Part shown: positions 1 to 64,000 of the stretch, in pieces
How positions within the stretch are numbered: position 1 is the stretch's first letter
Layout of the letters: the number at the start of each line of letters is the position of its first letter
Origin: Ordospora colligata OC4
Taxonomy: Eukaryota > Microsporidia > Ordosporidae
Direction: 5' to 3'
Assembly (NCBI RefSeq): GCF_000803265.1
Contig: NW_014575396.1
Location: forward strand, 124,001-188,000
DNA: 64,000 bases
Translations under genes and position numbers: made by a program
Notes under the pieces: model-generated
Databases searched by the model: none
The model's input: the letters and a program-made list of their open reading frames with translations, nothing else
Told to the model about the DNA's origin: nothing

Positions 1-2
1 CA

Positions 3-77
3 GCTCTTGAAGCTTTAAAACAATCGATAGCATTGCTCAGCAACAATTACAAAAATATCTACACAATAATGATGTGA
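3..77 (+). CDS. C-terminal end of an unidentified protein, cut by the window edge
   Basis: An open frame enters from the left edge and runs 24 codons to a TGA at 75-77. It reads like real coding sequence (ALEALKQSIALLSNNY and on), an amphipathic leucine- and alanine-bearing helix. It points towards the Atm1-like gene on the other strand, so the two are convergent, about 100 bases apart. Too little is present to name it. The alternative is chance: 24 open codons are weak evidence alone, and the call rests on the residue composition and on how densely genes are packed here. Confidence 0.45.
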   Translation, partial: ALEALKQSIALLSNNYKNIYTIMM

Positions 78-181
78 GCATACTCATGCTACTTGATATT
101 AACTACGAATTATACCTTACTTCTACATTATAAAATCCTCTAAATTGAATTATATTTATTGCATAACTCTTCAATATCTGC

Positions 182-1945
182 TTAGAAGTTTCCTTGTACT
201 ATCTCATTTGCGGTGTTAATTGCACAATCTCGAGTACTCAGCTTGCTCATAATCGCAGAAAGTGCATTTGAAGAACTTTCAAGAATAGTTGCATTTCCAT
301 TGTCAACCACACAAACCTTGTTGAAAAACGAAAGAAGCTCAAGGTTGTGAACAATTGCTATTACAGTCATGCTGCTACATGAATTCATTATCGTGCGAAT
401 AATGCTCTTCTCTGCCTCTTTGTCAAGACTCGATGTTGGCTCGTCCATCACAAGCACCTCGGGATTCTTCAGAAGCGCCCTCAGGATCGCAATCTTCTGC
501 CTCTCTCCTCCGCTGATATGCTTTCCTGATTCCCCAACATTCGTAAAATATCCCTTCTCAAGCCTCATTATACTGTCATGCACATTAAACCTCTTTGCAA
601 GCTCAACAACTGAATAATCAGATACACTAGGACATCCATACTTGATATTGTACATCACTGTCTCATTGAAAAGCAGCGAGTTCTGTGGAACATATCCCAT
701 CATCCTTCTGAATGCCCTTTCCTCTATAGCCTTAGTGTCGATCTCATCAACAAGTATAGCTCCTTGCATGCTATTCAGTTTCAGCAGCGCTTTGAGTATC
801 GTCGACTTTCCTGATCCATTGGACCCAATAACTGCAACACGATCTCCTTTCATGATCTGTAGATTCACTCCATTAAGCACCCGCTTGTCTTTGTAATAAC
901 AACTAACATCCTTGAACATAATGCCTGTCTTGAGTTTTGCCAAGCATAGTCCAACTCCTCCCTTTGACTCTCCATCTTCAAAAACAACTTCCTTAATGCT
1001 CAGCATTGCCTCTGAAAGCCTGCAATATGTGTATCCAAGATTACTTAGACTGCCTAGCAGCATTCTGCTCATAGTCACATAGAAAAGCAGCACTCCCTTA
1101 TCCATCTTACCCCACAGAACCCCATATGCTCCAAGAGCTATCACAGACGAGTTCATAAATGCAAATATCAGTTTCTGGAGCATATTCAACAGATAAAGCC
1201 CTCTAAACAACGCTGTCCCATGCCTCTCAATATCTATCAGCTTTCGGTCATATCTGCTTACCTCCACATCATAGCCATCAAAAGACACCACGGATTCATG
1301 GTTACTCAGTGTATCATGCATAAGATTTGATGCACTATTCTCTGCTTTGTTCAGCATCCTTCGGACCTTGTTTCTAGACAATGCTATCGATATCGTCACC
1401 ATCGCATACAGCACCACTGCAAACGCAACTATCATAAATGCAATCACTCCAAGATTCGAATACAAAGAGTACCAGATAAGAATAATAGACACAGACATCG
1501 GCAGGATATTCTGCACAAACACCTCCACAAGATCACTCACCGCTCTGCTCTTTCTACCAACAATGTTCTGTATCGTTCCTGTTCCATAGCCTTCAAAATC
1601 CTCTGTTTCCAAGCGTATGAAATGCTCAAACGTTGTCCGGAGAGTATTCCTATACACACTCTGCATAGTGCCTGCAAAAAATAATCCCTGCAACTCACTG
1701 AACATTATGTCCATCAGTGAAATTGCAAGAAATATAGCAATGCTTCTGTATGGGACAGAATCGTTGTCCAAGCCGTCTGAAATCCTCGTAATGCTCCCTG
1801 CAAGCCGAGTCTCAAAATACTTCCCCACACATATGCTTAGAACCACAGGAAACAGAATCACTCTCACCTGAGGCACTACAAACACATATCTTCCTAGAAT
1901 CCATCCAATCGTTTGGTATTCGCCAATCCTCTTCTTCATGCTCAT
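182..1945 (-). CDS. ATM1: Half ABC transporter of the Atm1 (mitochondrial/mitosomal) type
   Basis: This 587-residue protein has one membrane domain followed by one ATP-binding domain. The N-terminal 330 residues carry several hydrophobic segments. The ATPase part shows a Walker A (GSNGSGKST), a signature (ISGGERQKIAILRAL) and a Walker B (VLVMDEPTSSLD). This order is that of the ABCB half transporters that work as homodimers. In microsporidia such Atm1-like proteins are thought to export an iron-sulfur precursor from the mitosome; that role is inferred from the family. No targeting sequence is obvious, which is usual for mitosomal proteins. Two ATG codons lie close together at the start (residues 1 and 3); the first follows a GGCC context. 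Microsporidia often have several Atm1 paralogues, so the location is less sure than the fold. Confidence 0.85.
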   Translation of the reverse strand: MSMKKRIGEYQTIGWILGRYVFVVPQVRVILFPVVLSICVGKYFETRLAGSITRISDGLDNDSVPYRSIAIFLAISLMDIMFSELQGLFFAGTMQSVYRNTLRTTFEHFIRLETEDFEGYGTGTIQNIVGRKSRAVSDLVEVFVQNILPMSVSIILIWYSLYSNLGVIAFMIVAFAVVLYAMVTISIALSRNKVRRMLNKAENSASNLMHDTLSNHESVVSFDGYDVEVSRYDRKLIDIERHGTALFRGLYLLNMLQKLIFAFMNSSVIALGAYGVLWGKMDKGVLLFYVTMSRMLLGSLSNLGYTYCRLSEAMLSIKEVVFEDGESKGGVGLCLAKLKTGIMFKDVSCYYKDKRVLNGVNLQIMKGDRVAVIGSNGSGKSTILKALLKLNSMQGAILVDEIDTKAIEERAFRRMMGYVPQNSLLFNETVMYNIKYGCPSVSDYSVVELAKRFNVHDSIMRLEKGYFTNVGESGKHISGGERQKIAILRALLKNPEVLVMDEPTSSLDKEAEKSIIRTIMNSCSSMTVIAIVHNLELLSFFNKVCVVDNGNATILESSSNALSAIMSKLSTRDCAINTANEIVQGNF

Positions 1946-2493
1946 GGCCAGATGTTTTCAAAAATATTTATTGATATTGAATGTCAAGTGTTTTGGAAGT
2001 GCATCTGCATCTCACGACTACACAGTATCTGTTTCAAACACAAAACAATCCTTCACACCTTTAAACGCATGTGCATAAACTTTGTCACATTCAGGCACCT
2101 CTTCCATCCCTTGCTTCCGCCATCATCGCAGATACACGCAAGTCCAGTGATATGATTGTGCATTTTCTCTCCAGCTCTCTCAGTGCACTGTCACATTCCA
2201 CTATCTTCTCCTTCATAGCAGCAAACTTTTCGTCCTGACACATCTACAAGGGCATTCCTCAGTGCCACTCTAGGTACTCTGTAGCTCAAATTATCACATA
2301 CAAAGCTTACAAACACTTATGACAAGAAAGATTATTTAATTTTGATTATACCACATTCAAGAGTATATACCTGAATACTCAAGCCAATAGCGCAGACAAT
2401 ATCTGCTCCATTATCATATTTTCACATGCACATAACACTATATTTTGAATCGTGTTTATGCAGCGGTATAAATATTCTTTATTGCCATTAACT
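1946..2493. other. 548-base gap with one possible small gene
   Basis: The gap lies between the starts/ends of two minus-strand genes. It is AT-rich at both ends. The middle (about 2090-2290) is more GC-rich and holds the small open frame described separately. No tRNA-like T-loop or strong hairpin was seen. Confidence 0.5.
2091..2243 (-). CDS. Possible 50-residue small protein, function unknown
   Basis: The frame starts at an ATG at 2243 directly preceded by TAG and by a CCC eleven bases upstream, the usual start context in this window. It encodes a charged, helix-prone peptide (EKFAAMKEKIVECDSALREL, then a second helix with several methionines) and ends at TGA. The charge pattern resembles a short coiled coil, as in small kinetochore (DASH-type) or prefoldin-like subunits, but I cannot match it to a family. 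Another frame of the same DNA shows a short likeness to the RVB2 motif HSHITGLG, so a decayed fragment is the alternative. Confidence 0.3.
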   Translation of the reverse strand: MCQDEKFAAMKEKIVECDSALRELERKCTIISLDLRVSAMMAEARDGRGA

Positions 2494-3270
2494 TTAATCT
2501 AAAGGCTCAAAGTTCACTTTTCCATTGATAGAATCGTTTACAGGTATACATCCATAAACATAACTACATGTCTTAGAAAAAGCCATTGTTTGATCGCTTG
2601 TAGGCGCCTTTCCATTTGAGAATATTGCTTTCTCTCCAGAAATTGCCTCTGTCAGACCTTCCATTATGTAATCGATTGTTTTTTCTGTGCCATCCCACAT
2701 GACTGACACAGATCTTCCGCATCCATTCGGATTTGAAGCGATAGAAAAATTACCAGACATCATTCGTGTTCTGCTTGGACAGCTCCATATCCATATATGC
2801 ACTCCTGTATTCCCACCCATGACTTCTTCAACCTGCTTATTGTACGCAATTCCATTTCTTTGTTCCAAAGGATCGTAAATCTCGCACGAGCGGTCAAATT
2901 TATTGTTAAGTAGCGAATTTGCATCGTAATTAGTTAAATCCATATCAAACAAGATGTTATACTTGAATGCAAAATCATTATATGGCTGTAAGAAGCCCTT
3001 GTACAGATATTCCTCAATGGCCTTTTCTTCTTCTATTTCCGGTACAGTCTCTTCTATTTCCTGTCCATCTTCTCGCCTTTCTTGTTGTTCTTGTTTTTTT
3101 TGATGTTTGATGACGTCATGTATTGCATCGATTGCTCCTCCGTCTAGATGCACATGCAGTTTGACATCATATACCTTGTCATCATCCGTGCATGGAATGA
3201 ATTCCGCTTCTGTTGCCAGGATGCCTGTAAGTCCAAGGAGTGGGATGATCACTGATGCTACAACAAACAT
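2494..3270 (-). CDS. Secreted protein of unknown function with conserved-looking cysteines
   Basis: The 258-residue product begins with a clear signal peptide (MFVVASVIIPLLGLTGILA). The first in-frame ATG is at 3270; the longer frame would need a GTG start. After the signal come an acidic, glutamine- and glutamate-rich stretch (about residues 60-90) and a C-terminal part with at least six cysteines, including SCPSRTRMM and GCGRSVSVMW. It is probably exported to the surface, spore wall or host cell. The spacing faintly recalls a degenerate ADAM-type metalloprotease domain, but no HExxH zinc motif is present, so no enzyme function is claimed. No repeat or glycosylphosphatidylinositol-type tail is visible. 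Confidence 0.75.
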   Translation of the reverse strand: MFVVASVIIPLLGLTGILATEAEFIPCTDDDKVYDVKLHVHLDGGAIDAIHDVIKHQKKQEQQERREDGQEIEETVPEIEEEKAIEEYLYKGFLQPYNDFAFKYNILFDMDLTNYDANSLLNNKFDRSCEIYDPLEQRNGIAYNKQVEEVMGGNTGVHIWIWSCPSRTRMMSGNFSIASNPNGCGRSVSVMWDGTEKTIDYIMEGLTEAISGEKAIFSNGKAPTSDQTMAFSKTCSYVYGCIPVNDSINGKVNFEPLD

Positions 3271-3324
3271 AGTTTTGCTACGCTTCACTCAGTTGACATA
3301 AATATTTTGTTTGAAACGAATGTT

Positions 3325-4110
3325 TTAGCCTGGCGCTGTTTCTGTGTTACACCCATACACTGGTATATCTTTGGAAACAGCGGTCTGATTGTCTGACACA
3401 AGTTTTCTGATTGTGTTTAGGATGTTGAAGAGTGAGAGACTGTTTCTATCATCCATCTTCTTGATGAATCTCAGAAGCACTGCTTCTATTTCTGTTATGC
3501 ATTGTGTGTGCATTATGCCTGTGTATGATATATTATTGAGGTATGCATAATATACTACTTCCTTTGCTTTTGTCTTTTCTAATGCATTTACAGTGATTAG
3601 ATTGTTGGCATTTGAGTATATTTGGCTGTATGAATCTATTCCCTGTCCACTGCATATTGATCTGAGTGCGATCACAGACTCAAATTCTGCACACACCTGG
3701 AATATCAGCATGTGCGATTGTGATTCTCTTGCTATATCAATTATGCCACTCGGTAATGGATCAATCCCATTGTTTGTATTACATCCAGAAAGGATTATGT
3801 GTTTGTGGAAGCCAAGTTCATTGAGAATGCTAATAAACTCCTCTCGAATGCCATAATTGATCAGAGCAACAAATTCATGCAAAGCCTTATTTTTAAATCT
3901 TCCAATCGCATGAGCAATCGTGAGAGATTGCAGTGTTCCATCGAAGTAAACCATTATTTTTGTTTTTGGACGGAGTCCTCTGAGACACCTGAGAGTCTTG
4001 CGCAGAATCTGCCTTTCAAAGCAAGCATTGCAGTAGTCTAGGTTGTTTATTCTGATTGACGGTATTTCAGGGCACAGCGAGCACTTCATGTGGTGTGCAG
4101 AAGGATCCAT
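3325..4110 (-). CDS. NCS2: Cytoplasmic tRNA 2-thiolation protein 2 (Ncs2/Ctu2)
   Basis: The 261-residue product starts with a CxxC pair and the block YCNACFERQILRKTLRCLRG, typical of the N-terminus of Ncs2/Ctu2. The PP-loop position reads MVYFDGTLQSL, without the SGGxDS of the active partner Ncs6/Ctu1, as expected for the non-catalytic subunit. The pair thiolates uridine 34 of Lys, Glu and Gln tRNAs in the cytoplasm. Most fungal Ncs2 proteins are far longer (about 400-490 residues), so this is a shortened form. The ATG at 4110 follows CCC ten bases upstream and shares a 35-base divergent promoter with SPC25. Ncs6 is not in the window. Confidence 0.7.
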   Translation of the reverse strand: MDPSAHHMKCSLCPEIPSIRINNLDYCNACFERQILRKTLRCLRGLRPKTKIMVYFDGTLQSLTIAHAIGRFKNKALHEFVALINYGIREEFISILNELGFHKHIILSGCNTNNGIDPLPSGIIDIARESQSHMLIFQVCAEFESVIALRSICSGQGIDSYSQIYSNANNLITVNALEKTKAKEVVYYAYLNNISYTGIMHTQCITEIEAVLLRFIKKMDDRNSLSLFNILNTIRKLVSDNQTAVSKDIPVYGCNTETAPG

Positions 4111-4145
4111 GTGAATTGGGCGTGGGCTTTGATCCCTTGATACTT
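4111..4145. promoter_or_regulatory. 35-base bidirectional promoter of NCS2 and SPC25
   Basis: The two ATG codons, at 4110 on the minus strand and 4146 on the plus strand, are separated by only 35 bases. Each direction has its own CCC signal: GGG at 4119-4121 as read on the plus strand, and CCC at 4133-4135. The whole regulatory input for both genes must lie here or inside the coding regions. Confidence 0.5.
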
Positions 4146-4859
4146 ATGACAGCGGAGTCAGTGACAGCAAATGTTGAGAGAATCCGAGAAATGATGGATG
4201 GGATCTTGAGGGATGTTGATGGGTATCTTGAGAGATACAGGAGCTATGTAATGCATGCAAGAGGAAGGATATGTAGAGACAAGCAGGAAGGAGAGGTTTT
4301 GCTGCAAACAGTGGCATCTACTCTGAATGAGATGAAGGAGAAGAATGAAATGTTGGTTTCTGAGAGGAATACATTCAAGGCAAAGATTGAACATGATACT
4401 GAAGACATGAAGATGTCTGAGAATGAGAGGCACGAGCTGCTGAACCAAATCAAGGAACTGGAGATGAGCAATCTTGGGTTGAGTGAAGTAGCCAAGGAGA
4501 AGAAAAGCATGTCTGGAGCGCTTGCACGGAAGATGGAGATGGTTTCAGAGAGAAAAAAATCAAGGGAGAGTCAGATGGAAACGAAAGTAGGACTGTTTAG
4601 GAAGTGTCTTGGGATGGACATAGTCCCCATGAAAGAGAATGTAATTAAGGTTGTGTTTGGAAGGATGTGTGCAGATGAATCAGTGGAGTGTTTTGTGATG
4701 CTTGATTTGTCTATGGATATGCCTGTTGTTGACATGTTTCCAAGGATTGATAGTGTTGAGCGAATGAATGCAATGTTTAAGACGCATGGAAATTTCCACG
4801 ACTTTCTCAGTGCAATGAGAAGGGAGTTTAGGAAAGAATATATGAGAATGCAGCCATGA
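4146..4859 (+). CDS. SPC25: Kinetochore protein Spc25 (Ndc80 complex)
   Basis: The 237-residue protein has a long coiled coil (about residues 10-150, rich in K/E/M with heptads) and a small C-terminal globular domain beginning FRKCLGMDIVPMKENVIKVV. That layout and domain match Spc25, which with Spc24 anchors the Ndc80 complex to the inner kinetochore. The start was set at 4146, not at the longer frame from 4056, because the earlier frame lies over the first codons of NCS2 and because CCC stands 11 bases before this ATG. It is divergent from NCS2. Other coiled-coil kinetochore proteins remain possible but the C-terminal domain favours Spc25. Confidence 0.65.
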   Translation: MTAESVTANVERIREMMDGILRDVDGYLERYRSYVMHARGRICRDKQEGEVLLQTVASTLNEMKEKNEMLVSERNTFKAKIEHDTEDMKMSENERHELLNQIKELEMSNLGLSEVAKEKKSMSGALARKMEMVSERKKSRESQMETKVGLFRKCLGMDIVPMKENVIKVVFGRMCADESVECFVMLDLSMDMPVVDMFPRIDSVERMNAMFKTHGNFHDFLSAMRREFRKEYMRMQP

Positions 4860-5007
4860 GAAGTGATTGAAAGGAGACTATTGAATATGCGTTTATTATA
4901 TTCATGCATGTTTGCGAATATTTTGAATAAAGTGGATGTTTTGATGAAGTGTGTAGCAACAATAGGGAGATAGAATAGATGTGTTAAAGAATGGAAGTTG
5001 ACGACCC

Positions 5008-5844
5008 ATGAAGAGCTACAGACTGGTGTATAACCCTGAACCGAACGAGAAGAGGTTTTTGTTTACGAATGTGACTATTAGCGAGCTGACAGTACCTGTG
5101 ATGATATCGAGGGAAAAGCCTGTGAAGGAGGAGATTGTGTTCAACACTAAGAAGAAGAGTGAGCAGGTTGAGTATGAAGACGATGGATACAGAAAGCTGA
5201 AGGAGAAGGAAGGATGCTTGCTTGTTGTAGAGGACAGTGATAATAGAGTGTATTCAGGAAAGATGCAGGACCTGGGGGCTAGTGGGTCGTGTTACTTTGT
5301 GTTTATCAATATGGGGACGTATCTTAAGGTGGTTCCTGTTAGGAAGTGGTACAGGTTCAGCCAGAGGACGCAGCAGGATATTATACAGGAAGGGGAGGGA
5401 GAGGTAAATGAAGGGGAGATGATGAGAATTGAACGGGACATAAGTTCAGAGGATGAGCGGGAGGACATTGATTTTGAGGATGATTTTGATGATGATGATG
5501 GAGAAGAGGCAAATGTGTTTGTTGTGAAGGAGAAGCGATTGAATAGTGCAGGGCACAAGATGAGGAATATTATGGAGAATTATGAGGAGAAGGAAAGTGA
5601 GTCTGAGTCTGCAGATGAGGAAGAAAAGGGCAGTAACCAACAGACAAAGGCTCTTACAAAGGCAGAGTTGTATGAGATGCTGCGTGGGAAGAGAGTTGCA
5701 CTTCGTGACCTTCTGAAGGGGATTAAAGTACAGTATGGGCTTGAAGAGGGCGAGAAGGAGCTTTTGAAGGAGTTTATTGGAGAAAGCTGTGGACTTGAGG
5801 TTGATGAGACGAATGGAGAGAAGTATGTGTTTTTGAAGAAATGA
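5008..5844 (+). CDS. TFG1: Transcription factor IIF alpha subunit (RAP74/Tfg1)
   Basis: The 278-residue protein has an N-terminal dimerisation domain ending in YLKVVPVRKWYRFSQR (about residues 105-120), a characteristic TFIIFα block. A very acidic linker follows (residues 135-165 and 190-210), then a C-terminal winged-helix-like domain (about 215-278, AELYEMLRGKRVALRDLLKG). TFIIF alpha binds RNA polymerase II and helps initiation and elongation. Human RAP74 has 517 residues, so this is a minimal version with the disordered middle cut down. The ATG is directly preceded by CCC. The TAF8 gene follows on the same strand. Confidence 0.8.
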   Translation: MKSYRLVYNPEPNEKRFLFTNVTISELTVPVMISREKPVKEEIVFNTKKKSEQVEYEDDGYRKLKEKEGCLLVVEDSDNRVYSGKMQDLGASGSCYFVFINMGTYLKVVPVRKWYRFSQRTQQDIIQEGEGEVNEGEMMRIERDISSEDEREDIDFEDDFDDDDGEEANVFVVKEKRLNSAGHKMRNIMENYEEKESESESADEEEKGSNQQTKALTKAELYEMLRGKRVALRDLLKGIKVQYGLEEGEKELLKEFIGESCGLEVDETNGEKYVFLKK

Positions 5845-5903
5845 ATTATTTTAGTAAGTGGCTGTGCAAAGCATGAGTTTTTGGAGCAAAGATTGTAGCC
5901 CTG

Positions 5904-6428
5904 ATGCGACGTGTTGTTGAGGATAGGCTCCTGAGGATTTTGAAGGAAGTTGGATATGAAGTTGTTGAGAGTAAAGCGCTTGAAGTGTATGTGGAGGCAC
6001 TGGAGACGTATATGCTTGCGTATTTAAGGACTGTGTGCTCGTTGTCAAGGCATGGGATGAAGTCGCACTCAACGCTGATTGACTTGCTATGCCTGATTGA
6101 TGGCAAGCGATTTGACTGTGGAGGTGTTGGAAAAGAAAAAGTTGAGTATGAACAGGAAGTGGTTGAGAAGGAGCAAGAGTTCAACAGTCCGTTGTCATCG
6201 AGTATTGAGAAGTATATACATATATATGATTTTATGCCTAGTTTCCCTGCAATTCATGCATTTAGGCAGACGATTACAAAGCCAAACTGCAAGAGTAATA
6301 AGTCGGCGAATGTGAAGAGCAGGCTGGAGCAGAGCCTGCGAGCGGAGGGTAATCTACTGAATCTGATCAAGGCGTCTGGGTCACTTCCGCCGTTTATCAA
6401 TTTTCTACATAGAGGGACGATGAACTGA
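5904..6428 (+). CDS. TAF8: TFIID subunit TAF8 (histone-fold protein)
   Basis: The 174-residue protein opens with a histone-fold/bromo-associated helix set (residues 1-75: VEDRLLRILKEVGYEVVESK, then LETYMLAYLRTVCSLSRHGM). Around residues 108-125 is the short block DFMPSFPAIHAFRQT, which matches the conserved TAF8 motif (PxxPxxHxYxxT). In other eukaryotes TAF8 pairs with TAF10 inside TFIID. The start has CCC three bases upstream. It lies 60 bases after TFIIF alpha on the same strand, two general factors in a row. TAF3 has a similar fold; the PxxPxxH block decides for TAF8. Confidence 0.7.
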   Translation: MRRVVEDRLLRILKEVGYEVVESKALEVYVEALETYMLAYLRTVCSLSRHGMKSHSTLIDLLCLIDGKRFDCGGVGKEKVEYEQEVVEKEQEFNSPLSSSIEKYIHIYDFMPSFPAIHAFRQTITKPNCKSNKSANVKSRLEQSLRAEGNLLNLIKASGSLPPFINFLHRGTMN

Positions 6429-6463
6429 ATAAATGAAATTTAGTGTTTAGTAAATTTGTTATA

Positions 6464-6590
6464 CAGGTTGATCATACATTTGGTATTTAAGTTGGTTATT
6501 ATAAAGGTTGATTTAATATGTAGGTTGATTTGTTGTGTAAGTTGATTATTATGTAGGTTGCTATTGATTATTATAAAGACTCGCTAATTT
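6464..6590. repeat. Degenerate tandem repeat, unit about 20 bases (GTTGATTATTATGTAG-like)
   Basis: The gap between TAF8 and the tRNA holds about six imperfect copies of a unit starting GGTTGATT or AGTTGGTT and ending in TATAAAG, TATGTAG or TGTGTAA. The copies differ by substitutions and small length changes. No coding sense is seen. The gap ends with an AT-rich stretch before the tRNA. Confidence 0.55.
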
Positions 6591-6678
6591 TAACATATTG
6601 ACTAATGCTTAATGTATTGACTAATCATAACATGTCTGCACTGGTGAGTTGTCTCCGAATGGCATCTTTAATATTGAA

Positions 6679-6750
6679 GCATTGATAGTATAGTGGTTAT
6701 TATGTGAGCTTCCCAAGTTCATGGCCTGGGTTCGATTCCCGGTCAATGCA
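6679..6750 (+). tRNA. tRNA-Gly, anticodon CCC
   Basis: The 72-base sequence folds as a cloverleaf. The acceptor stem is GCATTGA with TCAATGC and an A discriminator. The anticodon stem is TGAGC with GTTCA around the loop TTCCCAA, giving anticodon CCC (glycine GGG). The T arm is CTGGG, loop TTCGATT, then CCCGG. The A box (TAGTATAGTGG) and B box (GGTTCGATTCC) of a polymerase III promoter are present. There is no intron and no encoded CCA. A shift of the loop by one base would give TCC, but that would put C at position 37 and a poorer stem. Confidence 0.93.
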
Positions 6751-6869
6751 TTTTGTGTATTAGCACAGTCATATACTCGTTGTATCTTGTTTCATGCTTC
6801 AGTTGTATGGTTGCCGGGAACATTTCCCGCCATTTCTATCAAAACACCTACATGTACGTGCTGACCATA

Positions 6870-8885
6870 ATGCAGAAGATACAAAGACTGACTGATCATG
6901 CGAGTAAGAGGATCAAGGCACAGCAGTATGTGCCAGATCACTATGTGGTTGCAAAAGAGTTAATAGAAAACTCGATAGATTCAGGTGCAACACACATCAA
7001 AGTAACATTTGAAGATTTCATAACTGTCGAAGACAATGGATGTGGCATTGATGATCTCGATGCGGTTGCTATCGAAGGATCTACATCCAAGGAGTTGATG
7101 TCTTACTATGTGCTTGGATGTGTGCAAACAACAGAAAGATTCTTCTATGGATTCAGAGGCCAGGCACTATGGTCAATAGCAAGCATGAGTGACCTAGAAA
7201 TTACATCGAGATCAACAAAACCATTTGCTATTCATAAATGTTTTAATACGAACACAACATCTAAATGTGCAAGGGAAAGAGGAACAACGGTGGAGGTGAA
7301 GAACCTATTCAAGAACAATCCTGTGAGAAGAGTGGCGAGCAGAAACAGCATTCGAGCATGCCTTAGTAGAATATGCAGTCTTATGGAGAACTACAGCTGT
7401 GTAAATAACGTGGAGTTTACTCTGTTCCATAACAGAAAGGTACTGATGAGCCTGAAGGGATGTGGTGCACCTCGTAAGTACTTTGAATCACAATATATGC
7501 AGTATGCAGGCCGATATATGGAGATATGTACGAATACATTTGATATGATTATGCTTCCTGTTGCAGTCAAGAATCTAAAGCAGATGATATTTTTGGGAAA
7601 GAGGCCGGTTGAGAACAAGAGGATTTTGAATGCAATAAAGAAGGAGTTTGGATTGTACTTTGATGGTAATCCAGCGTTTGTACTGGTGATTAAATGCTCT
7701 GGAGATGTGAATGTAGCTGTTGACAAGAGTGAAGTGATTCTTGAGGATGAGGTAGGGATTATAAGTCTGTTAAGATCGGAGATCAGCAGGTTTTTTTCAA
7801 CATCGATTGTTGTAGTGTCAGCAAAAGGTGTTGCAAGCAGCATGGATCGAAGCATGGCAGATAAGAGCGTTATAAAGAATTTAGAGCAAGTAATCTGGAA
7901 AGCTAGATCGATAAGTGATGTTTATAGTGATTATGAAGTATCAGGTAAAAAAGATACGTGTTCAGTGATAAGTGAGCCTAGTACAGCAAAGAATACTTGT
8001 AACACATCAGAAGTAGATGGAATAAACAATATAAGCAATAAAAAAGCCGGAAAAGATGATTTAGAGTTTATGAATTTGCCTGAAACAGCCATATATTCAT
8101 ATCAAGATGATAAAGATACAAGTGAAACACATAAAGTGAGTATTCCTGACAAATGCATAAATGTGAATAAATCAGAAAGATACGACAATCAGTATTACCC
8201 AGAGTATACCTCAGTTAATCAAAGTAGTTTTAGTAGTGACCTGAGTATCAATACATATGAAAGCGAAAGGCTTTCAACAAAAGCATACATGCTTTTTAAA
8301 CATGATGAGGTAATGCAGCCAAAACTGTGCTTTTTAAAAGAGGACTTTAACAAGCTAGAAGTGATAGGACAATTCAATAATGGATTTATTATTGCAAAGC
8401 TAAATAAAGATGAAAGAACATATCTTGTTGCAGTGGATCAGCACGCAGCAGATGAAATCAGTAACTACGAAAGAATAAAGGCATCGTTTACTCTAAAGAC
8501 ACAGAAGCTACTTGTTCCTATTGATCTACATCTCAATGCGTTGGATAACATGGTTGTGAATGAAAACCTGGATATTCTTGCAAAGAATGGATTTATTATA
8601 AGTGACGGTGTATTACAAGCTGCGCCAGCATACAAGAACGAAGTGTTTGGTGTTGATGAGCTATCTAGATTTGTTGAGGACATAAAATGTGGAGAGTATG
8701 AATTCTGGAAAGTTCGGGAGATTGTTGCATCGAAGGCATGCCGAACAAGTGTAATGATAGGCAGAACACTCTCAGCAAGTGATATGAAGAGGGTTGTGAG
8801 CAATCTTGCATGCTTGGAAAGACCATGGAAATGCCCACATGGAAGACCAACATTTATGATCCTCAATGAGTGTTTGGACATATAA
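6870..8885 (+). CDS. PMS1: DNA mismatch repair protein PMS1 (MutL family endonuclease)
   Basis: The 671-residue protein has the GHKL ATPase domain with KELIENSIDSGAT (residues 29-41, catalytic Glu30 and Asn34) and VEDNGCGI (53-60). The third motif reads GFRGQAL where the family has GFRGEAL. A serine/asparagine-rich linker (about 340-490) leads to the C-terminal domain with the metal-binding motif DQHAADEISNYE, then ACRTSVMIG and CPHGRPT. These three motifs mark the endonuclease subunit PMS1, not MLH1. It nicks DNA in mismatch repair together with MLH1. The ATG at 6870 was chosen because family similarity starts at residue 5; the upstream frame overlaps the tRNA flank. Confidence 0.88.
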   Translation: MQKIQRLTDHASKRIKAQQYVPDHYVVAKELIENSIDSGATHIKVTFEDFITVEDNGCGIDDLDAVAIEGSTSKELMSYYVLGCVQTTERFFYGFRGQALWSIASMSDLEITSRSTKPFAIHKCFNTNTTSKCARERGTTVEVKNLFKNNPVRRVASRNSIRACLSRICSLMENYSCVNNVEFTLFHNRKVLMSLKGCGAPRKYFESQYMQYAGRYMEICTNTFDMIMLPVAVKNLKQMIFLGKRPVENKRILNAIKKEFGLYFDGNPAFVLVIKCSGDVNVAVDKSEVILEDEVGIISLLRSEISRFFSTSIVVVSAKGVASSMDRSMADKSVIKNLEQVIWKARSISDVYSDYEVSGKKDTCSVISEPSTAKNTCNTSEVDGINNISNKKAGKDDLEFMNLPETAIYSYQDDKDTSETHKVSIPDKCINVNKSERYDNQYYPEYTSVNQSSFSSDLSINTYESERLSTKAYMLFKHDEVMQPKLCFLKEDFNKLEVIGQFNNGFIIAKLNKDERTYLVAVDQHAADEISNYERIKASFTLKTQKLLVPIDLHLNALDNMVVNENLDILAKNGFIISDGVLQAAPAYKNEVFGVDELSRFVEDIKCGEYEFWKVREIVASKACRTSVMIGRTLSASDMKRVVSNLACLERPWKCPHGRPTFMILNECLDI

Positions 8886-8923
8886 AATATTTGTATAAAG
8901 CAACAATAAAGCAGTATTTTTAT

Positions 8924-10171
8924 TTACTCAGTCATACAAAGTGAAGGAAATAACTCAGCAACCCTGTTAACATCATTGATGTTTACCTTTTCTCCTCGCC
9001 TTGCTGCTCTGAGCCCTGAAATAGTCAGTAGATTCATTGCATGCCTGAGCCCTGATACGCTAGATATATGAACAATCCTGTTAAATGCATCCTCATCCAC
9101 TGAGACATCCTCCTCAATCATCCTGTGCTTGATGATTGCTGCAAGATCTGTCAGTGTATGGCTTTCAGTAGAAATAATCAGTGCACGGTCAACAAAATCT
9201 CTTGGAATTCCATACGGGCACACTTCGTTACTGCCTCTAACCACGCTTTCCTTCTTATTTGTAGACACTAAGATAACAGGACAAAAGTCCTCTTCAATCG
9301 CCCTGTTCAAAAACGAAAAGCTCTCAATATCAAGCATATGAACCTCATCAATAAACAACACCCCGCGCACTATCTCTGCCTTGCCTTCGTTCATCCATCC
9401 CCACACCTTTCTATTCACTTCATCTCGTGTTTCAGGCTTGATCTCGCCTGTCTCCCCGCTGAAAAGCGCAAGATATCCTTCAGCCTTGCTATTGACAACA
9501 TCAACATCATGCAACGATATCTCCTGAACCTCTTCTCTGATCTTCATCAACTCTCCGTCTGGGCATGGCACAAACCTTGCATCAATCCCAATCGCCTCGC
9601 TCTTCTTCACCGTGCTTGTCCCAATCTTATACACTCGTCCCAGCTCCTTCACTATCTTTATGACGTCTCCAGCACTTACTCGCTCCCTATCAAGCTCTGC
9701 CCTCATCTTCTCACCAATGTCAAACGATGACTCCATATCTGTTGTCTTCAGAACTATTCGTTGTCCACTCAGGCTCACAACCTCTCCCTCAATCACCTTT
9801 GCATACTCCCTGATCCTCAGTCCAACCGCTTTTCTCAGTGCCTGAATAATCGCCTCTGACTTACTCATTCCAAGGCTATATATCTCAGTCCCACTGATTG
9901 AGTTCATGCAAACCCCACCAAGACTTCTAGAAAGCGCTATTGCCAGTGCTGTCTTCCCCGTTCCTATCTCTCCCTTTATCAACACAACCCTTCCTCCGCC
10001 ATTGCATTCAACCATCTTCTTGACCAGTGCCATTGCTTTTCTCGCCGCTTGTTGCCCAACAAGCCCCTCACAATCATATCCACCTCCGTTTCCATCCACA
10101 TCACACCCAAGACCCGTTATATGCGAATGCACATCGATCCTATTCATCGTCTTCACGTCCCGGACTTCCAT
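8924..10171 (-). CDS. RVB2: RuvB-like helicase 2 (RVB2/TIP49b)
   Basis: The 415-residue AAA+ ATPase shows HSHITGLG near the start, a Walker A (GEIGTGKT, residues 67-74), the block SGTEIYSLGMSKSEAIIQAL and a Walker B (LFIDEVHML). The wording of the SLGMSKSEA block and of the inserted domain II (LKTTDMESSFDIGEKM) is RVB2-like and not RVB1-like. RVB1 and RVB2 form a ring used by INO80/SWR1 remodellers, snoRNP assembly and PIKK assembly. The start at 10171 is preferred over a longer frame because CCC lies three bases upstream and the longer frame would almost touch VMA1. Yeast Rvb2 has 471 residues, so this is somewhat short. Confidence 0.88.
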   Translation of the reverse strand: MEVRDVKTMNRIDVHSHITGLGCDVDGNGGGYDCEGLVGQQAARKAMALVKKMVECNGGGRVVLIKGEIGTGKTALAIALSRSLGGVCMNSISGTEIYSLGMSKSEAIIQALRKAVGLRIREYAKVIEGEVVSLSGQRIVLKTTDMESSFDIGEKMRAELDRERVSAGDVIKIVKELGRVYKIGTSTVKKSEAIGIDARFVPCPDGELMKIREEVQEISLHDVDVVNSKAEGYLALFSGETGEIKPETRDEVNRKVWGWMNEGKAEIVRGVLFIDEVHMLDIESFSFLNRAIEEDFCPVILVSTNKKESVVRGSNEVCPYGIPRDFVDRALIISTESHTLTDLAAIIKHRMIEEDVSVDEDAFNRIVHISSVSGLRHAMNLLTISGLRAARRGEKVNINDVNRVAELFPSLCMTE

Positions 10172-10223
10172 CAGGGCTTTCTTCAGCAAATATTTGTCCC
10201 AAGCAACTCTGCAAAACAATTTA

Positions 10224-12050
10224 TTATCCTAACATCCTTGAAAACACCTCTTCTATCTGCTTATACAGCCTGTCAAGCCTGCTTTCCATCCCATCATCTG
10301 CAATCTCAAACTTCATCTTCATTAGCCCATAAAACACCTCCTCGCTCTCCTTCCTAACCGTTGACCAACTCAGTTTATGATTAGTAATAGTATCCTTGCA
10401 CTTATCAAAATACCATATGATATTCCTGAGCATCAGCCTGGTCTTTGTAAATGGGCAGTAGTTGTCATAGCTTGAATATCCATTCTGTTGCAAAAAGTCC
10501 TCCTTTATCATCTTCGACACATCAAGAATAAGCTTCTCTGTCTCTGAGAGTGCGTTCTTTCCCACAAGTTGCACAATTTCAGACAGGTCGTCGTCCAGTT
10601 GTAGAATCTCTCTGCACTTCGTCCTGTTAACTGTAAATCCTGCATCGACGCTCTCATAGTATGCCTCCAAGTTCGAAAAATACTTCGAATAGCTCAGGTT
10701 CCAATTGATTGATGGAAAATGCTTCCTTTGTGCAAGCTTCTTATCAAGGCCCCAGAAGACTTGTACTATTCCAAGCGTTGCTGAGGTCACCGGATCAGAG
10801 AAGTCTCCTCCAGGCGGCGACACCGCTCCAACTATGGTCACAGATCCTTTCCGATTTGGTGATCCAAGGCACACCACAGACCCTGCCCTCTCGTAGAAAA
10901 ATGCAAGCTTTGCTCCAAGATATGCAGGATATCCACTATCTGCCGGCATCTCAGCAAGCCTTCCACTTATCTCTCGCAGCGCCTCTGCCCACCGAGACGT
11001 TGAGTCTGCCATCATCGACACATTCATGCCCTGGTCCCGAAGATACTCAGATATCGTTATTCCTGTGTATATGGATGCCTCTCGTGCTGCAACAGGCATG
11101 TTCGATGTATTTGCAACAAGCACAGTCCTCTTCATAATGCTGTCTTCCTTTCCTGCAACTGTCAGCTTTGGAAATTCCATCAGAACCTCACTCATCTCAT
11201 TTCCCCTCTCTCCGCATCCCACATACACAATTGCATCAGAATTTGAGTACTTCGACAGTGACTGCGAGATCACCGTCTTTCCACATCCAAAAGCACCAGG
11301 AACCGCCGTAGTTCCACCTTGAACACACGGAAACAGTGAGTCAAGAATCCTCTGTCCTGTAAACAGCGGATGTGTCGCGTTTCCTTTCTCCTCCACAGGC
11401 CTTGGAATCCTTACAGGCCATGTATGGTACAGATACATATTCTTCTTTCCCTTAGCTCCCTCAATCTCCATCACCACATCATCAAGCGTGTAGTTCCCCC
11501 TGCTTGCCACAAACACAACCTTTCCATTCTCCTTCGGTGGGACAAGAATTTTTGTTTCTATTAGGCTATTCTCGTACACTTTTCCAAAGATGTCGCCTCC
11601 AACAACATAATCTCCAACACTCACGTTCGGAACAAACTCATACTCCCTTCTCCTATCAAGTGCAGGAATATCCACTCCCTTAGGAATATAAATCCCTCCT
11701 GTTGTCTCCCTGATTTCCCTAAGAGGCCTCTGGATTCCATCATAGATGCTTTCAAACAGCCCAGGACCAAGCTCAACGCACAGCGGCTGTCCCATCCGTG
11801 CAATCGCATCTCCAACACACAACCCGCTTGTGTCTTCGTAAACCTGTATTGTTGCACGATCCCTATCAATCTTGATGATCTCCCCAACAAGGCCTTCACT
11901 TCCAACCTTAACAAGCTCATACATCGCACACCCAATCAGGTCACTTCCTATCACAACAGGTCCACTTACGGAGTACACCTTTCCTTCCATTCTCCTCTTT
12001 GGCTCATCAATGCTTAGCTCAGCAAATGTTTGCTGCACAACATTCATCAT
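10224..12050 (-). CDS. VMA1: V-type ATPase catalytic subunit A
   Basis: The 608-residue protein matches the V-ATPase A subunit along its length. The P-loop GAFGCGKT lies at residues 252-259, followed by [35 protein letters not shown] and [11 protein letters not shown], all family hallmarks. It hydrolyses ATP to drive proton pumping into vacuole-like compartments. There is no intein at the P-loop region, where yeast VMA1 has one. The first real ATG of this frame is at 12050; an earlier in-frame TTG is not a likely start. RVB2 follows 50 bases downstream on the same strand. Confidence 0.95.
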
Positions 12051-12184
12051 CACCCTTGCTCCCAACTTTTTATTTGTCGATTTTACCTTGCATTGTGCCT
12101 TGACTAATCACTTACCAGATCATGCACTTGATTATCAATGCATTAAAGTAACATAGCTTTTTAGTAATCAATTACATTATGCGT

Positions 12185-13138
12185 TCAGTCAATGCATTTG
12201 GTAATTGAACATTCAATCACATCACGATTAGATAATGCACTATTCTTCATAATCTCCTTTGAAAGCACCACATGTGCACTGTCTCTCTTTCTTGGGTCAA
12301 AACTCAGCATATTCCTAATAAACTCTACTACTTCTCCATCCATGCCATTAAAGCGCTTGTCAAACTCTGCATTGAATGTATCAGGAATTCGAATGCTTTT
12401 TAGGTGAGGTAATTCTAATCCATGTAGATCCTTATCATCAGGATATCCCAGAAGCTCAAATACCCTGCGCAGCTGGTCAATCTCTCCTTCCCCAGGCATT
12501 ATTGGTTCACCAACCATCATCTCACCAACAATGCATCCAACAGACCACATGTCCACAGACTCGTCATATGACTCAGACCCAAGAAGCACCTCAATCGGCC
12601 TGTACCACAATGTGACAACAAGATTCGTCATTTGTGAACTGATTCGTCTTGCCAGTCCAAAGTCTGCTATTTTCAGGCATCCATCTCTCATGAGAAGAAT
12701 GTTCGATGGCTTCAGGTCTCTGTGGATTACTCCTATGCCGTGTAGAAACTCAAGACCCTGTAAAAGTTGGTTCGTAAAAAACATTGCCATTGACTCATCC
12801 ATCGGGCCTGCCTTCTGAATAAGAGTCTTCAAGTCTGTGTCACAGTACTCCATTACAATAAAAAAGTCGTTGATTGCAGCTCCTTCAACAACTTCGTTGA
12901 TCCTCATAATGTTATTGTGCTGTAGATGCCTTAGAATCATAACTTCTCGGATGTATAGAACTGAGAATCCGTTGGTATCATGGCACATTGATGGATTCAT
13001 CCTTTTTATTGCAAATATGTTCTTACTTTCTTTACATCTCACCTTGTACACACTTCCAAAGCTTCCAGAGCATATGTTATTTATCTTTTCATACACTGAT
13101 ATGCTTCTACATCTTCCCACTGTGTGCATAAGACCCAT
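12185..13138 (-). CDS. Cyclin-dependent kinase, CDK10/CDK11-like
   Basis: The 317-residue kinase has the glycine loop SGSFGSV, Lys45, HRDLKPSN (Asp141), DFGLAR (159-164) and the CDK landmark TLWYRPIEVLLG. The cyclin-binding helix, PSTAIRE in CDC28, reads GFSVLYIREV, closer to the PITSLRE type of CDK10/CDK11. It likely regulates the cell cycle or transcription; the cyclin partner is not in the window. CCC lies five bases before the ATG. A KIN28 or other CDK assignment cannot be excluded without a tree. Confidence 0.85.
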   Translation of the reverse strand: MGLMHTVGRCRSISVYEKINNICSGSFGSVYKVRCKESKNIFAIKRMNPSMCHDTNGFSVLYIREVMILRHLQHNNIMRINEVVEGAAINDFFIVMEYCDTDLKTLIQKAGPMDESMAMFFTNQLLQGLEFLHGIGVIHRDLKPSNILLMRDGCLKIADFGLARRISSQMTNLVVTLWYRPIEVLLGSESYDESVDMWSVGCIVGEMMVGEPIMPGEGEIDQLRRVFELLGYPDDKDLHGLELPHLKSIRIPDTFNAEFDKRFNGMDGEVVEFIRNMLSFDPRKRDSAHVVLSKEIMKNSALSNRDVIECSITKCID

Positions 13139-13388
13139 TCTGGGATAAGCTTACCACTTGATATTGCTTTGAAGCATCAGCACATCAAATATAGGATTTC
13201 GATTTCATTCATGCTGTAAGCATTCAAAAAATATACTAGAACCAGTTTTATTCAGATTTTGGTATGCACACCAAATGGTGGTCACCGTTTTGCATGACAT
13301 TTACCAAGTATTTTCACATTCTAGTGATTATTCTTGCTCATATACTGCACATATTATGTTAATATGCTTCGCATACAGGCTCAATTAT
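13139..13388. other. 250-base gap, no gene recognised
   Basis: The gap is AT-rich. A short inverted repeat (GGTATGCACACC ... GGTGGTCACC) near 13260-13290 is the only structure noticed. No tRNA or open frame of interest was found. Confidence 0.4.
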
Positions 13389-14501
13389 TCATACTCCTAC
13401 GCTAGTTAAAACACCCAAAGGAGATACAGGTTGCAGCATATTTAACTCATTTCCAAACATGCCGGCATTCATTGCCACACTGCTGCCTTCAACACTGTTC
13501 TTCATATCATCTACCACAGATTGGATTGGATTGACTGTTATTGCATCTGTATCATCTGTTGGCTTTGAACTGCCTGATTCTTTAATTATTGCCTCATTCT
13601 TATCTTCTACTACATCAACTACCTTAGTATTATTTGCACTGGATGTATCTGCAATACCAACATTATTTACAGCTATCTCCTGCAAGTTATTTGCATTTAC
13701 TGCTGCATTTGCTGTATCTACTGTTTCATCATTTTTGGTTGCAATACTCAGATCAACAGGAGTATTTGAATCACTAGTTACTGATTGTTTTGGATCTGAT
13801 GCAATTCCAGTGGCATTACTACCAAACAGCTCTCCTATAAGTTTTTCGAAATTCTCGTCACTCGGTGCTCCACTCTTATTTTCAGGTTTGATATTTGTAG
13901 AAATGCTTTCAAATTCTTTGATCAATGCATTTGGAACTGCATCTTCTCGTTTGTGCTGCTCAGTGCTTGGGTGTGAGACATATCTGTCAGACCTATCAAA
14001 CATCCCAAATACATCTTCTCTGTTTCCATTGAAATTGTTCGTTCGATTCGATGATGCGGGTTTTGTATGATATGACCCACTGGAGTGATAAGGATGATAT
14101 TCAGATGTATTCCCAGAATACATGGAAAGGCTTTCATGTGCACTCATCGGCATAGTAGTAGTGTCTCTTGAGAATCTAATATCTCTGAGTATATCGAGTG
14201 TTCTGTCGAGCTTTCTGTTGACAGCATTCACTCTTTCCTTGATGAATTCGAGTTTGTCGGTGCTTGAAAGGCTCATGAATCTGCCTGATGTGGTCTTTTC
14301 ACCGAATAAAGACATCCTACCCTTTGCAACAAGGCCAGATGGCTTCAGTGTGCTCTTGCTAGGCGTAGCAATATCTATCACAAGCAGGACCAGCACAATT
14401 CCCACAGTCATTGATCCAAGAAGAAATGCAGTTCTCTGACTCTTCATATTTACACTGGATTTGTTCATGCGTTTTATACCGAACCTGACACAGTGTTTCA
14501 T
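13389..14501 (-). CDS. Predicted single-pass (type II) membrane protein, unknown function
   Basis: The 370-residue product has a basic N-terminus and one hydrophobic segment (FLLGSMTVGIVLVLLVIDIA, about residues 27-46), so it probably spans a membrane once with a long lumenal or outer tail. A short helical region follows (about 80-110, LEFIKERVNAVNRKLDRTLD). The rest is disordered and rich in Ser, Asn, Thr and Asp. Possible starts are at 14501, 14468 and 14447; none has a clear CCC. It is divergent from the ferredoxin reductase, 40 bases away. I do not recognise a family. Confidence 0.7.
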   Translation of the reverse strand: MKHCVRFGIKRMNKSSVNMKSQRTAFLLGSMTVGIVLVLLVIDIATPSKSTLKPSGLVAKGRMSLFGEKTTSGRFMSLSSTDKLEFIKERVNAVNRKLDRTLDILRDIRFSRDTTTMPMSAHESLSMYSGNTSEYHPYHSSGSYHTKPASSNRTNNFNGNREDVFGMFDRSDRYVSHPSTEQHKREDAVPNALIKEFESISTNIKPENKSGAPSDENFEKLIGELFGSNATGIASDPKQSVTSDSNTPVDLSIATKNDETVDTANAAVNANNLQEIAVNNVGIADTSSANNTKVVDVVEDKNEAIIKESGSSKPTDDTDAITVNPIQSVVDDMKNSVEGSSVAMNAGMFGNELNMLQPVSPLGVLTSVGV

Positions 14502-14541
14502 ATCGTTTCAATCTGATCCAAAACTAGGTTTTAATATTCCC

Positions 14542-15615
14542 ATGAAAGCATGTGTTGTTGGAGGAGGGCCTGCAGGATTATATGCTGCAAAATTCCTTAT
14601 TGAACGAGGTATTAACACTACGCTGTATGAAAAAGAGACTGAGGTTGGTGGACTTTATAGATACTCGTTGTTGCCTGTATCTAAGATGGCACCGTTTGCA
14701 AGACTTTTGAAAGATCCGAACTTTGAGATGAAGCTGAATTGTCCTGTAGATGCTGAGCTTCTTGGACAGCTTGAGAATGGCTTTGATGTTTTTGTGATTG
14801 CCACAGGAGCAGGAGGTCCGAGAATACCTGATATTTCAGGAGCAGAGCATTGCATAAATGGACTTGATGTGATTAAGTCTTTCTGGAATGGAGATGATGT
14901 AAGGCATCAGTTTAGTAATAATGTACTTGTGATTGGGATGGGAAATGTGTCAATGGATGTTGTAAAAGTTATTTTTGGATCTGCAAGCAAGCAGTCAGGG
15001 CATAAGATTGATTCATGTATTAACACAAATAATAATATTGATGCGAATACAAAGAATATCACAATCATATCTCGAGGCAATGCATACAACGGTGCTTTTT
15101 CAAATTCAGAGCTTAGGAGTGTACTTGAAATTGATGATCTTCAGATTGTATGCTCGGAAGGAAATAATAGCAGTCTTAGTGAACAAAATAGATTACAGGT
15201 TTTAGGAGTCAAAAGAGTATTAGAATGGATCAAATGCATAAAAGAAAAGATATTCAAAGATACGGATCATAAATGGTGGGAAAGAAGAAAGAAAATGCTT
15301 ACAGAGAGTAGAGATGGAAGCAGGAAGCTTCATATGAGATTCAACACAATGATTAAATCAATAACAAAGGATGAAGGAAAGTACCGGGTGGCACTTGAAA
15401 GAGATGGAGTGGAATCTAATGAGATTTTTGACTCAGTAATATGCTGCATGGGTTTTGAGAATGCACGGACACACAAGATGATGATTAAGAAGCCGATGTT
15501 CCATGTTGGGTGGGCAAAACATCCAAGAGGGAATGTTGATGGAGTGAAGAGAGATGCGCATTTTACAGTGATGCAAATTGATCAGATGAATATGAATGGT
15601 CATGAAAGAGAGTAG
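14542..15615 (+). CDS. ARH1: Ferredoxin/adrenodoxin-NADP+ reductase (mitosomal electron transfer)
   Basis: The 357-residue flavoprotein starts with the FAD motif VVGGGPAGLYAAKFL (residues 4-18). A second Rossmann motif for NADPH, VIGMGNVSMDV, lies near residue 131. Near the C-terminus GWAKHPRGNVDGVKRDAHFT matches the end of adrenodoxin reductases (GWVKRGPxGVI). It would pass electrons from NADPH to ferredoxin for iron-sulfur cluster assembly in the mitosome. Typical family members have about 450-490 residues. The ATG at 14542 is directly preceded by CCC. No presequence is visible, again as often seen for mitosomal proteins. Confidence 0.85.
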   Translation: MKACVVGGGPAGLYAAKFLIERGINTTLYEKETEVGGLYRYSLLPVSKMAPFARLLKDPNFEMKLNCPVDAELLGQLENGFDVFVIATGAGGPRIPDISGAEHCINGLDVIKSFWNGDDVRHQFSNNVLVIGMGNVSMDVVKVIFGSASKQSGHKIDSCINTNNNIDANTKNITIISRGNAYNGAFSNSELRSVLEIDDLQIVCSEGNNSSLSEQNRLQVLGVKRVLEWIKCIKEKIFKDTDHKWWERRKKMLTESRDGSRKLHMRFNTMIKSITKDEGKYRVALERDGVESNEIFDSVICCMGFENARTHKMMIKKPMFHVGWAKHPRGNVDGVKRDAHFTVMQIDQMNMNGHERE

Positions 15616-15708
15616 ATCCTATTATTGAATTAGACTGGTGTTATTGAGCTAACCAAAGTGTATTTGTAAGAGCGTTTGTATGATGAGCTGATGTGCCCTT
15701 GAATAAAC

Positions 15709-16173
15709 ATGCCAAAAGAGATTCCTCTATCGACGGTTTCGTATTTTATCTGCGGTATGGTTGAATATTTCATGGAAAATGCAGATGACACGGAGGAAAG
15801 GCTCAAGGAGATTGGGTATGAAGTCGGAATAAGAATGCTCGAAGTGTACAGATTTGAAAGAGAGGTTCACATTCCAACTCTTCTGTATCGAGTTGCATTT
15901 GATTTACTTCCACACGTCAACAATAGCGATAGGAGGATAGAGAAAAGCAATACGACTGATGGGACATATATAATAATGGACATGGACGGCATCTTTTCAA
16001 GATTCATGTCTGTGCCGCAGAGCTGGGATGCTTTTTGTGCAGACTCGGTGGTTTGTGGACTTTTAGAAGCAGCATTTACAGCATCTGGGCACCAAGCAGA
16101 TGTTGTTGTGTTTCCACGGCCTACTGAAAAATATCCAAACAGAGTTGTGTTCCAGATAAGCTGTTTGAAATAG
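15709..16173 (+). CDS. TRS31: TRAPP complex subunit Trs31/TRAPPC5
   Basis: The 154-residue protein has the Bet3-family pattern: RLKEIGYEVGIRMLEVYRFER, then YIIMDMDGIFSRFMSVP and a C-terminal FCADSVVCGLLEAAFTASGH block. The last two match Trs31/TRAPPC5 (YMIxDxxPLxxxFISVP and AAFxAGIIEGxLxxAGF). TRAPP is a tethering complex and Rab exchange factor in ER-Golgi traffic. Yeast Trs31 has 283 residues; the animal form about 188, so this is compact. A CCC lies eleven bases before the ATG. Confidence 0.75.
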   Translation: MPKEIPLSTVSYFICGMVEYFMENADDTEERLKEIGYEVGIRMLEVYRFEREVHIPTLLYRVAFDLLPHVNNSDRRIEKSNTTDGTYIIMDMDGIFSRFMSVPQSWDAFCADSVVCGLLEAAFTASGHQADVVVFPRPTEKYPNRVVFQISCLK

Positions 16174-16236
16174 CACGATTTTTGTAAAGCACAGCATTGT
16201 GATGAAAATAAACTCGGAATGCTATGTACATTTGAT

Positions 16237-17031
16237 TTATTTTACACTTTTGCCTGAGCCAATACTAGGCGCAATCAATTTATTCATTTGCCTCATCAAA
16301 TCCTCAGGCGTCATTCTTTCAAAAACATGATTGGCTTCATCATCCTGCTCATCTGAAAAGCCATATTCAGGATCGCTGTAATCTTTACACAATGTATGAC
16401 TCGTATTGTCAATCACATCATCGCATTTAGACATCTTTTTCTTCTTGATTGTGTCTTCATTTGTGAGAACTTCCTGGTTAAGTGCCCATCTACCTCCTTT
16501 TCCTCGTGCACCAGGATCTCTAGGAACCTTCTTGAAGCATTTGTTCAGTGACAAATTGTGCCTGATCGAGTTTTTCCACACAGGATTTGCATACTTGTAA
16601 TACTCAAAAGAATTCTCAATCCATTGATATATCTCATTCAGCGTAAGCTTACCATGTTCACTAGTTAATATTGCCTGTGTTATTATTTGTGCATAAGAAA
16701 ATGATGGTTTTATTCGTACATCGATCTTTATACCATTCATATCGTTCATCTCATGTTGTTCATTACGTATCTTATTCTCATTTGCACATGTCTCGCTCTT
16801 TCCTTCATAGAAGTGTCTTGGGTCAATACACATATCTGGACTGATTGGCCTTTTAATATTATTCATGCATCGCATATAAACTCTGCATATCTCGTCATCA
16901 TCGCATGCATCCATTAGGCACGAAAGCTCAAACAAACCTGTTCCTTTGCACTCATGATGCTCATAAATCGCACATTCCATATCACTCATCACATCTTTAC
17001 CAAAATCTTCTTCCACACACTCCAATATCAT
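16237..17031 (-). CDS. Forkhead transcription factor
   Basis: The 264-residue protein holds one forkhead DNA-binding domain at about residues 108-190, with [49 protein letters not shown] and GKGGRWAL. The recognition helix [13 protein letters not shown] is intact. The N-terminal 100 residues are acidic and cysteine-containing without a recognised domain (no FHA domain seen). It probably acts in nucleus as a cell-cycle or stage-specific regulator, as Fkh/Hcm1 do in yeast; that role is inferred. Confidence 0.9.
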
Positions 17032-17391
17032 CCTCAGATCTGCTACTCAATCCAAATATATAATATTTTTTTATTTATTAAAATTACACTAATTCAAATT
17101 TCACACATATCTTGTGATATCTCTCAATTTCACATATATTTACTAAACACATCAAAACACCATTAAAATCCCAATACTTTATTGAATATTGCCATGATAA
17201 GCACAGCCTAACAATTCTAATAAACTGTCGTCTTCATTCATCTTACTATTTCGATTTGCATAATCGCTTCTACTCATTAGATATTACTAGCAATGCTTTT
17301 TAAATATGGATATATTCAGAGCACAGATTGATTAATCATGAACCGGATGTTCATGATGTTCTGATTTATTTGTATCTGCCATATCTGCCAT
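17032..17391. other. 360-base AT-rich gap
   Basis: The gap separates the forkhead gene from the giant ABCG gene, both on the minus strand. It holds runs of A/T and no recognisable RNA gene. Next to the ABCG stop, an in-frame stretch of 19 codons (17391-17332) starting with ATG GCA GAT ATG GCA GAT and ending in TAA is open; see findings. Confidence 0.45.
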
Positions 17392-20300
17392 CTAGGCAAG
17401 ATAATTCAGAATATTTTTTTGACCAGATTTGCTTCCCGGTGTTTTATTAGCAATGACACTCATAGGCATTTTCTTTTCATTTATCTCTTCATTTATCTTT
17501 TCAGTCATTTTATCCAATTCTGTTTTAAAGCCTTTCACCATAAACTCATAATACACACGTAAATACCATGTATTAACCCTTTCATTTTGCTTGTTCGAAA
17601 TATATTCCACACACATGCCAATTACATCATTAAGCTCTTTGCTATTAAATAATTTATCAATATTTTGATTCTTCCCGGCAGCTTTTAAAAGCGTGTCTAG
17701 AGTCTGGTAGGCATTGGACATACTTTTCATAAAAGAGCTTGCTTTTGCAAGCTTACCACCACTTTCATACTTATTTATATAATCAATTATATTAATTACA
17801 TTCTTATCAAAAAAGTTCTTGCTCAACATCAAATCAAACAGCTCTTTGTGTCGAGGATCCATAGCTTCATAAAGTTTTCGCGTACCACCTGTTTTTTGTT
17901 GCATTTCCCGCTGTTTTTGCGGATTAATAATCTGAGAAAATTCAACAATTGATCGCAAACACTTGTCAATTCCACTACTACGTATATGCTCATTAGATAA
18001 ATGCTCATTAGATATAAACTTATATAGTTCATCAACCAACTTCGTATATGATTCACCAAAATTGTTTCTATTAGCAAAATATTTACTATGCGAGAAATCA
18101 TATCCTCCTGCTTTAAATACTCCTTTCAGCCCACATATTCCTCCTATCTGTTCAAAAGCATCTGCATAATACTCATTATAGTTTGATGACTTCTCATCAA
18201 TATAATCATTAATCTGACTCGTGCTAGCTTCCTTCTTTCCTGTCTTACTTAAAATCATCGATTGAACCACAAAGTAAGGCATTTGCTCAAAAAGCTCATT
18301 CTCAGCATTTATAAGTGCGTTAAGAAATATATTTGAATAAACATCTTGATTAATTGCAACAAGAGAATCTCCATCAATTATATTTTTGTAAAATACACGC
18401 CCTTCTTGTAGATTTGATTTTATCACTTCTGTTATTTTATCATATTCATCTCCATCATTATTTTCAAGTATTTGTTTCACTGCGCTTTGTATTTTTTTAT
18501 CATATGGTTTCTCCTCATTGATCTTTTCTCTGATTATTTCAAATATCTTTTCATTACCAATCATTTCTTCTTCTTTAATATACTCTTCAACGTTTTTAAA
18601 ATTTATTCCATTATTATTAAACTCGTTTTTCAAGTTTTCATTTTTCTCCTTTCTTATTTCTTCATCAAGTATCATGAGTATGGCTTCTATAGTGGGGTTC
18701 TTTATTAAATTACATCTTTTGTTAAATTGATTAATTATACTAGTAGTCAATAATCCACCGCGTCTAAAACGACTTAAACCCGCCTCTATATTCTTCACGT
18801 TTTCTTTAATTTCTTCAAGTACGGATTTAATATTTTTTTCTTGTTCTGCCTTCTTTGATTTAACGGAATTGACATTATTATGCATGTTTATCTCTGTCTG
18901 AATTATACCTAATAACAAATTTTTCTCCTTCTCATTATTAAATCCATTTAAACTATTATATTTATCTTGATTAAGTTCAATTTCTTCATTACTTTTAAAG
19001 TTTATTATATCATTGTTATGAATATCATTAAATATTTTTTCGTTAATACTGTTATTATTTGATTTTGACTGTTTTTTGATCCTATTAATTATTGTATGCT
19101 TTATAATGTCTAATTTAATTTTATTAAGTGTAATTTCTCCTGCCTTTCTTCTTTCTTCCTTGATTTGCTCTTCAACCTCACACTCTATTATCTCATTACT
19201 GATTTCTTTAGCAATTCCTTCACACGAATTATTATGAACTTTTAATTGACATCCAATCTTTTCTACTGCTATGTCAATCATCCTTTGCTTTTTAAACATT
19301 TTTTTAGCATGATTAATCATATCTTCAGTATACCCATCCTGGCTCCTGATTATATCAAATATTTCTTCCATATCACGTGTTCCTTTAAACATCATCAAGC
19401 AAATAAATATCTTATCTTTATGATGCAAATACAAATCATCAATACTCAGAATCCTTTTGATTTCTTTTTCTAGATCAATCTTCATTATTCTATTTTCCTT
19501 CATTTCATCCTTGCATCTCGACATATTCTTTTCAATAGCTTTGAAAGTTAATTCATCCATGCCCTTCATTAAAGAACAATCCTGTCTAATCTCACTAATA
19601 ATTTCATCAACAACCTTATATTCTTTTTTCCTTTCCTTAAGTTCGTTCAAGAGATTGTGGTTTAATTTCTTTCCAAGCTTATGTTTATACTCATCTATAA
19701 ACGGTTCTATTTGGAGGTCCGCATTATATAAAAAGGTTTCAAAAGTCGGATCATCTATCCCATTATTACTTTCTGTTTTTTGCCATTGCATACCATTATT
19801 TTCTTTCAGAACCTTAATATTAGCTTTAAAATAGTCCCTTGCTTCAATCGATTTCCATCGATAATCATTTGTATCCTTAAGATTTTCATTCTGCTCCCTA
19901 CTATCGATCTTGGCATTCATAATTTGAAGTATTGATTTTTCAAAATTCTTCACTTCCTTTATCTGTTCTTGGTTTGTACTATTGATGTTTGTTATTGCCG
20001 CGTTCTGTTCTTCAGTTGCTTCTTTGTTTTCTGATATGTGATTATTAATAATCTTGGTAATCAGATCAGGATTAACCTTAGATGTTATTACTGCTATATC
20101 CTTCAAGTTGTTAATAATTATTTTCTTAGTTTCATCATGTATGTACTTCTTGACATTACTGTCATTTCCATTCGAAATCTTATTCATGCAAAGAATAATA
20201 ACCATGCTTACCACTACAAAAAGCACCAATATAAATGAAACGCTTGCAAACAATGGCCCTGAGCGTGAAAACCAAGATTTCGTACTTTCCTTGATTTCAT

Positions 20301-22776
20301 TTTCCTGTTCTTCTTGGTTTTCATCAATTTCATTTTCATTTTCATCGTCCTTTTCTCCTTGATTTTGCTGTTCTTCTCCACCTTTTCTTTTCTCTTCAAT
20401 TACCTGCTTCTTACCATCATTCCCGGCGATTTCAATTCTTTGGTTGTGCGTGCAATCATTCAACAGATTTCGTATTATAAAACACGTCGATACGCACAAA
20501 AACCCAATCATAAACACCGCAAATCCAAATGCAGAGAAAAACGCATATCCCAGCGACCTTATATTTGGATGAATCGTCCCATAAATAGTTCCGGAATTTT
20601 TTACAACTACATCTTGGATTTCAGCAGGCAGTAAACTATACTTTGCATAGTTCAGAAACGTGTTGATAGGCGTCAAAAACATCCAAACCCATCGCAATAT
20701 TTGCAGTAACCACGATGGCAAAAAACCAAAACCTGTAAAAAACGTACATCGTAGTGGCGGTATCAAATTGGGAATCGACATCGTCTCTCCACTTACATCC
20801 ACTATGTTGTCATCTCCAGTAGCTATCCTGCCCAGCCAACTCTTAAAAGTAAGCTTTAAAATATTTCCGGCGGTTTCTTTTGGAAAGATTTGAGCTATAT
20901 CCATAAACTTCTTAAGTAAACCAGATAGTATTGGTCCAACAATTCCTTCAAAAAATGCTATAAAGGCTATGCAGAAAAATACTATTTTTCCTATCGTAGC
21001 CATAGCACCAGGAGACCCTCCTTCTAGGTTAAGCGTAGTACATAAAAACAGCAACTGATGAAAAGTCAGCATCACCCATCCATATATCCATCCAAAAAAC
21101 TTAAGGTACTCCAATACACTAAACTCTATCGACGTTTTCTTAGTGCATATCACAACCATAGAAAATATAACTATGGTTATAAACAATCCCATCGTACATG
21201 CATGGAAAAGCAGCATCGATAGATAAGTGTTCACAGGGCTTGACCTCCTTATCTTTCCATCCCTTGAAATGTACCTAAGCATCTGCTTAATATACAAATA
21301 CACCCCAATCGACATCAGCGCGAACAATACCATCATGTTGGTCGCTTTAGTAAATCCAATCAACATGCGCAAACCCTTTGGCTCAATGCCCATTATAATG
21401 CCTTCAGTAGATACTGTATGTATGCCCATAAATGTATCTGTAAATTTCTGTTCAGGGGTTGTTTTTGTCATTATCATTTCAATCCCATTTACATACTTCA
21501 CTTTCTGCTTAAACATTGCATATGTAATGATTATCGTCCCCAAAACAAACAAAGAAGTAAGAAACATCCTTTGAATGACGCCCGCTTTACTCAAATACAC
21601 CTTTATTCCAGTCACAATGTTGTTCCATACTTGTGATATACTGGGCTTCATGTCACAATCGTAATCTTTCACTCCAATCACTGTATTATACTCTTCTGCT
21701 CTTTCAATCGCTCTTTTCCTCTTGGCCTTAATTAATCTTCCAATCACTTCCTTCTGTCTTTGTAGATCTTCATTCTTATAATGCGATACCTCCTTAGACG
21801 TAATCGATGCAATAAAGTCAGGCATAGAAATCCCGCTTTTACATATTTCATCAGTATACGCAATCCTAACTGGATTGTCATTCCTTTCTCCTCTTTCAAT
21901 TGCTTCCTGCTCCTGTAGCTCCATGGCTTCTTTGTCAAGACATTCAAAAAGGCTGTTTCCATACAATCCTCCATATACCGTAACTCCCTCAGCCATAATA
22001 AAAATATTATGAAATTCCTTACACATCGAATCCGACGGCTGATGTATCGATATCACCACCCCTATGTTGTGCTTCTCTGCATAATTCTTAATCGCTTTGA
22101 TAATATTAGGCGCAGTATTTGCATCCAATCCCGTAGTAGGCTCGTCAAAGAATGTATACGCTGCCCTTCGCACAAGCACTTCTGCAATCCTGATCCTTTG
22201 CCGCTGTCCTCCAGACAGTTTCCTAAGAGGACGATTTGTAAATTCTCTCATATTAAATGTATTGATTATGTCTTCTACAATCTCCTCATCTGTCATTCCA
22301 TTCCGCTTCTCATCTGTCATACTCTTAGCAACAGTGAATTGGATAAACTCTCGTCCTGTCAGCTCAGATAGCAACTCCAGATCATCATGCTGAGGCATAT
22401 ATGCAATATCCAGCGCATGATCCAGTTTATGCTTCTTCTTTCCATTAAATCTTACTTCACCATACGTGCTTATACTATAATCACACATGCATCCTGCCAT
22501 GGTCATCATCGTAGTCTTTCCACTTCCACTGGGTCCTAGTATTGCATTCACTTCCCCACGTTTCACAAACATATGCCCATCAAGAAGATGCGCTGGCTTC
22601 TTTCGATCCCTTGCATATGAATTCTTGATCTCATAAGTCTCATCAATACGTTCCATCTCGATCGCCACCGTATCATCCATTCTGTCAGATCCTTCAATAT
22701 GTCCATCTAGTTCTTCATCTTCTAATCCATCTATATTTTGATTTTTAACATTTGTAACAACACTCGTCTGTATCAT
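17392..22776 (-). CDS. ABCG (White-type) transporter with a ~925-residue extra C-terminal region
   Basis: This single frame encodes 1794 residues. The first 270 hold an ABCG-type ATPase: Walker A GPSGSGKTT (81-89), signature LSGGQRQRIRIAEVL (187-201), Walker B/D-loop TFFDEPTTGLD (208-218). Residues about 420-770 contain six hydrophobic segments, as in White-family half transporters, which normally end there (about 600-700 residues). Here an acidic, Glu/Gln/Lys-rich linker (about 775-838) leads to a seventh hydrophobic segment (FASVSFILVLFVVVSMVIIL) and then some 925 hydrophilic, Asn/Lys/Glu/Ile-rich, largely helical residues of no recognised family. If the first six helices keep the family topology, the extra part lies on the non-cytosolic side. 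The ATG follows CCCC seven bases upstream. The substrate is unknown. Confidence 0.88.
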   Translation of the reverse strand: MIQTSVVTNVKNQNIDGLEDEELDGHIEGSDRMDDTVAIEMERIDETYEIKNSYARDRKKPAHLLDGHMFVKRGEVNAILGPSGSGKTTMMTMAGCMCDYSISTYGEVRFNGKKKHKLDHALDIAYMPQHDDLELLSELTGREFIQFTVAKSMTDEKRNGMTDEEIVEDIINTFNMREFTNRPLRKLSGGQRQRIRIAEVLVRRAAYTFFDEPTTGLDANTAPNIIKAIKNYAEKHNIGVVISIHQPSDSMCKEFHNIFIMAEGVTVYGGLYGNSLFECLDKEAMELQEQEAIERGERNDNPVRIAYTDEICKSGISMPDFIASITSKEVSHYKNEDLQRQKEVIGRLIKAKRKRAIERAEEYNTVIGVKDYDCDMKPSISQVWNNIVTGIKVYLSKAGVIQRMFLTSLFVLGTIIITYAMFKQKVKYVNGIEMIMTKTTPEQKFTDTFMGIHTVSTEGIIMGIEPKGLRMLIGFTKATNMMVLFALMSIGVYLYIKQMLRYISRDGKIRRSSPVNTYLSMLLFHACTMGLFITIVIFSMVVICTKKTSIEFSVLEYLKFFGWIYGWVMLTFHQLLFLCTTLNLEGGSPGAMATIGKIVFFCIAFIAFFEGIVGPILSGLLKKFMDIAQIFPKETAGNILKLTFKSWLGRIATGDDNIVDVSGETMSIPNLIPPLRCTFFTGFGFLPSWLLQILRWVWMFLTPINTFLNYAKYSLLPAEIQDVVVKNSGTIYGTIHPNIRSLGYAFFSAFGFAVFMIGFLCVSTCFIIRNLLNDCTHNQRIEIAGNDGKKQVIEEKRKGGEEQQNQGEKDDENENEIDENQEEQENEIKESTKSWFSRSGPLFASVSFILVLFVVVSMVIILCMNKISNGNDSNVKKYIHDETKKIIINNLKDIAVITSKVNPDLITKIINNHISENKEATEEQNAAITNINSTNQEQIKEVKNFEKSILQIMNAKIDSREQNENLKDTNDYRWKSIEARDYFKANIKVLKENNGMQWQKTESNNGIDDPTFETFLYNADLQIEPFIDEYKHKLGKKLNHNLLNELKERKKEYKVVDEIISEIRQDCSLMKGMDELTFKAIEKNMSRCKDEMKENRIMKIDLEKEIKRILSIDDLYLHHKDKIFICLMMFKGTRDMEEIFDIIRSQDGYTEDMINHAKKMFKKQRMIDIAVEKIGCQLKVHNNSCEGIAKEISNEIIECEVEEQIKEERRKAGEITLNKIKLDIIKHTIINRIKKQSKSNNNSINEKIFNDIHNNDIINFKSNEEIELNQDKYNSLNGFNNEKEKNLLLGIIQTEINMHNNVNSVKSKKAEQEKNIKSVLEEIKENVKNIEAGLSRFRRGGLLTTSIINQFNKRCNLIKNPTIEAILMILDEEIRKEKNENLKNEFNNNGINFKNVEEYIKEEEMIGNEKIFEIIREKINEEKPYDKKIQSAVKQILENNDGDEYDKITEVIKSNLQEGRVFYKNIIDGDSLVAINQDVYSNIFLNALINAENELFEQMPYFVVQSMILSKTGKKEASTSQINDYIDEKSSNYNEYYADAFEQIGGICGLKGVFKAGGYDFSHSKYFANRNNFGESYTKLVDELYKFISNEHLSNEHIRSSGIDKCLRSIVEFSQIINPQKQREMQQKTGGTRKLYEAMDPRHKELFDLMLSKNFFDKNVINIIDYINKYESGGKLAKASSFMKSMSNAYQTLDTLLKAAGKNQNIDKLFNSKELNDVIGMCVEYISNKQNERVNTWYLRVYYEFMVKGFKTELDKMTEKINEEINEKKMPMSVIANKTPGSKSGQKNILNYLA

Positions 22777-22982
22777 CTATGGGGAGAAAATTAACCGTTA
22801 TTATGTATCCACATTCTAAATAAAGGTTATTAGCTACACATTACATTAATATGGTCATTGTCCAATTGCAATGATCACCCAAAGGGTATGGAAAATCGAA
22901 TCAATCGCATCAGGCTGTGGATAGCAAATTTCTACTGCATAATCTGCCTTGCACTGCTAAATTTTTAACCAACAATCGCCCC

Positions 22983-23516
22983 ATGAACAAGCTATCTTCG
23001 AAGTTCCACGTCACATTAAAGGTTATCGACGACTCAGGCGATGGCGTTTCAAAGGACACATATGAAAAAAACCTCAAGAGTATATGCACCTTAGAAACTC
23101 AGGAACACGTCTCATACCTTCTTCATCATCTGAAGAACTTCGACACAACAGATAAGCAGTTCTACATAAACATCTTCAAGGAAGGCATCAATCCAGTTTG
23201 GGAAGATGAAAACAACATGAATGGTTGCGATTGGAGTCTAATGCTCAAAAAGGAGGTTGCTCAAAGATACTTCGAAAGAATACTGATCTGCCTGTGTACT
23301 GGATACTTCAAGACATTCGTCCCAACTGGTATAGTCGGGATCCACAAGGATAACAAGTTCAAACTCAGCATCTGGTCAAAAAACCTTCCTTCAAACTCAG
23401 AATGCGTACAAATTATCAACGAGCTTAAGGCCGCACTCGAAATCAACTTTGTAATCACATTCCATTACAAAAACCATTCAAAAATACTCGCATACCACAA
23501 GTCTCTGGAGATGTAG
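22983..23516 (+). CDS. eIF4E-family cap-binding protein, class II-like (4E-HP-like)
   Basis: The 177-residue protein carries the eIF4E core FKEGINPVWEDENNMNGCDW (residues 65-84), including the cap-stacking Trp73 and Glu74 (human Trp102 and Glu103), and IW at 130-131 (human Trp166). The other stacking tryptophan (human Trp56) is Tyr27, human Trp43 is Phe8, and human Arg157 is His121. Tyr/Phe at the first two places is typical of class II eIF4E (4E-HP). It may bind capped mRNA as the main eIF4E of this reduced organism or as a repressor. The ATG at 22983 directly follows CCCC; the longer frame has no upstream ATG. Confidence 0.82.
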   Translation: MNKLSSKFHVTLKVIDDSGDGVSKDTYEKNLKSICTLETQEHVSYLLHHLKNFDTTDKQFYINIFKEGINPVWEDENNMNGCDWSLMLKKEVAQRYFERILICLCTGYFKTFVPTGIVGIHKDNKFKLSIWSKNLPSNSECVQIINELKAALEINFVITFHYKNHSKILAYHKSLEM

Positions 23517-23529
23517 AGAACAAACACTC

Positions 23530-23640
23530 AAAAATAATCTTGCATAATAAAATAGTTATCTAAATAATAAAGTAATCATTTACATAATAAAATAATCTTG
23601 CATAGTAAAGTAATCATTTGCATAATTCTTAAATTTATTT
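23530..23640. repeat. Degenerate tandem repeat, unit about 24 bases (ATAATAAARTAATCWTTTGCAT)
   Basis: After the eIF4E gene come about four imperfect copies of a unit made of CATAATAAA(A/G)TAATC or ATAATAAA(A/G)TAGTTATCT with small changes. The unit differs from those in other gaps of this window. No coding or RNA signal is seen. Confidence 0.6.
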
Positions 23641-23749
23641 AACTATAAAGAACAAAACATATCAGGCTTTTAAGAAAAGTGGATATCAACCTTCAATAAA
23701 GAAAATACCTTTAATACTTCGTTCATCAACACTAACATCAGACTTACTC

Positions 23750-24004
23750 TCACAGCTCGTCTAAATCAAAAAAACTCCCCTTTCGTCGAATATCAACAGA
23801 CGCCTTCGTGCACTCATCTCCAATCCTCTTTGCAATATCAGCATACTCTTCATAGCATATTGGTCGGCGTACTGCATAAAAATGCTGTACAAGCGCCCTC
23901 TGCAGCTGCTCTCCCCTTTCCTTGCTCACATGCTTCAGTGTCCCAAGCGCCTCTAGCGCTCTCTCATCAAGTATCCTACGAATCAGCTCGTCAGACTGCT
24001 CCAT
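23750..24004 (-). CDS. PDCD5/TFAR19-family DNA-binding protein
   Basis: The 84-residue protein is a small helical bundle with EQSDELIRRILDERALEALG at the start, the conserved block where RLxxI usually occurs, and the family tail TKASVDIRRKGSFFDLDEL (family: xKItfqRRxxxDDD). Archaeal and eukaryotic PDCD5 proteins have about 110-130 residues, so the N-terminal region is trimmed. In animals it is linked to apoptosis and to the chaperonin CCT; its role here is unknown. The start at 24004 follows CCC directly, while the longer frame would begin with GTG. Confidence 0.7.
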   Translation of the reverse strand: MEQSDELIRRILDERALEALGTLKHVSKERGEQLQRALVQHFYAVRRPICYEEYADIAKRIGDECTKASVDIRRKGSFFDLDEL

Positions 24005-24059
24005 GGGCTTCAAAACAGCCAGATTAATGGCTAACACTCACCTCATCTACTCTACAGTT

Positions 24060-27000
24060 TTATTGTCCATGACCCTCAAGAGTCCTTAAAAACACCCGGC
24101 TGCTATCAAACATCTGCATCTCATTATAGCAGGCTAAAAGCGCCTCAGGCACATCCCCAGCCTTCATGCGGATCCAAAGCATCGTCAGAATCTCCTCCGC
24201 ATGCATCTTCCTCTCCATCATAAACTTAATGCTCTCAACCGCCATCATCGATATTTCATCCATCTCGTTCAGGTTGTCAATCAAATACATCCACAGATTC
24301 TTTCCTATCCCAAGATCAGTTAACTTCACAGATGTCTTGTTCTGCAGTGCCGTCCTTAATCTGAAGAACGAATTCTGGTTCTCTGCTGCAATCACTCGGT
24401 CCCTGCTTGCATTTATCAAATTCTTCAGATGCGGGTACTCTGGCGGACAGCTATAAGACAGATACGACGAATACGTCCTAACCCATCCTGTTGTCTTCAA
24501 AAAGCCCATTGCTTGGTTGATCCGATGCGCAAGCCTTCCACTATATATCCCACATCTCAACACCTCCATTGCAATCCATAGACCATCCTCACACTCAAAG
24601 TACCTCTGTACATACGTGTGATTCACAATCTCCACAAAAAACGACGTAAACGCAGGCACCTTCGAAGGATACAACACCTCAAGAAACGAATACACAAGGC
24701 TCCGGTTCACTCCATTCTCCTCAATCTCATCAAGTATCTTCAGCACAAATCGCGTGTACATCTTGAAAAACAAATAATTCCTCTTTCGATAAGCCTCAAC
24801 AAATACACAAAGACTCTCCTTCAGGCATTCATAAAGCCGGCTCTTCACAAGCACAGCCAACAAATCAATCTTCAAATAGCAGTACAGCGTCGGAATCCGG
24901 TTATATCTTATAAAATGGTCCCAAGACACCTTAAATGCCGATCTCACATCCAACGCTTCAGGATATCCAACACGCTCCATAAACTCAGGAAGGTGTTGCT
25001 CAGGCACCGCACTAAACCTGCTTATCCTCACATACTCCTCATACTCAGGCACTCCCTTTCCATCAATATGCATCATAAAGTTCCCAATCCTCTGGAAAAA
25101 GTCAAAAACCTTTCCATTGTCACTATGTCCGGCAAGCATCTCAAGAGTGCAGATAAAGTCATACACCGTGCATACATGCACCTCAGCAGTTATCAAAGAC
25201 GTCAGCAGATTTATCACAAAATCAAGATTAGTCTCAGTGCTCGGAATCTTCGACAATGCCTGGTCATACTCAACAACATTAATCAGATTATGTTCAATAA
25301 ACTTACTAACAAGATTCACACTGAACTTCCGTGGATCATTAGAATATATAAGCCATCCTATCACCTCCTTCTGTGTCTTATGCGACACTTTAAACATCTT
25401 CTCCATACACTCAAACAAAAAGTCATCCTTGCTTCCGCTCTTGATCAGGTGCCCAGTAATGTATCTACACAGCCTTATGCACTCCTCGTCCTTATCCTCA
25501 TACTCATCAATGCTCCTCACAATCCTATTAAACACTGCCTCCCTGTCATCCCCTACTAATCCATGCCACTCATCCGCAATCACATTCTTCTTCGAATAAG
25601 GAATCTTCTTACTCAACTGCACTAGATGTGTTTTGATCTCCTGATACTCCCCATTCTCAACAGGCTTGATCACAATATTCTCAATATGTCCAGGATCCTG
25701 CAACAGTTCAAACCACACATGCTGCTGTCGACCCGTGCTGTACACAAGCTCGTTGTAGTACGCATTGATGGACTCACTCACTCGCGACACTCCCGCTTTC
25801 TGTATCAACTCACAACACACCTCCTGATTCTCAGTAGCTATCTTAAACACCTTTTCCGTCGAAAATTCCAGCGAGCATAGCTTCATAAAATAAGACACAT
25901 TTCCAGATATGCATGCCTTAATTGGCTCCTGCGCAGACACAAAGCACAGAAACCTAGTCAGATTCACAACCATGTTTCTAAATAACACATACTCATTCCC
26001 CTTCTCAACGGCCACGCTCTTAAATAGCTCCATTCCTGTCTTTATTGCCACTGAACACGCCTTCTCAATTATCGGCTGTGATATCTCTCGAACACTCAGG
26101 TCAAGCGCAAGGAATATCACATGCCTCATCACTACATCTCCCTCATCAACCACATACTCCGCCAAATACTTCTTCGATCTAAGCCCAAAACTCTTAAATG
26201 GCTTCGGACTCAACTCAACTCCAAAATACTCAAACATCGCCCGGATCTCCTCACGCACAGGTCTTAGCGTACAGCTGTAAACCTCACACAATAATCCAAA
26301 TATTCCCATCATCCACGGATTCCAAGGTCTGAATACAAGCCCTTCTCTTCCCTGCTTCAAAAAATTACTCACAAACGTAACTCCAAATAATATCCTCCGG
26401 CATTCAACACTCTTCACCACAAACCTCTTGAAATCAAACTGATCAAGCGTCACTATTCGGTTCTTCTCAAGCAGCTGCTTCCCAAGAATCTCTCCTGCTA
26501 CCTTAGATATCTCTATCTCTCCTTCACATCTGTAATCCAGCAATATCTTCATAACCTCCAGCATCCTCTTTACAAAGTGCATCATAAACTCATTCCCCAT
26601 CCTCTCTACAACCTCACAAATCATTCTATCATTTACTTTCCTTCTTTTGCTTCCAATCTCATATATCATTGCTAGCACCACCTGCTCTTCATCAACATCA
26701 TACTCATTCATCATCTCATTCATCCACTCCTTACTAAACTCAGCCTTCTTTGTTCTCTCCTCAATCGCATCAACTATTCTCTCCACGCCTCCATTCATCT
26801 TACATCTCTCTTTAAATACCAACCTCATCACATCATCAAACCCAACCGTAGGATGCATCTCAGAATCAATAAGAACAAGCTCCTTCTTCACCAAATTGCT
26901 ACGCACACTTTCAATTTCCTCAATCTCCCCAAGAATCGACGAATGCTGCGGTAGAAACACCTCCAGACACTTAAATCCAAACGAATACTCCCGATCATTC

Positions 27001-28499
27001 TCAGGATACTTCAGCGAGCCCTTGATATACTCCACCGCTACCCTTCTATAAGGTTTTGGAAATATCTCCTCCTTAATCAGGCCTCCATACAGCTGTGCAA
27101 TCAAATCAGAGTTCGGAAGCTTATATAGAGAACTGTAGTTCTCAAGCAGCGCAGAAAAAATCTTCGACGCAAGTTCCTTGTTCACTCCCTCTTCTTTCAA
27201 AAACTCCTTGATCTGACTGATGCTGCTTTCAATCCCTCTCTGTGAGTTAATTATCTGTGAAATAAAATTACTTGCTTCCTCCTCAACCTTCATGTCTCTT
27301 GTCTTCTGCATCCTCAATCCCTGAGGCAGTCCTTGCTTAAACTCATTGTAAATCATCACTGTCTCAGGCTTCAGGATCTTCATAAACTGCTCCGTTATCC
27401 TCATAAACGTACCAAATATCTCTATTGTCAATGGAAACATCTTATCAACCTCTCTCGACCTCGCCACCTTCATTCCAAGATACCTCACAACCAACTTCAC
27501 AAACTCATCCCTCCGTGTCGTCAGATTGTTCGACAGCCATATCGTCAGGTTCAAATGATCTCGCACAGAGCTCAGCACAAGAATATCAAAACAAAGTTCT
27601 ACCGGTTCAAGCAGCTCAGAAACCGCTGGCAACATCTTATTCTCAAGAAACACATCCAGTATCTTAGATATCGCTACTCCCTCCCTCTGCAGCATCACTG
27701 CCTTCTGTAACATCAGGCTTCCGTGATTCTTAAACAAAATGTGCAGCACAAAACTGTTCGGTGCCCCACGTGCAAAACCTAACACAAGATCGTCAAAAAT
27801 TTTCATAAACATCGGCTGTATATGTCCAAGCCCCATCACACACCACTCAGGTGACTTCCTTGCTATTAACTCAATCAGCTCCACAGATTCAAGCATCCCA
27901 ATGCACTCAAACAGCTGCACACAATTAAACATACTCTCATATGCCACCACATTCTTGAACCGATGCCCCCGAGATTCATCAGACGCAACTATCCGTCGGA
28001 AAAACACATTCGAATAAAGCTGCACACGTCTCTCATCCCCTTCAATAATCAACCGCAGAAAATTCACCTGCGCCTTCTCGTCATTCCATCTGCTAAAAAA
28101 AATCTCATAAGGCATCGTGTTGATTCCACTCACATGCATCCAACAATCAATAATCAGATAAAGCGACTCATGCGTCCAAACTCCAAACTTCAACTCAGCA
28201 AGACACAAATACACATCCCGCCAGTTCATCTCTTCAAGATTGCTCTTGATCGACCCAACTATCCCTCCCAAGTCCCAGTCCTTCTCTGGAAAATCCGCAA
28301 GATACAATATCGCCCTTGCAATCTCTACAGGCTCTATCACACACGTCTTCCTCATCCTCTGTATCGTCTCGTTCACAAATTCTTTGTTCAGACACTTCGG
28401 ATCGGTTCTCTCAAACACATCTTTCAATTCATGTCTTTGTGTTCCCTCCTCCATCGCCTCAATGGCCCCTGTTGTTGCATAAAATTTCTGCTTTCCCAT
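24060..28499 (-). CDS. NOT1: CCR4-NOT complex scaffold NOT1
   Basis: The 1479-residue helical-repeat protein matches NOT1. The N-terminal part includes YEIFFSRWNDEKAQVNFL. A middle block with PKPFKSFGLRSKKYL is probably part of the MIF4G/CAF1-binding or CN9BD area. The C-terminal NOT-box module shows VPAFTSFFVEIVNHTYVQRYF and YPHLKNLINASRDRV, equivalent to the conserved VPxFxxxWxxLIxHxxF and LRNLILSA blocks. NOT1 holds together deadenylase and NOT subunits in cytoplasmic mRNA decay and in transcription. Yeast Not1 has 2108 residues. The first true ATG is at 28499; the open frame continues upstream into RPL15 without an ATG. A NOT4 relative lies at 61 kb. Confidence 0.8.
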   Translation of the reverse strand: MGKQKFYATTGAIEAMEEGTQRHELKDVFERTDPKCLNKEFVNETIQRMRKTCVIEPVEIARAILYLADFPEKDWDLGGIVGSIKSNLEEMNWRDVYLCLAELKFGVWTHESLYLIIDCWMHVSGINTMPYEIFFSRWNDEKAQVNFLRLIIEGDERRVQLYSNVFFRRIVASDESRGHRFKNVVAYESMFNCVQLFECIGMLESVELIELIARKSPEWCVMGLGHIQPMFMKIFDDLVLGFARGAPNSFVLHILFKNHGSLMLQKAVMLQREGVAISKILDVFLENKMLPAVSELLEPVELCFDILVLSSVRDHLNLTIWLSNNLTTRRDEFVKLVVRYLGMKVARSREVDKMFPLTIEIFGTFMRITEQFMKILKPETVMIYNEFKQGLPQGLRMQKTRDMKVEEEASNFISQIINSQRGIESSISQIKEFLKEEGVNKELASKIFSALLENYSSLYKLPNSDLIAQLYGGLIKEEIFPKPYRRVAVEYIKGSLKYPENDREYSFGFKCLEVFLPQHSSILGEIEEIESVRSNLVKKELVLIDSEMHPTVGFDDVMRLVFKERCKMNGGVERIVDAIEERTKKAEFSKEWMNEMMNEYDVDEEQVVLAMIYEIGSKRRKVNDRMICEVVERMGNEFMMHFVKRMLEVMKILLDYRCEGEIEISKVAGEILGKQLLEKNRIVTLDQFDFKRFVVKSVECRRILFGVTFVSNFLKQGREGLVFRPWNPWMMGIFGLLCEVYSCTLRPVREEIRAMFEYFGVELSPKPFKSFGLRSKKYLAEYVVDEGDVVMRHVIFLALDLSVREISQPIIEKACSVAIKTGMELFKSVAVEKGNEYVLFRNMVVNLTRFLCFVSAQEPIKACISGNVSYFMKLCSLEFSTEKVFKIATENQEVCCELIQKAGVSRVSESINAYYNELVYSTGRQQHVWFELLQDPGHIENIVIKPVENGEYQEIKTHLVQLSKKIPYSKKNVIADEWHGLVGDDREAVFNRIVRSIDEYEDKDEECIRLCRYITGHLIKSGSKDDFLFECMEKMFKVSHKTQKEVIGWLIYSNDPRKFSVNLVSKFIEHNLINVVEYDQALSKIPSTETNLDFVINLLTSLITAEVHVCTVYDFICTLEMLAGHSDNGKVFDFFQRIGNFMMHIDGKGVPEYEEYVRISRFSAVPEQHLPEFMERVGYPEALDVRSAFKVSWDHFIRYNRIPTLYCYLKIDLLAVLVKSRLYECLKESLCVFVEAYRKRNYLFFKMYTRFVLKILDEIEENGVNRSLVYSFLEVLYPSKVPAFTSFFVEIVNHTYVQRYFECEDGLWIAMEVLRCGIYSGRLAHRINQAMGFLKTTGWVRTYSSYLSYSCPPEYPHLKNLINASRDRVIAAENQNSFFRLRTALQNKTSVKLTDLGIGKNLWMYLIDNLNEMDEISMMAVESIKFMMERKMHAEEILTMLWIRMKAGDVPEALLACYNEMQMFDSSRVFLRTLEGHGQ

Positions 28500-28554
28500 C
28501 AAAAAAGTTTGTTTAAAACATCGCAAAACACAATCAAAGCACCAAGGTTTAATA

Positions 28555-29169
28555 TCAACGATACTTCTGCAGAACCAGCGTGTTCCTTCTTCTCCAGCAT
28601 GCCCGCATAGAGCCTCCCTTAGACTTGTTGTATCGAACTCCCTTCCCAAGTCCTCTGCTCTTCTTAGCTGCAGACGTAAGTCCTCGGCATTCCCTATGCT
28701 TCATCGTAGGCCTGCAAATCCAATTGATCTTCGGATCATTCCTTATTGCCATGTGATGCCTGTCAACCATTATCACCTCATAGTACTTATACGCTGCATC
28801 ATGTCCAATCCAGTAAGAATTCAATACCCCGAGATTCGAGCACTTCTTTCCTGCCACCATCTCCGCATTCACCTGCTTCCTCTGCGAAGGCTTGATCTGA
28901 GCAATCCCCGCATTCACACACTTTCCTCGTGTGTTTCCATTGTGATAGTTTCTCTTCAAGTTCCCCTTCTTCACTCGTGCCACATACAACACATATCCCT
29001 GCTTTGCTTTGTATCCAAGGCTTCTTGCCCGATCAAGAAACGTCGGCTTCTCAACTCGGAAGCACTCTCCTCGCTGCCTATACTCACACACCCTAATCCT
29101 AAGTAAATACCTCATCACATCAGACTGCTTGCGTCTGTGGATCTCCATCAGATAGTTAACTGCTCCCAT
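28555..29169 (-). CDS. RPL15: 60S ribosomal protein L15 (eL15)
   Basis: The 204-residue protein aligns end to end with eL15, including [41 protein letters not shown] and the C-terminal [12 protein letters not shown]. Length equals the usual 204. It is a component of the large ribosomal subunit. No intron is needed. The upstream region has both an AAAATTTT box and CCCC, the strong-expression pattern described for microsporidian ribosomal protein genes. NOT1 begins 55 bases downstream on the same strand. Confidence 0.97.
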
Positions 29170-29190
29170 CGCTCGGGGTGCAAAATTTTA
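29170..29190 (-). promoter_or_regulatory. AAATTT plus CCC start signal of RPL15
   Basis: Read on the minus strand, AAAATTTT (29189-29182) is followed by GCA, CCCC (29178-29175), GAGCG and the ATG. This double signal is known from microsporidian ribosomal protein genes and other highly expressed genes. A similar one precedes RPS19 at 58.95 kb. Confidence 0.7.
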
Positions 29191-29423
29191 CCTATTTGTG
29201 TCCTTAATGCCTCATAAATGCCACTGCATTCCATTACTCAAAGCATATATATATTGTTATCACTCATTCATCTTTAAATCAATTCTTCTCATACCATAGC
29301 ACTAACTCATCACTTTCTCAATTCAACTAGGCTTCATCCTTCATTATCATCTACTCTTCCATGCTTAAATCAGTTATTCTCTAATCACTTCACATTCATA
29401 ATACTACACAGATCTACTCACAG

Positions 29424-29945
29424 CTACATGCGTCTTCCATTCTCCCTCTGCATCTCCCTTCGTCTTCCATCTCTTTCTTCCTTATCACTCTTGCTTCTTC
29501 CTCCTCTTCCTCGTCCCCTTCTTGGTCTATCCGTCCGTGACCTTCCATCTCGCTCTTCTCGTCTTGACTTCTTGCTCTTCTCCTTACGTCCGCCTTCTCC
29601 TTCCCTCTTGATCTCACTGAATCCTCTCTGCACCCCACTATACCGGCCATCCGCCCAATCTTCACTGCCAAGTGTAAACTCGCTCTTTCTCCTCTGCATG
29701 CTGCAGTATTCCTTCCACGTCATCTCGTTAAATCCATAATTAAAGTAATCCGTAATGTCTGCTCCAGGCTTGTTCCATGGCTTGTCTGTAAAAATATCTA
29801 TGTCATAATCCAATATACTCTGCCCTGCCGCATCCTCTTTATGCTCTTCCCCACGCTCAGGAACCTTGTTAATTACCAGCTCAAGATCAGAAGACGTGTC
29901 AGACGACCCCTCGTCTCCAACAAAGAACTCCTCGTCGTTCTGCAT
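29424..29945 (-). CDS. FIP1: Pre-mRNA polyadenylation factor FIP1
   Basis: The 173-residue protein contains the hallmark Fip1 motif at about residues 55-82: [20 protein letters not shown] followed by TWKEYC. An acidic N-terminus precedes it and a long Arg/Glu/Lys/Gly-rich tail follows (about 100-173), like the RD-rich tails of animal FIP1L1. Fip1 links poly(A) polymerase to the cleavage and polyadenylation factor. The ATG at 29945 has CCC six bases upstream; the longer frame begins with TTG. It is divergent from RPB9 with 70 bases between the starts. Confidence 0.9.
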
Positions 29946-30015
29946 CCCAGGGGTCTGCAACTTTCATCAAATCCACTCATGCTTCGCATTCAACACACTC
30001 ATCTCCAGCCCCTGC

Positions 30016-30360
30016 ATGGAAATCATACCATCAGACCGGTTTTGCAGAGAATGCAACAACCTGCTCTATCCAAAAGAAGACTCTCAGGAAAACACACTTC
30101 TGATGGCATGCAAAAACTGCGAGCACATCCAGGAAACAAAATCGCACTGTCTTTATTCAAAAAGCTTCAGGACTAAGCACAAAGCAATGGAAGTTTATGC
30201 AAAGGATCTGCTGCAAGATCCAACACTCCCACAGGTCAAGATCGATTGTGCAAAGTGTGGCTTCAACAAGGGAATCTACTTCCAATCAAGAGACGATGAA
30301 GACGACGTTGCATTAAGTATTTTTTATCTCTGCTGCAAGTGCAATCATTTGTGGACATGA
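30016..30360 (+). CDS. RPB9: RNA polymerase II subunit RPB9
   Basis: The 114-residue protein has two zinc ribbons. The first uses CRECNNLLYPKED (Cys10, Cys13) and CKNC (Cys32, Cys35). The second uses CAKC (Cys78, Cys81) and CCKC near the end (Cys106, Cys109), followed by NHLW. Yeast Rpb9 has 122 residues, so it is complete. It supports start-site choice, elongation and proofreading in RNA polymerase II. The ATG follows CCCC by three bases. Its last 16 bases overlap the end of the gene on the opposite strand. Confidence 0.92.
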   Translation: MEIIPSDRFCRECNNLLYPKEDSQENTLLMACKNCEHIQETKSHCLYSKSFRTKHKAMEVYAKDLLQDPTLPQVKIDCAKCGFNKGIYFQSRDDEDDVALSIFYLCCKCNHLWT

Positions 30361-31265
30361 TCTGCCTCACTGGCACTGCATGATGTATGCCAGGAATCCA
30401 ACGCATCATCACTATCTGAACACATGTCAATAAAGCACTTTTCGAATGCATTACTGTTTCTACTCTTTATATGCTTATTTTTATGATCTACATTCATGCC
30501 AAGTGTATGATTATGCTCTATATTTATGTCAATTGTATGATTATGCTCTACATTCGTATTCACCATATATTCATGCGCCATGCCTTCCATTCCACATTCA
30601 ATACCTTCATGCACTTGTTCATTCATATCAATTATATCATCATCTACATATGCATATTCCTTAATGTTGACCAACTCACATTGTGCATCCGCTCTAGAAT
30701 GCCGATGATTTATCAACAGTAAGCATCTTTCGCATTGCTCTCCACAGAAGTCATCGTTTGATCTAGTCATCGTCGCTATCTCATCAAGCCCATGTACTGC
30801 TGCTCTATGGATATATAACTCCTCAGTTCTGAATGGCAAATAAATCCATGAAAGATGTAGGCTTCTCAGCTGTTCTGAACTATTCGTATCTGTAGGCTCT
30901 CCCCACACATCACATTCTCCTCCACAGTATGTAAACTCTCGAATAAATGCAAAAAACATCTTTCTCTCACTGCAATACTCATACCAGAACATATCCACAG
31001 TCACATAACATCCTTTCACATCCTCAATCCTACAGGCTACATCCTTGTTAAACTCTTCAACTGCTTCGTAGCTTAGTACTGCTGCAATAAAATGTTTTGC
31101 ATCAGAAATGCATACGCTAATCGATCCATCACTTCGCTTTTCATACACGTCAATCATCTGTGCATTGAATGACATGCGTTGCTTCACAGACACAGGTCCT
31201 GTCCATCCTCGAAGCTGCTCGCCAATGCTCTTCTCTATCCAGGGATCCCTGAGGAACACAGCCAT
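30345..31265 (-). CDS. TPP1/Tpz1-like OB-fold protein (possible telomere protein)
   Basis: The N-terminal 125 residues of this 306-residue protein resemble the OB fold of shelterin TPP1 (ACD). LRDPWIEKSIGEQ (residues 5-17) matches the LRPWIRELILGSE start of human TPP1. SVCISDAKHFIAAVLSYEAV (50-69) matches its LLVSDGTHSVRCLVTREAL, and a later strand pair with MFFAFIREFTYCGGECDVWG matches the end of the fold. The C-terminal half is acidic, with an imperfect repeat (VEHNHT, IEHNHT, VDHKN; about residues 235-265). TPP1 recruits telomerase through this domain; the function here is inferred. The ATG at 31265 has CCC two bases upstream. The gene overlaps RPB9 tail to tail by 16 bases. Confidence 0.55.
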   Translation of the reverse strand: MAVFLRDPWIEKSIGEQLRGWTGPVSVKQRMSFNAQMIDVYEKRSDGSISVCISDAKHFIAAVLSYEAVEEFNKDVACRIEDVKGCYVTVDMFWYEYCSERKMFFAFIREFTYCGGECDVWGEPTDTNSSEQLRSLHLSWIYLPFRTEELYIHRAAVHGLDEIATMTRSNDDFCGEQCERCLLLINHRHSRADAQCELVNIKEYAYVDDDIIDMNEQVHEGIECGMEGMAHEYMVNTNVEHNHTIDINIEHNHTLGMNVDHKNKHIKSRNSNAFEKCFIDMCSDSDDALDSWHTSCSASEADHVHK

Positions 31266-31488
31266 CCGGGATCTTCTCAATCCATAATTTTCATCGCACT
31301 GCTTTTCACCTCATCAACATATCAGCACCTCATAAATACATACTTCAAATCAACAACATCATAAATATCATCAACCTTTAAAACACTCTTATCAATATAT
31401 ACTTCAAAGATTTTTATTCAATTGCATCAAATAACACTCGTCCTTCTCACACTGTTAGGTGCATCTTCTCGCTGCATCAGATATTTTT

Positions 31489-34032
31489 TCACCTGGGCAC
31501 CACTTTATACACATATTCTGCTATCTGAATCCCTTCGGCCATCTCAGAAGGATGTGTGCACTCAACATAGATCAAATCTTCACTGCTTCTCATCAGCATA
31601 ATTTTCGTCAATGCATGAACAAAGTTCGATTGGATAAACCTCTTCAACAGGCGTGCCCCATACACCGAGGAATGCGCCTTCTCAACCACATCGTCCCTCA
31701 CCGCATCAGAAATCCTGAGAGCCATTCCTTTCTCTTCCAGCCTCTTGTTGAGCTGGTCAAGCTGATACTCAAGAATCATATACATGCTGTCCTTGCCAAG
31801 CTTGTTAAAGTAGATCACATCATCGATCCTGTTCACAAGCGGTGGCCCAAACCTGTGCAGCACAAGCCTTTCCATTTCTTTCCTGTCCTCAGTAGTCATC
31901 ACATTCGATCTCATTATCACCTCTTGTCCAAGATTAGACGTCATAATCAACACACAGTTTCTGAAGTCTACTGTGACTCCCTTCCCATCAGTAGCTCTGC
32001 CCTCGTCCAGCAGCTGGTATAACACATTCAGAACCGTCTGATGTGCAAGATCAACCTCATCTAGCAATATCACGCTGTATGGCTTGCTCTTCACAGGTTC
32101 AGTAAGCGCTCCTCCCTCGTTGTATCCCACATATCCTGCAGACGCTCCAATCAGCTTCGTAATACTCATTTCGTTTCCATAGTCGCTCATATCAAGCACA
32201 AGCATGTTCTTTTCGTCATCAAACAGCTCTGCTGCAATCGCCTTCGCAAGCTCGGTCTTTCCTACTCCAGTCGGCCCAAGAAGAAGAAACGCACCAATAG
32301 GTTTGTCTTCCCTGCTCAGTCCAACTCTCGACTGTAGGATCGAGTCAACAATGCTGTCCACCGCATGATCTTGGCCAAATATCCGTTGCTTTATTCTTTG
32401 AGACATCTCCAGAAGCCTTTCATTCTCTTTCAGCGTAAGCCTCTTCACTGGAATCCCTGTCCATCTGCTTATCACCTCTGCAACATTCACTGGGAGAATG
32501 ACCTCAACCGTCTCAAGTCGCTTAATCTCACTTTCAATCACAGGAATCACATTGGTCTTCAGGTCATACGCCAGGTACGTGTCTCTGTCCCTCTCAGCCT
32601 GTGCCAGCCTAAGTCTCGTATCCTCAAGCTTCTTCTTCAACTTCTTTGCCTCAATTATGTAGCTCTTATCCTTCATGTATGCCTCCTCCATCGGCTGTAA
32701 GCTCCTCTTCACTTCCTCTATCTTCTCTGTCACACTCTCAAGCCTGCGCATTGTCTGCTCATCCTTTTCCCTGTTCAGATCAATCTCCAGGCTTGCCTTC
32801 TCAAGCTCAAGCGACCATGCCTTCGCCCTTGCATTCAAAATCTCCTGTGGTTCGCTTTCAAGCGCAATCACTGCACTTGCACATGCCGTATCAATCAGAT
32901 CAATCGCTACATCAGGCAGCCTCCTATTCGATATATACTTCTTCGATGCTGTGGCTGCATACATAAGCGCACTATCCGCTATCTTCACCCCATGATACGC
33001 CTCCAATCGCTCCTTAAGCCCTCTCAGCATTGTCACAGAGTCCTCAATACATGGCTCTCGTACAACCACTTGTACAAACCTTCTCTCAAACGCTGGGTCC
33101 TTCTCAACATACTTTCTATACTCATCGTGTGTTGTTGCACCAATGCACTTGATGGTTCCTGCCGCAAGTCCAGGCTTCAGCATATTTGCTGCATCCATCG
33201 CCCCATCTGTCTTGCCTGCACCAAGAACAATATGAATCTCATCAATAAAAATAATCACTCCAGGCATGCTCTCTGCCTCCTTCACAAGCTTCTTCAGCCT
33301 TTCTTCAAAATCTCCTCGATGCGAAGTCCCAGCAACCATCGACCCAACATCAACATTGTATATCCTAACGCCCTGCAGCGTCGGTGCTTCTCCATTCGCT
33401 ATCATCTGTGCAATCCCATTCACTATCGCTGTCTTTCCCACTCCAGGCTTACCCACTAAAATCGCATTGCTCTTCGTCTTCTTAGATAAAATCTCAATCA
33501 CCTGTCTTATCTCCTCATCTCTTCCAATAACAGGATCGAACACATTCTGCCTTGCCTGCTCAACCATGTCTACGGCAAACTTCGATATTGCACCCTCCAT
33601 CTCATCGGAATTCCTCGAATCAAACTTCTTGCCTCTCGTGTGCTCCTCAACTCTTTTCCTAACCTCTTCAACATTTCTAATCAGCTCGCATATGCTTTTT
33701 GTCTCAAGCAGCTTCAACACAAGCACATTTATAGAAACATACTCGTCTCTCACGCCTTCTGCCGCCAACACAACTCTTCCAAGTGCCTCTCCAACCCTAG
33801 GTTCAGTACAACTGTATTGCTTCGCAAACCCACCTATTCTGCGTGCAACAGCAACTTTGATCTCGCTCAGCTCGTCAGGAGTCAAAGTACTGCACAGCAC
33901 ATTCTCCGAATCATTCAAAATAACCTTCAGAAGATGCTCCGGCTCAACAAAATTGTTGTTATTTGCAAGCGCCTCATCAAGGCATCCCTTCAAGACAATC
34001 TGTGCCTTATCAGTGTATTTCTTTACACCCAT
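31489..34032 (-). CDS. HSP104: HSP104/ClpB protein disaggregase
   Basis: The 847-residue protein has the full ClpB layout: N-domain (1-150), first AAA+ with GKPGVGKT and DEIHIVLGAGK, the coiled-coil M domain (about 390-510), second AAA+ with GPTGVGKTE and LLDEVDLAH, and a C-terminal domain (YGARLLKRFIQ). It rescues aggregated proteins together with Hsp70. The size fits the cytosolic type (yeast Hsp104 has 908 residues). The tail lacks a clear acidic end like that of Hsp104. No CCC is seen near the ATG. Hsp104 is absent from animal hosts, so this is a parasite-specific chaperone relative to them. Confidence 0.95.
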   Translation of the reverse strand: MGVKKYTDKAQIVLKGCLDEALANNNNFVEPEHLLKVILNDSENVLCSTLTPDELSEIKVAVARRIGGFAKQYSCTEPRVGEALGRVVLAAEGVRDEYVSINVLVLKLLETKSICELIRNVEEVRKRVEEHTRGKKFDSRNSDEMEGAISKFAVDMVEQARQNVFDPVIGRDEEIRQVIEILSKKTKSNAILVGKPGVGKTAIVNGIAQMIANGEAPTLQGVRIYNVDVGSMVAGTSHRGDFEERLKKLVKEAESMPGVIIFIDEIHIVLGAGKTDGAMDAANMLKPGLAAGTIKCIGATTHDEYRKYVEKDPAFERRFVQVVVREPCIEDSVTMLRGLKERLEAYHGVKIADSALMYAATASKKYISNRRLPDVAIDLIDTACASAVIALESEPQEILNARAKAWSLELEKASLEIDLNREKDEQTMRRLESVTEKIEEVKRSLQPMEEAYMKDKSYIIEAKKLKKKLEDTRLRLAQAERDRDTYLAYDLKTNVIPVIESEIKRLETVEVILPVNVAEVISRWTGIPVKRLTLKENERLLEMSQRIKQRIFGQDHAVDSIVDSILQSRVGLSREDKPIGAFLLLGPTGVGKTELAKAIAAELFDDEKNMLVLDMSDYGNEMSITKLIGASAGYVGYNEGGALTEPVKSKPYSVILLDEVDLAHQTVLNVLYQLLDEGRATDGKGVTVDFRNCVLIMTSNLGQEVIMRSNVMTTEDRKEMERLVLHRFGPPLVNRIDDVIYFNKLGKDSMYMILEYQLDQLNKRLEEKGMALRISDAVRDDVVEKAHSSVYGARLLKRFIQSNFVHALTKIMLMRSSEDLIYVECTHPSEMAEGIQIAEYVYKVVPR

Positions 34033-34271
34033 GCATTACCAATTGCAATACAATAAATAGCCTTATTTTTCTAGACTCCGCTGTGTTTTTCTATTGCTTT
34101 CCAGAAAACATATTCATTTTCAATCCACAAGCATAGGCACACTGTCACTAACATAAATAATACACAAGAAACATCATCATGATTGCATTAAATACCTTTA
34201 TTTGAACACTGTCATTCACATCACTACTTCACCATTATTTTACCATCATCAACACACATCGGCATAAACAT

Positions 34272-34535
34272 TTATTGTATTGATTTCTTGGTCAAAATCA
34301 ACAGCGCAAGCACCGCAAGCAAACTTAGAATCACAATCAAAGTAATCAAAGGTGTCTTCGATCCAATAGACATGGCCATATACATTGGGATCAGGCTGAA
34401 AATAACCAACGATTGTGAAACATATACAGACATCACAATCACTACAATCGCCAACGTCGAATACATCATGAATGGCACTCCGTCAATAGATTTGGCATAC
34501 ATATCATTTACAGCCTGATGCGTCTTTCCACTCAT
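34272..34535 (-). CDS. Small two-transmembrane-segment protein, unidentified
   Basis: The 87-residue protein has two hydrophobic hairpin helices (about residues 21-52 and 60-83), separated by GSKTPL, and ends in KKSIQ. A CCC lies three bases before the ATG, and it is divergent from DPH5 with 35 bases between starts, which supports a real gene. Size and layout recall small ER or V-ATPase accessory proteins (Vma21, SPC1, DPM2, Ost-type), but no specific motif is present. The lysines near the end could act in ER retrieval, though KKxx is not exact (KKSIQ). Confidence 0.65.
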   Translation of the reverse strand: MSGKTHQAVNDMYAKSIDGVPFMMYSTLAIVVIVMSVYVSQSLVIFSLIPMYMAMSIGSKTPLITLIVILSLLAVLALLILTKKSIQ

Positions 34536-34570
34536 TCAGGGCTCATAAACCAACATGCCAATATAGCCCC

Positions 34571-35359
34571 ATGCTCTATCTAATTGGAATTGGATTGCAC
34601 TCATACAAGGACATATCGCTCAGGGGGCTCGATGCTGTTAGGAACAGCACACATGTATATCTGGAAGGCTACACATCAATCCTGAACGAGCCGATCCATG
34701 ATCTTGAGTCCATGGTTGGCAAAGAAATAAAAATCGCAAACAGAGAAACCGTTGAACAAACCGATCAAATAATCATGCAGGCTACTCAGTGTAATGTGTC
34801 TTTACTTGTTGTAGGGACGCCGTTATTCGCAACAACACATACAGACATATTGATAAGGGCAAAGGAGCAAGGCGTTCATGCTGAAATAATCCATAATGCA
34901 TCAATAATAAATGTCATGGGCTGCTGCGGACTCTACTCATACTCATTCGGACGGGTAGTCACCATCCCATACTTCACAGATACATGGAAGCCAACAAGCT
35001 TCTACACAAATATTGTTCAAAACATTGAAAATAAATTGCACACATTATGCCTGCTGGACATAAAAACAGATGAAGAGCGCTTCATGAGTGTGAACGAGGC
35101 TGTAACCCACATCCTTGAGGCAGCTGATATCTGCAGGTCCTCAGTGCTAACCAGAGAATCAAAAATATTTGCAATCTGTAGATTCGGATCTCCCACGGAG
35201 CAGATAACTTATTGCACCATGGGTGATGCATGCCAGAAGGACTTTGGAAAACCACTCCATTCTCTCATCATTCCTGGTGGGTTGGACAGGATTGAGCAGG
35301 AGTTCGTTGATCTGCTGAATCCAGACACTTCAAACGACACCAATGCTCTTAATCAATAA
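34571..35359 (+). CDS. DPH5: Diphthine methyl ester synthase DPH5
   Basis: The 262-residue SAM-dependent methyltransferase matches DPH5 from the first residue (MLYLIGIGLHSYKDISLRGL), with VVGTPLFATTHTD (family GDPFxATTHxD), HNASIINVMGCCGLYSYSFG and SVLTRESKIFAICRFGSPTE. It methylates the histidine-derived group on EF-2 during diphthamide synthesis. Its target EF-2 is encoded in the same window at 41 kb and keeps the histidine. CCCC directly precedes the ATG. Yeast Dph5 has 300 residues. Confidence 0.93.
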   Translation: MLYLIGIGLHSYKDISLRGLDAVRNSTHVYLEGYTSILNEPIHDLESMVGKEIKIANRETVEQTDQIIMQATQCNVSLLVVGTPLFATTHTDILIRAKEQGVHAEIIHNASIINVMGCCGLYSYSFGRVVTIPYFTDTWKPTSFYTNIVQNIENKLHTLCLLDIKTDEERFMSVNEAVTHILEAADICRSSVLTRESKIFAICRFGSPTEQITYCTMGDACQKDFGKPLHSLIIPGGLDRIEQEFVDLLNPDTSNDTNALNQ

Positions 35360-35463
35360 ACACTAAGGTAATTACAACAATTTATTAAGTCAAATTATCG
35401 ATTCCTTCCCTCATTGCTATGTACTATTGGACCTCGATCATTACTTATTGATGTTTGCTTCAA

Positions 35464-38400
35464 TTAAAGATTCCGCGGGGGAATAAGAGATAATGGATGG
35501 ATTGGTGCTCTTTCTCCACTGTCTGATCCTGTTCCCGGTGGTGTATTGGGTGTGTTAGGAGTAAGATTAGTACCGGTGCCTGGTTGCGTAGCATCAGGTG
35601 CGTTTTGATTAGGTGTAGTACTTGTGCCTGGTGTACCAGTTGATGATTCAGACGTGTTGGGTGTATTACTTGGCTGATTGCTGGGTGCTCCTTCGACACT
35701 GCCTGGGGCATTCGTATCAGGCTTGCCTGTCGTTTCATTACCTAGTGTGCCTTGAGGATTATTAATACTAGGTACATTGCCAGCTGGACTGTTTGTTGTA
35801 CCATTCGTAGGCTCATTACCAGTTGTTTGATTGCCTGGTGCTTCCTGTGAAGGTTTATTGCCTGCAGGTGCATTATTAGATTCTCCTGGCGTAGTAGTAT
35901 TAGGGTTTGATGTTCCAGGAATTTTGAAAATGTTAGCCAGATTATTAGGTAGATTTTTTGGCCTAGTTGTAGTAGTTGTAGTGGTAGTTGTAGGCGGTGT
36001 ACCTGGAGCTGCATTAGAAGGTGTAGTTGTAGGCGGTACTTCCTGTGGCTTGTTCGGCTTGGTTCTTGGCACCGTAAGCGGCTTATTCGGATTGTTCAGA
36101 TTAAACTTTGTAAGAATCTGTGAGTTATCCGGAACGTTAGTGCTTGGTTGGTTGCTGGGCGCTTTTTTCTTAGGCGTTAGATTGTAAATCATATTCTGAA
36201 TCCCTGTTGGCGTAGGTATGCTACGTGTTGCGATGATAGGCTGGTCACTCTGAACCTTAGTTGTGCTTACCACTTCTCCATCAACTGTGTCTGGCCTATT
36301 TGTCTCCTTCGCTATGTTATTCAAGAATATCTTGACTACCGTCTTTGAGTCCACATTAGTGCCACTTGGTAAAATACTTGTAATGTACTTGTAGAACTGA
36401 GTGTTTGCGACTTCCTTCCTGCTCTTGATCGGAGACTGGTTGTATATATTCATCTGCGTAATAATGTTGTCAAAGACCTTCGAGACCATCTCAATGAACG
36501 ACTGCGTGCTGACTCCTAACTGCTTCGAATACTGCTCAGCATTCCTAAGGATATTGTTTCTAACATTGCTCTCAACTGTGTTTGATGTCGAAATATTCTC
36601 CTCAATCATCTCGTTCACATGCTTGTCAACGATCTTTGCCTTCGTCTCATCAATGGTTCCATTGAACGGATTCTTCTTTGAAAGATTGCTTACGTTTCCA
36701 GACTTCTCCATGTTGCTAAGGATATCAAGAATAAACTCAGTCTCCACATCAGTTTGCAATTTGTTGGATGCCATGTCAAGAAGAATATTCTTGTTATGGC
36801 GCTTTGTCTCCTCGCTTACTGCATCAACAGATTGTGTTCCAATGCTCTTAAGACTTGCAATTGCCTGGCTCATTGGAAGGATCTCAGTCACTCCATAGGG
36901 TGGAACAACCTCGACATACTCAGCACCATCGGGATTCGTAATCACACTCACGTCTATCTCCTCAAGGTTCTTCTTCTTGTTCTCCTGCTCAATCAGTGAC
37001 TTCCTATGCATAATCTCCATTGCTTGTGCCTCTTGCAAATGCCCTTCGTTAACCGATGGCCTGACATCCTTGACAAACTCATCCCAGGGCTTTTGTATCA
37101 ACACACCCTCGTCTATATGGATCTCAGATGCATGGCCAATGTCCAGGCTTGTCTTCCCGTTTGTAATTGCAGACGTAGGAATCGGATCTAACGGAGACGG
37201 AAGATCAAGGCTAAACCCATTTACATCCGCTTCATAATACTCAACTCCCTTGTCAATGTCTGTTCTTTCTCCAGTGTTGAATCTGTGCTTCAGCATCGAT
37301 GTGTCAAGTCCTTGCTTCTCCATCAATCCCTTTGCATTCTTCGGATAATATATCTTTCCTTTGCTTATATCCATCTTCTCTGCTGCTTCAGAAATATGTG
37401 TGTATCCATCATCAGTTTCAAGTACATTCAGACCGGTCTCAATCTGTGTTTCAATCACCCTGTTCCTTACTTGATCTCTTCTTTTCATCTGTATACGTTG
37501 TACAATTGCCTCCTCCTCTGTCTTCGCCTCCTCATTGCTGAATCCCTTCAATGGAAGCTTCATTTTTGTATTCTGTATCCCAACACTACTTACATTCGAT
37601 GGAATAGCTTCCTTGACTTTCACCGGAGTCATTGTTTCCTTCTGTAGTTCTTCAATGTTTGTCTTACGCTTCTCAGCTTCAATAATTTTCCTTTGGAGAT
37701 CCTCAAGGCTGTCACCAACCTCAGTCTGCCCTGCATGTGCTGTTGCTACATGTCTAATCTCTTCCTTGATTGCTGAACTCAGCCCAATGTTCCTGCTTGA
37801 AAACATATCTTCCAGTTCTTTCATCCTCTTCTCTCTTTCAATAGACAATCTGTTTCTTTTCTTTTTCTCTGCCTCATTTCTTGCCCGATCTGCCTCAGCC
37901 ATATTATGCGTCCTCCTAAACACTTGCTTAAACGCTTCCTTACCTTCTTGGCCAATCATTTCGCTTTCTTTTTCAAGTGCATTGTGCTCTTCAGCTGCTT
38001 TTAGCGCATTCTTATTGTCTGCATCCCTCTGTGCTGCAATCGCATTCAGCTCATTCAGCTCATTGATCTTGTTCACACGGTCAATTGTTTTCTGATTGCT
38101 TACATCATGTAGCAAATCAAGCGCATTCACCCTACTGCCAGTCATCAAACGATGGCTCTCAATGTTCTGAAGATCATTCTGCGCCTTGTCAAGGTCTGAC
38201 ATGTTAACATTGGCAATGTCTCTTAGGATCTTTTCGCTCACAACCGGATGCGTTATTGCCTCTTCATATGCCTCCTCCTTCAATTCACTTGCCAACTTGA
38301 GCTTCTGGTGTGCCCTTTCAATTGGCTCTTCAATATGCATCTTCGTCAGATCATTAGTGAAGTTCTCCATGTTTTCAAGATTCTTGGCATTCATTGCTTT

Positions 38401-39513
38401 TATCTTTTCACTGATCAATTCAGAACGGATGCCAGGCGGCGAATTTGCAATCTTGCCTGCATTTTCTTGCTCAATTTTTATCTTGTCTTCCGCAAGCTTT
38501 GCAACCTGCTGTCCTCCTCCTGATATCGCTGCTATTCGTCTTGCTTCCTGATATCCAAGATCGGCCATGTTCATTGCCTGATCGTCTGCCATCTCAGCTT
38601 TCAGTCCTTTTGCAAGCCCTTGATTGTAGTTATTTGCATAATTTCTTGTTTGAAGCGCATCAAACTTGGCTTTCACTATAGAATTCGTACTTGCAAGGCG
38701 AGACTCAAGCGTCATCTTCTCAGACATGTCTCTCTCAAAATCTGAAATGACATCCTTCGAGTTCTTGAACTTTGCAAGATCAATCTGAGAAACATACGAC
38801 GGACTTTTTGCAGGCAAAGACAGCTCTTGTGCTTTCTTAATCCTCATTTCCTCAATGACATTTGCATTCCTGATCTCATTGGCAACACCAGTCGCCACAG
38901 GTTTCGAGTGGCCGATCGACATAAGAGTATTGTACACGTTCGATGGATTCGCATTGTCTATTGGCTTTCCTTCTGCTATTAGATGATTGATCTTGTCCTG
39001 CTGAATGTTTGTTCTCCCTGTCAGTATGTTATCTTCAGAAACATATGTTTCATTCGGATATGCATAATTTGGAGGTGCGCTTTTAATCTCAGTCGGTGTC
39101 TCGGTAATATCTGCAAATCCAGAAATCGCAGATGGCATATTGCCTATAAGATGGCTGAGTATGCCTTCTTGATATGGATGGAATGAGGGATCACCACTAT
39201 CAATAGCATCTTTATATCCATTACCTGAATCAGGTGCATTAATGCTTTCCTTCATCTGCTCATGTGAAGAGTCTTCATCATTCATATGCGGAACATCATG
39301 ATATATGGTTTCAGGATATTCATTTGTAATCACAGTGGCTTCATGGGGATCTTCTTTATACTCATACATTTTATGCTCTTTATACCCATCGTCGCTATGC
39401 TCGTAATCATGATGGCGAATGGAATTCAACTTGCTTTGCCTTTCAGCCCTGTTTCCAAAGTCTAGTCCAGCATCTGCTGCCATACTGCAAAGATAAAGCA
39501 GAAATAGTAGCAT
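35464..39513 (-). CDS. PTP3: Polar tube protein 3-like with long Thr/Pro/Asn-rich tail
   Basis: The 1349-residue protein starts with a short signal peptide (MLLFLLYLCSMAADA). The mature part contains no cysteine at all: the only one is in the signal. This, the large size and a charged, helix-rich body (Glu/Lys/Asn/Met, about residues 20-1110) fit PTP3 of Encephalitozoon, a roughly 1250-residue cysteine-free structural protein of the polar tube. The last about 230 residues differ in style: Pro, Thr, Asn, Gly and Ser dominate, with a run of ten Thr (coding region near 35960-35990) and loose repeats such as APGN, TTGNEP and NTPNT. That tail resembles an O-glycosylated stalk. The true ATG is at 39513; the frame upstream starts with GTG. 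EF-2 lies close by, as I recall for Encephalitozoon (unverified). Confidence 0.82.
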   Translation of the reverse strand: MLLFLLYLCSMAADAGLDFGNRAERQSKLNSIRHHDYEHSDDGYKEHKMYEYKEDPHEATVITNEYPETIYHDVPHMNDEDSSHEQMKESINAPDSGNGYKDAIDSGDPSFHPYQEGILSHLIGNMPSAISGFADITETPTEIKSAPPNYAYPNETYVSEDNILTGRTNIQQDKINHLIAEGKPIDNANPSNVYNTLMSIGHSKPVATGVANEIRNANVIEEMRIKKAQELSLPAKSPSYVSQIDLAKFKNSKDVISDFERDMSEKMTLESRLASTNSIVKAKFDALQTRNYANNYNQGLAKGLKAEMADDQAMNMADLGYQEARRIAAISGGGQQVAKLAEDKIKIEQENAGKIANSPPGIRSELISEKIKAMNAKNLENMENFTNDLTKMHIEEPIERAHQKLKLASELKEEAYEEAITHPVVSEKILRDIANVNMSDLDKAQNDLQNIESHRLMTGSRVNALDLLHDVSNQKTIDRVNKINELNELNAIAAQRDADNKNALKAAEEHNALEKESEMIGQEGKEAFKQVFRRTHNMAEADRARNEAEKKKRNRLSIEREKRMKELEDMFSSRNIGLSSAIKEEIRHVATAHAGQTEVGDSLEDLQRKIIEAEKRKTNIEELQKETMTPVKVKEAIPSNVSSVGIQNTKMKLPLKGFSNEEAKTEEEAIVQRIQMKRRDQVRNRVIETQIETGLNVLETDDGYTHISEAAEKMDISKGKIYYPKNAKGLMEKQGLDTSMLKHRFNTGERTDIDKGVEYYEADVNGFSLDLPSPLDPIPTSAITNGKTSLDIGHASEIHIDEGVLIQKPWDEFVKDVRPSVNEGHLQEAQAMEIMHRKSLIEQENKKKNLEEIDVSVITNPDGAEYVEVVPPYGVTEILPMSQAIASLKSIGTQSVDAVSEETKRHNKNILLDMASNKLQTDVETEFILDILSNMEKSGNVSNLSKKNPFNGTIDETKAKIVDKHVNEMIEENISTSNTVESNVRNNILRNAEQYSKQLGVSTQSFIEMVSKVFDNIITQMNIYNQSPIKSRKEVANTQFYKYITSILPSGTNVDSKTVVKIFLNNIAKETNRPDTVDGEVVSTTKVQSDQPIIATRSIPTPTGIQNMIYNLTPKKKAPSNQPSTNVPDNSQILTKFNLNNPNKPLTVPRTKPNKPQEVPPTTTPSNAAPGTPPTTTTTTTTTRPKNLPNNLANIFKIPGTSNPNTTTPGESNNAPAGNKPSQEAPGNQTTGNEPTNGTTNSPAGNVPSINNPQGTLGNETTGKPDTNAPGSVEGAPSNQPSNTPNTSESSTGTPGTSTTPNQNAPDATQPGTGTNLTPNTPNTPPGTGSDSGERAPIHPLSLIPPRNL
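35480..36180. repeat. Low-complexity Pro/Thr/Asn/Gly repeat region coding the PTP3 tail
   Basis: The DNA of the PTP3 C-terminal tail is built of degenerate 9- to 15-base words (for example the GTAGTTGTAGTGGTAGTTGTA run near 35965 on the plus strand, coding threonines). Several other frames stay open over it for that reason; these are shadows. Confidence 0.6.
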
Positions 39514-39835
39514 GTGGTAGTGAGGAAACACAGCTTGATATTTAAATACTTTTCATAAAACATTTTCTCAAAAGCGTTTCGGACATGGCGATTCTATGCC
39601 AATCGCTGCAAGCACACCCACAAGATTCTCTAACCTTGTGCGAAACATTGTTTTGATTGACCATTTGCGAAACAAATTTCATGTTTGTAATGCATTACTC
39701 AATCTATTGCATTTCACTTGGATTATAGAGCATATGCATTGAATTATTGCAATTACATTATGTTTTTTAACACATTGTTATATACACGCATAAATACCCA
39801 TAATCTATTTAAACATACCACTGAAAATATCTTTA
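39514..39835. other. 322-base gap upstream of PTP3 and downstream of SEC13
   Basis: Both neighbours are on the minus strand, so this gap carries the PTP3 promoter. It contains the three-stem inverted-repeat element listed separately (39576-39646). The rest is AT-rich with repeated TTGCATT-like words and no open frame of note. Confidence 0.45.
39576..39646. ncRNA. Candidate structured RNA: closed three-stem element, strand unknown
   Basis: Three perfect inverted repeats are nested in 71 bases. GTTTCG (39576-39581) pairs with CGAAAC (39641-39646) and closes the element. Inside, GCGAT (39588-39592) pairs with ATCGC (39602-39606), and CACAAG (39619-39624) pairs with CTTGTG (39635-39640). The stretch is more GC-rich than its surroundings. 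It has tRNA size but no T-loop, D-loop or seven-base anticodon loop in the right place on either strand. A small RNA or a promoter structure of PTP3 are both possible. Confidence 0.35.
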
Positions 39836-40657
39836 TTACTCCTCAACTCTTCGTAGCCCAACCTCCTTGAATGCTCCACTTGCATCAGGAACAAAACACT
39901 TGAACTTTGAATCTCCATATCCCACGCTCAAACTAAATCCAGATGAACCCCAAGAAAGACTATAGCATGGCTCATTCAGGTTTATTGTTTGCGTGGCATA
40001 TCCACCTTGCTTATTAGTGTAGATAATCACATTTCCGTCTTCTGAGCAGCTGGCCATGCAGAATATCTTAAATGCATTTGTTGGACACACAGCCACATCC
40101 CTTACAAATGCCTTGTGATCCCTCATTCTTGCCACTTCCTTGCCATTTTCCCAAATAGCCACTGAGTAATCCATTCCACCACTCACAAACCCATTCTCTG
40201 TTGCACTGATGGACGAAACTCCGAACCTGTGGCAGAGCACCTCTTCCACATCAGCACTGCCGAGTGTGTTACCAATCTTCATAATCCTCACATTACCATC
40301 TGAACATGCACAGTATAATACAAATGTCCCATCTACACAGCTTGCATCCAAATCGTTTACAGATCCCTCAAAAAGCTGCTTCTCGAGTTTTTTCACAAAC
40401 CTTCCTCCCTCAGACTTCCAAACAATCACCATTCCACAGAAGTATGCAGATACTATTAACTCTCCATTGCCTAGAAAGATTGCCTTCGTAGCAGGGCCCA
40501 GGCTTGCGTTGAGTTCTGAATCAAGAGCCAGACTGTCCGATGCATCGATCTGGCCATTTGAAAACACACGAATTAGACCATCTGATGATGCGGTCACTAT
40601 TCGTCTTTGGCTAAAGTCGGCTTCAATGCTGTGTATTGTGTCCTTGTGTATGTCCAT
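39836..40657 (-). CDS. SEC13: SEC13, WD-repeat protein of COPII and nuclear pore
   Basis: The 273-residue protein is a compact WD-repeat propeller with six recognisable repeats, from DTIHSIEADFSQRRIVTASSDGLIRVF to EPCYSLSWGSSGFSLSVGYG. Order and length (yeast Sec13 has 297) match Sec13, which forms the COPII outer coat with Sec31 and also part of the Nup84/Y complex. The start at 40657 is set by the CCCC that touches the ATG; the open frame further up begins with TTG. SEH1 is a close relative but has a longer chain. Confidence 0.82.
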   Translation of the reverse strand: MDIHKDTIHSIEADFSQRRIVTASSDGLIRVFSNGQIDASDSLALDSELNASLGPATKAIFLGNGELIVSAYFCGMVIVWKSEGGRFVKKLEKQLFEGSVNDLDASCVDGTFVLYCACSDGNVRIMKIGNTLGSADVEEVLCHRFGVSSISATENGFVSGGMDYSVAIWENGKEVARMRDHKAFVRDVAVCPTNAFKIFCMASCSEDGNVIIYTNKQGGYATQTINLNEPCYSLSWGSSGFSLSVGYGDSKFKCFVPDASGAFKEVGLRRVEE

Positions 40658-41007
40658 GGGGTGTAGCGATTGCCAAAACAAATGGACATGGCTCAATCAT
40701 CAGCACATTATGAATAAATAATGTTGATTGTGTAGAGAATGCATTTCCAATATGAGTAATCTGTAATGAATTAACACAACTAAAGTATCATCAAAACACA
40801 TATACACTTATGCATTGATAACAAATCGTATTGATGTGATTTGCACATGAATTATTCATAATATTAATGACCGACAGTATGCATGTGATTTGCATATTGC
40901 TTATTCATAAGTATGTGATATAGAATACATAATCTCAATGATATTTGCAAGTGCCTGGGATACTGGATAATGCGCAGGTTTTTAGAACAAAAAAAAAATA
41001 CCCCACA
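40658..41007. other. 350-base divergent gap between SEC13 and EF-2 with a direct repeat
   Basis: The gap holds the promoters of SEC13 and of the highly expressed EF-2 gene. Two copies of ATGTGATTTGCA followed by a TTATTCATAA-like end start at 40834 and 40883, 49 bases apart. A poly-A run of nine lies at 40991-40999, just before CCCC and the EF-2 ATG. No RNA gene was recognised. Confidence 0.5.
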
Positions 41008-43566
41008 ATGGGGGACTTTCATATCAATAAAGTTCACGAGCTTATGACGAATCAAAAGAACATCAGGAACATTTCTGTGATAGCACATGTCGACCACGGA
41101 AAGAGTACATTGACTGACTGTCTTGTGATCAAGGCAAAGATAGTGTCGAAGGATTCGGGAGGAGGAAGGTACATGGATTCGAGAGAAGACGAACAAAAAA
41201 GAGGAATAACAATCAAAAGCTCAGCAATATCGCTGCATTTCCAGGTTGAGAAGGATGTGCTCGAGGAGTACACCGTAAAAGGCGATACCAATGGAACCGA
41301 GTTCTTGATTAACTTGATTGACAGCCCGGGGCACGTGGATTTCAGCAGTGAAGTTACTGCAGCATTAAGAGTGACTGATGGAGCGTTAGTTGTGGTTGAT
41401 TGCGTAGATGGGATCTGTGTTCAAACAGAGACGGTGCTTGGGCAGGCAATGAACGAGAGAATTCTGCCTACGCTGGTTCTTAACAAGCTTGACAGGGCAA
41501 TATTAGAGCTTGAGTATCCACAGGACAAGTTTGGAGAGATTCTGAGGAGACGTATTGAAGGATTCAATGCAAAGATGAGCTCGTTGGGATACAACTTCAA
41601 GGTTGAATCACTGATGCCTGAGAAGAACGAGATTTCGTTCTGTTCGGGACTGCAGGGATGGGGATTTACACTCAGGTCTTTTGCAAAATTTTATATTGAG
41701 AAGTTTAAGATGAGTGGGTTTGAGGGGGAGAGGAAGCTTACAAAGTTTTTGTGGTTACATGATATTTCTTGCACATCTGACGATCCGTTTGATCCTGAGA
41801 TGAGGCATGTGATGAAGGCCGATCCTGCAAGGAGCCCGTTTGTTGTGTATGTGCTCAATCCTATATACAAGGTGAAGGACATGTGCAACAGTGGAGACAT
41901 TGAGGGAATTAAGGAGTATTTGAAATTTTTCAAGGTTGACTTCAAGGGAGTTGTATTGAGTGGAAGTGGCAAGTCGCTATTTAAGGATGTGATGAGGACA
42001 TGGCTTCCTGCAGCAGACTGCATTCTTGAGCAGATAGCATTGAAATTGCCATCACCACTTCAGAGTCAAAAGCTAAAGTACGATCATTTGTATGAAGGAC
42101 CGGTTGATGACGAGATGGCAATAGCAATTAGAGATTGCAATGCAGCAGATGAAGCGCCAGTGATGATGTATGTGTCGAAGATGATACCTTCGAATGACAA
42201 TCGATTTGTGGCATTTGGAAGGGTATTTTCAGGAAAGATATATCCGGGGATGAAGATACGTGTTCAGGAGCCTGGATATGTGCCTACGTCTGAAGATCTG
42301 TCAAATACATCATTACTGCATAACAAGTCTGTACTTAGGACAGTGGTGATGATGGGTAGGGGGTATAAGGACGTGCCGGACTGCCCTGCAGGGAACATTA
42401 TTGGAATAATTGGTATTGATGACTGCCTGAAGAAGACAGGAACTATAACGAACAGAACTGATGCTTATAACATCAAGTCTATGAAGTTTTCAGTGTCACC
42501 GGTAGTGAAGGTTGCAGTGTTTGTTAAGAGAGCAGAGGATCTGGGAAAGCTTAGTGAAGGGCTGAAGAAGCTTGCACAGTCTGATCCGTTGTGTCTGGTT
42601 GAGAGGAACGAGAAGGGACAGAATACAATAGCATGTGCAGGAGCATTGCATCTTGAAATATGTCTTAAAGACCTTGAGGAGCAGTATGCAAAGGTGCCGA
42701 TTATTTCGGATGACCCACTTGTGACATACTTTGAAGGTATTAAGGAGGCAGTGACTGAGCCAAAGATGAAGAAGTCTGCAAACAAGCACAACAGGATATA
42801 CATGACGGTGGAGCCTATTGAGCCGAATGTGGTTGAGTTCTTGAAGACTATGAAGATAGACCAGATCAAGAACATAGTGACGAACTTCCGAGAGAAGATG
42901 GAAATGAGAGATGACTGGATCAAGAAGATATGGTACTATGCACCGGAAACTGCGCCTGAGAACCTGATGGTTGATGGGACAAAGGGAATTTCGATTATCA
43001 ATGAAATCAAGGAGCACATCAACAGTGCATTCCGAGAGGCTGTGCAGGAAGGGCCATTGATTGGTGAGAAGATGAGTGGGCTGAAGTTTGAGCTCAAGGA
43101 TGCTGTGCTGCATGCTGATGCAATCCATCGAGGAGCAAACCAGCTGATCCAACCGGTGAAGGAGCTTTGCAGAGGGCTTTTGCTTGTTGCATCGCCTGTG
43201 CTTTATGAGCCAATTCTCAAAGTTGAAATAACAGTGCCTGATGAGCATTCAGGAGCAGCGTCATCCGTGCTTATATCAAAGAGGGGTGAGGTTGAGCCTG
43301 AGGGCTTCATAAGTCTTCCTGGAAATGTGACAACAATGATAGTTGGATTACTGCCTGTGAAAGAGTCGTTCACCTTCAATGAGGACCTCAAGTCTGGCAC
43401 AAGAGGAAAGGCTAGTGCATCTTTTTATTTCTCTCATTACAAAATTCTTCCTGGGTCTTTGAACGATCCTAACTCCCTGATGTTCAAGACAGTCAAGGAG
43501 GTCAGGAAGCTCAAGAAGATGAGTGAAATTATGCCAACAGCTGACGATTTCTTCGATAAGCTTTAA
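41008..43566 (+). CDS. EFT1: Translation elongation factor 2
   Basis: The 852-residue GTPase is complete. It has the P-loop AHVDHGKST, the switch region KRGITIKSSAISL, DSPGHVDF and NKLD, then domains II-V. The diphthamide loop reads HADAIHRGANQLIQP; the histidine to be modified is present, but the glycines after it in most species (HRGGGQ) are here Ala and Asn. EF-2 moves tRNAs and mRNA through the ribosome. The ATG at 41008 follows CCCC by three bases. DPH5, which acts on this histidine, is 6 kb upstream. Confidence 0.97.
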   Translation: MGDFHINKVHELMTNQKNIRNISVIAHVDHGKSTLTDCLVIKAKIVSKDSGGGRYMDSREDEQKRGITIKSSAISLHFQVEKDVLEEYTVKGDTNGTEFLINLIDSPGHVDFSSEVTAALRVTDGALVVVDCVDGICVQTETVLGQAMNERILPTLVLNKLDRAILELEYPQDKFGEILRRRIEGFNAKMSSLGYNFKVESLMPEKNEISFCSGLQGWGFTLRSFAKFYIEKFKMSGFEGERKLTKFLWLHDISCTSDDPFDPEMRHVMKADPARSPFVVYVLNPIYKVKDMCNSGDIEGIKEYLKFFKVDFKGVVLSGSGKSLFKDVMRTWLPAADCILEQIALKLPSPLQSQKLKYDHLYEGPVDDEMAIAIRDCNAADEAPVMMYVSKMIPSNDNRFVAFGRVFSGKIYPGMKIRVQEPGYVPTSEDLSNTSLLHNKSVLRTVVMMGRGYKDVPDCPAGNIIGIIGIDDCLKKTGTITNRTDAYNIKSMKFSVSPVVKVAVFVKRAEDLGKLSEGLKKLAQSDPLCLVERNEKGQNTIACAGALHLEICLKDLEEQYAKVPIISDDPLVTYFEGIKEAVTEPKMKKSANKHNRIYMTVEPIEPNVVEFLKTMKIDQIKNIVTNFREKMEMRDDWIKKIWYYAPETAPENLMVDGTKGISIINEIKEHINSAFREAVQEGPLIGEKMSGLKFELKDAVLHADAIHRGANQLIQPVKELCRGLLLVASPVLYEPILKVEITVPDEHSGAASSVLISKRGEVEPEGFISLPGNVTTMIVGLLPVKESFTFNEDLKSGTRGKASASFYFSHYKILPGSLNDPNSLMFKTVKEVRKLKKMSEIMPTADDFFDKL

Positions 43567-43684
43567 TTAATAAAGGTTAGCTTGGGTTTATTTGTATTTG
43601 AGACATATTGCGTTATTGTGCATTGTGTATGGATCTGCATAGTAATGCGCGCTTTCTCAGCTGGCTAATGTGCTTATGTGCCAT

Positions 43685-43972
43685 CTACTCTTTGCCTTTG
43701 AGCTGATCTGTCCCTTTGAGGAAGTCAAACTTCGGGTCCGTGCTTATTGCATTGAGTATAAACTCGGATGACATCCTGGATGTATTCTTTGACTTTGCCT
43801 CCTTGAGCACAAGCTCTACAACTTCAGAAAGGAACATTTCAATTGCCTTGCTTGCAACAACAGGGACGGATGCGCCTATTTTGCCTATATCTTCATTCAT
43901 CTGCATGATTCGCTTGAGCCTGGATATTGGGAATCGTGTTAGTTTTTTTTTCTGTGCATCCTGTTTTGCCAT
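43685..43972 (-). CDS. BUR6: Negative cofactor 2 alpha (NC2α/Bur6/DRAP1)
   Basis: The 95-residue histone-fold protein starts with TRFPISRLKRIMQMNEDIGKIGASVPVVASKAIEMFLSE-type sequence (residues 12-50), matching NC2 alpha (RFPxARIKKIMQxDEdxGKVAxxVPVxISkAlExFL). It ends with FDFLKGTDQ, also typical. NC2 alpha/beta binds TBP on DNA and represses or tunes initiation. It consists of little more than the histone fold. The CHRAC/Pol epsilon histone-fold subunits are near relatives; the MQMNEDIG block favours NC2. Confidence 0.85.
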   Translation of the reverse strand: MAKQDAQKKKLTRFPISRLKRIMQMNEDIGKIGASVPVVASKAIEMFLSEVVELVLKEAKSKNTSRMSSEFILNAISTDPKFDFLKGTDQLKGKE

Positions 43973-44078
43973 TGTTTACCCCTCTGTCTATAAGATTTTA
44001 ACACACTCCCATATCTGCCAATTCATCCGATGCAAAGCTCCTTTTGTGAACAATATTTTTGCATTATGCGAGTCCTAC

Positions 44079-44438
44079 ATGGACAAGGACATCTTGAAAA
44101 GCAGAGTATCTATAACTATAAAAAATTCTGCTTTATTCAGACTTATTGAAAACATAATAGATCAGAACACTGTTGAGCGTCTCATAAGCACGATCACGGA
44201 CCACTTGATGACTGGGAAGTACAATAGAGAAAAATCACTTGATTATATTTCTGAGCTTATTGAAGATGAGCTGGAGCGCTCAGATATAGAGCTTGATGAT
44301 GATGTTGATGGAATCTCAATGGCTATTTTATTTGTGTATGAAGAGCTTGTTGATGGCAAGAATGAGTTTTTCCTTAAGATCCAAGAAAAGCATACACAAG
44401 TTACTCCTCTATGCGATTCAGATTCAGAAGCTGAATAA
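44079..44438 (+). CDS. TSR2-like pre-rRNA processing factor / eS26 chaperone
   Basis: The 119-residue protein has the look of Tsr2: a helical first half, an ELIEDELERSDIELDDDVDG block (family: L...LxxEFxxxxEDxS) and a helix MAILFVYEELVDGKNEFFLK. It ends in an acidic tail. Tsr2 escorts ribosomal protein eS26 into pre-40S particles. The start at 44079 is the first ATG that avoids overlap with the NC2 alpha gene on the other strand. The match is by pattern only, so the name is tentative. Confidence 0.5.
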   Translation: MDKDILKSRVSITIKNSALFRLIENIIDQNTVERLISTITDHLMTGKYNREKSLDYISELIEDELERSDIELDDDVDGISMAILFVYEELVDGKNEFFLKIQEKHTQVTPLCDSDSEAE

Positions 44439-44466
44439 TTCCTATTATTATGCATTATAATAGCAG

Positions 44467-45708
44467 TCAGAATCTGATATTTTTATAAAGTTTCTTATTC
44501 TTGGAGTTTTTCTTTGTATCAGTGTGTTGTTGTTGTTCTATATCTTTGATTTGTTCCTGAACGATACTTTCATCTGTAACATCTTTAGGATTATCAGATT
44601 GTTTAACTGATATTATTCCTTCTTCATTAGTGTTAGGTTGATTAACTTGTATTATTCCTTGTTTATTAATGTTAGGTTGATTAACTTGGATTGCATCTAC
44701 ATCTTCTTCATTAGTGTTAGGTTGCTTAGCTGATGTTATATCTTCTTCATTGATTTCATTATTCATAATATTCTTTCTTACTCTATGTTCAGGCATATCA
44801 AATACAACTTTACTTGCTTCATTATTCAGGCATGTATTTGGTTGTATTTGTATTGATTTATCTAATTTGGTTCTTTCTTCCAGGTATTCCACATACGCTA
44901 GATTTGTATATTGATTGTTGGCGTCATAGACATATTCAACTTCATTGCGTGTATCACTCGCTTCGAGTTTATATAAAGGCTCGCCCCATCCCTTCGGTTG
45001 ATATCCATATACACATCCGTTTGGAATCGGTGAATTTAATCCAGGTATCAATGCATCAGGATAAGAAGACGGCATTCCATTCCTTTGCATGGCTAGAAGC
45101 CATGGAGGCGGTGTTTTGTCATCTATTCCCAATGCATCCATTAACTCCTGGCTTATCTTTCCAGGTGTGTACATATGCACAAAGTAATCAGACCTTGGAT
45201 CAAACACACATCCATATCTTGTTGTTCTTATATCTATCTCCTCATTGAAAAACGCATCATAGAGCAGTCGCTGATTAACTGAGGACTTCCCGAGTTTTGG
45301 ATACAGCTTTTCCTTGACTCTTTCTCGCAAGCTCATCCCTGCCTCACGCTCTTTCATAAGGCTTCGCAGTTCTGGAATCCCTGTCCTTACAATACTTGCA
45401 GGAACCTGGTATTTAGGTTTTGCATACTCACGTGGAAACATTCTCTTCAATCCTAACTTCCAATATGCTGGTACAGCAACCACTCCACTACGTCCTTTTA
45501 TTCGATTATATGTAATAGGATCGGGACAAGTCGCATCTTCGATCTCAAAAACACTTGGATACGGTACTGAAAGCTTTAGTTCCTGGTATCTATGAAGTAT
45601 TTCTGTTTTCTTTCGTTGCCTCTTACACACAGGCTTTGTATGTAAATGACTTGAATACACAAACAAATATTCTTTATCTACTTTCCTTGCACACATCAAG
45701 GCATGCAT
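44467..45708 (-). CDS. CUS1: Splicing factor 3B subunit 2 (SAP145/Cus1)
   Basis: The 413-residue protein contains the full DUF382/PSP core: the LKLSVPYPSVFEIEDATCPDP opening, RSGVVAVPAYWKLGLKRMF, IVRTGIPELR, and PPPWLLAMQRNGMPSSYPDA with LIPGLNSPIPNGCVYGYQPK, ending WGEPLYKL. It is part of the U2 snRNP SF3b complex at the branch site. Its presence means this species probably still splices, unlike some microsporidia. The last about 110 residues hold an imperfect repeat of 13-15 residues starting QPNTNEE or QPNINKQ. Human SF3B2 has 895 residues. Confidence 0.92.
   Translation of the reverse strand: MHALMCARKVDKEYLFVYSSHLHTKPVCKRQRKKTEILHRYQELKLSVPYPSVFEIEDATCPDPITYNRIKGRSGVVAVPAYWKLGLKRMFPREYAKPKYQVPASIVRTGIPELRSLMKEREAGMSLRERVKEKLYPKLGKSSVNQRLLYDAFFNEEIDIRTTRYGCVFDPRSDYFVHMYTPGKISQELMDALGIDDKTPPPWLLAMQRNGMPSSYPDALIPGLNSPIPNGCVYGYQPKGWGEPLYKLEASDTRNEVEYVYDANNQYTNLAYVEYLEERTKLDKSIQIQPNTCLNNEASKVVFDMPEHRVRKNIMNNEINEEDITSAKQPNTNEEDVDAIQVNQPNINKQGIIQVNQPNTNEEGIISVKQSDNPKDVTDESIVQEQIKDIEQQQHTDTKKNSKNKKLYKNIRF
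44610..44760. repeat. Imperfect 39-45 base repeat inside the SF3B2 tail
   Basis: The core TGTTAGGTTG appears at 44631, 44670 and 44715, 39 and 45 bases apart. All length changes are multiples of three, so the reading frame of SF3B2 is kept (repeated QPNTNEE-like peptides). Confidence 0.7.
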
Positions 45709-45785
45709 GAAATGCTATTATCTATAAGATTGCTGTTCATGCTCTACAAATACATAATGAATAAAAAACACCAAAATCATGCGTG

Positions 45786-46613
45786 ATGCAAAGATTCCGC
45801 TTTGTAAGAAAACTTGGCAGAGGCACACATGGCACAGCATACCTGCTCAGATCAACAGATGGCACAGACAAGATGCTTGTGTGTAAATCAGTCTCAATAC
45901 CATACAAAGCATATGCACAGCAAGAAATAAAAATACTATCCATGCTCTCACACAGACGAACAATAAAACTCATTGAATCATTCTCAACACACTCTGGAAT
46001 ATCAATCATACTGGAATACCTCAACCATGGCACTCTTGCAGAGACAATCAGCTACTTGGTCAACAGGCGACATAGAGCCACGAACTATCTGATATGGTCT
46101 GTAATGGCACAAATAGCAGATGCATTACTTTATCTGCATCACATGCAAATTGCACACAGAGATGTTAAACCTTCAAACATATTCGTTAACATGGTTCTGA
46201 TTGGCAGCCAAGGGGTGCTTGAGTTCAAACTTGGAGACTTTGGTCTTGCAAAGATGTGCTCACAGATATTGCCTGGTGATGTAGTTGGGACTCCATACTA
46301 CATGGCACCTGAGGTCATCTCTAGAGAAGCATACAACAACAGCGTTGATGTTTGGGGGCTGGGTGTTTCATTATATGAGCTATCAGTGCTAGGAAAGCCG
46401 TTCTATGGCAGTTCTAAAGACGAACTCTACAGCTCAATATTACATGCAAGCATCCAATCGAGTAGCATATGCAGTAACAAAAATCTCGACTTTTTGATTA
46501 GAAAATGTATTATGAAAATCAACAGAATATCGATACAAACGCTTTGCAAAAACAAAACCCTGAAATATCACCTGCGAATACTTGATTATGAACTTCATAA
46601 CAGTTATGAGTGA
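45786..46613 (+). CDS. NIMA-related (NEK-type) serine/threonine kinase
   Basis: The 275-residue protein is almost only a kinase domain. It has the glycine loop GRGTHGTAYL, Lys34, HRDVKPSN (Asp126), DFGLAK and VGTPYYMAPE. The last block and the general pattern match NEK/Kin3 kinases, which act in mitosis and at microtubule centres. No C-terminal coiled coil, common in NEKs, is present. The ATG at 45786 is preceded by a GTG that extends the frame by one codon. Other kinase families with similar loops remain possible. Confidence 0.8.
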   Translation: MQRFRFVRKLGRGTHGTAYLLRSTDGTDKMLVCKSVSIPYKAYAQQEIKILSMLSHRRTIKLIESFSTHSGISIILEYLNHGTLAETISYLVNRRHRATNYLIWSVMAQIADALLYLHHMQIAHRDVKPSNIFVNMVLIGSQGVLEFKLGDFGLAKMCSQILPGDVVGTPYYMAPEVISREAYNNSVDVWGLGVSLYELSVLGKPFYGSSKDELYSSILHASIQSSSICSNKNLDFLIRKCIMKINRISIQTLCKNKTLKYHLRILDYELHNSYE

Positions 46614-46624
46614 GTATCTATTCA

Positions 46625-46720
46625 ACATGTATTGATTGATTGTACATCATGAATATTGACTATTTGCATTGATTATTAATCTGAATATTAATTGATTGTA
46701 GATCCTGATTATTCACATAC
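46625..46720. repeat. Degenerate repeat between kinase and zinc transporter
   Basis: Two to three imperfect copies of ATTGATTGTACATCATGAATATT are present, the second reading ATTGATTGTAGATCCTGATTATT near 46690. No gene is seen in the 183-base gap. Confidence 0.45.
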
Positions 46721-46796
46721 AAATTACAGAAACTCCCACAGAAGTGTCATATTGGTTTCAGATCATGAATAAAAGTTAGGAGAGTACAAATCTAAA

Positions 46797-47801
46797 ATGC
46801 ATAACAAAAAACACTCAATCCACTGCACTCACACAACATGCTCAAATGATGCAGATATTCGCAAGATTTCAAAGGTACTGGCTATCATCCTGGTATTCAT
46901 GATGCTTGAACTTTGGGGGCACTGGAAAACAAACAGTCTGTCACTTCTTGCAGACTCACTGCATTTACTGGTGGATATCCTCGGATTTATTGTAAGCTTG
47001 CTTTCGCTGAAATGGGCGAAGTGGCCCTCGGACAGGCGAATGACATTTGGATACCACAGAATTGAGATCATAGGTGCTTTAGTGTCAATTGGACTTATCT
47101 GGGCAGCTGTTGGATACCTGATGATTGAGTCGTTCCACAAGTACATTCATCCTGAAGAGATAGATGGAGGGATGTTTTTTGGCATAGCAGTAGTTGGATT
47201 CTTTGTGAACTGTGCATGCGTGTACGTACTGCACTATGACGAGTACCAACATAGGCTCAAACATAAGAACCTGAATATCCGTGCAACATATGTGCATGTG
47301 ATTGGGGATCTCATACAGTCTGTAGGGGTGATAATTGCAGGAATGGTGGCATATTTCTACCCAGAGAAGGCAGTTGTGGATGTGATCTGCACGCTGTTTT
47401 TCTCTGTGATTGTTTTAATATCGACTGGGTTTGTTTGCAAAGACGCAGTCTACATTCTTGCAGAAGGTGCACCGATGGATCTTGATACTGAAGCACTCAA
47501 AACAGATGTCCTGGAAATCGAGAATGTCTATCGAGTGGTTGAGCTTTATGCATGGTCGATATCGATGAACAAAAAGGCGGTTTCTATAAGGGTGCTTGCT
47601 GACGATTTGCTAATCAATGATTATGAAAGCATTTTATCTGAAATAGGTCGGATAGTGAAGGAGAAGTATCATGTGATTATAGTGACGATTCAGATAGACA
47701 CGCCTAACACGTTCTATGGAGAAGGTGGATTTACTGTTGATGGGATGGCTATTGATATGAAGTCACCGATGTCAGAGATCTCAAATGCTATAGAATCGTA
47801 G
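46797..47801 (+). CDS. Cation diffusion facilitator (ZnT-type zinc transporter)
   Basis: The 334-residue protein has six hydrophobic segments and a C-terminal cytosolic domain. The metal-site motifs of the CDF family are present: ADSLHLLVD in the second segment and HVIGD in the fifth (RATYVHVIGDLIQSVGVI). FGYHRIEIIGAL is another family landmark. It would move zinc out of the cytosol by proton exchange, into organelles or out of the cell. The histidine-rich loop between segments 4 and 5 is short (HYDEYQHRLKHKN). The N-terminus also carries several His and Cys residues. Confidence 0.92.
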   Translation: MHNKKHSIHCTHTTCSNDADIRKISKVLAIILVFMMLELWGHWKTNSLSLLADSLHLLVDILGFIVSLLSLKWAKWPSDRRMTFGYHRIEIIGALVSIGLIWAAVGYLMIESFHKYIHPEEIDGGMFFGIAVVGFFVNCACVYVLHYDEYQHRLKHKNLNIRATYVHVIGDLIQSVGVIIAGMVAYFYPEKAVVDVICTLFFSVIVLISTGFVCKDAVYILAEGAPMDLDTEALKTDVLEIENVYRVVELYAWSISMNKKAVSIRVLADDLLINDYESILSEIGRIVKEKYHVIIVTIQIDTPNTFYGEGGFTVDGMAIDMKSPMSEISNAIES

Positions 47802-48174
47802 AGAAGAGTGATCAAATAATAAATGGTTTTAAGATTGTTGTAATATATAGAAGATATGTATTTGCATTGACAGGTTAAATGTGTAAGTATTGCAGTGAAT
47901 ATTATTGTGGATATTACTGTGAAATATAAAAGTTATTTATTGTGAATTATGAAGTTATCTTGTGAAATATGTGATCTATGAAAATATGTAATCATTTATG
48001 AAAGTTATTTATTGTGATCTATAAAGTTTATTTATTGGGAAGTATATGAAGCTGTGAATTGTCAAGTATAAGGTTATCTTGTGAAATTATGGATTGTTAA
48101 GTATCAAGTTATCTATTACCAAGTATTAAATTCCCTTGTGAAAGTTCACAAAGTGCCATTGAGATATGCCCTGA
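47802..48174. repeat. 373-base gap filled with degenerate AT-rich repeats
   Basis: From about 47920 to 48140 the sequence is made of loosely repeated words: TTATTTATTGTGAA, AAGTTATCTTGTGAAAT and GAAAGTTATTTATTGTGATCTATAAAG. Copies are 20-45 bases apart and differ from each other. No coding frame is seen. A CCC signal of the TRM8 gene sits at the right end. Confidence 0.6.
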
Positions 48175-48879
48175 ATGCAGCCAAGCATCAAAAAAAGAGA
48201 TTACAGGCAGAGAGCACATGCAAACCCATTCAAGGATAACAACATTGACATTCCATCAGATCCACAATCTGTAGACTGGACGAAGTATTTTTATTGTAAC
48301 ATATCTGATGACGCTACAAAGTTGATAGACAGTTCCAGAAAGCCTGATTTCGTAGATATAGGCTGTGGATATGGAAAATTTCTTTTGAAGGTTGCTGCAA
48401 AGCATCCTGAACACCACATTTTAGGAATAGAATTGAGAGATAAGGTACATGATTATGTAAAGACTATGATAAGCAGCATGAACGTGCTCAATGCAGGAAT
48501 AATGAAAACAAATGCAATGATCTTTCTTCCGAATATATTTGAGGCAAGACAGCTGTCTAAGGTTTTCGTGTTATTTCCAGATCCTCACTTCAAGAAAAGA
48601 AAGTGGAAGGGACGTGTAGTGTCACCTCAAATGATGGAGGTATACGAATACCTGTTAATGAAGGGAGGAAGGCTTTATATATCGACAGATGTCGAAGAGC
48701 TGTTTAACTACATGGACGAGACCATTGTTTCAAGTAGGCTTTTCAGACCCCTTTCTGAGGATGAGGCAGCTCTTGACGAGATGTCTAGCATGATTTCCAG
48801 AGACACAGACGAGGCAGGCAGAGCAGGAGCAAAGTCTGGAAAGGTATTTTCAAGAGTGTTTGAAGTCAATAAGGAATGA
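48175..48879 (+). CDS. TRM8: tRNA (guanine-N7)-methyltransferase, catalytic subunit Trm8
   Basis: The 234-residue protein matches TrmB/Trm8/METTL1. It has the SAM motif DIGCGYGKFLL, then HHILGIELRDKVHDYV, FVLFPDPHFKKRKWKGRVVS and the C-terminal GRLYISTDVEELFNYM. It makes m7G46 in tRNAs with partner Trm82. Yeast Trm8 has 286 residues. CCC lies three bases before the ATG. The partner gene is not in the window. Confidence 0.93.
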   Translation: MQPSIKKRDYRQRAHANPFKDNNIDIPSDPQSVDWTKYFYCNISDDATKLIDSSRKPDFVDIGCGYGKFLLKVAAKHPEHHILGIELRDKVHDYVKTMISSMNVLNAGIMKTNAMIFLPNIFEARQLSKVFVLFPDPHFKKRKWKGRVVSPQMMEVYEYLLMKGGRLYISTDVEELFNYMDETIVSSRLFRPLSEDEAALDEMSSMISRDTDEAGRAGAKSGKVFSRVFEVNKE

Positions 48880-48978
48880 TTGGATTTATGAAGAGGGACG
48901 GCAGGGACACTCCTTTGTTTGGATAGCCAGGAGTGATTGGAAAGCTCCTTTTGAAATACTTTTTTGGAGAAAGCCCTA

Positions 48979-49923
48979 ATGGGAGACGACAGGCCAGTTG
49001 TAGAGTTTATGCTGATGCTATTTCTTGTCACGTTCTCGTTTATGCTGTTTCCAGAGATGCTTACGACATCTGTGAAGAATGCAGGGTATTTTGAAGGGAA
49101 CCGAACGGTGCGTGACTTGAGTTTTTTAGCAAAGCCAATGGGTGGGAATGTAACGCTGTATGATAGAAGCGGATATACAGGAATAATCAGTATGAGTAGC
49201 ATTCCAAGCGGATCTCCAATAACACAGGCGATGCACCAGATATGCAAGGAGGGCAAGCCATGGTTTAATGTTCAGGTTGATGAAGAGACTTGTTGTGTGT
49301 TTATAAGGACTCAGTCACCGATTCCTGATTATATATTCAGACTAAACGAGATACCTAATAAGAACCTGTCACCATCTGAAATGGTTCTGTCACTTGATAG
49401 CTTCTACTCTTCAAAGAAGACGTTTGACAAGAAGATGATAGAAACACTTGTGTATCTGATGATGAGAGAAAGCTTGACTGACAAGCTTGTTCTGCTATAT
49501 GAGCAGATGATGGTGATAATCAATGATAGAAACAAGATGTTTCTTTTTGATATTGATTTTGACCAGCTTCCTATATTTATCAAGACAGCGACGAATCTGA
49601 ATACGATTATTGCAGCATTTAGCATAAGTGAAAACACGCTGTTTGTGTACACGACTTTACTGTCAAGGGAGATACCGTATAGTAAAGTATTTGAAGCCCG
49701 ATTCGCAAAGATGTTTCCTGAGCAGAAGGACATTAAGATAAAGAACTATCTGTCTACAGATGATTACAAAGGCCTGAGTTTGCTAATAAGCGATGAGGAA
49801 AGAAGCGAAGCAATGAATCTATTGAGCCTGTATTTGAATGACTTTTCTAAAACTGACAAGCAGATAACAGAAGCGATGAAAATACCAGGTGAAAGAGCAT
49901 CATTCATAGAAGTGTTGGTGTAA
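48979..49923 (+). CDS. Predicted secreted or membrane-anchored protein, unknown function
   Basis: The 314-residue product has a hydrophobic N-terminal segment (FMLMLFLVTFSFMLFP, about residues 10-25), either a signal peptide or an anchor. The rest is a soluble mixed helix/strand protein without low complexity; two cysteines lie together at DEETCCVF. I recognise no family. The ATG has CCC one base upstream (AGCCCTAATG), which supports this start over the longer TTG frame. It sits 100 bases after TRM8 on the same strand. Confidence 0.75.
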   Translation: MGDDRPVVEFMLMLFLVTFSFMLFPEMLTTSVKNAGYFEGNRTVRDLSFLAKPMGGNVTLYDRSGYTGIISMSSIPSGSPITQAMHQICKEGKPWFNVQVDEETCCVFIRTQSPIPDYIFRLNEIPNKNLSPSEMVLSLDSFYSSKKTFDKKMIETLVYLMMRESLTDKLVLLYEQMMVIINDRNKMFLFDIDFDQLPIFIKTATNLNTIIAAFSISENTLFVYTTLLSREIPYSKVFEARFAKMFPEQKDIKIKNYLSTDDYKGLSLLISDEERSEAMNLLSLYLNDFSKTDKQITEAMKIPGERASFIEVLV

Positions 49924-50081
49924 TCGATTGGCATAATGGATGATGCACATATACAGTATTCAAATGGAATACATGAATACAATCCGGATGTTAGTGGAGA
50001 ATAAATTTTAATTATAGAGAGTCTTGATTTTTTCATATGTCTGAGCAGAACCAGTATGGATTATGAAATTGTGGCAATATA

Positions 50082-50906
50082 TCAGATATTGATAAAGCTT
50101 CTTAGAAGTCTTGCTTCATGTTTGTAAATTCCTTGATCTGGTGTTTCTAGAATTAGTGGAATGTCATCAGAAAAATTGCTATTCATGATGAACCTGAATG
50201 CATCGCACCCAATCAGTCCTTTTCCTATTGACTCATGCCTGTCTTTACGGGAGCCAAGTGGTTGCTTGCTGTCATTGATATGCATTGCCTTAAGGTACTG
50301 GATGCCTACTGTCTGATCAAATCTTTTTATGACCTCTGCAAATCGTTCTTCGGTGCGTATGTCAAATCCTGAACCAAAAAGATGACACGTATCAAGACAA
50401 ACACCCACACGCTGTTTATCATCCACAGCACCAATTATATCTCTTATTTGTTCGAAGCTACTTGCAAGAACATTGCCTTGCCCAGCCATATTTTCTATCA
50501 AGACAATAACATCCGGAACTGTAGCCAGAGCTGTGTTTATGTTTCTGCTGATGTTGGCAAGTGCACTCTGAACACTCCCACCTTTGCTGCTTCCAGGATG
50601 GATGTTGTACATTTTGATTCCCAATGAATTGCATCTTTTGAGATCATCTATAAAGCACTCCATGCCTTTCTGAGCTGAATCTGTGGCAAGGTTCACAAGA
50701 TATGAAGAGTGTGGTACAATAAGCTCTGGAAGGCGAATATTTTTGTGGAACATTTGTGCAGCAGTATCGCTGAGTGGAGCAGAAGAATACCGCTTTTGAT
50801 TCTTAAGGAATATTGCGCATGTATCCAGTTCAAGCAAATCCATTTGTTCTTGTACAGTATGAATTCCATTGCTTATTGATAGATGTGCACCAATTATCTT
50901 TGCCAT
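50082..50906 (-). CDS. APN1: AP endonuclease, endonuclease IV family (Apn1)
   Basis: The 274-residue protein is a TIM-barrel endonuclease IV. Metal-ligand motifs are visible: GAHLSISNG at the start, VPHSSYLVNLA, NIHPGSS, VLIENMAGQG, VCLDTCHLFGSGFD and AMHINDSKQPLGS. It cuts abasic sites in base excision repair. The length is close to bacterial endonuclease IV (285), without the nuclear-targeting tail of yeast Apn1. CCC directly precedes the ATG at 50906. The syntaxin gene starts 61 bases away in the other direction. Confidence 0.95.
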   Translation of the reverse strand: MAKIIGAHLSISNGIHTVQEQMDLLELDTCAIFLKNQKRYSSAPLSDTAAQMFHKNIRLPELIVPHSSYLVNLATDSAQKGMECFIDDLKRCNSLGIKMYNIHPGSSKGGSVQSALANISRNINTALATVPDVIVLIENMAGQGNVLASSFEQIRDIIGAVDDKQRVGVCLDTCHLFGSGFDIRTEERFAEVIKRFDQTVGIQYLKAMHINDSKQPLGSRKDRHESIGKGLIGCDAFRFIMNSNFSDDIPLILETPDQGIYKHEARLLRSFINI

Positions 50907-50967
50907 GGGAAGAATTCATGTGCTAAAGAAATGTTTAAAAATAAATGTTGGAGCTGCCTTACTGGAG

Positions 50968-51789
50968 ATGCAGGACTTTGTAAAGGAGTCCAAAAGGATC
51001 CTGAATGACATAGAAACACTGGATTCGTACACAACCAGTATAGACTACTTGAGTTCCCAGAAGAACAGTTCGGTGCTGAGCAAGGACAAGGAGAAGACGC
51101 TCAACAACCAGATTGATGTTCTTAACGAGCGGTTCAGGGCGCTTTCAATGAGGATCAAGGGAAAGATAGACGACTTTGCAGATGAAACTGCGTCGATGGA
51201 GAAAGAAAAGAAGAACAATGGGTTTTACTGTCAGACAAGGAATCTCCACCTCCAGGCACAGTCAATGAAGCTTACTAAGGTAATCAATAGATACAGAGAA
51301 GCACAGATAAAGCATCGAGAGGACGAGGTGGATAAGTTCCGGATGCAATACATTATTGCAAAGCCCGATGCAACAGAAAGAGAAATAGAGGAGTTTATTG
51401 AAGACGAAGATGGCTCGAAGATTGAATCTGCATTTGCACTCGGCGCCAACTCAGCAAGGGGCATTCTAGAGGAAGCAGAGAATAGAAAAAAGAACATCAA
51501 GAAGATTGAGGAGATGGTGCAAGAGATAGTGGACCTTCTTAACCTGATCAGCCAGGAGGTGTCTAAGCGCACGAGTGTTGTTGATTCCATCAACGATGAG
51601 TTGATTGCAGCGCGTGAAAACACGACTGCAGCAAATGCCGATCTTGAGTCTGCATTGGTATACCAGATCCGGGCCACTCGGATAAAAAGAATGATTTTCT
51701 ATGGGATCCTTATAATTATTGCGGTGTTTATTGTTTTTATTGCTATAAAGACCAATTTTTTTGGTGCGTTCAACAATAATAAGTTCTAG
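50968..51789 (+). CDS. Syntaxin (Qa-SNARE fold) with arginine at the zero layer
   Basis: The 273-residue protein has a helical N-terminal Habc-like region (about 1-140), a SNARE motif (about 170-235) and a C-terminal membrane anchor (MIFYGILIIIAVFIVFIAI). The motif aligns without gaps with syntaxin 1A: EEAENRKKNIKKIEEMVQEI against SEIESRHKDIMKLETSIREL. In that alignment the central glutamine is replaced by Arg201 (codon CGC at 51568-51570). The hydrophobic layers around it have normal spacing. It should act in fusion at the plasma membrane (Sso1-like) or in late secretion. The start is the first ATG that clears the APN1 gene. Confidence 0.85.
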   Translation: MQDFVKESKRILNDIETLDSYTTSIDYLSSQKNSSVLSKDKEKTLNNQIDVLNERFRALSMRIKGKIDDFADETASMEKEKKNNGFYCQTRNLHLQAQSMKLTKVINRYREAQIKHREDEVDKFRMQYIIAKPDATEREIEEFIEDEDGSKIESAFALGANSARGILEEAENRKKNIKKIEEMVQEIVDLLNLISQEVSKRTSVVDSINDELIAARENTTAANADLESALVYQIRATRIKRMIFYGILIIIAVFIVFIAIKTNFFGAFNNNKF

Positions 51790-51905
51790 TGTGAGACAGA
51801 GTGTGTGCTGTAAAGGATTGTCTGGTAAATAAACGAATATTGTATTTGATGTGATGAATAATGTGCTTGTGAGATACGATTTAATGTGAATTTTAATGGA
51901 CCTTA

Positions 51906-52955
51906 ATGGGATTCATGAATCGAAATAGGATTGATAGAAAAGAAGGGAAAGTTAATGTGTATCTGAACATACCAGATAACTTCATATATGACATAAACGA
52001 AGTGGTGGTTGAGTATGATGAGGTGCATAACAAGGTCAGGGTAATGAGCAAGATGATACCTTCAGTCATAAGAAACAACATGGAAGCATATTTCAAAGGA
52101 GACATTGAGAAGTACGTGAAGCTTTTGGAATGTAGTCTTGAAACTTTTTTCAGGGGAGAATGTCCTGAGATACACGAAGATTCAGGTAATGGTGATGATG
52201 TTGTAATGAGGCCATTTGAACTGCCAAGGAGCCATCGCTTTGTAATGAATCGAAATGTCGTACCAAATGTAAAGGTTGAATTTGATAAGAGCATGAGCTT
52301 TGTGGTATGCGAAAGACTCAATGTTCAGATTGAATGCAATAGATGCAAAAGGAAGGTTAGAACACATGAATCGATGGATTGTCCTGGATGCATGAAGAGA
52401 TTAGATGTGCTATACATTCCCACACTTTCGATTGATTTTCTAGGGTTTCTAAAGCTAGGAGGATGCAGCCTGATATTGCTTGATACAAGCAAATACCAAT
52501 TTAGCTGTGATAATTGCCAGATGAATTATGAAACTAACGAGCTAGGAGTTGGTGATGTGTTTAGCATGAAATGCTATGAATGTTTTTCAAACATGCGCAT
52601 AAAGGTTATGCAGATGATGCTGATTGAGAAGAATAAAGGTGAGATCATAAAGCCTGGGCATCCTCTTCCAAATGCTGGTGCATGCAAGCATTACAAGAAA
52701 TCGTACAGGTGGTTCCGGTTTCCATGCTGTAACGCGCTGTATCCATGTGATATATGTCATGATGAAGACAATCAGCACGTCCATGAGATGGCAAACAAGA
52801 TGGTGTGCGGGCTATGCTCTAAGGAGCAGGGTGTTACTAAAGAGTGTGCTTGCGGAATGAAAATGAACAGATCAACCACTTTCTGGGAGGGTGGAAAGGG
52901 AAGCAGAAACAAAACCACAATGAGTAAGAAGGACAACAAGAAGTATAGTAAGTAA
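51906..52955 (+). CDS. CHY-type zinc finger protein
   Basis: The 349-residue protein ends with a complete CHY finger at about residues 260-325: ACKHYKKSYRWFRFPCC, YPCDICHDEDNQHVHEMA and MVCGLCSKEQGV, then CACG. More CxxC pairs occur in the middle (CNRCKRK, CPGCMKR, CDNCQMN, CYECF), suggesting two extra zinc ribbons. Related proteins include yeast Hot13 (small Tim assembly) and larger fungal CHY proteins; the long N-terminal part fits the latter. The role is unknown. The stop codon lies in the first copy of a 30-base tandem duplication. Confidence 0.85.
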   Translation: MGFMNRNRIDRKEGKVNVYLNIPDNFIYDINEVVVEYDEVHNKVRVMSKMIPSVIRNNMEAYFKGDIEKYVKLLECSLETFFRGECPEIHEDSGNGDDVVMRPFELPRSHRFVMNRNVVPNVKVEFDKSMSFVVCERLNVQIECNRCKRKVRTHESMDCPGCMKRLDVLYIPTLSIDFLGFLKLGGCSLILLDTSKYQFSCDNCQMNYETNELGVGDVFSMKCYECFSNMRIKVMQMMLIEKNKGEIIKPGHPLPNAGACKHYKKSYRWFRFPCCNALYPCDICHDEDNQHVHEMANKMVCGLCSKEQGVTKECACGMKMNRSTTFWEGGKGSRNKTTMSKKDNKKYSK

Positions 52956-53010
52956 TAAAATGTTTAGTTTAGGAGAAGTAAGTAATAAAAGTGTTTAGTT
53001 CAGGAGAAGA
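52951..53010. repeat. 30-base tandem duplication spanning two convergent gene ends
   Basis: 52951-52980 and 52981-53010 are two copies of a 30-base unit beginning AGTAATAAAA and ending AGGAGAAG plus two bases, with a few substitutions and one base shift. The first copy contains the stop of the CHY protein, and the second contains the last codons and stop of RLI1. Confidence 0.85.
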
Positions 53011-54913
53011 AATATTGGTTGTTTTCCTTCTGTGTTCTGTCCTTTGCAGATCCTGGCTTGTTGATTCTTGGCCTAAGATTTGCCGGGTCTCTTCGGAATG
53101 TAACATCCAGACTCTTAAGAAATGTGTTCATTCCGTTTAAAATATCCATGGGAGGTGTTGCAGTGCTGGATATTCCAGGTTCGCCTTGAAACACTATTAC
53201 CTTGTCTGCAAGATACGTCCCAACTATCAGGTCATGTTCAACAACAAATGCAATCTTATTGTTTGAATATATAAACCGCTTTATAACCTTTGATATTGCT
53301 ATTCGCTGATCAGAATCCAGGAATGCAGAAGGCTCGTCAATCAGGTATATGTTTGCTTCCTTTCCAAGGCACATTGCAATTGCGATTCTCTGTAGTTCTC
53401 CTCCGCTAAGGTTCTGCACTTGCTGATCGTAGGTGTATTCAATACACAGCGGCTTGAGGATGTCATTCATGAACGATGGATTGATGAACGAGGACCTGAT
53501 CTTTGAAGATAACAACTCTCTAACGGTTCCTTTGAATTTCGGAAGGATTTTCTGTGGCTTAAGGCTGCAGCTGAGCTTTGAAAACTCCTCATCGTTGTTT
53601 GGCTTTATAATCCCTGCTATTAACCCCACTAAAGTGCTTTTTCCCATGCCATTTTCGCCTAGAAACACAATTATTTCAGAGTCATTGAATGCTCCAGCAC
53701 TGACATTGAGTGAAAACTCGCCATATGTCTTTTTCATTGCTTTATAGAAATACTGGTTCTTCCTGTCTGATGAATCCGTGGGTCGTTCAGAAATGTCGAA
53801 CTTGAGCTCTGAAGACCTGAACTTCATATTTTCTGTTGGGATGTATCCGTCCAGGAAGATGTTGATTGCAGATTTGATTGAGTATGGCGTTGTAATCACA
53901 CCATATGCTCCTGGTTGTCCATAAAGTACACATCCAAAGTCACTCATCAAGTCTAGGATCGCCAGGTCGTGCTCAACAACAATTACATACTTGTTGTCCT
54001 GGCAAAGTTCTCTAATCTCTTTTGCTGCTGACAATCTCTGTTTAACATCAAGATAGCTGGATGGCTCATCAAATATGTAAACATCGCTTTCTTGCATGAA
54101 TGCCAGAGCCAAAGAAAATCTTTGCAGTTCTCCTCCACTCAATTCTTCAACATCTCTGTTGAGGATGTTCTGAAGACACATTGCATCGATATAGTACTCT
54201 TTTTTGCCTCTTTGATCCATATCATTTATAACATCAATAACAAGTAGTTTGTTTTCAAGTTTATCCGGCTCATTCTTTGCATCTCCAAGTGCATCCTTGT
54301 TTCTTGCATCATTATTTATTGCAAGCTTTTCCAATTTGCTTTTAATTTCTACTCCAAACTTCTTTTTCAATAGCTTTGGAAGTCTGTCTATGTATTGGAT
54401 TTTTGATGTTATTTTCAGCTGGCCATCGATTACCTTGTTAAAGTATCCTTGTAGCTCAGAACCTTTGTAATGGTTAAGAATGCGCTCCCATGAAGGCTCG
54501 TTCTTGTAATCTCCAAGGTTCGGCTTTATGTCGCCAGAGAGGATCTTCAATGCGCTACTCTTTCCAATTCCGTTTGTTCCAACAAGTCCAAGAACTTTGC
54601 CTGGCTTTGGGATCGGGAGCCTGTGCACTTTAAAACCATTTTCTCCGTATCTATGCGATATCTCTTTATCCAGGCTTGTGGGTAGATTTATTATTGTGAT
54701 TGCTTTGAAAGGACACTTTTTCTGGCATGCCGAGCATCCAATGCACAGGATTTCAGATATTTCAGACTTTCGTGTTATCCTTATACACTCTCGCCCTGTT
54801 TTATTTACAGGACATGCCTTCTTGCATTCAGAGGCACACTGCGAAGGTTTGCACAACTCGGGATTGACAATTGCCAGTCGTGTGATGCTTGTCTTTTCAT
54901 CATTCTTTGCCAT
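53000..54913 (-). CDS. RLI1: RLI1/ABCE1, iron-sulfur ribosome recycling ATPase
   Basis: The 637-residue protein begins with eight conserved cysteines for two [4Fe-4S] clusters (CKPSQCASECKKACPV and CIGCSACQKKCPFKAI). Two ATPase domains follow, with GTNGIGKSS and LSGGELQRFSLALAF, then GENGMGKST and LSGGELQRIAIAMCL. RLI1 splits ribosomes after termination and is the best-known essential client of cytosolic iron-sulfur assembly, which links it to the mitosomal Atm1 and ferredoxin reductase genes here. The ATG at 54913 has CCC five bases upstream; the longer frame starts with TTG. The usual length is about 600-610. Confidence 0.96.
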   Translation of the reverse strand: MAKNDEKTSITRLAIVNPELCKPSQCASECKKACPVNKTGRECIRITRKSEISEILCIGCSACQKKCPFKAITIINLPTSLDKEISHRYGENGFKVHRLPIPKPGKVLGLVGTNGIGKSSALKILSGDIKPNLGDYKNEPSWERILNHYKGSELQGYFNKVIDGQLKITSKIQYIDRLPKLLKKKFGVEIKSKLEKLAINNDARNKDALGDAKNEPDKLENKLLVIDVINDMDQRGKKEYYIDAMCLQNILNRDVEELSGGELQRFSLALAFMQESDVYIFDEPSSYLDVKQRLSAAKEIRELCQDNKYVIVVEHDLAILDLMSDFGCVLYGQPGAYGVITTPYSIKSAINIFLDGYIPTENMKFRSSELKFDISERPTDSSDRKNQYFYKAMKKTYGEFSLNVSAGAFNDSEIIVFLGENGMGKSTLVGLIAGIIKPNNDEEFSKLSCSLKPQKILPKFKGTVRELLSSKIRSSFINPSFMNDILKPLCIEYTYDQQVQNLSGGELQRIAIAMCLGKEANIYLIDEPSAFLDSDQRIAISKVIKRFIYSNNKIAFVVEHDLIVGTYLADKVIVFQGEPGISSTATPPMDILNGMNTFLKSLDVTFRRDPANLRPRINKPGSAKDRTQKENNQYFFS

Positions 54914-55070
54914 TGTATGGGTTATCAAAGTCTGTACAAGACTTCACATACTCACTCACTATAAATCAGATTATGCATGATCACACAAGATTAATTAAGC
55001 ACAAAATTATGCTTTGTACTTATACACATCGGTGTTGCATAAATAACACACTCAAAATATAAGTCCATAC

Positions 55071-55889
55071 TCATTTATTTCCAATAAGATACACTTTGTA
55101 AAAACAGGTAAAGTTCTTATTTCCCCCATTGCTTTTGGCAACAAAATCAATCGAAAGTGCCTTATGACTACCAACATCAAATCTCTGAAGTCCACATGCA
55201 TGAGTATCATATTCATATACACCTATGCTGCGATACTCTTTACTATTCTTAATAAAGACCTCAAACTCACGCACCGCACTGCTCGTATGTTTTGTAAGCG
55301 GATGATATATCCCAACCTTATTTATCTCAATCTCAGCTCCAAAGTCAATCGAAAACTTGGCGTTGTTACCCTTGAATGCCAGGCATTCTCCTTCATCGAG
55401 TCTTTCACTAAGCACTACATCAGGACTGGCATGCTTCCTAAGTCCAAGAAATCCGTATGAATACAGCTGCGAAGGTTCATCAATCCTTACTATTGCACCT
55501 TCCTCAATCTTTGCATGATTGATTTCCCTGGATTCCTTCATGCCTTTTATAAGTTGATTTATGGCATTATTTTCAGCTCTCAAAATATCGATTTCTTCCA
55601 TTAAGCTAATCATCATCATAGAGTCTGCTGGCTTTTTGAGAAACAGTGCAAGTATTAATACATATGGAATCGCAATTGATGCATATAAGCACCACCCTCT
55701 TGGTAGTGATCTTTGTATGTTTGGATTGACCATTGAATGCTCAACCGTTTTTACATCCTTACCTACTCTACATTTCCTCACAGGAGTGTCCATTACAATT
55801 GTTCCATACTCATCAGCATCAAATGTTGAATCGATCCCAATACTCCTTGACATCCTTGACAAATCTTTCTTGCTCATCAGCCCATGCAT
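55071..55889 (-). CDS. SUN-domain nuclear envelope protein
   Basis: The 272-residue protein has a nucleoplasmic N-terminus (1-64), one membrane helix (WCLYASIAIPYVLILALF, about 66-84), a short coiled coil (about 92-120) and a SUN domain (about 135-272). The SUN part shows CLAFKGNNAKFSIDFGAEIEI, a match to the family CWAFxGxxGxvxIxLx, and ends FTCFYKVYLIG (family TCIYRFRVHG). SUN proteins cross the inner nuclear membrane, bind KASH partners and attach spindle pole or telomeres. Few SUN proteins are this small. Starts at residue 1 or 5 are both possible. Confidence 0.88.
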   Translation of the reverse strand: MHGLMSKKDLSRMSRSIGIDSTFDADEYGTIVMDTPVRKCRVGKDVKTVEHSMVNPNIQRSLPRGWCLYASIAIPYVLILALFLKKPADSMMMISLMEEIDILRAENNAINQLIKGMKESREINHAKIEEGAIVRIDEPSQLYSYGFLGLRKHASPDVVLSERLDEGECLAFKGNNAKFSIDFGAEIEINKVGIYHPLTKHTSSAVREFEVFIKNSKEYRSIGVYEYDTHACGLQRFDVGSHKALSIDFVAKSNGGNKNFTCFYKVYLIGNK

Positions 55890-56028
55890 CTAAGTAATTT
55901 TTGATCTGTTCAGGAATCTACAGGAGCTATGCATAAATCAAATCACAAAAAAACAATTCTACAGTTTATATATTTAATCATCAAGAAAATAAATAGTTAT
56001 ACAGTTTATATACTCAATTATCAACTCA

Positions 56029-57327
56029 TCAATGCATCCATAAAACAAGCGCAATCGTAATAAAAAATATATTTACATAGAAATAAACCATAAGCTTGGA
56101 TCTCAGGCTCAAGAGTTGCTGCTTGGAATAGAATGTGATCGAAATGTGTATGAACGATGACAAAAACAGGTTGAAACTCAGAATAAACTTATACTGAGTT
56201 GCATCGCACACATTCTGTAAGCCCATGTTTGCTATTGTTTTGCATATGGAAGATGCGATGAACGAAAGAATATAGAACATATACGAGTATGACATGGATG
56301 ATGACATCCACAGAAGAAAGGCAAACGCCATTGCAACTGCAGAAGCCACAAATCCAAATGGAATGCACATGCCCTTAGAAACAACCCTTGTTACCTGAAG
56401 ACCTATCAGAGACGACAAAATCTTGGAGCATCCATCAATGTATCCATGGATTATCACTGCCTTGCTTGGATTCATATGATAAACAACAGAACTATCCATA
56501 AGCGAAAATAGCTTAATTATCGTGTATGAAAGAAGGCGCACAGGCTTTGCAATCAAAAACATCATTCTATTTATCCTCATGTTGCTTTCAATACCACTTT
56601 TTTTCTCAAGAAAGATCCCTGCTGAATAGAAGGACAAGCATATGTAAAGAATACCCGCTGACGACGAAAGCGTTGATGCAACAATCACATCTTTTGAATA
56701 TGCATTTTTCATCTTTTTCCACATTTCTGCGGGTGTTTTAATGCTGTCCACAAACTTTGCATTCTCTACTGTATGACCTGCACCAGGAAGAATCAATGTG
56801 GTGATCAATGCAAGGAGCAATCCTGAAAGAGACACACACATGTTCACAAGGTGTGTTCCTCCACACATTATGATGTCCTGGCCAAGCCAAGATGAAACAA
56901 CACCTACGAATGTCTTAATGCTGGTGGCTGTGGAAAGAATGACATTCTTGTCTTCGTTCTTGTCTGCAGTAGAGTTGAGGATGGACTTCATAACAACACC
57001 AAACGATGTGGTTGCCCCATGAAGCACATATGCAGTTGAAATAAGAAGTGTGCTTCTGAATGGCATGAACATGAGGATCAGATACACAATTATTTCAAGC
57101 ATAGTATCAGCAAACAGACTCATCTTGTTACCAAGAAGTTCTATAATCAGGAAAGAAACAAGCGAGACGACCGTCGATGAGATGAAAAACAGCGGACTGA
57201 AGCTATTATGCATTTCATTAATTGAGAATCCTTTCTTCTCAACAAGATACGGAACCATGAATGAGAGAAACGGGGTGAATGATTTGAATGCAAAGTACTG
57301 ATATAGCCTGATTGTCCATAAAGACAT
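56029..57327 (-). CDS. SLC19-like (folate/thiamine) transporter
   Basis: The 432-residue membrane protein has about 11-12 hydrophobic segments. The N-terminal pattern (YFAFKSFTPFLSFMVPYL, then a segment followed by LFADTMLEIIVYLILMF, then YVLHGATTSFGVVMKSI) follows the reduced folate carrier/thiamine transporter family (FxxxRPSxPFLxxYL, LTDxLRYKP, ExxxGxxTAxxxAYxSYIY). It would import a vitamin that the parasite cannot make. The start at 57327 was chosen for the CCC ten bases upstream, although an in-frame ATG exists at 57414 in a repeat-bearing stretch. The match is by pattern; a general MFS carrier is the alternative. Confidence 0.6.
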   Translation of the reverse strand: MSLWTIRLYQYFAFKSFTPFLSFMVPYLVEKKGFSINEMHNSFSPLFFISSTVVSLVSFLIIELLGNKMSLFADTMLEIIVYLILMFMPFRSTLLISTAYVLHGATTSFGVVMKSILNSTADKNEDKNVILSTATSIKTFVGVVSSWLGQDIIMCGGTHLVNMCVSLSGLLLALITTLILPGAGHTVENAKFVDSIKTPAEMWKKMKNAYSKDVIVASTLSSSAGILYICLSFYSAGIFLEKKSGIESNMRINRMMFLIAKPVRLLSYTIIKLFSLMDSSVVYHMNPSKAVIIHGYIDGCSKILSSLIGLQVTRVVSKGMCIPFGFVASAVAMAFAFLLWMSSSMSYSYMFYILSFIASSICKTIANMGLQNVCDATQYKFILSFNLFLSSFIHISITFYSKQQLLSLRSKLMVYFYVNIFFITIALVLWMH

Positions 57328-57349
57328 CTGTATGAGGGCTTCTAAAGAA

Positions 57350-57440
57350 TGCGATTTATAACTGAAGTGTGTACGGAAATGAAGTTTATATAGGTTTTTA
57401 TAACTGAAGTACATATAACTACATATAAGTGAAATTTACT
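57350..57440. repeat. Short direct repeat upstream of the SLC19-like gene
   Basis: The word TTTATAACTGAAGT occurs twice, about 44 bases apart (near 57355 and 57399), followed by ATA-rich words. It lies between the transporter start and the PUS3 start. Confidence 0.5.
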
Positions 57441-57482
57441 ACTTGTCAACGGTTTTTGTAAAGATAAGAAAATTATCCCTGA

Positions 57483-58421
57483 ATGCTGAACGACTATTAC
57501 GAATATTTACAAACATTGGACAAAGACAAGCTAATTGAATTTCTATACCAGCCAAAAGTACACAAAAAAACATTTACAGGCATTTGCATGCGAATGGTTG
57601 CTTTAAAAATATCTTATGATGGAAGGAAATACAGTGGAGTGGCCAGGCAGTTTGGAAAACAGACAATTGATGGATATATTTCGAATGCACTTGAGATAAC
57701 AGGACTTGGAAGTAAGCTTGTGTATGCAGGACGGACAGATGCAGGAGTTAGTGCAGTAGGAATGATAGCTTCAGTACATGTTGTGTCAAGAATAGCCAAT
57801 CCAAGCAGAGGATATACGCTTGGAGATGAAGATCACAAGGAATACAGATACGACTTGATTTTGAATACATACCTTCCTGAAGACATTCGTGTGATTGGAT
57901 GGGCGCCTGTTCCTGATGACTTCAGTGCAAGGTTTACATGCATACAGCGACAGTACAGGTATTATTTTCACAAAGATAGTCTTGATTTGAGCAAGATGCA
58001 GGACTCAACACATAGAATCAAGGGGATGACGAATTTCTACTATTTTTGCAAGCATTCAGACAAGAATGCCTTGTATGAACGAACCATAGACGAATGCAGA
58101 ATCATTGATGATGGTGATATGTATTATTTGGATATCAAGGCACGTGCATTCCTGCATAACATGGTTAGGAAGATAATATGGGCAATTCTAAAAGATGGAC
58201 GAGGTGAAGCATATGATGAGAAGCGGATTGGCTTAGAAGAGCCGTATCCTCTGGTGTTTTACAATGCAATCTATCCGGAGGAGCTGCAATTTATCATGGA
58301 TCAACGTTGTAATATGCTGTTTGACCAACAGATAAGAGATGCCCGAATTAGATGCAAAATAGCAAAGCTAAGATTTGAGCATAGTTGTCAAGGATTATTT
58401 ATGGACTTCGGTGATGAATAA
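57483..58421 (+). CDS. DEG1: tRNA pseudouridine synthase Pus3/Deg1
   Basis: The 312-residue TruA-family enzyme has the catalytic loop YAGRTDAGVSAVG (Asp86), RYRYYFHK and TNFYYFCKHSDKNA, followed by FLHNMVRKIIW. The N-terminal helix before the catalytic domain (YYEYLQTLDKDKLIEFL) and the FCKHS block are typical of Pus3/Deg1, which makes pseudouridine 38 and 39 in tRNAs. Yeast Deg1 has 442 residues. CCC lies three bases before the ATG. Confidence 0.92.
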   Translation: MLNDYYEYLQTLDKDKLIEFLYQPKVHKKTFTGICMRMVALKISYDGRKYSGVARQFGKQTIDGYISNALEITGLGSKLVYAGRTDAGVSAVGMIASVHVVSRIANPSRGYTLGDEDHKEYRYDLILNTYLPEDIRVIGWAPVPDDFSARFTCIQRQYRYYFHKDSLDLSKMQDSTHRIKGMTNFYYFCKHSDKNALYERTIDECRIIDDGDMYYLDIKARAFLHNMVRKIIWAILKDGRGEAYDEKRIGLEEPYPLVFYNAIYPEELQFIMDQRCNMLFDQQIRDARIRCKIAKLRFEHSCQGLFMDFGDE

Positions 58422-58529
58422 GATTATCATAAAGTTATCAAATGATATAATGATTTATGCAATAATAAAGTTAATCAGGCAATAAAATAGTGTTATAAAT
58501 GAAATATATGTGAAAGATAAGTAAAATGT

Positions 58530-58949
58530 TTATTCGCGGACTTTTTGAATGATTTCCTTGACAACAGATTTACCTTGTTCAGTCAATACTGCCTCAGACT
58601 TACCATTGAAGACAATCCATCCTATGTTTTTCAGGTTTTCAAGGATTGAATCTCCTATCTCCTTGAATGCCGGTGCAAATTTGTCTGGCCTGCATCCTCT
58701 GTTCTTCATGCATCCGTATATCTCTGCAAGCTGCTCAGACGTTACAGACCCCATTACTGCGATTCTTCTCATAACAGATGCAACTCTTGTTAAGTACCAG
58801 GTGTCGTCACTGGGTGCCTGTTGCTTGCCTGTGCCAGTCTTCATGATGTCATGATCCTTGATGGGAACTATCTTATTATTCGACTTGAGATGTAATTTAA
58901 GTGCATTGTTGAACCTTTCTGGCCTAACCTCGTGGATCTCTGCAATCAT
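58530..58949 (-). CDS. RPS19: 40S ribosomal protein S19 (eS19)
   Basis: The 139-residue protein matches eS19: DDTWYLTRVASVMRRIAVMG, GCRPDKFAPAFKEIGDSILE and LENLKNIGWI, ending in a lysine-containing helix. The usual length is about 145. It is part of the small ribosomal subunit head. The first true ATG is at 58949; the frame above has no ATG. An A-rich box with AATT and CCCC precede it. No intron is needed. It is divergent from the TGT-like gene with 38 bases between starts. Confidence 0.94.
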   Translation of the reverse strand: MIAEIHEVRPERFNNALKLHLKSNNKIVPIKDHDIMKTGTGKQQAPSDDTWYLTRVASVMRRIAVMGSVTSEQLAEIYGCMKNRGCRPDKFAPAFKEIGDSILENLKNIGWIVFNGKSEAVLTEQGKSVVKEIIQKVRE

Positions 58950-58968
58950 ATTGGGGTAATTTTTTCTG
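58950..58968 (-). promoter_or_regulatory. AAATT plus CCCC start signal of RPS19
   Basis: On the minus strand AAAAAATTA is directly followed by CCCC (58956-58953) and then AAT and the ATG. This is the same double signal as at RPL15. Confidence 0.6.
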
Positions 58969-58987
58969 GAACTCAAAAAACGCAATT

Positions 58988-59683
58988 ATGAATGGCACGG
59001 GATCCCCTGTGCAGGTATCATATTTCATAACGACTAGGCAATGTGTGATTCCACATGTGATCTGGCCATGGAAATTCCCGTCTTTTTGTAAGGGCATTAA
59101 AGTCTACACCGATGACATATTGTACAAAGATTCTGCATATGATAAGGGACTTGAGCAAACAATCCGAGAATTTTGCTCGATTGATAGTGGAAGTGTGTGT
59201 GTTGGATTTCGAGGAAAGTCAAAGACGTTGACATCGAAGCGAGGAAACTACAAGCTTGAAAAGAAACGTTATGAAATGCTCATTGACACACTCGAACCTG
59301 ATTTTAGTGCAAACTATGCAGATGGAAAGATGATTATTGATGGAAATGAACTTGTTGAACCAGCAAATGTTAGCGAGTTCGTTTACATGCTGAATAGCGG
59401 AATCATGCTATTTGGAACAGAGTTTGTTAATAGAGCTGTGGATGAAGGACATATGTTGAAATTTGATGGAAAGATTGTAAGTGAAGGAGGAGTTTTTGAT
59501 TGTAAATGCTGTGGAGAGCTATGCGAGGGATATCTGGAGTATTTATGGAACATTAAAGAGATGAATGCAATGAGATACTTGACTATACACAATTACAATG
59601 TGATCAATAGTGTGATTGGAACGATTTGTAGTGAAGATGTGCAGGATAGAACAATTGTGTACAGTAATGAGATTGGATTATGA
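58988..59683 (+). CDS. Degenerate tRNA-guanine transglycosylase relative (QTRT2-like)
   Basis: The 231-residue protein aligns with the TGT family. Its middle (VCVGFRGKSK then KKRYEMLIDTLEPDF) matches the QTRT2-type GxxxxVTPxxYMELxxxLxPD. Its C-terminal part (GYLEYLWNIKEMNAMRYL then TIHNYN) matches the zinc-site region of TGT. Zinc ligands Cys172, Cys175 and His201 align, but the first cysteine of the CxCxxC is Phe170. The catalytic region reads GIMLFGTEF where TGT has GVDMFDCV, so the nucleophilic aspartate is lost. Family members have about 380-410 residues. It is therefore probably a non-catalytic partner subunit or a relic with a new role. No catalytic QTRT1 is in the window. Confidence 0.65.
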   Translation: MNGTGSPVQVSYFITTRQCVIPHVIWPWKFPSFCKGIKVYTDDILYKDSAYDKGLEQTIREFCSIDSGSVCVGFRGKSKTLTSKRGNYKLEKKRYEMLIDTLEPDFSANYADGKMIIDGNELVEPANVSEFVYMLNSGIMLFGTEFVNRAVDEGHMLKFDGKIVSEGGVFDCKCCGELCEGYLEYLWNIKEMNAMRYLTIHNYNVINSVIGTICSEDVQDRTIVYSNEIGL

Positions 59684-59767
59684 AAGATAATGGTGCTCAT
59701 TATTTATGGCAAAGGATGAGATTAATTGAAGCAGGAACAGATATATGAATAAAATATTTACCCCCAA

Positions 59768-60328
59768 ATGAGTATGAGCATGGCGTCAGTGGACCAATTT
59801 CTGAACTTTGGGTTGTCACTAGTGTCTATGAGGATATTTCAGAAGTCGCAGTTCCAGAGTGAGAAGGCAATATTTACACTGAGAGTGATTTATGTTGTGT
59901 CTAATGTTGTGCAGCTCTTATTTTTTGTGTACATAATGCAGAAGATCAAGAAGACGAATGATAGCAGGATGGTGAAGATCAGGAAGGAGGCTTCTCTTTT
60001 CCAAGAGGATAATGATGCAGAAGAAGAGGAGATGACGTATGGACAATACGACACACTTGAGCTGAACAAGATGAGGAAGTCTACAATGATACAGTTTTTA
60101 GTTGTATGTGCATTGCACTTCAAGTTCAAAGCTGTTCAACCACTTTTTGTGCAGTCATTTACACCGATCAGGAATCTTTTTTTGAATCCGCTGTATATGG
60201 CACACATATGGAATAGGAATGTGTTGAGGCCGTTCGATCTGAATATGTTGTTCAAGAAGACCGAGCCAGCAAAGGAGAGCAAGGAAAAAGCTGAGGAACA
60301 GAAGAGCAAAAGGATTAAGGAGGATTGA
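59768..60328 (+). CDS. PHO88: SND3/PHO88 ER membrane protein
   Basis: The 186-residue protein matches Pho88/Snd3: an N-terminal hydrophobic segment, then FTLRVIYVVSNVVQLLFFVY, the block YGQYDTLELNKM (family TTxxEYDxxEL), LHFKFKAVQPLFVQSFTPIR and RPFDL near the end. The tail is rich in Lys and Glu. Snd3 helps SRP-independent targeting of proteins to the ER. Yeast Pho88 has 188 residues. CCCCC lies two bases before the ATG. Confidence 0.9.
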   Translation: MSMSMASVDQFLNFGLSLVSMRIFQKSQFQSEKAIFTLRVIYVVSNVVQLLFFVYIMQKIKKTNDSRMVKIRKEASLFQEDNDAEEEEMTYGQYDTLELNKMRKSTMIQFLVVCALHFKFKAVQPLFVQSFTPIRNLFLNPLYMAHIWNRNVLRPFDLNMLFKKTEPAKESKEKAEEQKSKRIKED

Positions 60329-60389
60329 GTTGAATAAACAGATTTGAAATGTTTTTGTGTGAGTTAAAATTGTGATTGAAACCCCCTGG

Positions 60390-60764
60390 ATGGATCCACG
60401 TGCACTCGTTGAACATAATCAATGCGAGGTGAATGATCATGAGAAGAGGATGAATGAATTTGAGTGTGCAAGCATACCTGCACACGGAGAGATAGGAATT
60501 CTACAGGATGAGAAGAACATTGTTCGTGTAAAGGTTCAGCAGAAAAAAGGTGCAAAGAAAGTGACGATTATTGAGAACATTCCATTGGATGTGAGAGAGA
60601 ATGTTCTTTGCTCATTGAGAAAGGAAATGGGATGTGGAGGAACTCTGCTGGATGACCGATCAATCCAGCTTCAGGGAGACAAAACAACTAGCCCAGGACT
60701 TGTCAGTTCATTGAAGAAGTATATCAAGGGATGTAAAGTGGAGATGAACGGAAGGATCAGCTGA
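60390..60764 (+). CDS. SUI1: Translation initiation factor eIF1 (SUI1)
   Basis: The 124-residue protein has the SUI1 domain at about residues 42-120: VRVKVQQKKGAKKVTIIENI, ENVLCSLRKEMGCGGTLLDD and IQLQGDKT. eIF1 controls start-codon choice on the 40S subunit, which is of interest because leaders here are extremely short. Typical eIF1 has 108-113 residues; the extra 10-15 are at the N-terminus. The ATG at 60390 is preceded by CCCCC with three bases between. Confidence 0.92.
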   Translation: MDPRALVEHNQCEVNDHEKRMNEFECASIPAHGEIGILQDEKNIVRVKVQQKKGAKKVTIIENIPLDVRENVLCSLRKEMGCGGTLLDDRSIQLQGDKTTSPGLVSSLKKYIKGCKVEMNGRIS

Positions 60765-60975
60765 GTGCAATAGTTGTTGAGTTGTGTATGCCGCGAGTGT
60801 ATAAATGCCGGAGGCGTTTGATTAAATAATCTTTTGGAGTTTTGAGACATCATAGCATTTAGATGGAAAGAGTATGTGTTTGTGTGTAGTTGAGCAATGG
60901 CCTTGTGCAATGCCTGATATGGTTACGTCTTTTATCTGAAAGCCAACATCATAAATATTATACTTCTTTTATTAG

Positions 60976-61572
60976 TCAATTTGTGAAGTCTAGTGGCTCA
61001 AAGAGTATCTTGTCTGGTGCTTTAAACACTCTTGATGTTTTATGCTTAAAGAGCTCGTTCAGGATATCAAGGTTGTACTTCCTTCCTATTCTCTTTTTAT
61101 TCTTATTCTTAGGTTCAAATTCATGAAGCTTATGCTTTGAGTTGCACATCTCATCCTTTGTAAGGAGATCCTTCTGCGGCTTGTTTTCATGCAAATACAT
61201 GCATTCTCCATTCTGACATATTGAGTTTTTTAAGTAAAATGTGCAGTACTTCGTTGTTCCATATGTGCACTTCAGAACCTTTCCGTCGAGCAAGCTCTCA
61301 TCAACTTCTTGTATGCATATCCTTGCTTCCTCGCTTGTGCTGTATGTGATGTATGCACTGGCAGTAGACTCCAATGAGGATGCACGTTTATTCACAACTA
61401 TCTTCTTGATGATTCCAAATTGTCCAAAGAACTCGTTCCTACAAAGAACGTCTTCGTATGCATACTTCTGTGGAATGCATATTATGTACACAAGGTTCTT
61501 CTGCACAACTCTTATGCTTGAAAAACTCGGGGATGTATCAGGAGCTTGTGCCTGTGTATCTTTTGATATCAT
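60976..61572 (-). CDS. NOT4/CNOT4-like protein lacking the RING domain
   Basis: The 198-residue protein matches the middle of CNOT4: IRVVQKNLVYIICIPQKYA starts an RRM (about residues 20-100) with EFFGQFGIIKKIVVNK, followed by GTTKYCTFYLKNSICQNGEC and MYLHE, the CCCH finger (about 104-128). The N-terminal RING E3 domain and the long C-terminal tail of Not4 are missing. The ATG has CCC two bases upstream (ATCCCTGATG), so the start is well supported, and the 220 bases upstream do not encode a RING. It would be an RNA-binding arm of CCR4-NOT without ubiquitin ligase activity. NOT1 is at 24-28.5 kb. Confidence 0.8.
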   Translation of the reverse strand: MISKDTQAQAPDTSPSFSSIRVVQKNLVYIICIPQKYAYEDVLCRNEFFGQFGIIKKIVVNKRASSLESTASAYITYSTSEEARICIQEVDESLLDGKVLKCTYGTTKYCTFYLKNSICQNGECMYLHENKPQKDLLTKDEMCNSKHKLHEFEPKNKNKKRIGRKYNLDILNELFKHKTSRVFKAPDKILFEPLDFTN

Positions 61573-61795
61573 CAGGGATATATGCCTCTGAAAAATTTAG
61601 CTTGTTCATATCGCTATCTCATGTACATGCTTTGAACATGCATATATAAATAGCTAAAATTTACTCGGCATTAAAATATTGCATAAATCATTTCAGTGTG
61701 TTTATTATTGCATTTCCCATACTCTCTCAGGATACTTTAATCAATGCGATAATGCATGATCTGCAAACATGCACGCATAGCCACAATCTGCTCAT

Positions 61796-62491
61796 TCAAT
61801 TCAAAAACATCCCTGAATCGGCAGTATATGTCTCCTTTCCAACCTCAACTACCCAGATTTCAACATTCTCAGCATTGAGGGCATCCTCCTCGGGATGCGC
61901 ATTTCTCAGTGCCATTATTCCTATTCTTACAAGCTCTTCAACACCCATGCCTTCATATTCTCCACAGTGTGCTTCCAACACTGTTCTGGATGACTGGCAT
62001 CTACATCCTATGCTCATCCCATGTACTTCTTTTGCACTTCCTTGCGGATTAAACTCAACCAGTCTGATCTTTCCTTCATATTCTGTCATGTACAGCCCTG
62101 CAACTCCATAAAGTCTTCTTCCATCAATCACTGTTCTTTCAAACGTATCCTTCAGTAGCTCATCAAAAACATTGATGAAATGTGGCTTTCTGCCTTTAAT
62201 AACATCTTCCCTGACATTCTCATCAATCAAGTAATCCACAATATGCATCCCATCATTTGTTATCCCAGAAAACGTAAACAATGTCTTTGAATCAATCTTA
62301 AACACCTTCTTCTGCACTTCAGCCAGTTTAGACCTTTTTTCATTGTGTGCGATCATTATTCCAATTCGTGTGTTCCTTAGTCCCATCACTGTGCTTCCAA
62401 GTTCTGTTGTCTGTTGTATATAATCAAGCTGTTTGATCTTTCCTTCCGGACTGAATATCTTAAACATATTGTACCTTGCCTGAGATCCCAT
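61796..62491 (-). CDS. 20S proteasome alpha subunit, alpha6/PSMA1-like
   Basis: The 231-residue protein has the alpha-subunit N-terminus ([15 protein letters not shown], family SPxGRIxQVEYA) and [41 protein letters not shown] recalls alpha6 (PSMA1/Pre5: [20 protein letters not shown]). It forms part of the outer ring of the 20S core. The exact alpha position should be set by a tree. CCCC lies nine bases before the ATG. Confidence 0.88.
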
Positions 62492-62559
62492 CTTACCTGG
62501 GGTCTAAACATTATATCATCTTTATTCCCAAAGATTTCATCAAATATTTGATGTAGCCA

Positions 62560-62720
62560 TGCATAATACTTTCATATCATCAAATATAATACTTCGCTTC
62601 ATGCAACATGAATAATGCTTTCACTTCATCATATATTCCATTAAAAATGTATAATACTTCACTCCACTTCATGCAAAACACTTCATGCAACATGCATAAT
62701 GAATCTAAGTCATAACCTCG
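62560..62720. repeat. Degenerate repeat of ATAATACTTCACTTCATGCAA-like units
   Basis: The 257-base gap between the proteasome gene and the next gene contains about six copies of TAATACTTTCA, TAATACTTCGCTTCATGCAACATG and CACTTCATGCAACATGCATAATG. They are imperfect and of uneven spacing. No coding frame is seen. Confidence 0.6.
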
Positions 62721-62748
62721 ATTCATAGTACATCCACTCAAATCATAC

Positions 62749-63141
62749 TCATGAGATAATAAACTTCACATGCTCTCTAACAACAGGCGCATCTACATCT
62801 TCAACAAATCGCTTCAATGACTCCTCATACATCCTAACAACATCATCCATCGGATTCTTAATGCCACTATCTATCACAAAATCATTCAACTCCCTTAGCT
62901 CTTTAAATACCCGCTCTGCAAAATTCAGCATCCTACACGCCTCATTGAAATACAGCGAGTCCTCAGAAGCCATCTGCAAAATCCTGTTGAAGTACCCCCT
63001 GATCCTGTTCTCAAAGTCTTCTACAGTCTTGATCCTCGGCGCCTCCTCAAGCGCATCAAACACACTCGATCCAGACCTGTTTGTAAACAGCTTAAATGTA
63101 TCCTCACGCACAATCAGATCAATCACTCTATATATCATCAT
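62749..63141 (-). CDS. Small helical protein, unidentified
   Basis: The 130-residue product is predicted almost fully helical (EDFENRIRGYFNRILQMASE, ACRMLNFAERVFKELRELND). No cysteine motif, signal or membrane helix is seen. It may be a subunit of a larger complex, but I recognise no family. The start at 63141 is chosen because CCCC and GGG directly precede ATGATG there; the frame remains open to an ATG at 63180. It lies 40 bases after the Myb gene on the same strand. Confidence 0.65.
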   Translation of the reverse strand: MMIYRVIDLIVREDTFKLFTNRSGSSVFDALEEAPRIKTVEDFENRIRGYFNRILQMASEDSLYFNEACRMLNFAERVFKELRELNDFVIDSGIKNPMDDVVRMYEESLKRFVEDVDAPVVREHVKFIIS

Positions 63142-63184
63142 CCCGGGGCTTTCCCATAGAAACATCATATCATTACACATTTAT

Positions 63185-63796
63185 TTAAAAAGACATACAT
63201 ATTCTTAGCAGCGCCCTGCTCGCAAGCTCATCGGCCTCGTCAAACTCATCCTCGTCCTCAGCCTCACACTTGATATATCCAGCAACATTCTGGACACTGT
63301 TGCTCCGCTTAGTTTTCATCGCTCTCTCGCCCTCGTTGCCAGATACAATCACCCCTCCAACACACTTCTTCTCTACCCTACGGCTTCTATGGAAGTCGTC
63401 AATTGTGCAGAACATGCTCCCGTGCCTCACCTTTTCACTCCTCCTCTGTATGGACGAGTTCCAGTAGTTCTTGATTGCATTGTCCGTCCTTCCTGGAAGA
63501 TACTTTGCTATCTCAGACCATCTGTTTCCGTACTTCAGGTGCAGTTCAATGATCAATCCCTCCTCTTCCACACTGAATGGTTTTTTTGTAATGTGAGGAT
63601 TCAGGTGGTTGTGCCATCTCTCTCTGCACTGCTTTCCCACACGACTGCCCAGCTTCTTTGCAATAAAAGACCAGTTCTTTGCAGAATACTCACTCACAAG
63701 CCTTACAAGCTTCTCGTCCTCTTCATGCCTCCATGGGCCCTTGATGAGTCTTCCATTTGATTCTGTAGTGCCGATAACCCGATCAAAAGAAGCCAT
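63185..63796 (-). CDS. R2R3 Myb transcription factor
   Basis: The 203-residue protein has two Myb repeats. R2 (about 19-68) holds GPWRHEEDEKLVRLVSEY, NWSFIAKKL and QCRERWHNHLNP. R3 (about 69-118) holds PFSVEEEGLIIELHLKYGNR, WSEIAKYLPGRTDNAIKNYW; its first tryptophan is Phe, as is common in R3. The tail is acidic (EDEDEFDEADE). It binds DNA in the nucleus. CCC lies eight bases upstream of the ATG at 63796. Confidence 0.93.
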   Translation of the reverse strand: MASFDRVIGTTESNGRLIKGPWRHEEDEKLVRLVSEYSAKNWSFIAKKLGSRVGKQCRERWHNHLNPHITKKPFSVEEEGLIIELHLKYGNRWSEIAKYLPGRTDNAIKNYWNSSIQRRSEKVRHGSMFCTIDDFHRSRRVEKKCVGGVIVSGNEGERAMKTKRSNSVQNVAGYIKCEAEDEDEFDEADELASRALLRICMSF

Positions 63797-64000
63797 GCGT
63801 GCTCAGGGATCCTCTCCTTATATCCTTTGTTTTCAAAATTAAATTGATGATCTATTTGGCGCAATCCACTCCGATTTAATCAACACTCAATATTAATGAA
63901 TTCCTCATTTTTCAAAATACCTTCATATATCGCCATATCCATTATCATCTATAATTGATTTTCCCTCCATAAATAATTCATCACTTATTTCCCCGCCATA
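63797..64000. other. AT-rich right end of the window, no gene seen
   Basis: The last 200 bases, upstream of the Myb gene, contain no open frame of note and no RNA gene signal. Confidence 0.5.

Follow-up and report, generated by a model that had tools for sequence, protein, structure and literature searches.

The locus and its reading frame

Ordospora colligata is a microsporidian of Daphnia; few known genomes are as reduced as those of microsporidia. In the window analyzed here, a stretch of 64,000 nucleotides from O. colligata OC4, one minus-strand gene codes for an ABCG-type ATPase and a membrane domain, followed in the same frame by an acidic linker, a further hydrophobic helix, and a long hydrophilic tail (Table 1). 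An earlier note on this DNA had given the coordinates 17392-20260, which correspond to the further helix and the tail (~residues 840-1794). The parts it had described beyond the transporter, namely an acidic linker, a seventh hydrophobic helix at about 843-868, and some 925 hydrophilic residues, were all found.

Table 1. Features of the fused gene, with positions in the window and in the protein
Feature	Residues	Window position	Strand	Description
Whole fused gene	1-1794	17392-22776	minus	1794 aa from ATG, open frame
CCCC just upstream of start codon		22781-22784	minus	sequence inspection
ABCG-type nucleotide-binding domain (NBD)	49-286	21919-22632	minus	PF00005 (E 9.2e-21), TIGR00955
Membrane domain	395-780	20437-21594	minus	six hydrophobic segments at a hydropathy cut-off of 1.3
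Acidic linker	781-841	20254-20436	minus	24.6% Glu, without Met
Further hydrophobic helix	846-864	20185-20241	minus	mean hydropathy 3.18, strongest segment of the protein
Tail	869-1794 (926 aa)	17392-20172	minus	hydrophilic, rich in K/E/N/I, mostly helical as predicted with very low confidence, no known family
Tail part aligned with P0002	1120-1748	17533-19419	minus	holds all 8 tail differences (1199-1612)

The frame of 1794 codons, which the note had called uninterrupted, is indeed free of stops. A record from a second O. colligata assembly, P0001, is also 1794 residues long and aligns without gaps, with 1785 of the 1794 residues identical (99.5%). Neither a frameshift nor a separate start, two outcomes that the note had set against its own reading, is present in that assembly. 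Also, there is no Met within residues 756-858, which leaves a free-standing tail gene without a start codon ahead of the further helix. The presence of two separate genes in O. colligata was rejected on these grounds. At the base composition of the tail, 926 codons would stay open by chance with a probability of ~10^-41, and each of the tail's five alternative frames carries from 29 to 178 stops; a chance origin of the open tail frame is excluded. Codon usage is not decisive. When four frames were scored, the true frame was best in the last part of the tail and narrowly best in the first part, but was outscored by another frame across the linker and the middle of the tail, so the coding status of the tail rests on protein conservation, as seen in its relative P0002 (described below). 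The CCCC just ahead of the start codon resembles the short C-run signal that precedes microsporidian starts. Taken as a whole, the transporter and the tail almost certainly form one continuous fusion protein. The fusion was seen in O. colligata alone, with P0001 the sole match in a search for full-length fused relatives.

The gene sits in the middle of its contig, and nine of the ten neighboring open reading frames (ORFs) that were scanned match Pfam families, including forkhead, TRAPP, eIF4E, NOT1, L15e, and Fip1; the fused gene is flanked by those for eIF4E and forkhead. This position and these neighbors mean that the locus is not one of a subtelomeric family. Several other features of the window are of separate interest. 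The product of a minus-strand ORF at 13389-14501 (370 aa) has a single hydrophobic stretch close to the N-terminus, and its long hydrophilic part is rich in Ser and Asn by eye; it has no Pfam match and is possibly another surface protein. A second minus-strand ORF, at 30345-31280, matches the TPP1 shelterin domain (5.5e-8) and is of interest with regard to how telomeres are protected in a reduced genome. A 20-base unit is repeated in tandem, in 4.4 copies, at 23540-23626, between the eIF4E-like and NOT1-like genes, and a tRNA at 6679-6750 on the plus strand is the sole Rfam match in the window at gathering scores.

The transporter portion and its relatives

The ATPase is readily placed. It carries a Walker A motif at residue 81, the signature SGGQRQR at 188, DEPTTGLD at 211, and IHQP at 244. 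The top NCBIfam model for it is TIGR00955 ("pigment precursor permease," E 6.2e-38), at a score of 130.8 bits that is below this model's whole-protein cut-off of 736; the pleiotropic drug resistance (PDR) model comes next. Among the best 60 of 460 matches in a sequence search of the Protein Data Bank (PDB), Cdr1 and the pleiotropic yeast pump (7p03) come at the top, followed by ABCG1, ABCG5, and ABCG2. The NBD is N-terminal to the hydrophobic segments, which begin at residue 404.

The membrane domain is harder to recognize. At the chosen cut-off, hydropathy gives six segments, at 404-422, 478-496, 526-544, 564-582, 598-616, and 750-768, of which the fourth is weak (mean 1.38) and lost when the cut-off is raised to 1.4. 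A Pfam search did not find PF01061 here, and a profile comparison of the membrane domain alone with an ABCG alignment gave no match. A structure model of residues 1-881, built on 12 alignment rows (8 of them taken from a list of 120 proteins), is fair in the ATPase, where ten-residue blocks between 121 and 300 reach 66-88 pLDDT, and poor in the membrane part. When this model was used in a fold search of the PDB, the first 28 among the best 50 matches were ABCG chains, with query-length TM-scores of 0.22-0.28; since the membrane part is poorly modeled, these matches mainly confirm the ATPase. By its sequence the ATPase is clearly ABCG/White-like, and the membrane domain appears too divergent for recognition. 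The earlier note's White-type half-transporter, with six helices ending near residue 770, therefore stands for the ATPase (PF00005 and TIGR00955); its membrane domain has the six segments by hydropathy, without PF01061 and with a low-confidence model.

For comparison, the three best-scoring other ABCG-like places in the genome (L002, L003, and L004) were examined. Their proteins have lengths of 670, 647, and 617 aa (for L004, counted from an inferred start), and they stop 13, 25, and 20 residues past the last hydrophobic segment. It is customary, although not defining, for an ABCG chain to end soon after the sixth helix. The contrast that the note had drawn with such proteins holds within this genome: all three paralogues end within 13-25 residues, and the fused protein continues for 1021 residues beyond residue 773. 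PF01061 is present in one of the three paralogues, and the fused gene is thus not alone in having a divergent membrane domain. The paralogue frame of L004 (205-1312, plus strand) runs ~369 codons upstream opposite an ORF of 394 aa, and this extension is probably an antisense shadow.

The fused protein can be compared with two known groups of transporters. With the ABCG/White half-transporters (TIGR00955; ABCG1, ABCG2, and ABCG5/8), it shares the NBD ahead of the membrane domain and the signature, DEPTTGLD, and IHQP motifs; it differs in the absence of PF01061 and in the added linker, further helix, and 926-residue tail. The fungal PDR full-size transporters (Cdr1 and Pdr5; TIGR00956) give the best PDB sequence matches to the NBD. 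However, PDR proteins contain the NBD and the transmembrane domain twice, and the protein described here has one NBD and a second half without a match to any transporter family. In published work on microsporidian transporters, Trachipleistophora hominis is reported to keep only the ABCB and ABCG groups, with a similar repertoire in other microsporidia, and trees of ABC proteins show lineage-specific duplications (PMC3486916). PF00005 is listed in all of the microsporidian species compared in one study (PMC12449221), and a review describes protist ABCG proteins that move lipids, one of them apparently an importer (PMC4010794).

Relatives and variation of the tail

The tail was called an unknown domain in the earlier note, and this was borne out by the searches. 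Nothing significant was found in Pfam (best E 0.11 for the tail alone and 0.042 in that region when the whole protein was searched), no NCBIfam model matches it at 0.01, and the best PDB match by sequence, at an E of 0.81, is not significant. Among the best candidates scored for a second copy in the O. colligata genome, only one place matched at an E of up to 1, and no second copy was found. A BLASTP self-comparison gave no match off the diagonal, and thus no internal repeats, in either the tail or P0002. Relatives in viral contigs and in bacterial or archaeal genomes were sought with two peptide patterns each, and none was confirmed among the 190 and 589 pattern matches. The tail has 143 Lys and Arg, 150 Asp and Glu, and 10 Cys. 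A structure model built from 2 sequences is mostly helical, but its mean pLDDT of 37.8 makes it unusable. The GC content falls from 0.417 in the ATPase to 0.380 in the membrane domain and 0.295 in the tail. In steps of 1 kb, the stretch 17001-20000, which covers the tail, is the minimum of the window (0.28-0.31), and the other steps lie at 0.34-0.48.

One relative was found. Among 7997 scored candidates (those sharing most words with the tail), only P0002, a protein of 872 aa from a JGI source, proved to be related. Its gene model starts opposite tail residue 1120 and has no transporter. The note had set close relatives with the two parts in separate genes against its reading; P0002 may represent either such a gene or a truncated gene model. 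It could be a protein of O. pajunii, which has a JGI-annotated genome (PMC11237803). The identity is 44% over P0002 residues 2-198 and 34-36% further on (31-44% across the matched pieces), and from residue 1120 onward 229 of 586 aligned residues are identical. Nothing in P0002 matches the first 250 residues of the tail.

The two O. colligata records differ at nine residues: 633, 1199, 1338, 1362, 1499, 1529, 1547, 1548, and 1612. Eight of the nine are in the tail (Fisher p = 0.039, two-sided simulation 0.040), in a comparison of small numbers. Three of them, at 1529, 1547, and 1548, sit in a block with 53% identity to P0002. Relaxed constraint would yield the same pattern of tail differences.

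This variation is of interest in light of a population study from 2023 of ten O. colligata samples, which ranks the diversity of an "ABC-like lipid transport protein" within the top 1%, gives it the fourth-highest piN/piS, and interprets it as a nutrient transporter (PMC9997559). The published gene, locus M896_121220 on chromosome 12, is very likely the fused gene. The name of P0001 is exactly the published one, and the chromosome also fits. The tag 1220 would correspond to approximately the 122nd gene. By ORF counts at varying length cut-offs, arbitrarily corrected for genes truncated at piece ends, ~92 to 106 genes precede the fused gene when contig C12 is counted from its low end and, by rough extrapolation, ~75 when it is counted from the other end, so the tag fits the low end only loosely. 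The other ABC proteins seen on C12 are RLI and an ABCB-type exporter (window 182-1945). The latter has a further match to the lipid exporter MsbA, and the published name might in principle refer to it instead. The nine differing sites suggest that the published variation sits in the tail. The public name covers the transporter portion only, and no description of the tail was found in the available portions of the literature on the gene.

One could consider the tail a weakly constrained passenger, left when the loss of a stop codon merged the transporter gene with the gene of a neighboring single-pass membrane protein, and now drifting with little function. The tail's GC and GC3 are under those of the transporter, and its composition is heavy in K, E, N, and I. 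In the alignment with P0002, ~285 of the 872 residues of P0002 are unaligned (the longest stretches span 98, 61, and 52 columns), and some blocks are down to 23-30% identity; the concentration of differences between the two records in the tail would also be expected of such drift. However, identity reaches 45-55% in the blocks around 1120-1239 and 1480-1599, and 926 codons have stayed open in both records. On balance, a drifting passenger is somewhat unlikely.

Topology and possible role of the tail

The side of the membrane on which the tail lies depends on the count of helices. The ABCG membrane domain has six helices, with both termini in the cytosol; with cytosolic ends of this kind, a seventh span would place the tail outside. 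By helix counting and the topology of the family, it is reasonably probable that the tail is outside the cytosol. The count itself rests on hydropathy, since the membrane domain is unrecognized by Pfam and profile comparison and the model is of low confidence. The further helix is preceded by 2 positive and no negative charges and followed by 3 positive charges and 1 negative, which leaves its direction undecided.

If one of the seven segments were not a true span, or if one had been missed, the tail would instead be cytosolic and could act as a helical scaffold or regulator beside the ATPase. The weakness of segment 564-582 and the poor model of the membrane domain leave room for this, as does the error rate of the method: in two of five controls the hydropathy count gave seven segments instead of six, with one extra in the membrane part of L003 and one in the ATPase of L002, and the count was six in L004, P0053, and P0054. 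The 10 Cys and the mixed charge of the tail suit the cytosol as well as the outside. On the other hand, 846-864 is the most hydrophobic segment of the protein, and the six segments ahead of it match the number in the ABCG family; a cytosolic tail is unlikely. Far less plausible still is that the two parts are normally separate genes, as P0002, which lacks a transporter, might suggest, and that the fusion is an error of assembly or annotation, given the equal frame and length in two records, the 1794 codons without a stop, and the lack of a Met ahead of the further helix.

The reading put forward here, tentatively and with close to an even chance of being right in full, is that of a divergent ABCG half-transporter to which an anchor and a probably helical domain of ~926 residues were added in the Ordospora lineage, the domain being probably extracytosolic and fast-changing. 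In this scheme, a White-type half-transporter would have gained the membrane anchor and the domain within one polypeptide. The ATPase, identified by homology, would power an exporter or flippase that works as a dimer in a membrane of the parasite, as in the rest of the family. The further helix would recross the membrane and bring the tail out of the cytosol, either onto the surface of the parasite or into the lumen of an organelle, and a dimer would carry two tails flanking the exit of the pump. The tail would then most likely be a surface domain that binds a component of the host or vacuole or receives the exported lipid. That it engages host or vacuole material is possible, if somewhat doubtful. 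The location of the variation hints at quick change of the tail, which may come about via host-driven selection or via low constraint, and a tail facing the vacuole or host would fit its faster change. A more speculative extension, and quite an improbable one, is that the tail is a polymorphic surface ectodomain on a lipid pump and serves, on the side of the parasite, as one partner of the resistance loci of Daphnia magna that decide O. colligata infection, with the published selection signal stemming from this ectodomain.

The architecture is real, well bounded, and present in two O. colligata records; it is new in detail, in a transporter of a known type. Since microsporidian genomes are so reduced, a transporter extension of 2.8 kb that is kept open in two assemblies calls for an explanation. 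Should the variation lie in an exposed tail, the gene would be a candidate for contact with the host, in a host-parasite system that is already well studied. The main value of the finding is that an existing selection signal may belong to an unrecognized ectodomain.
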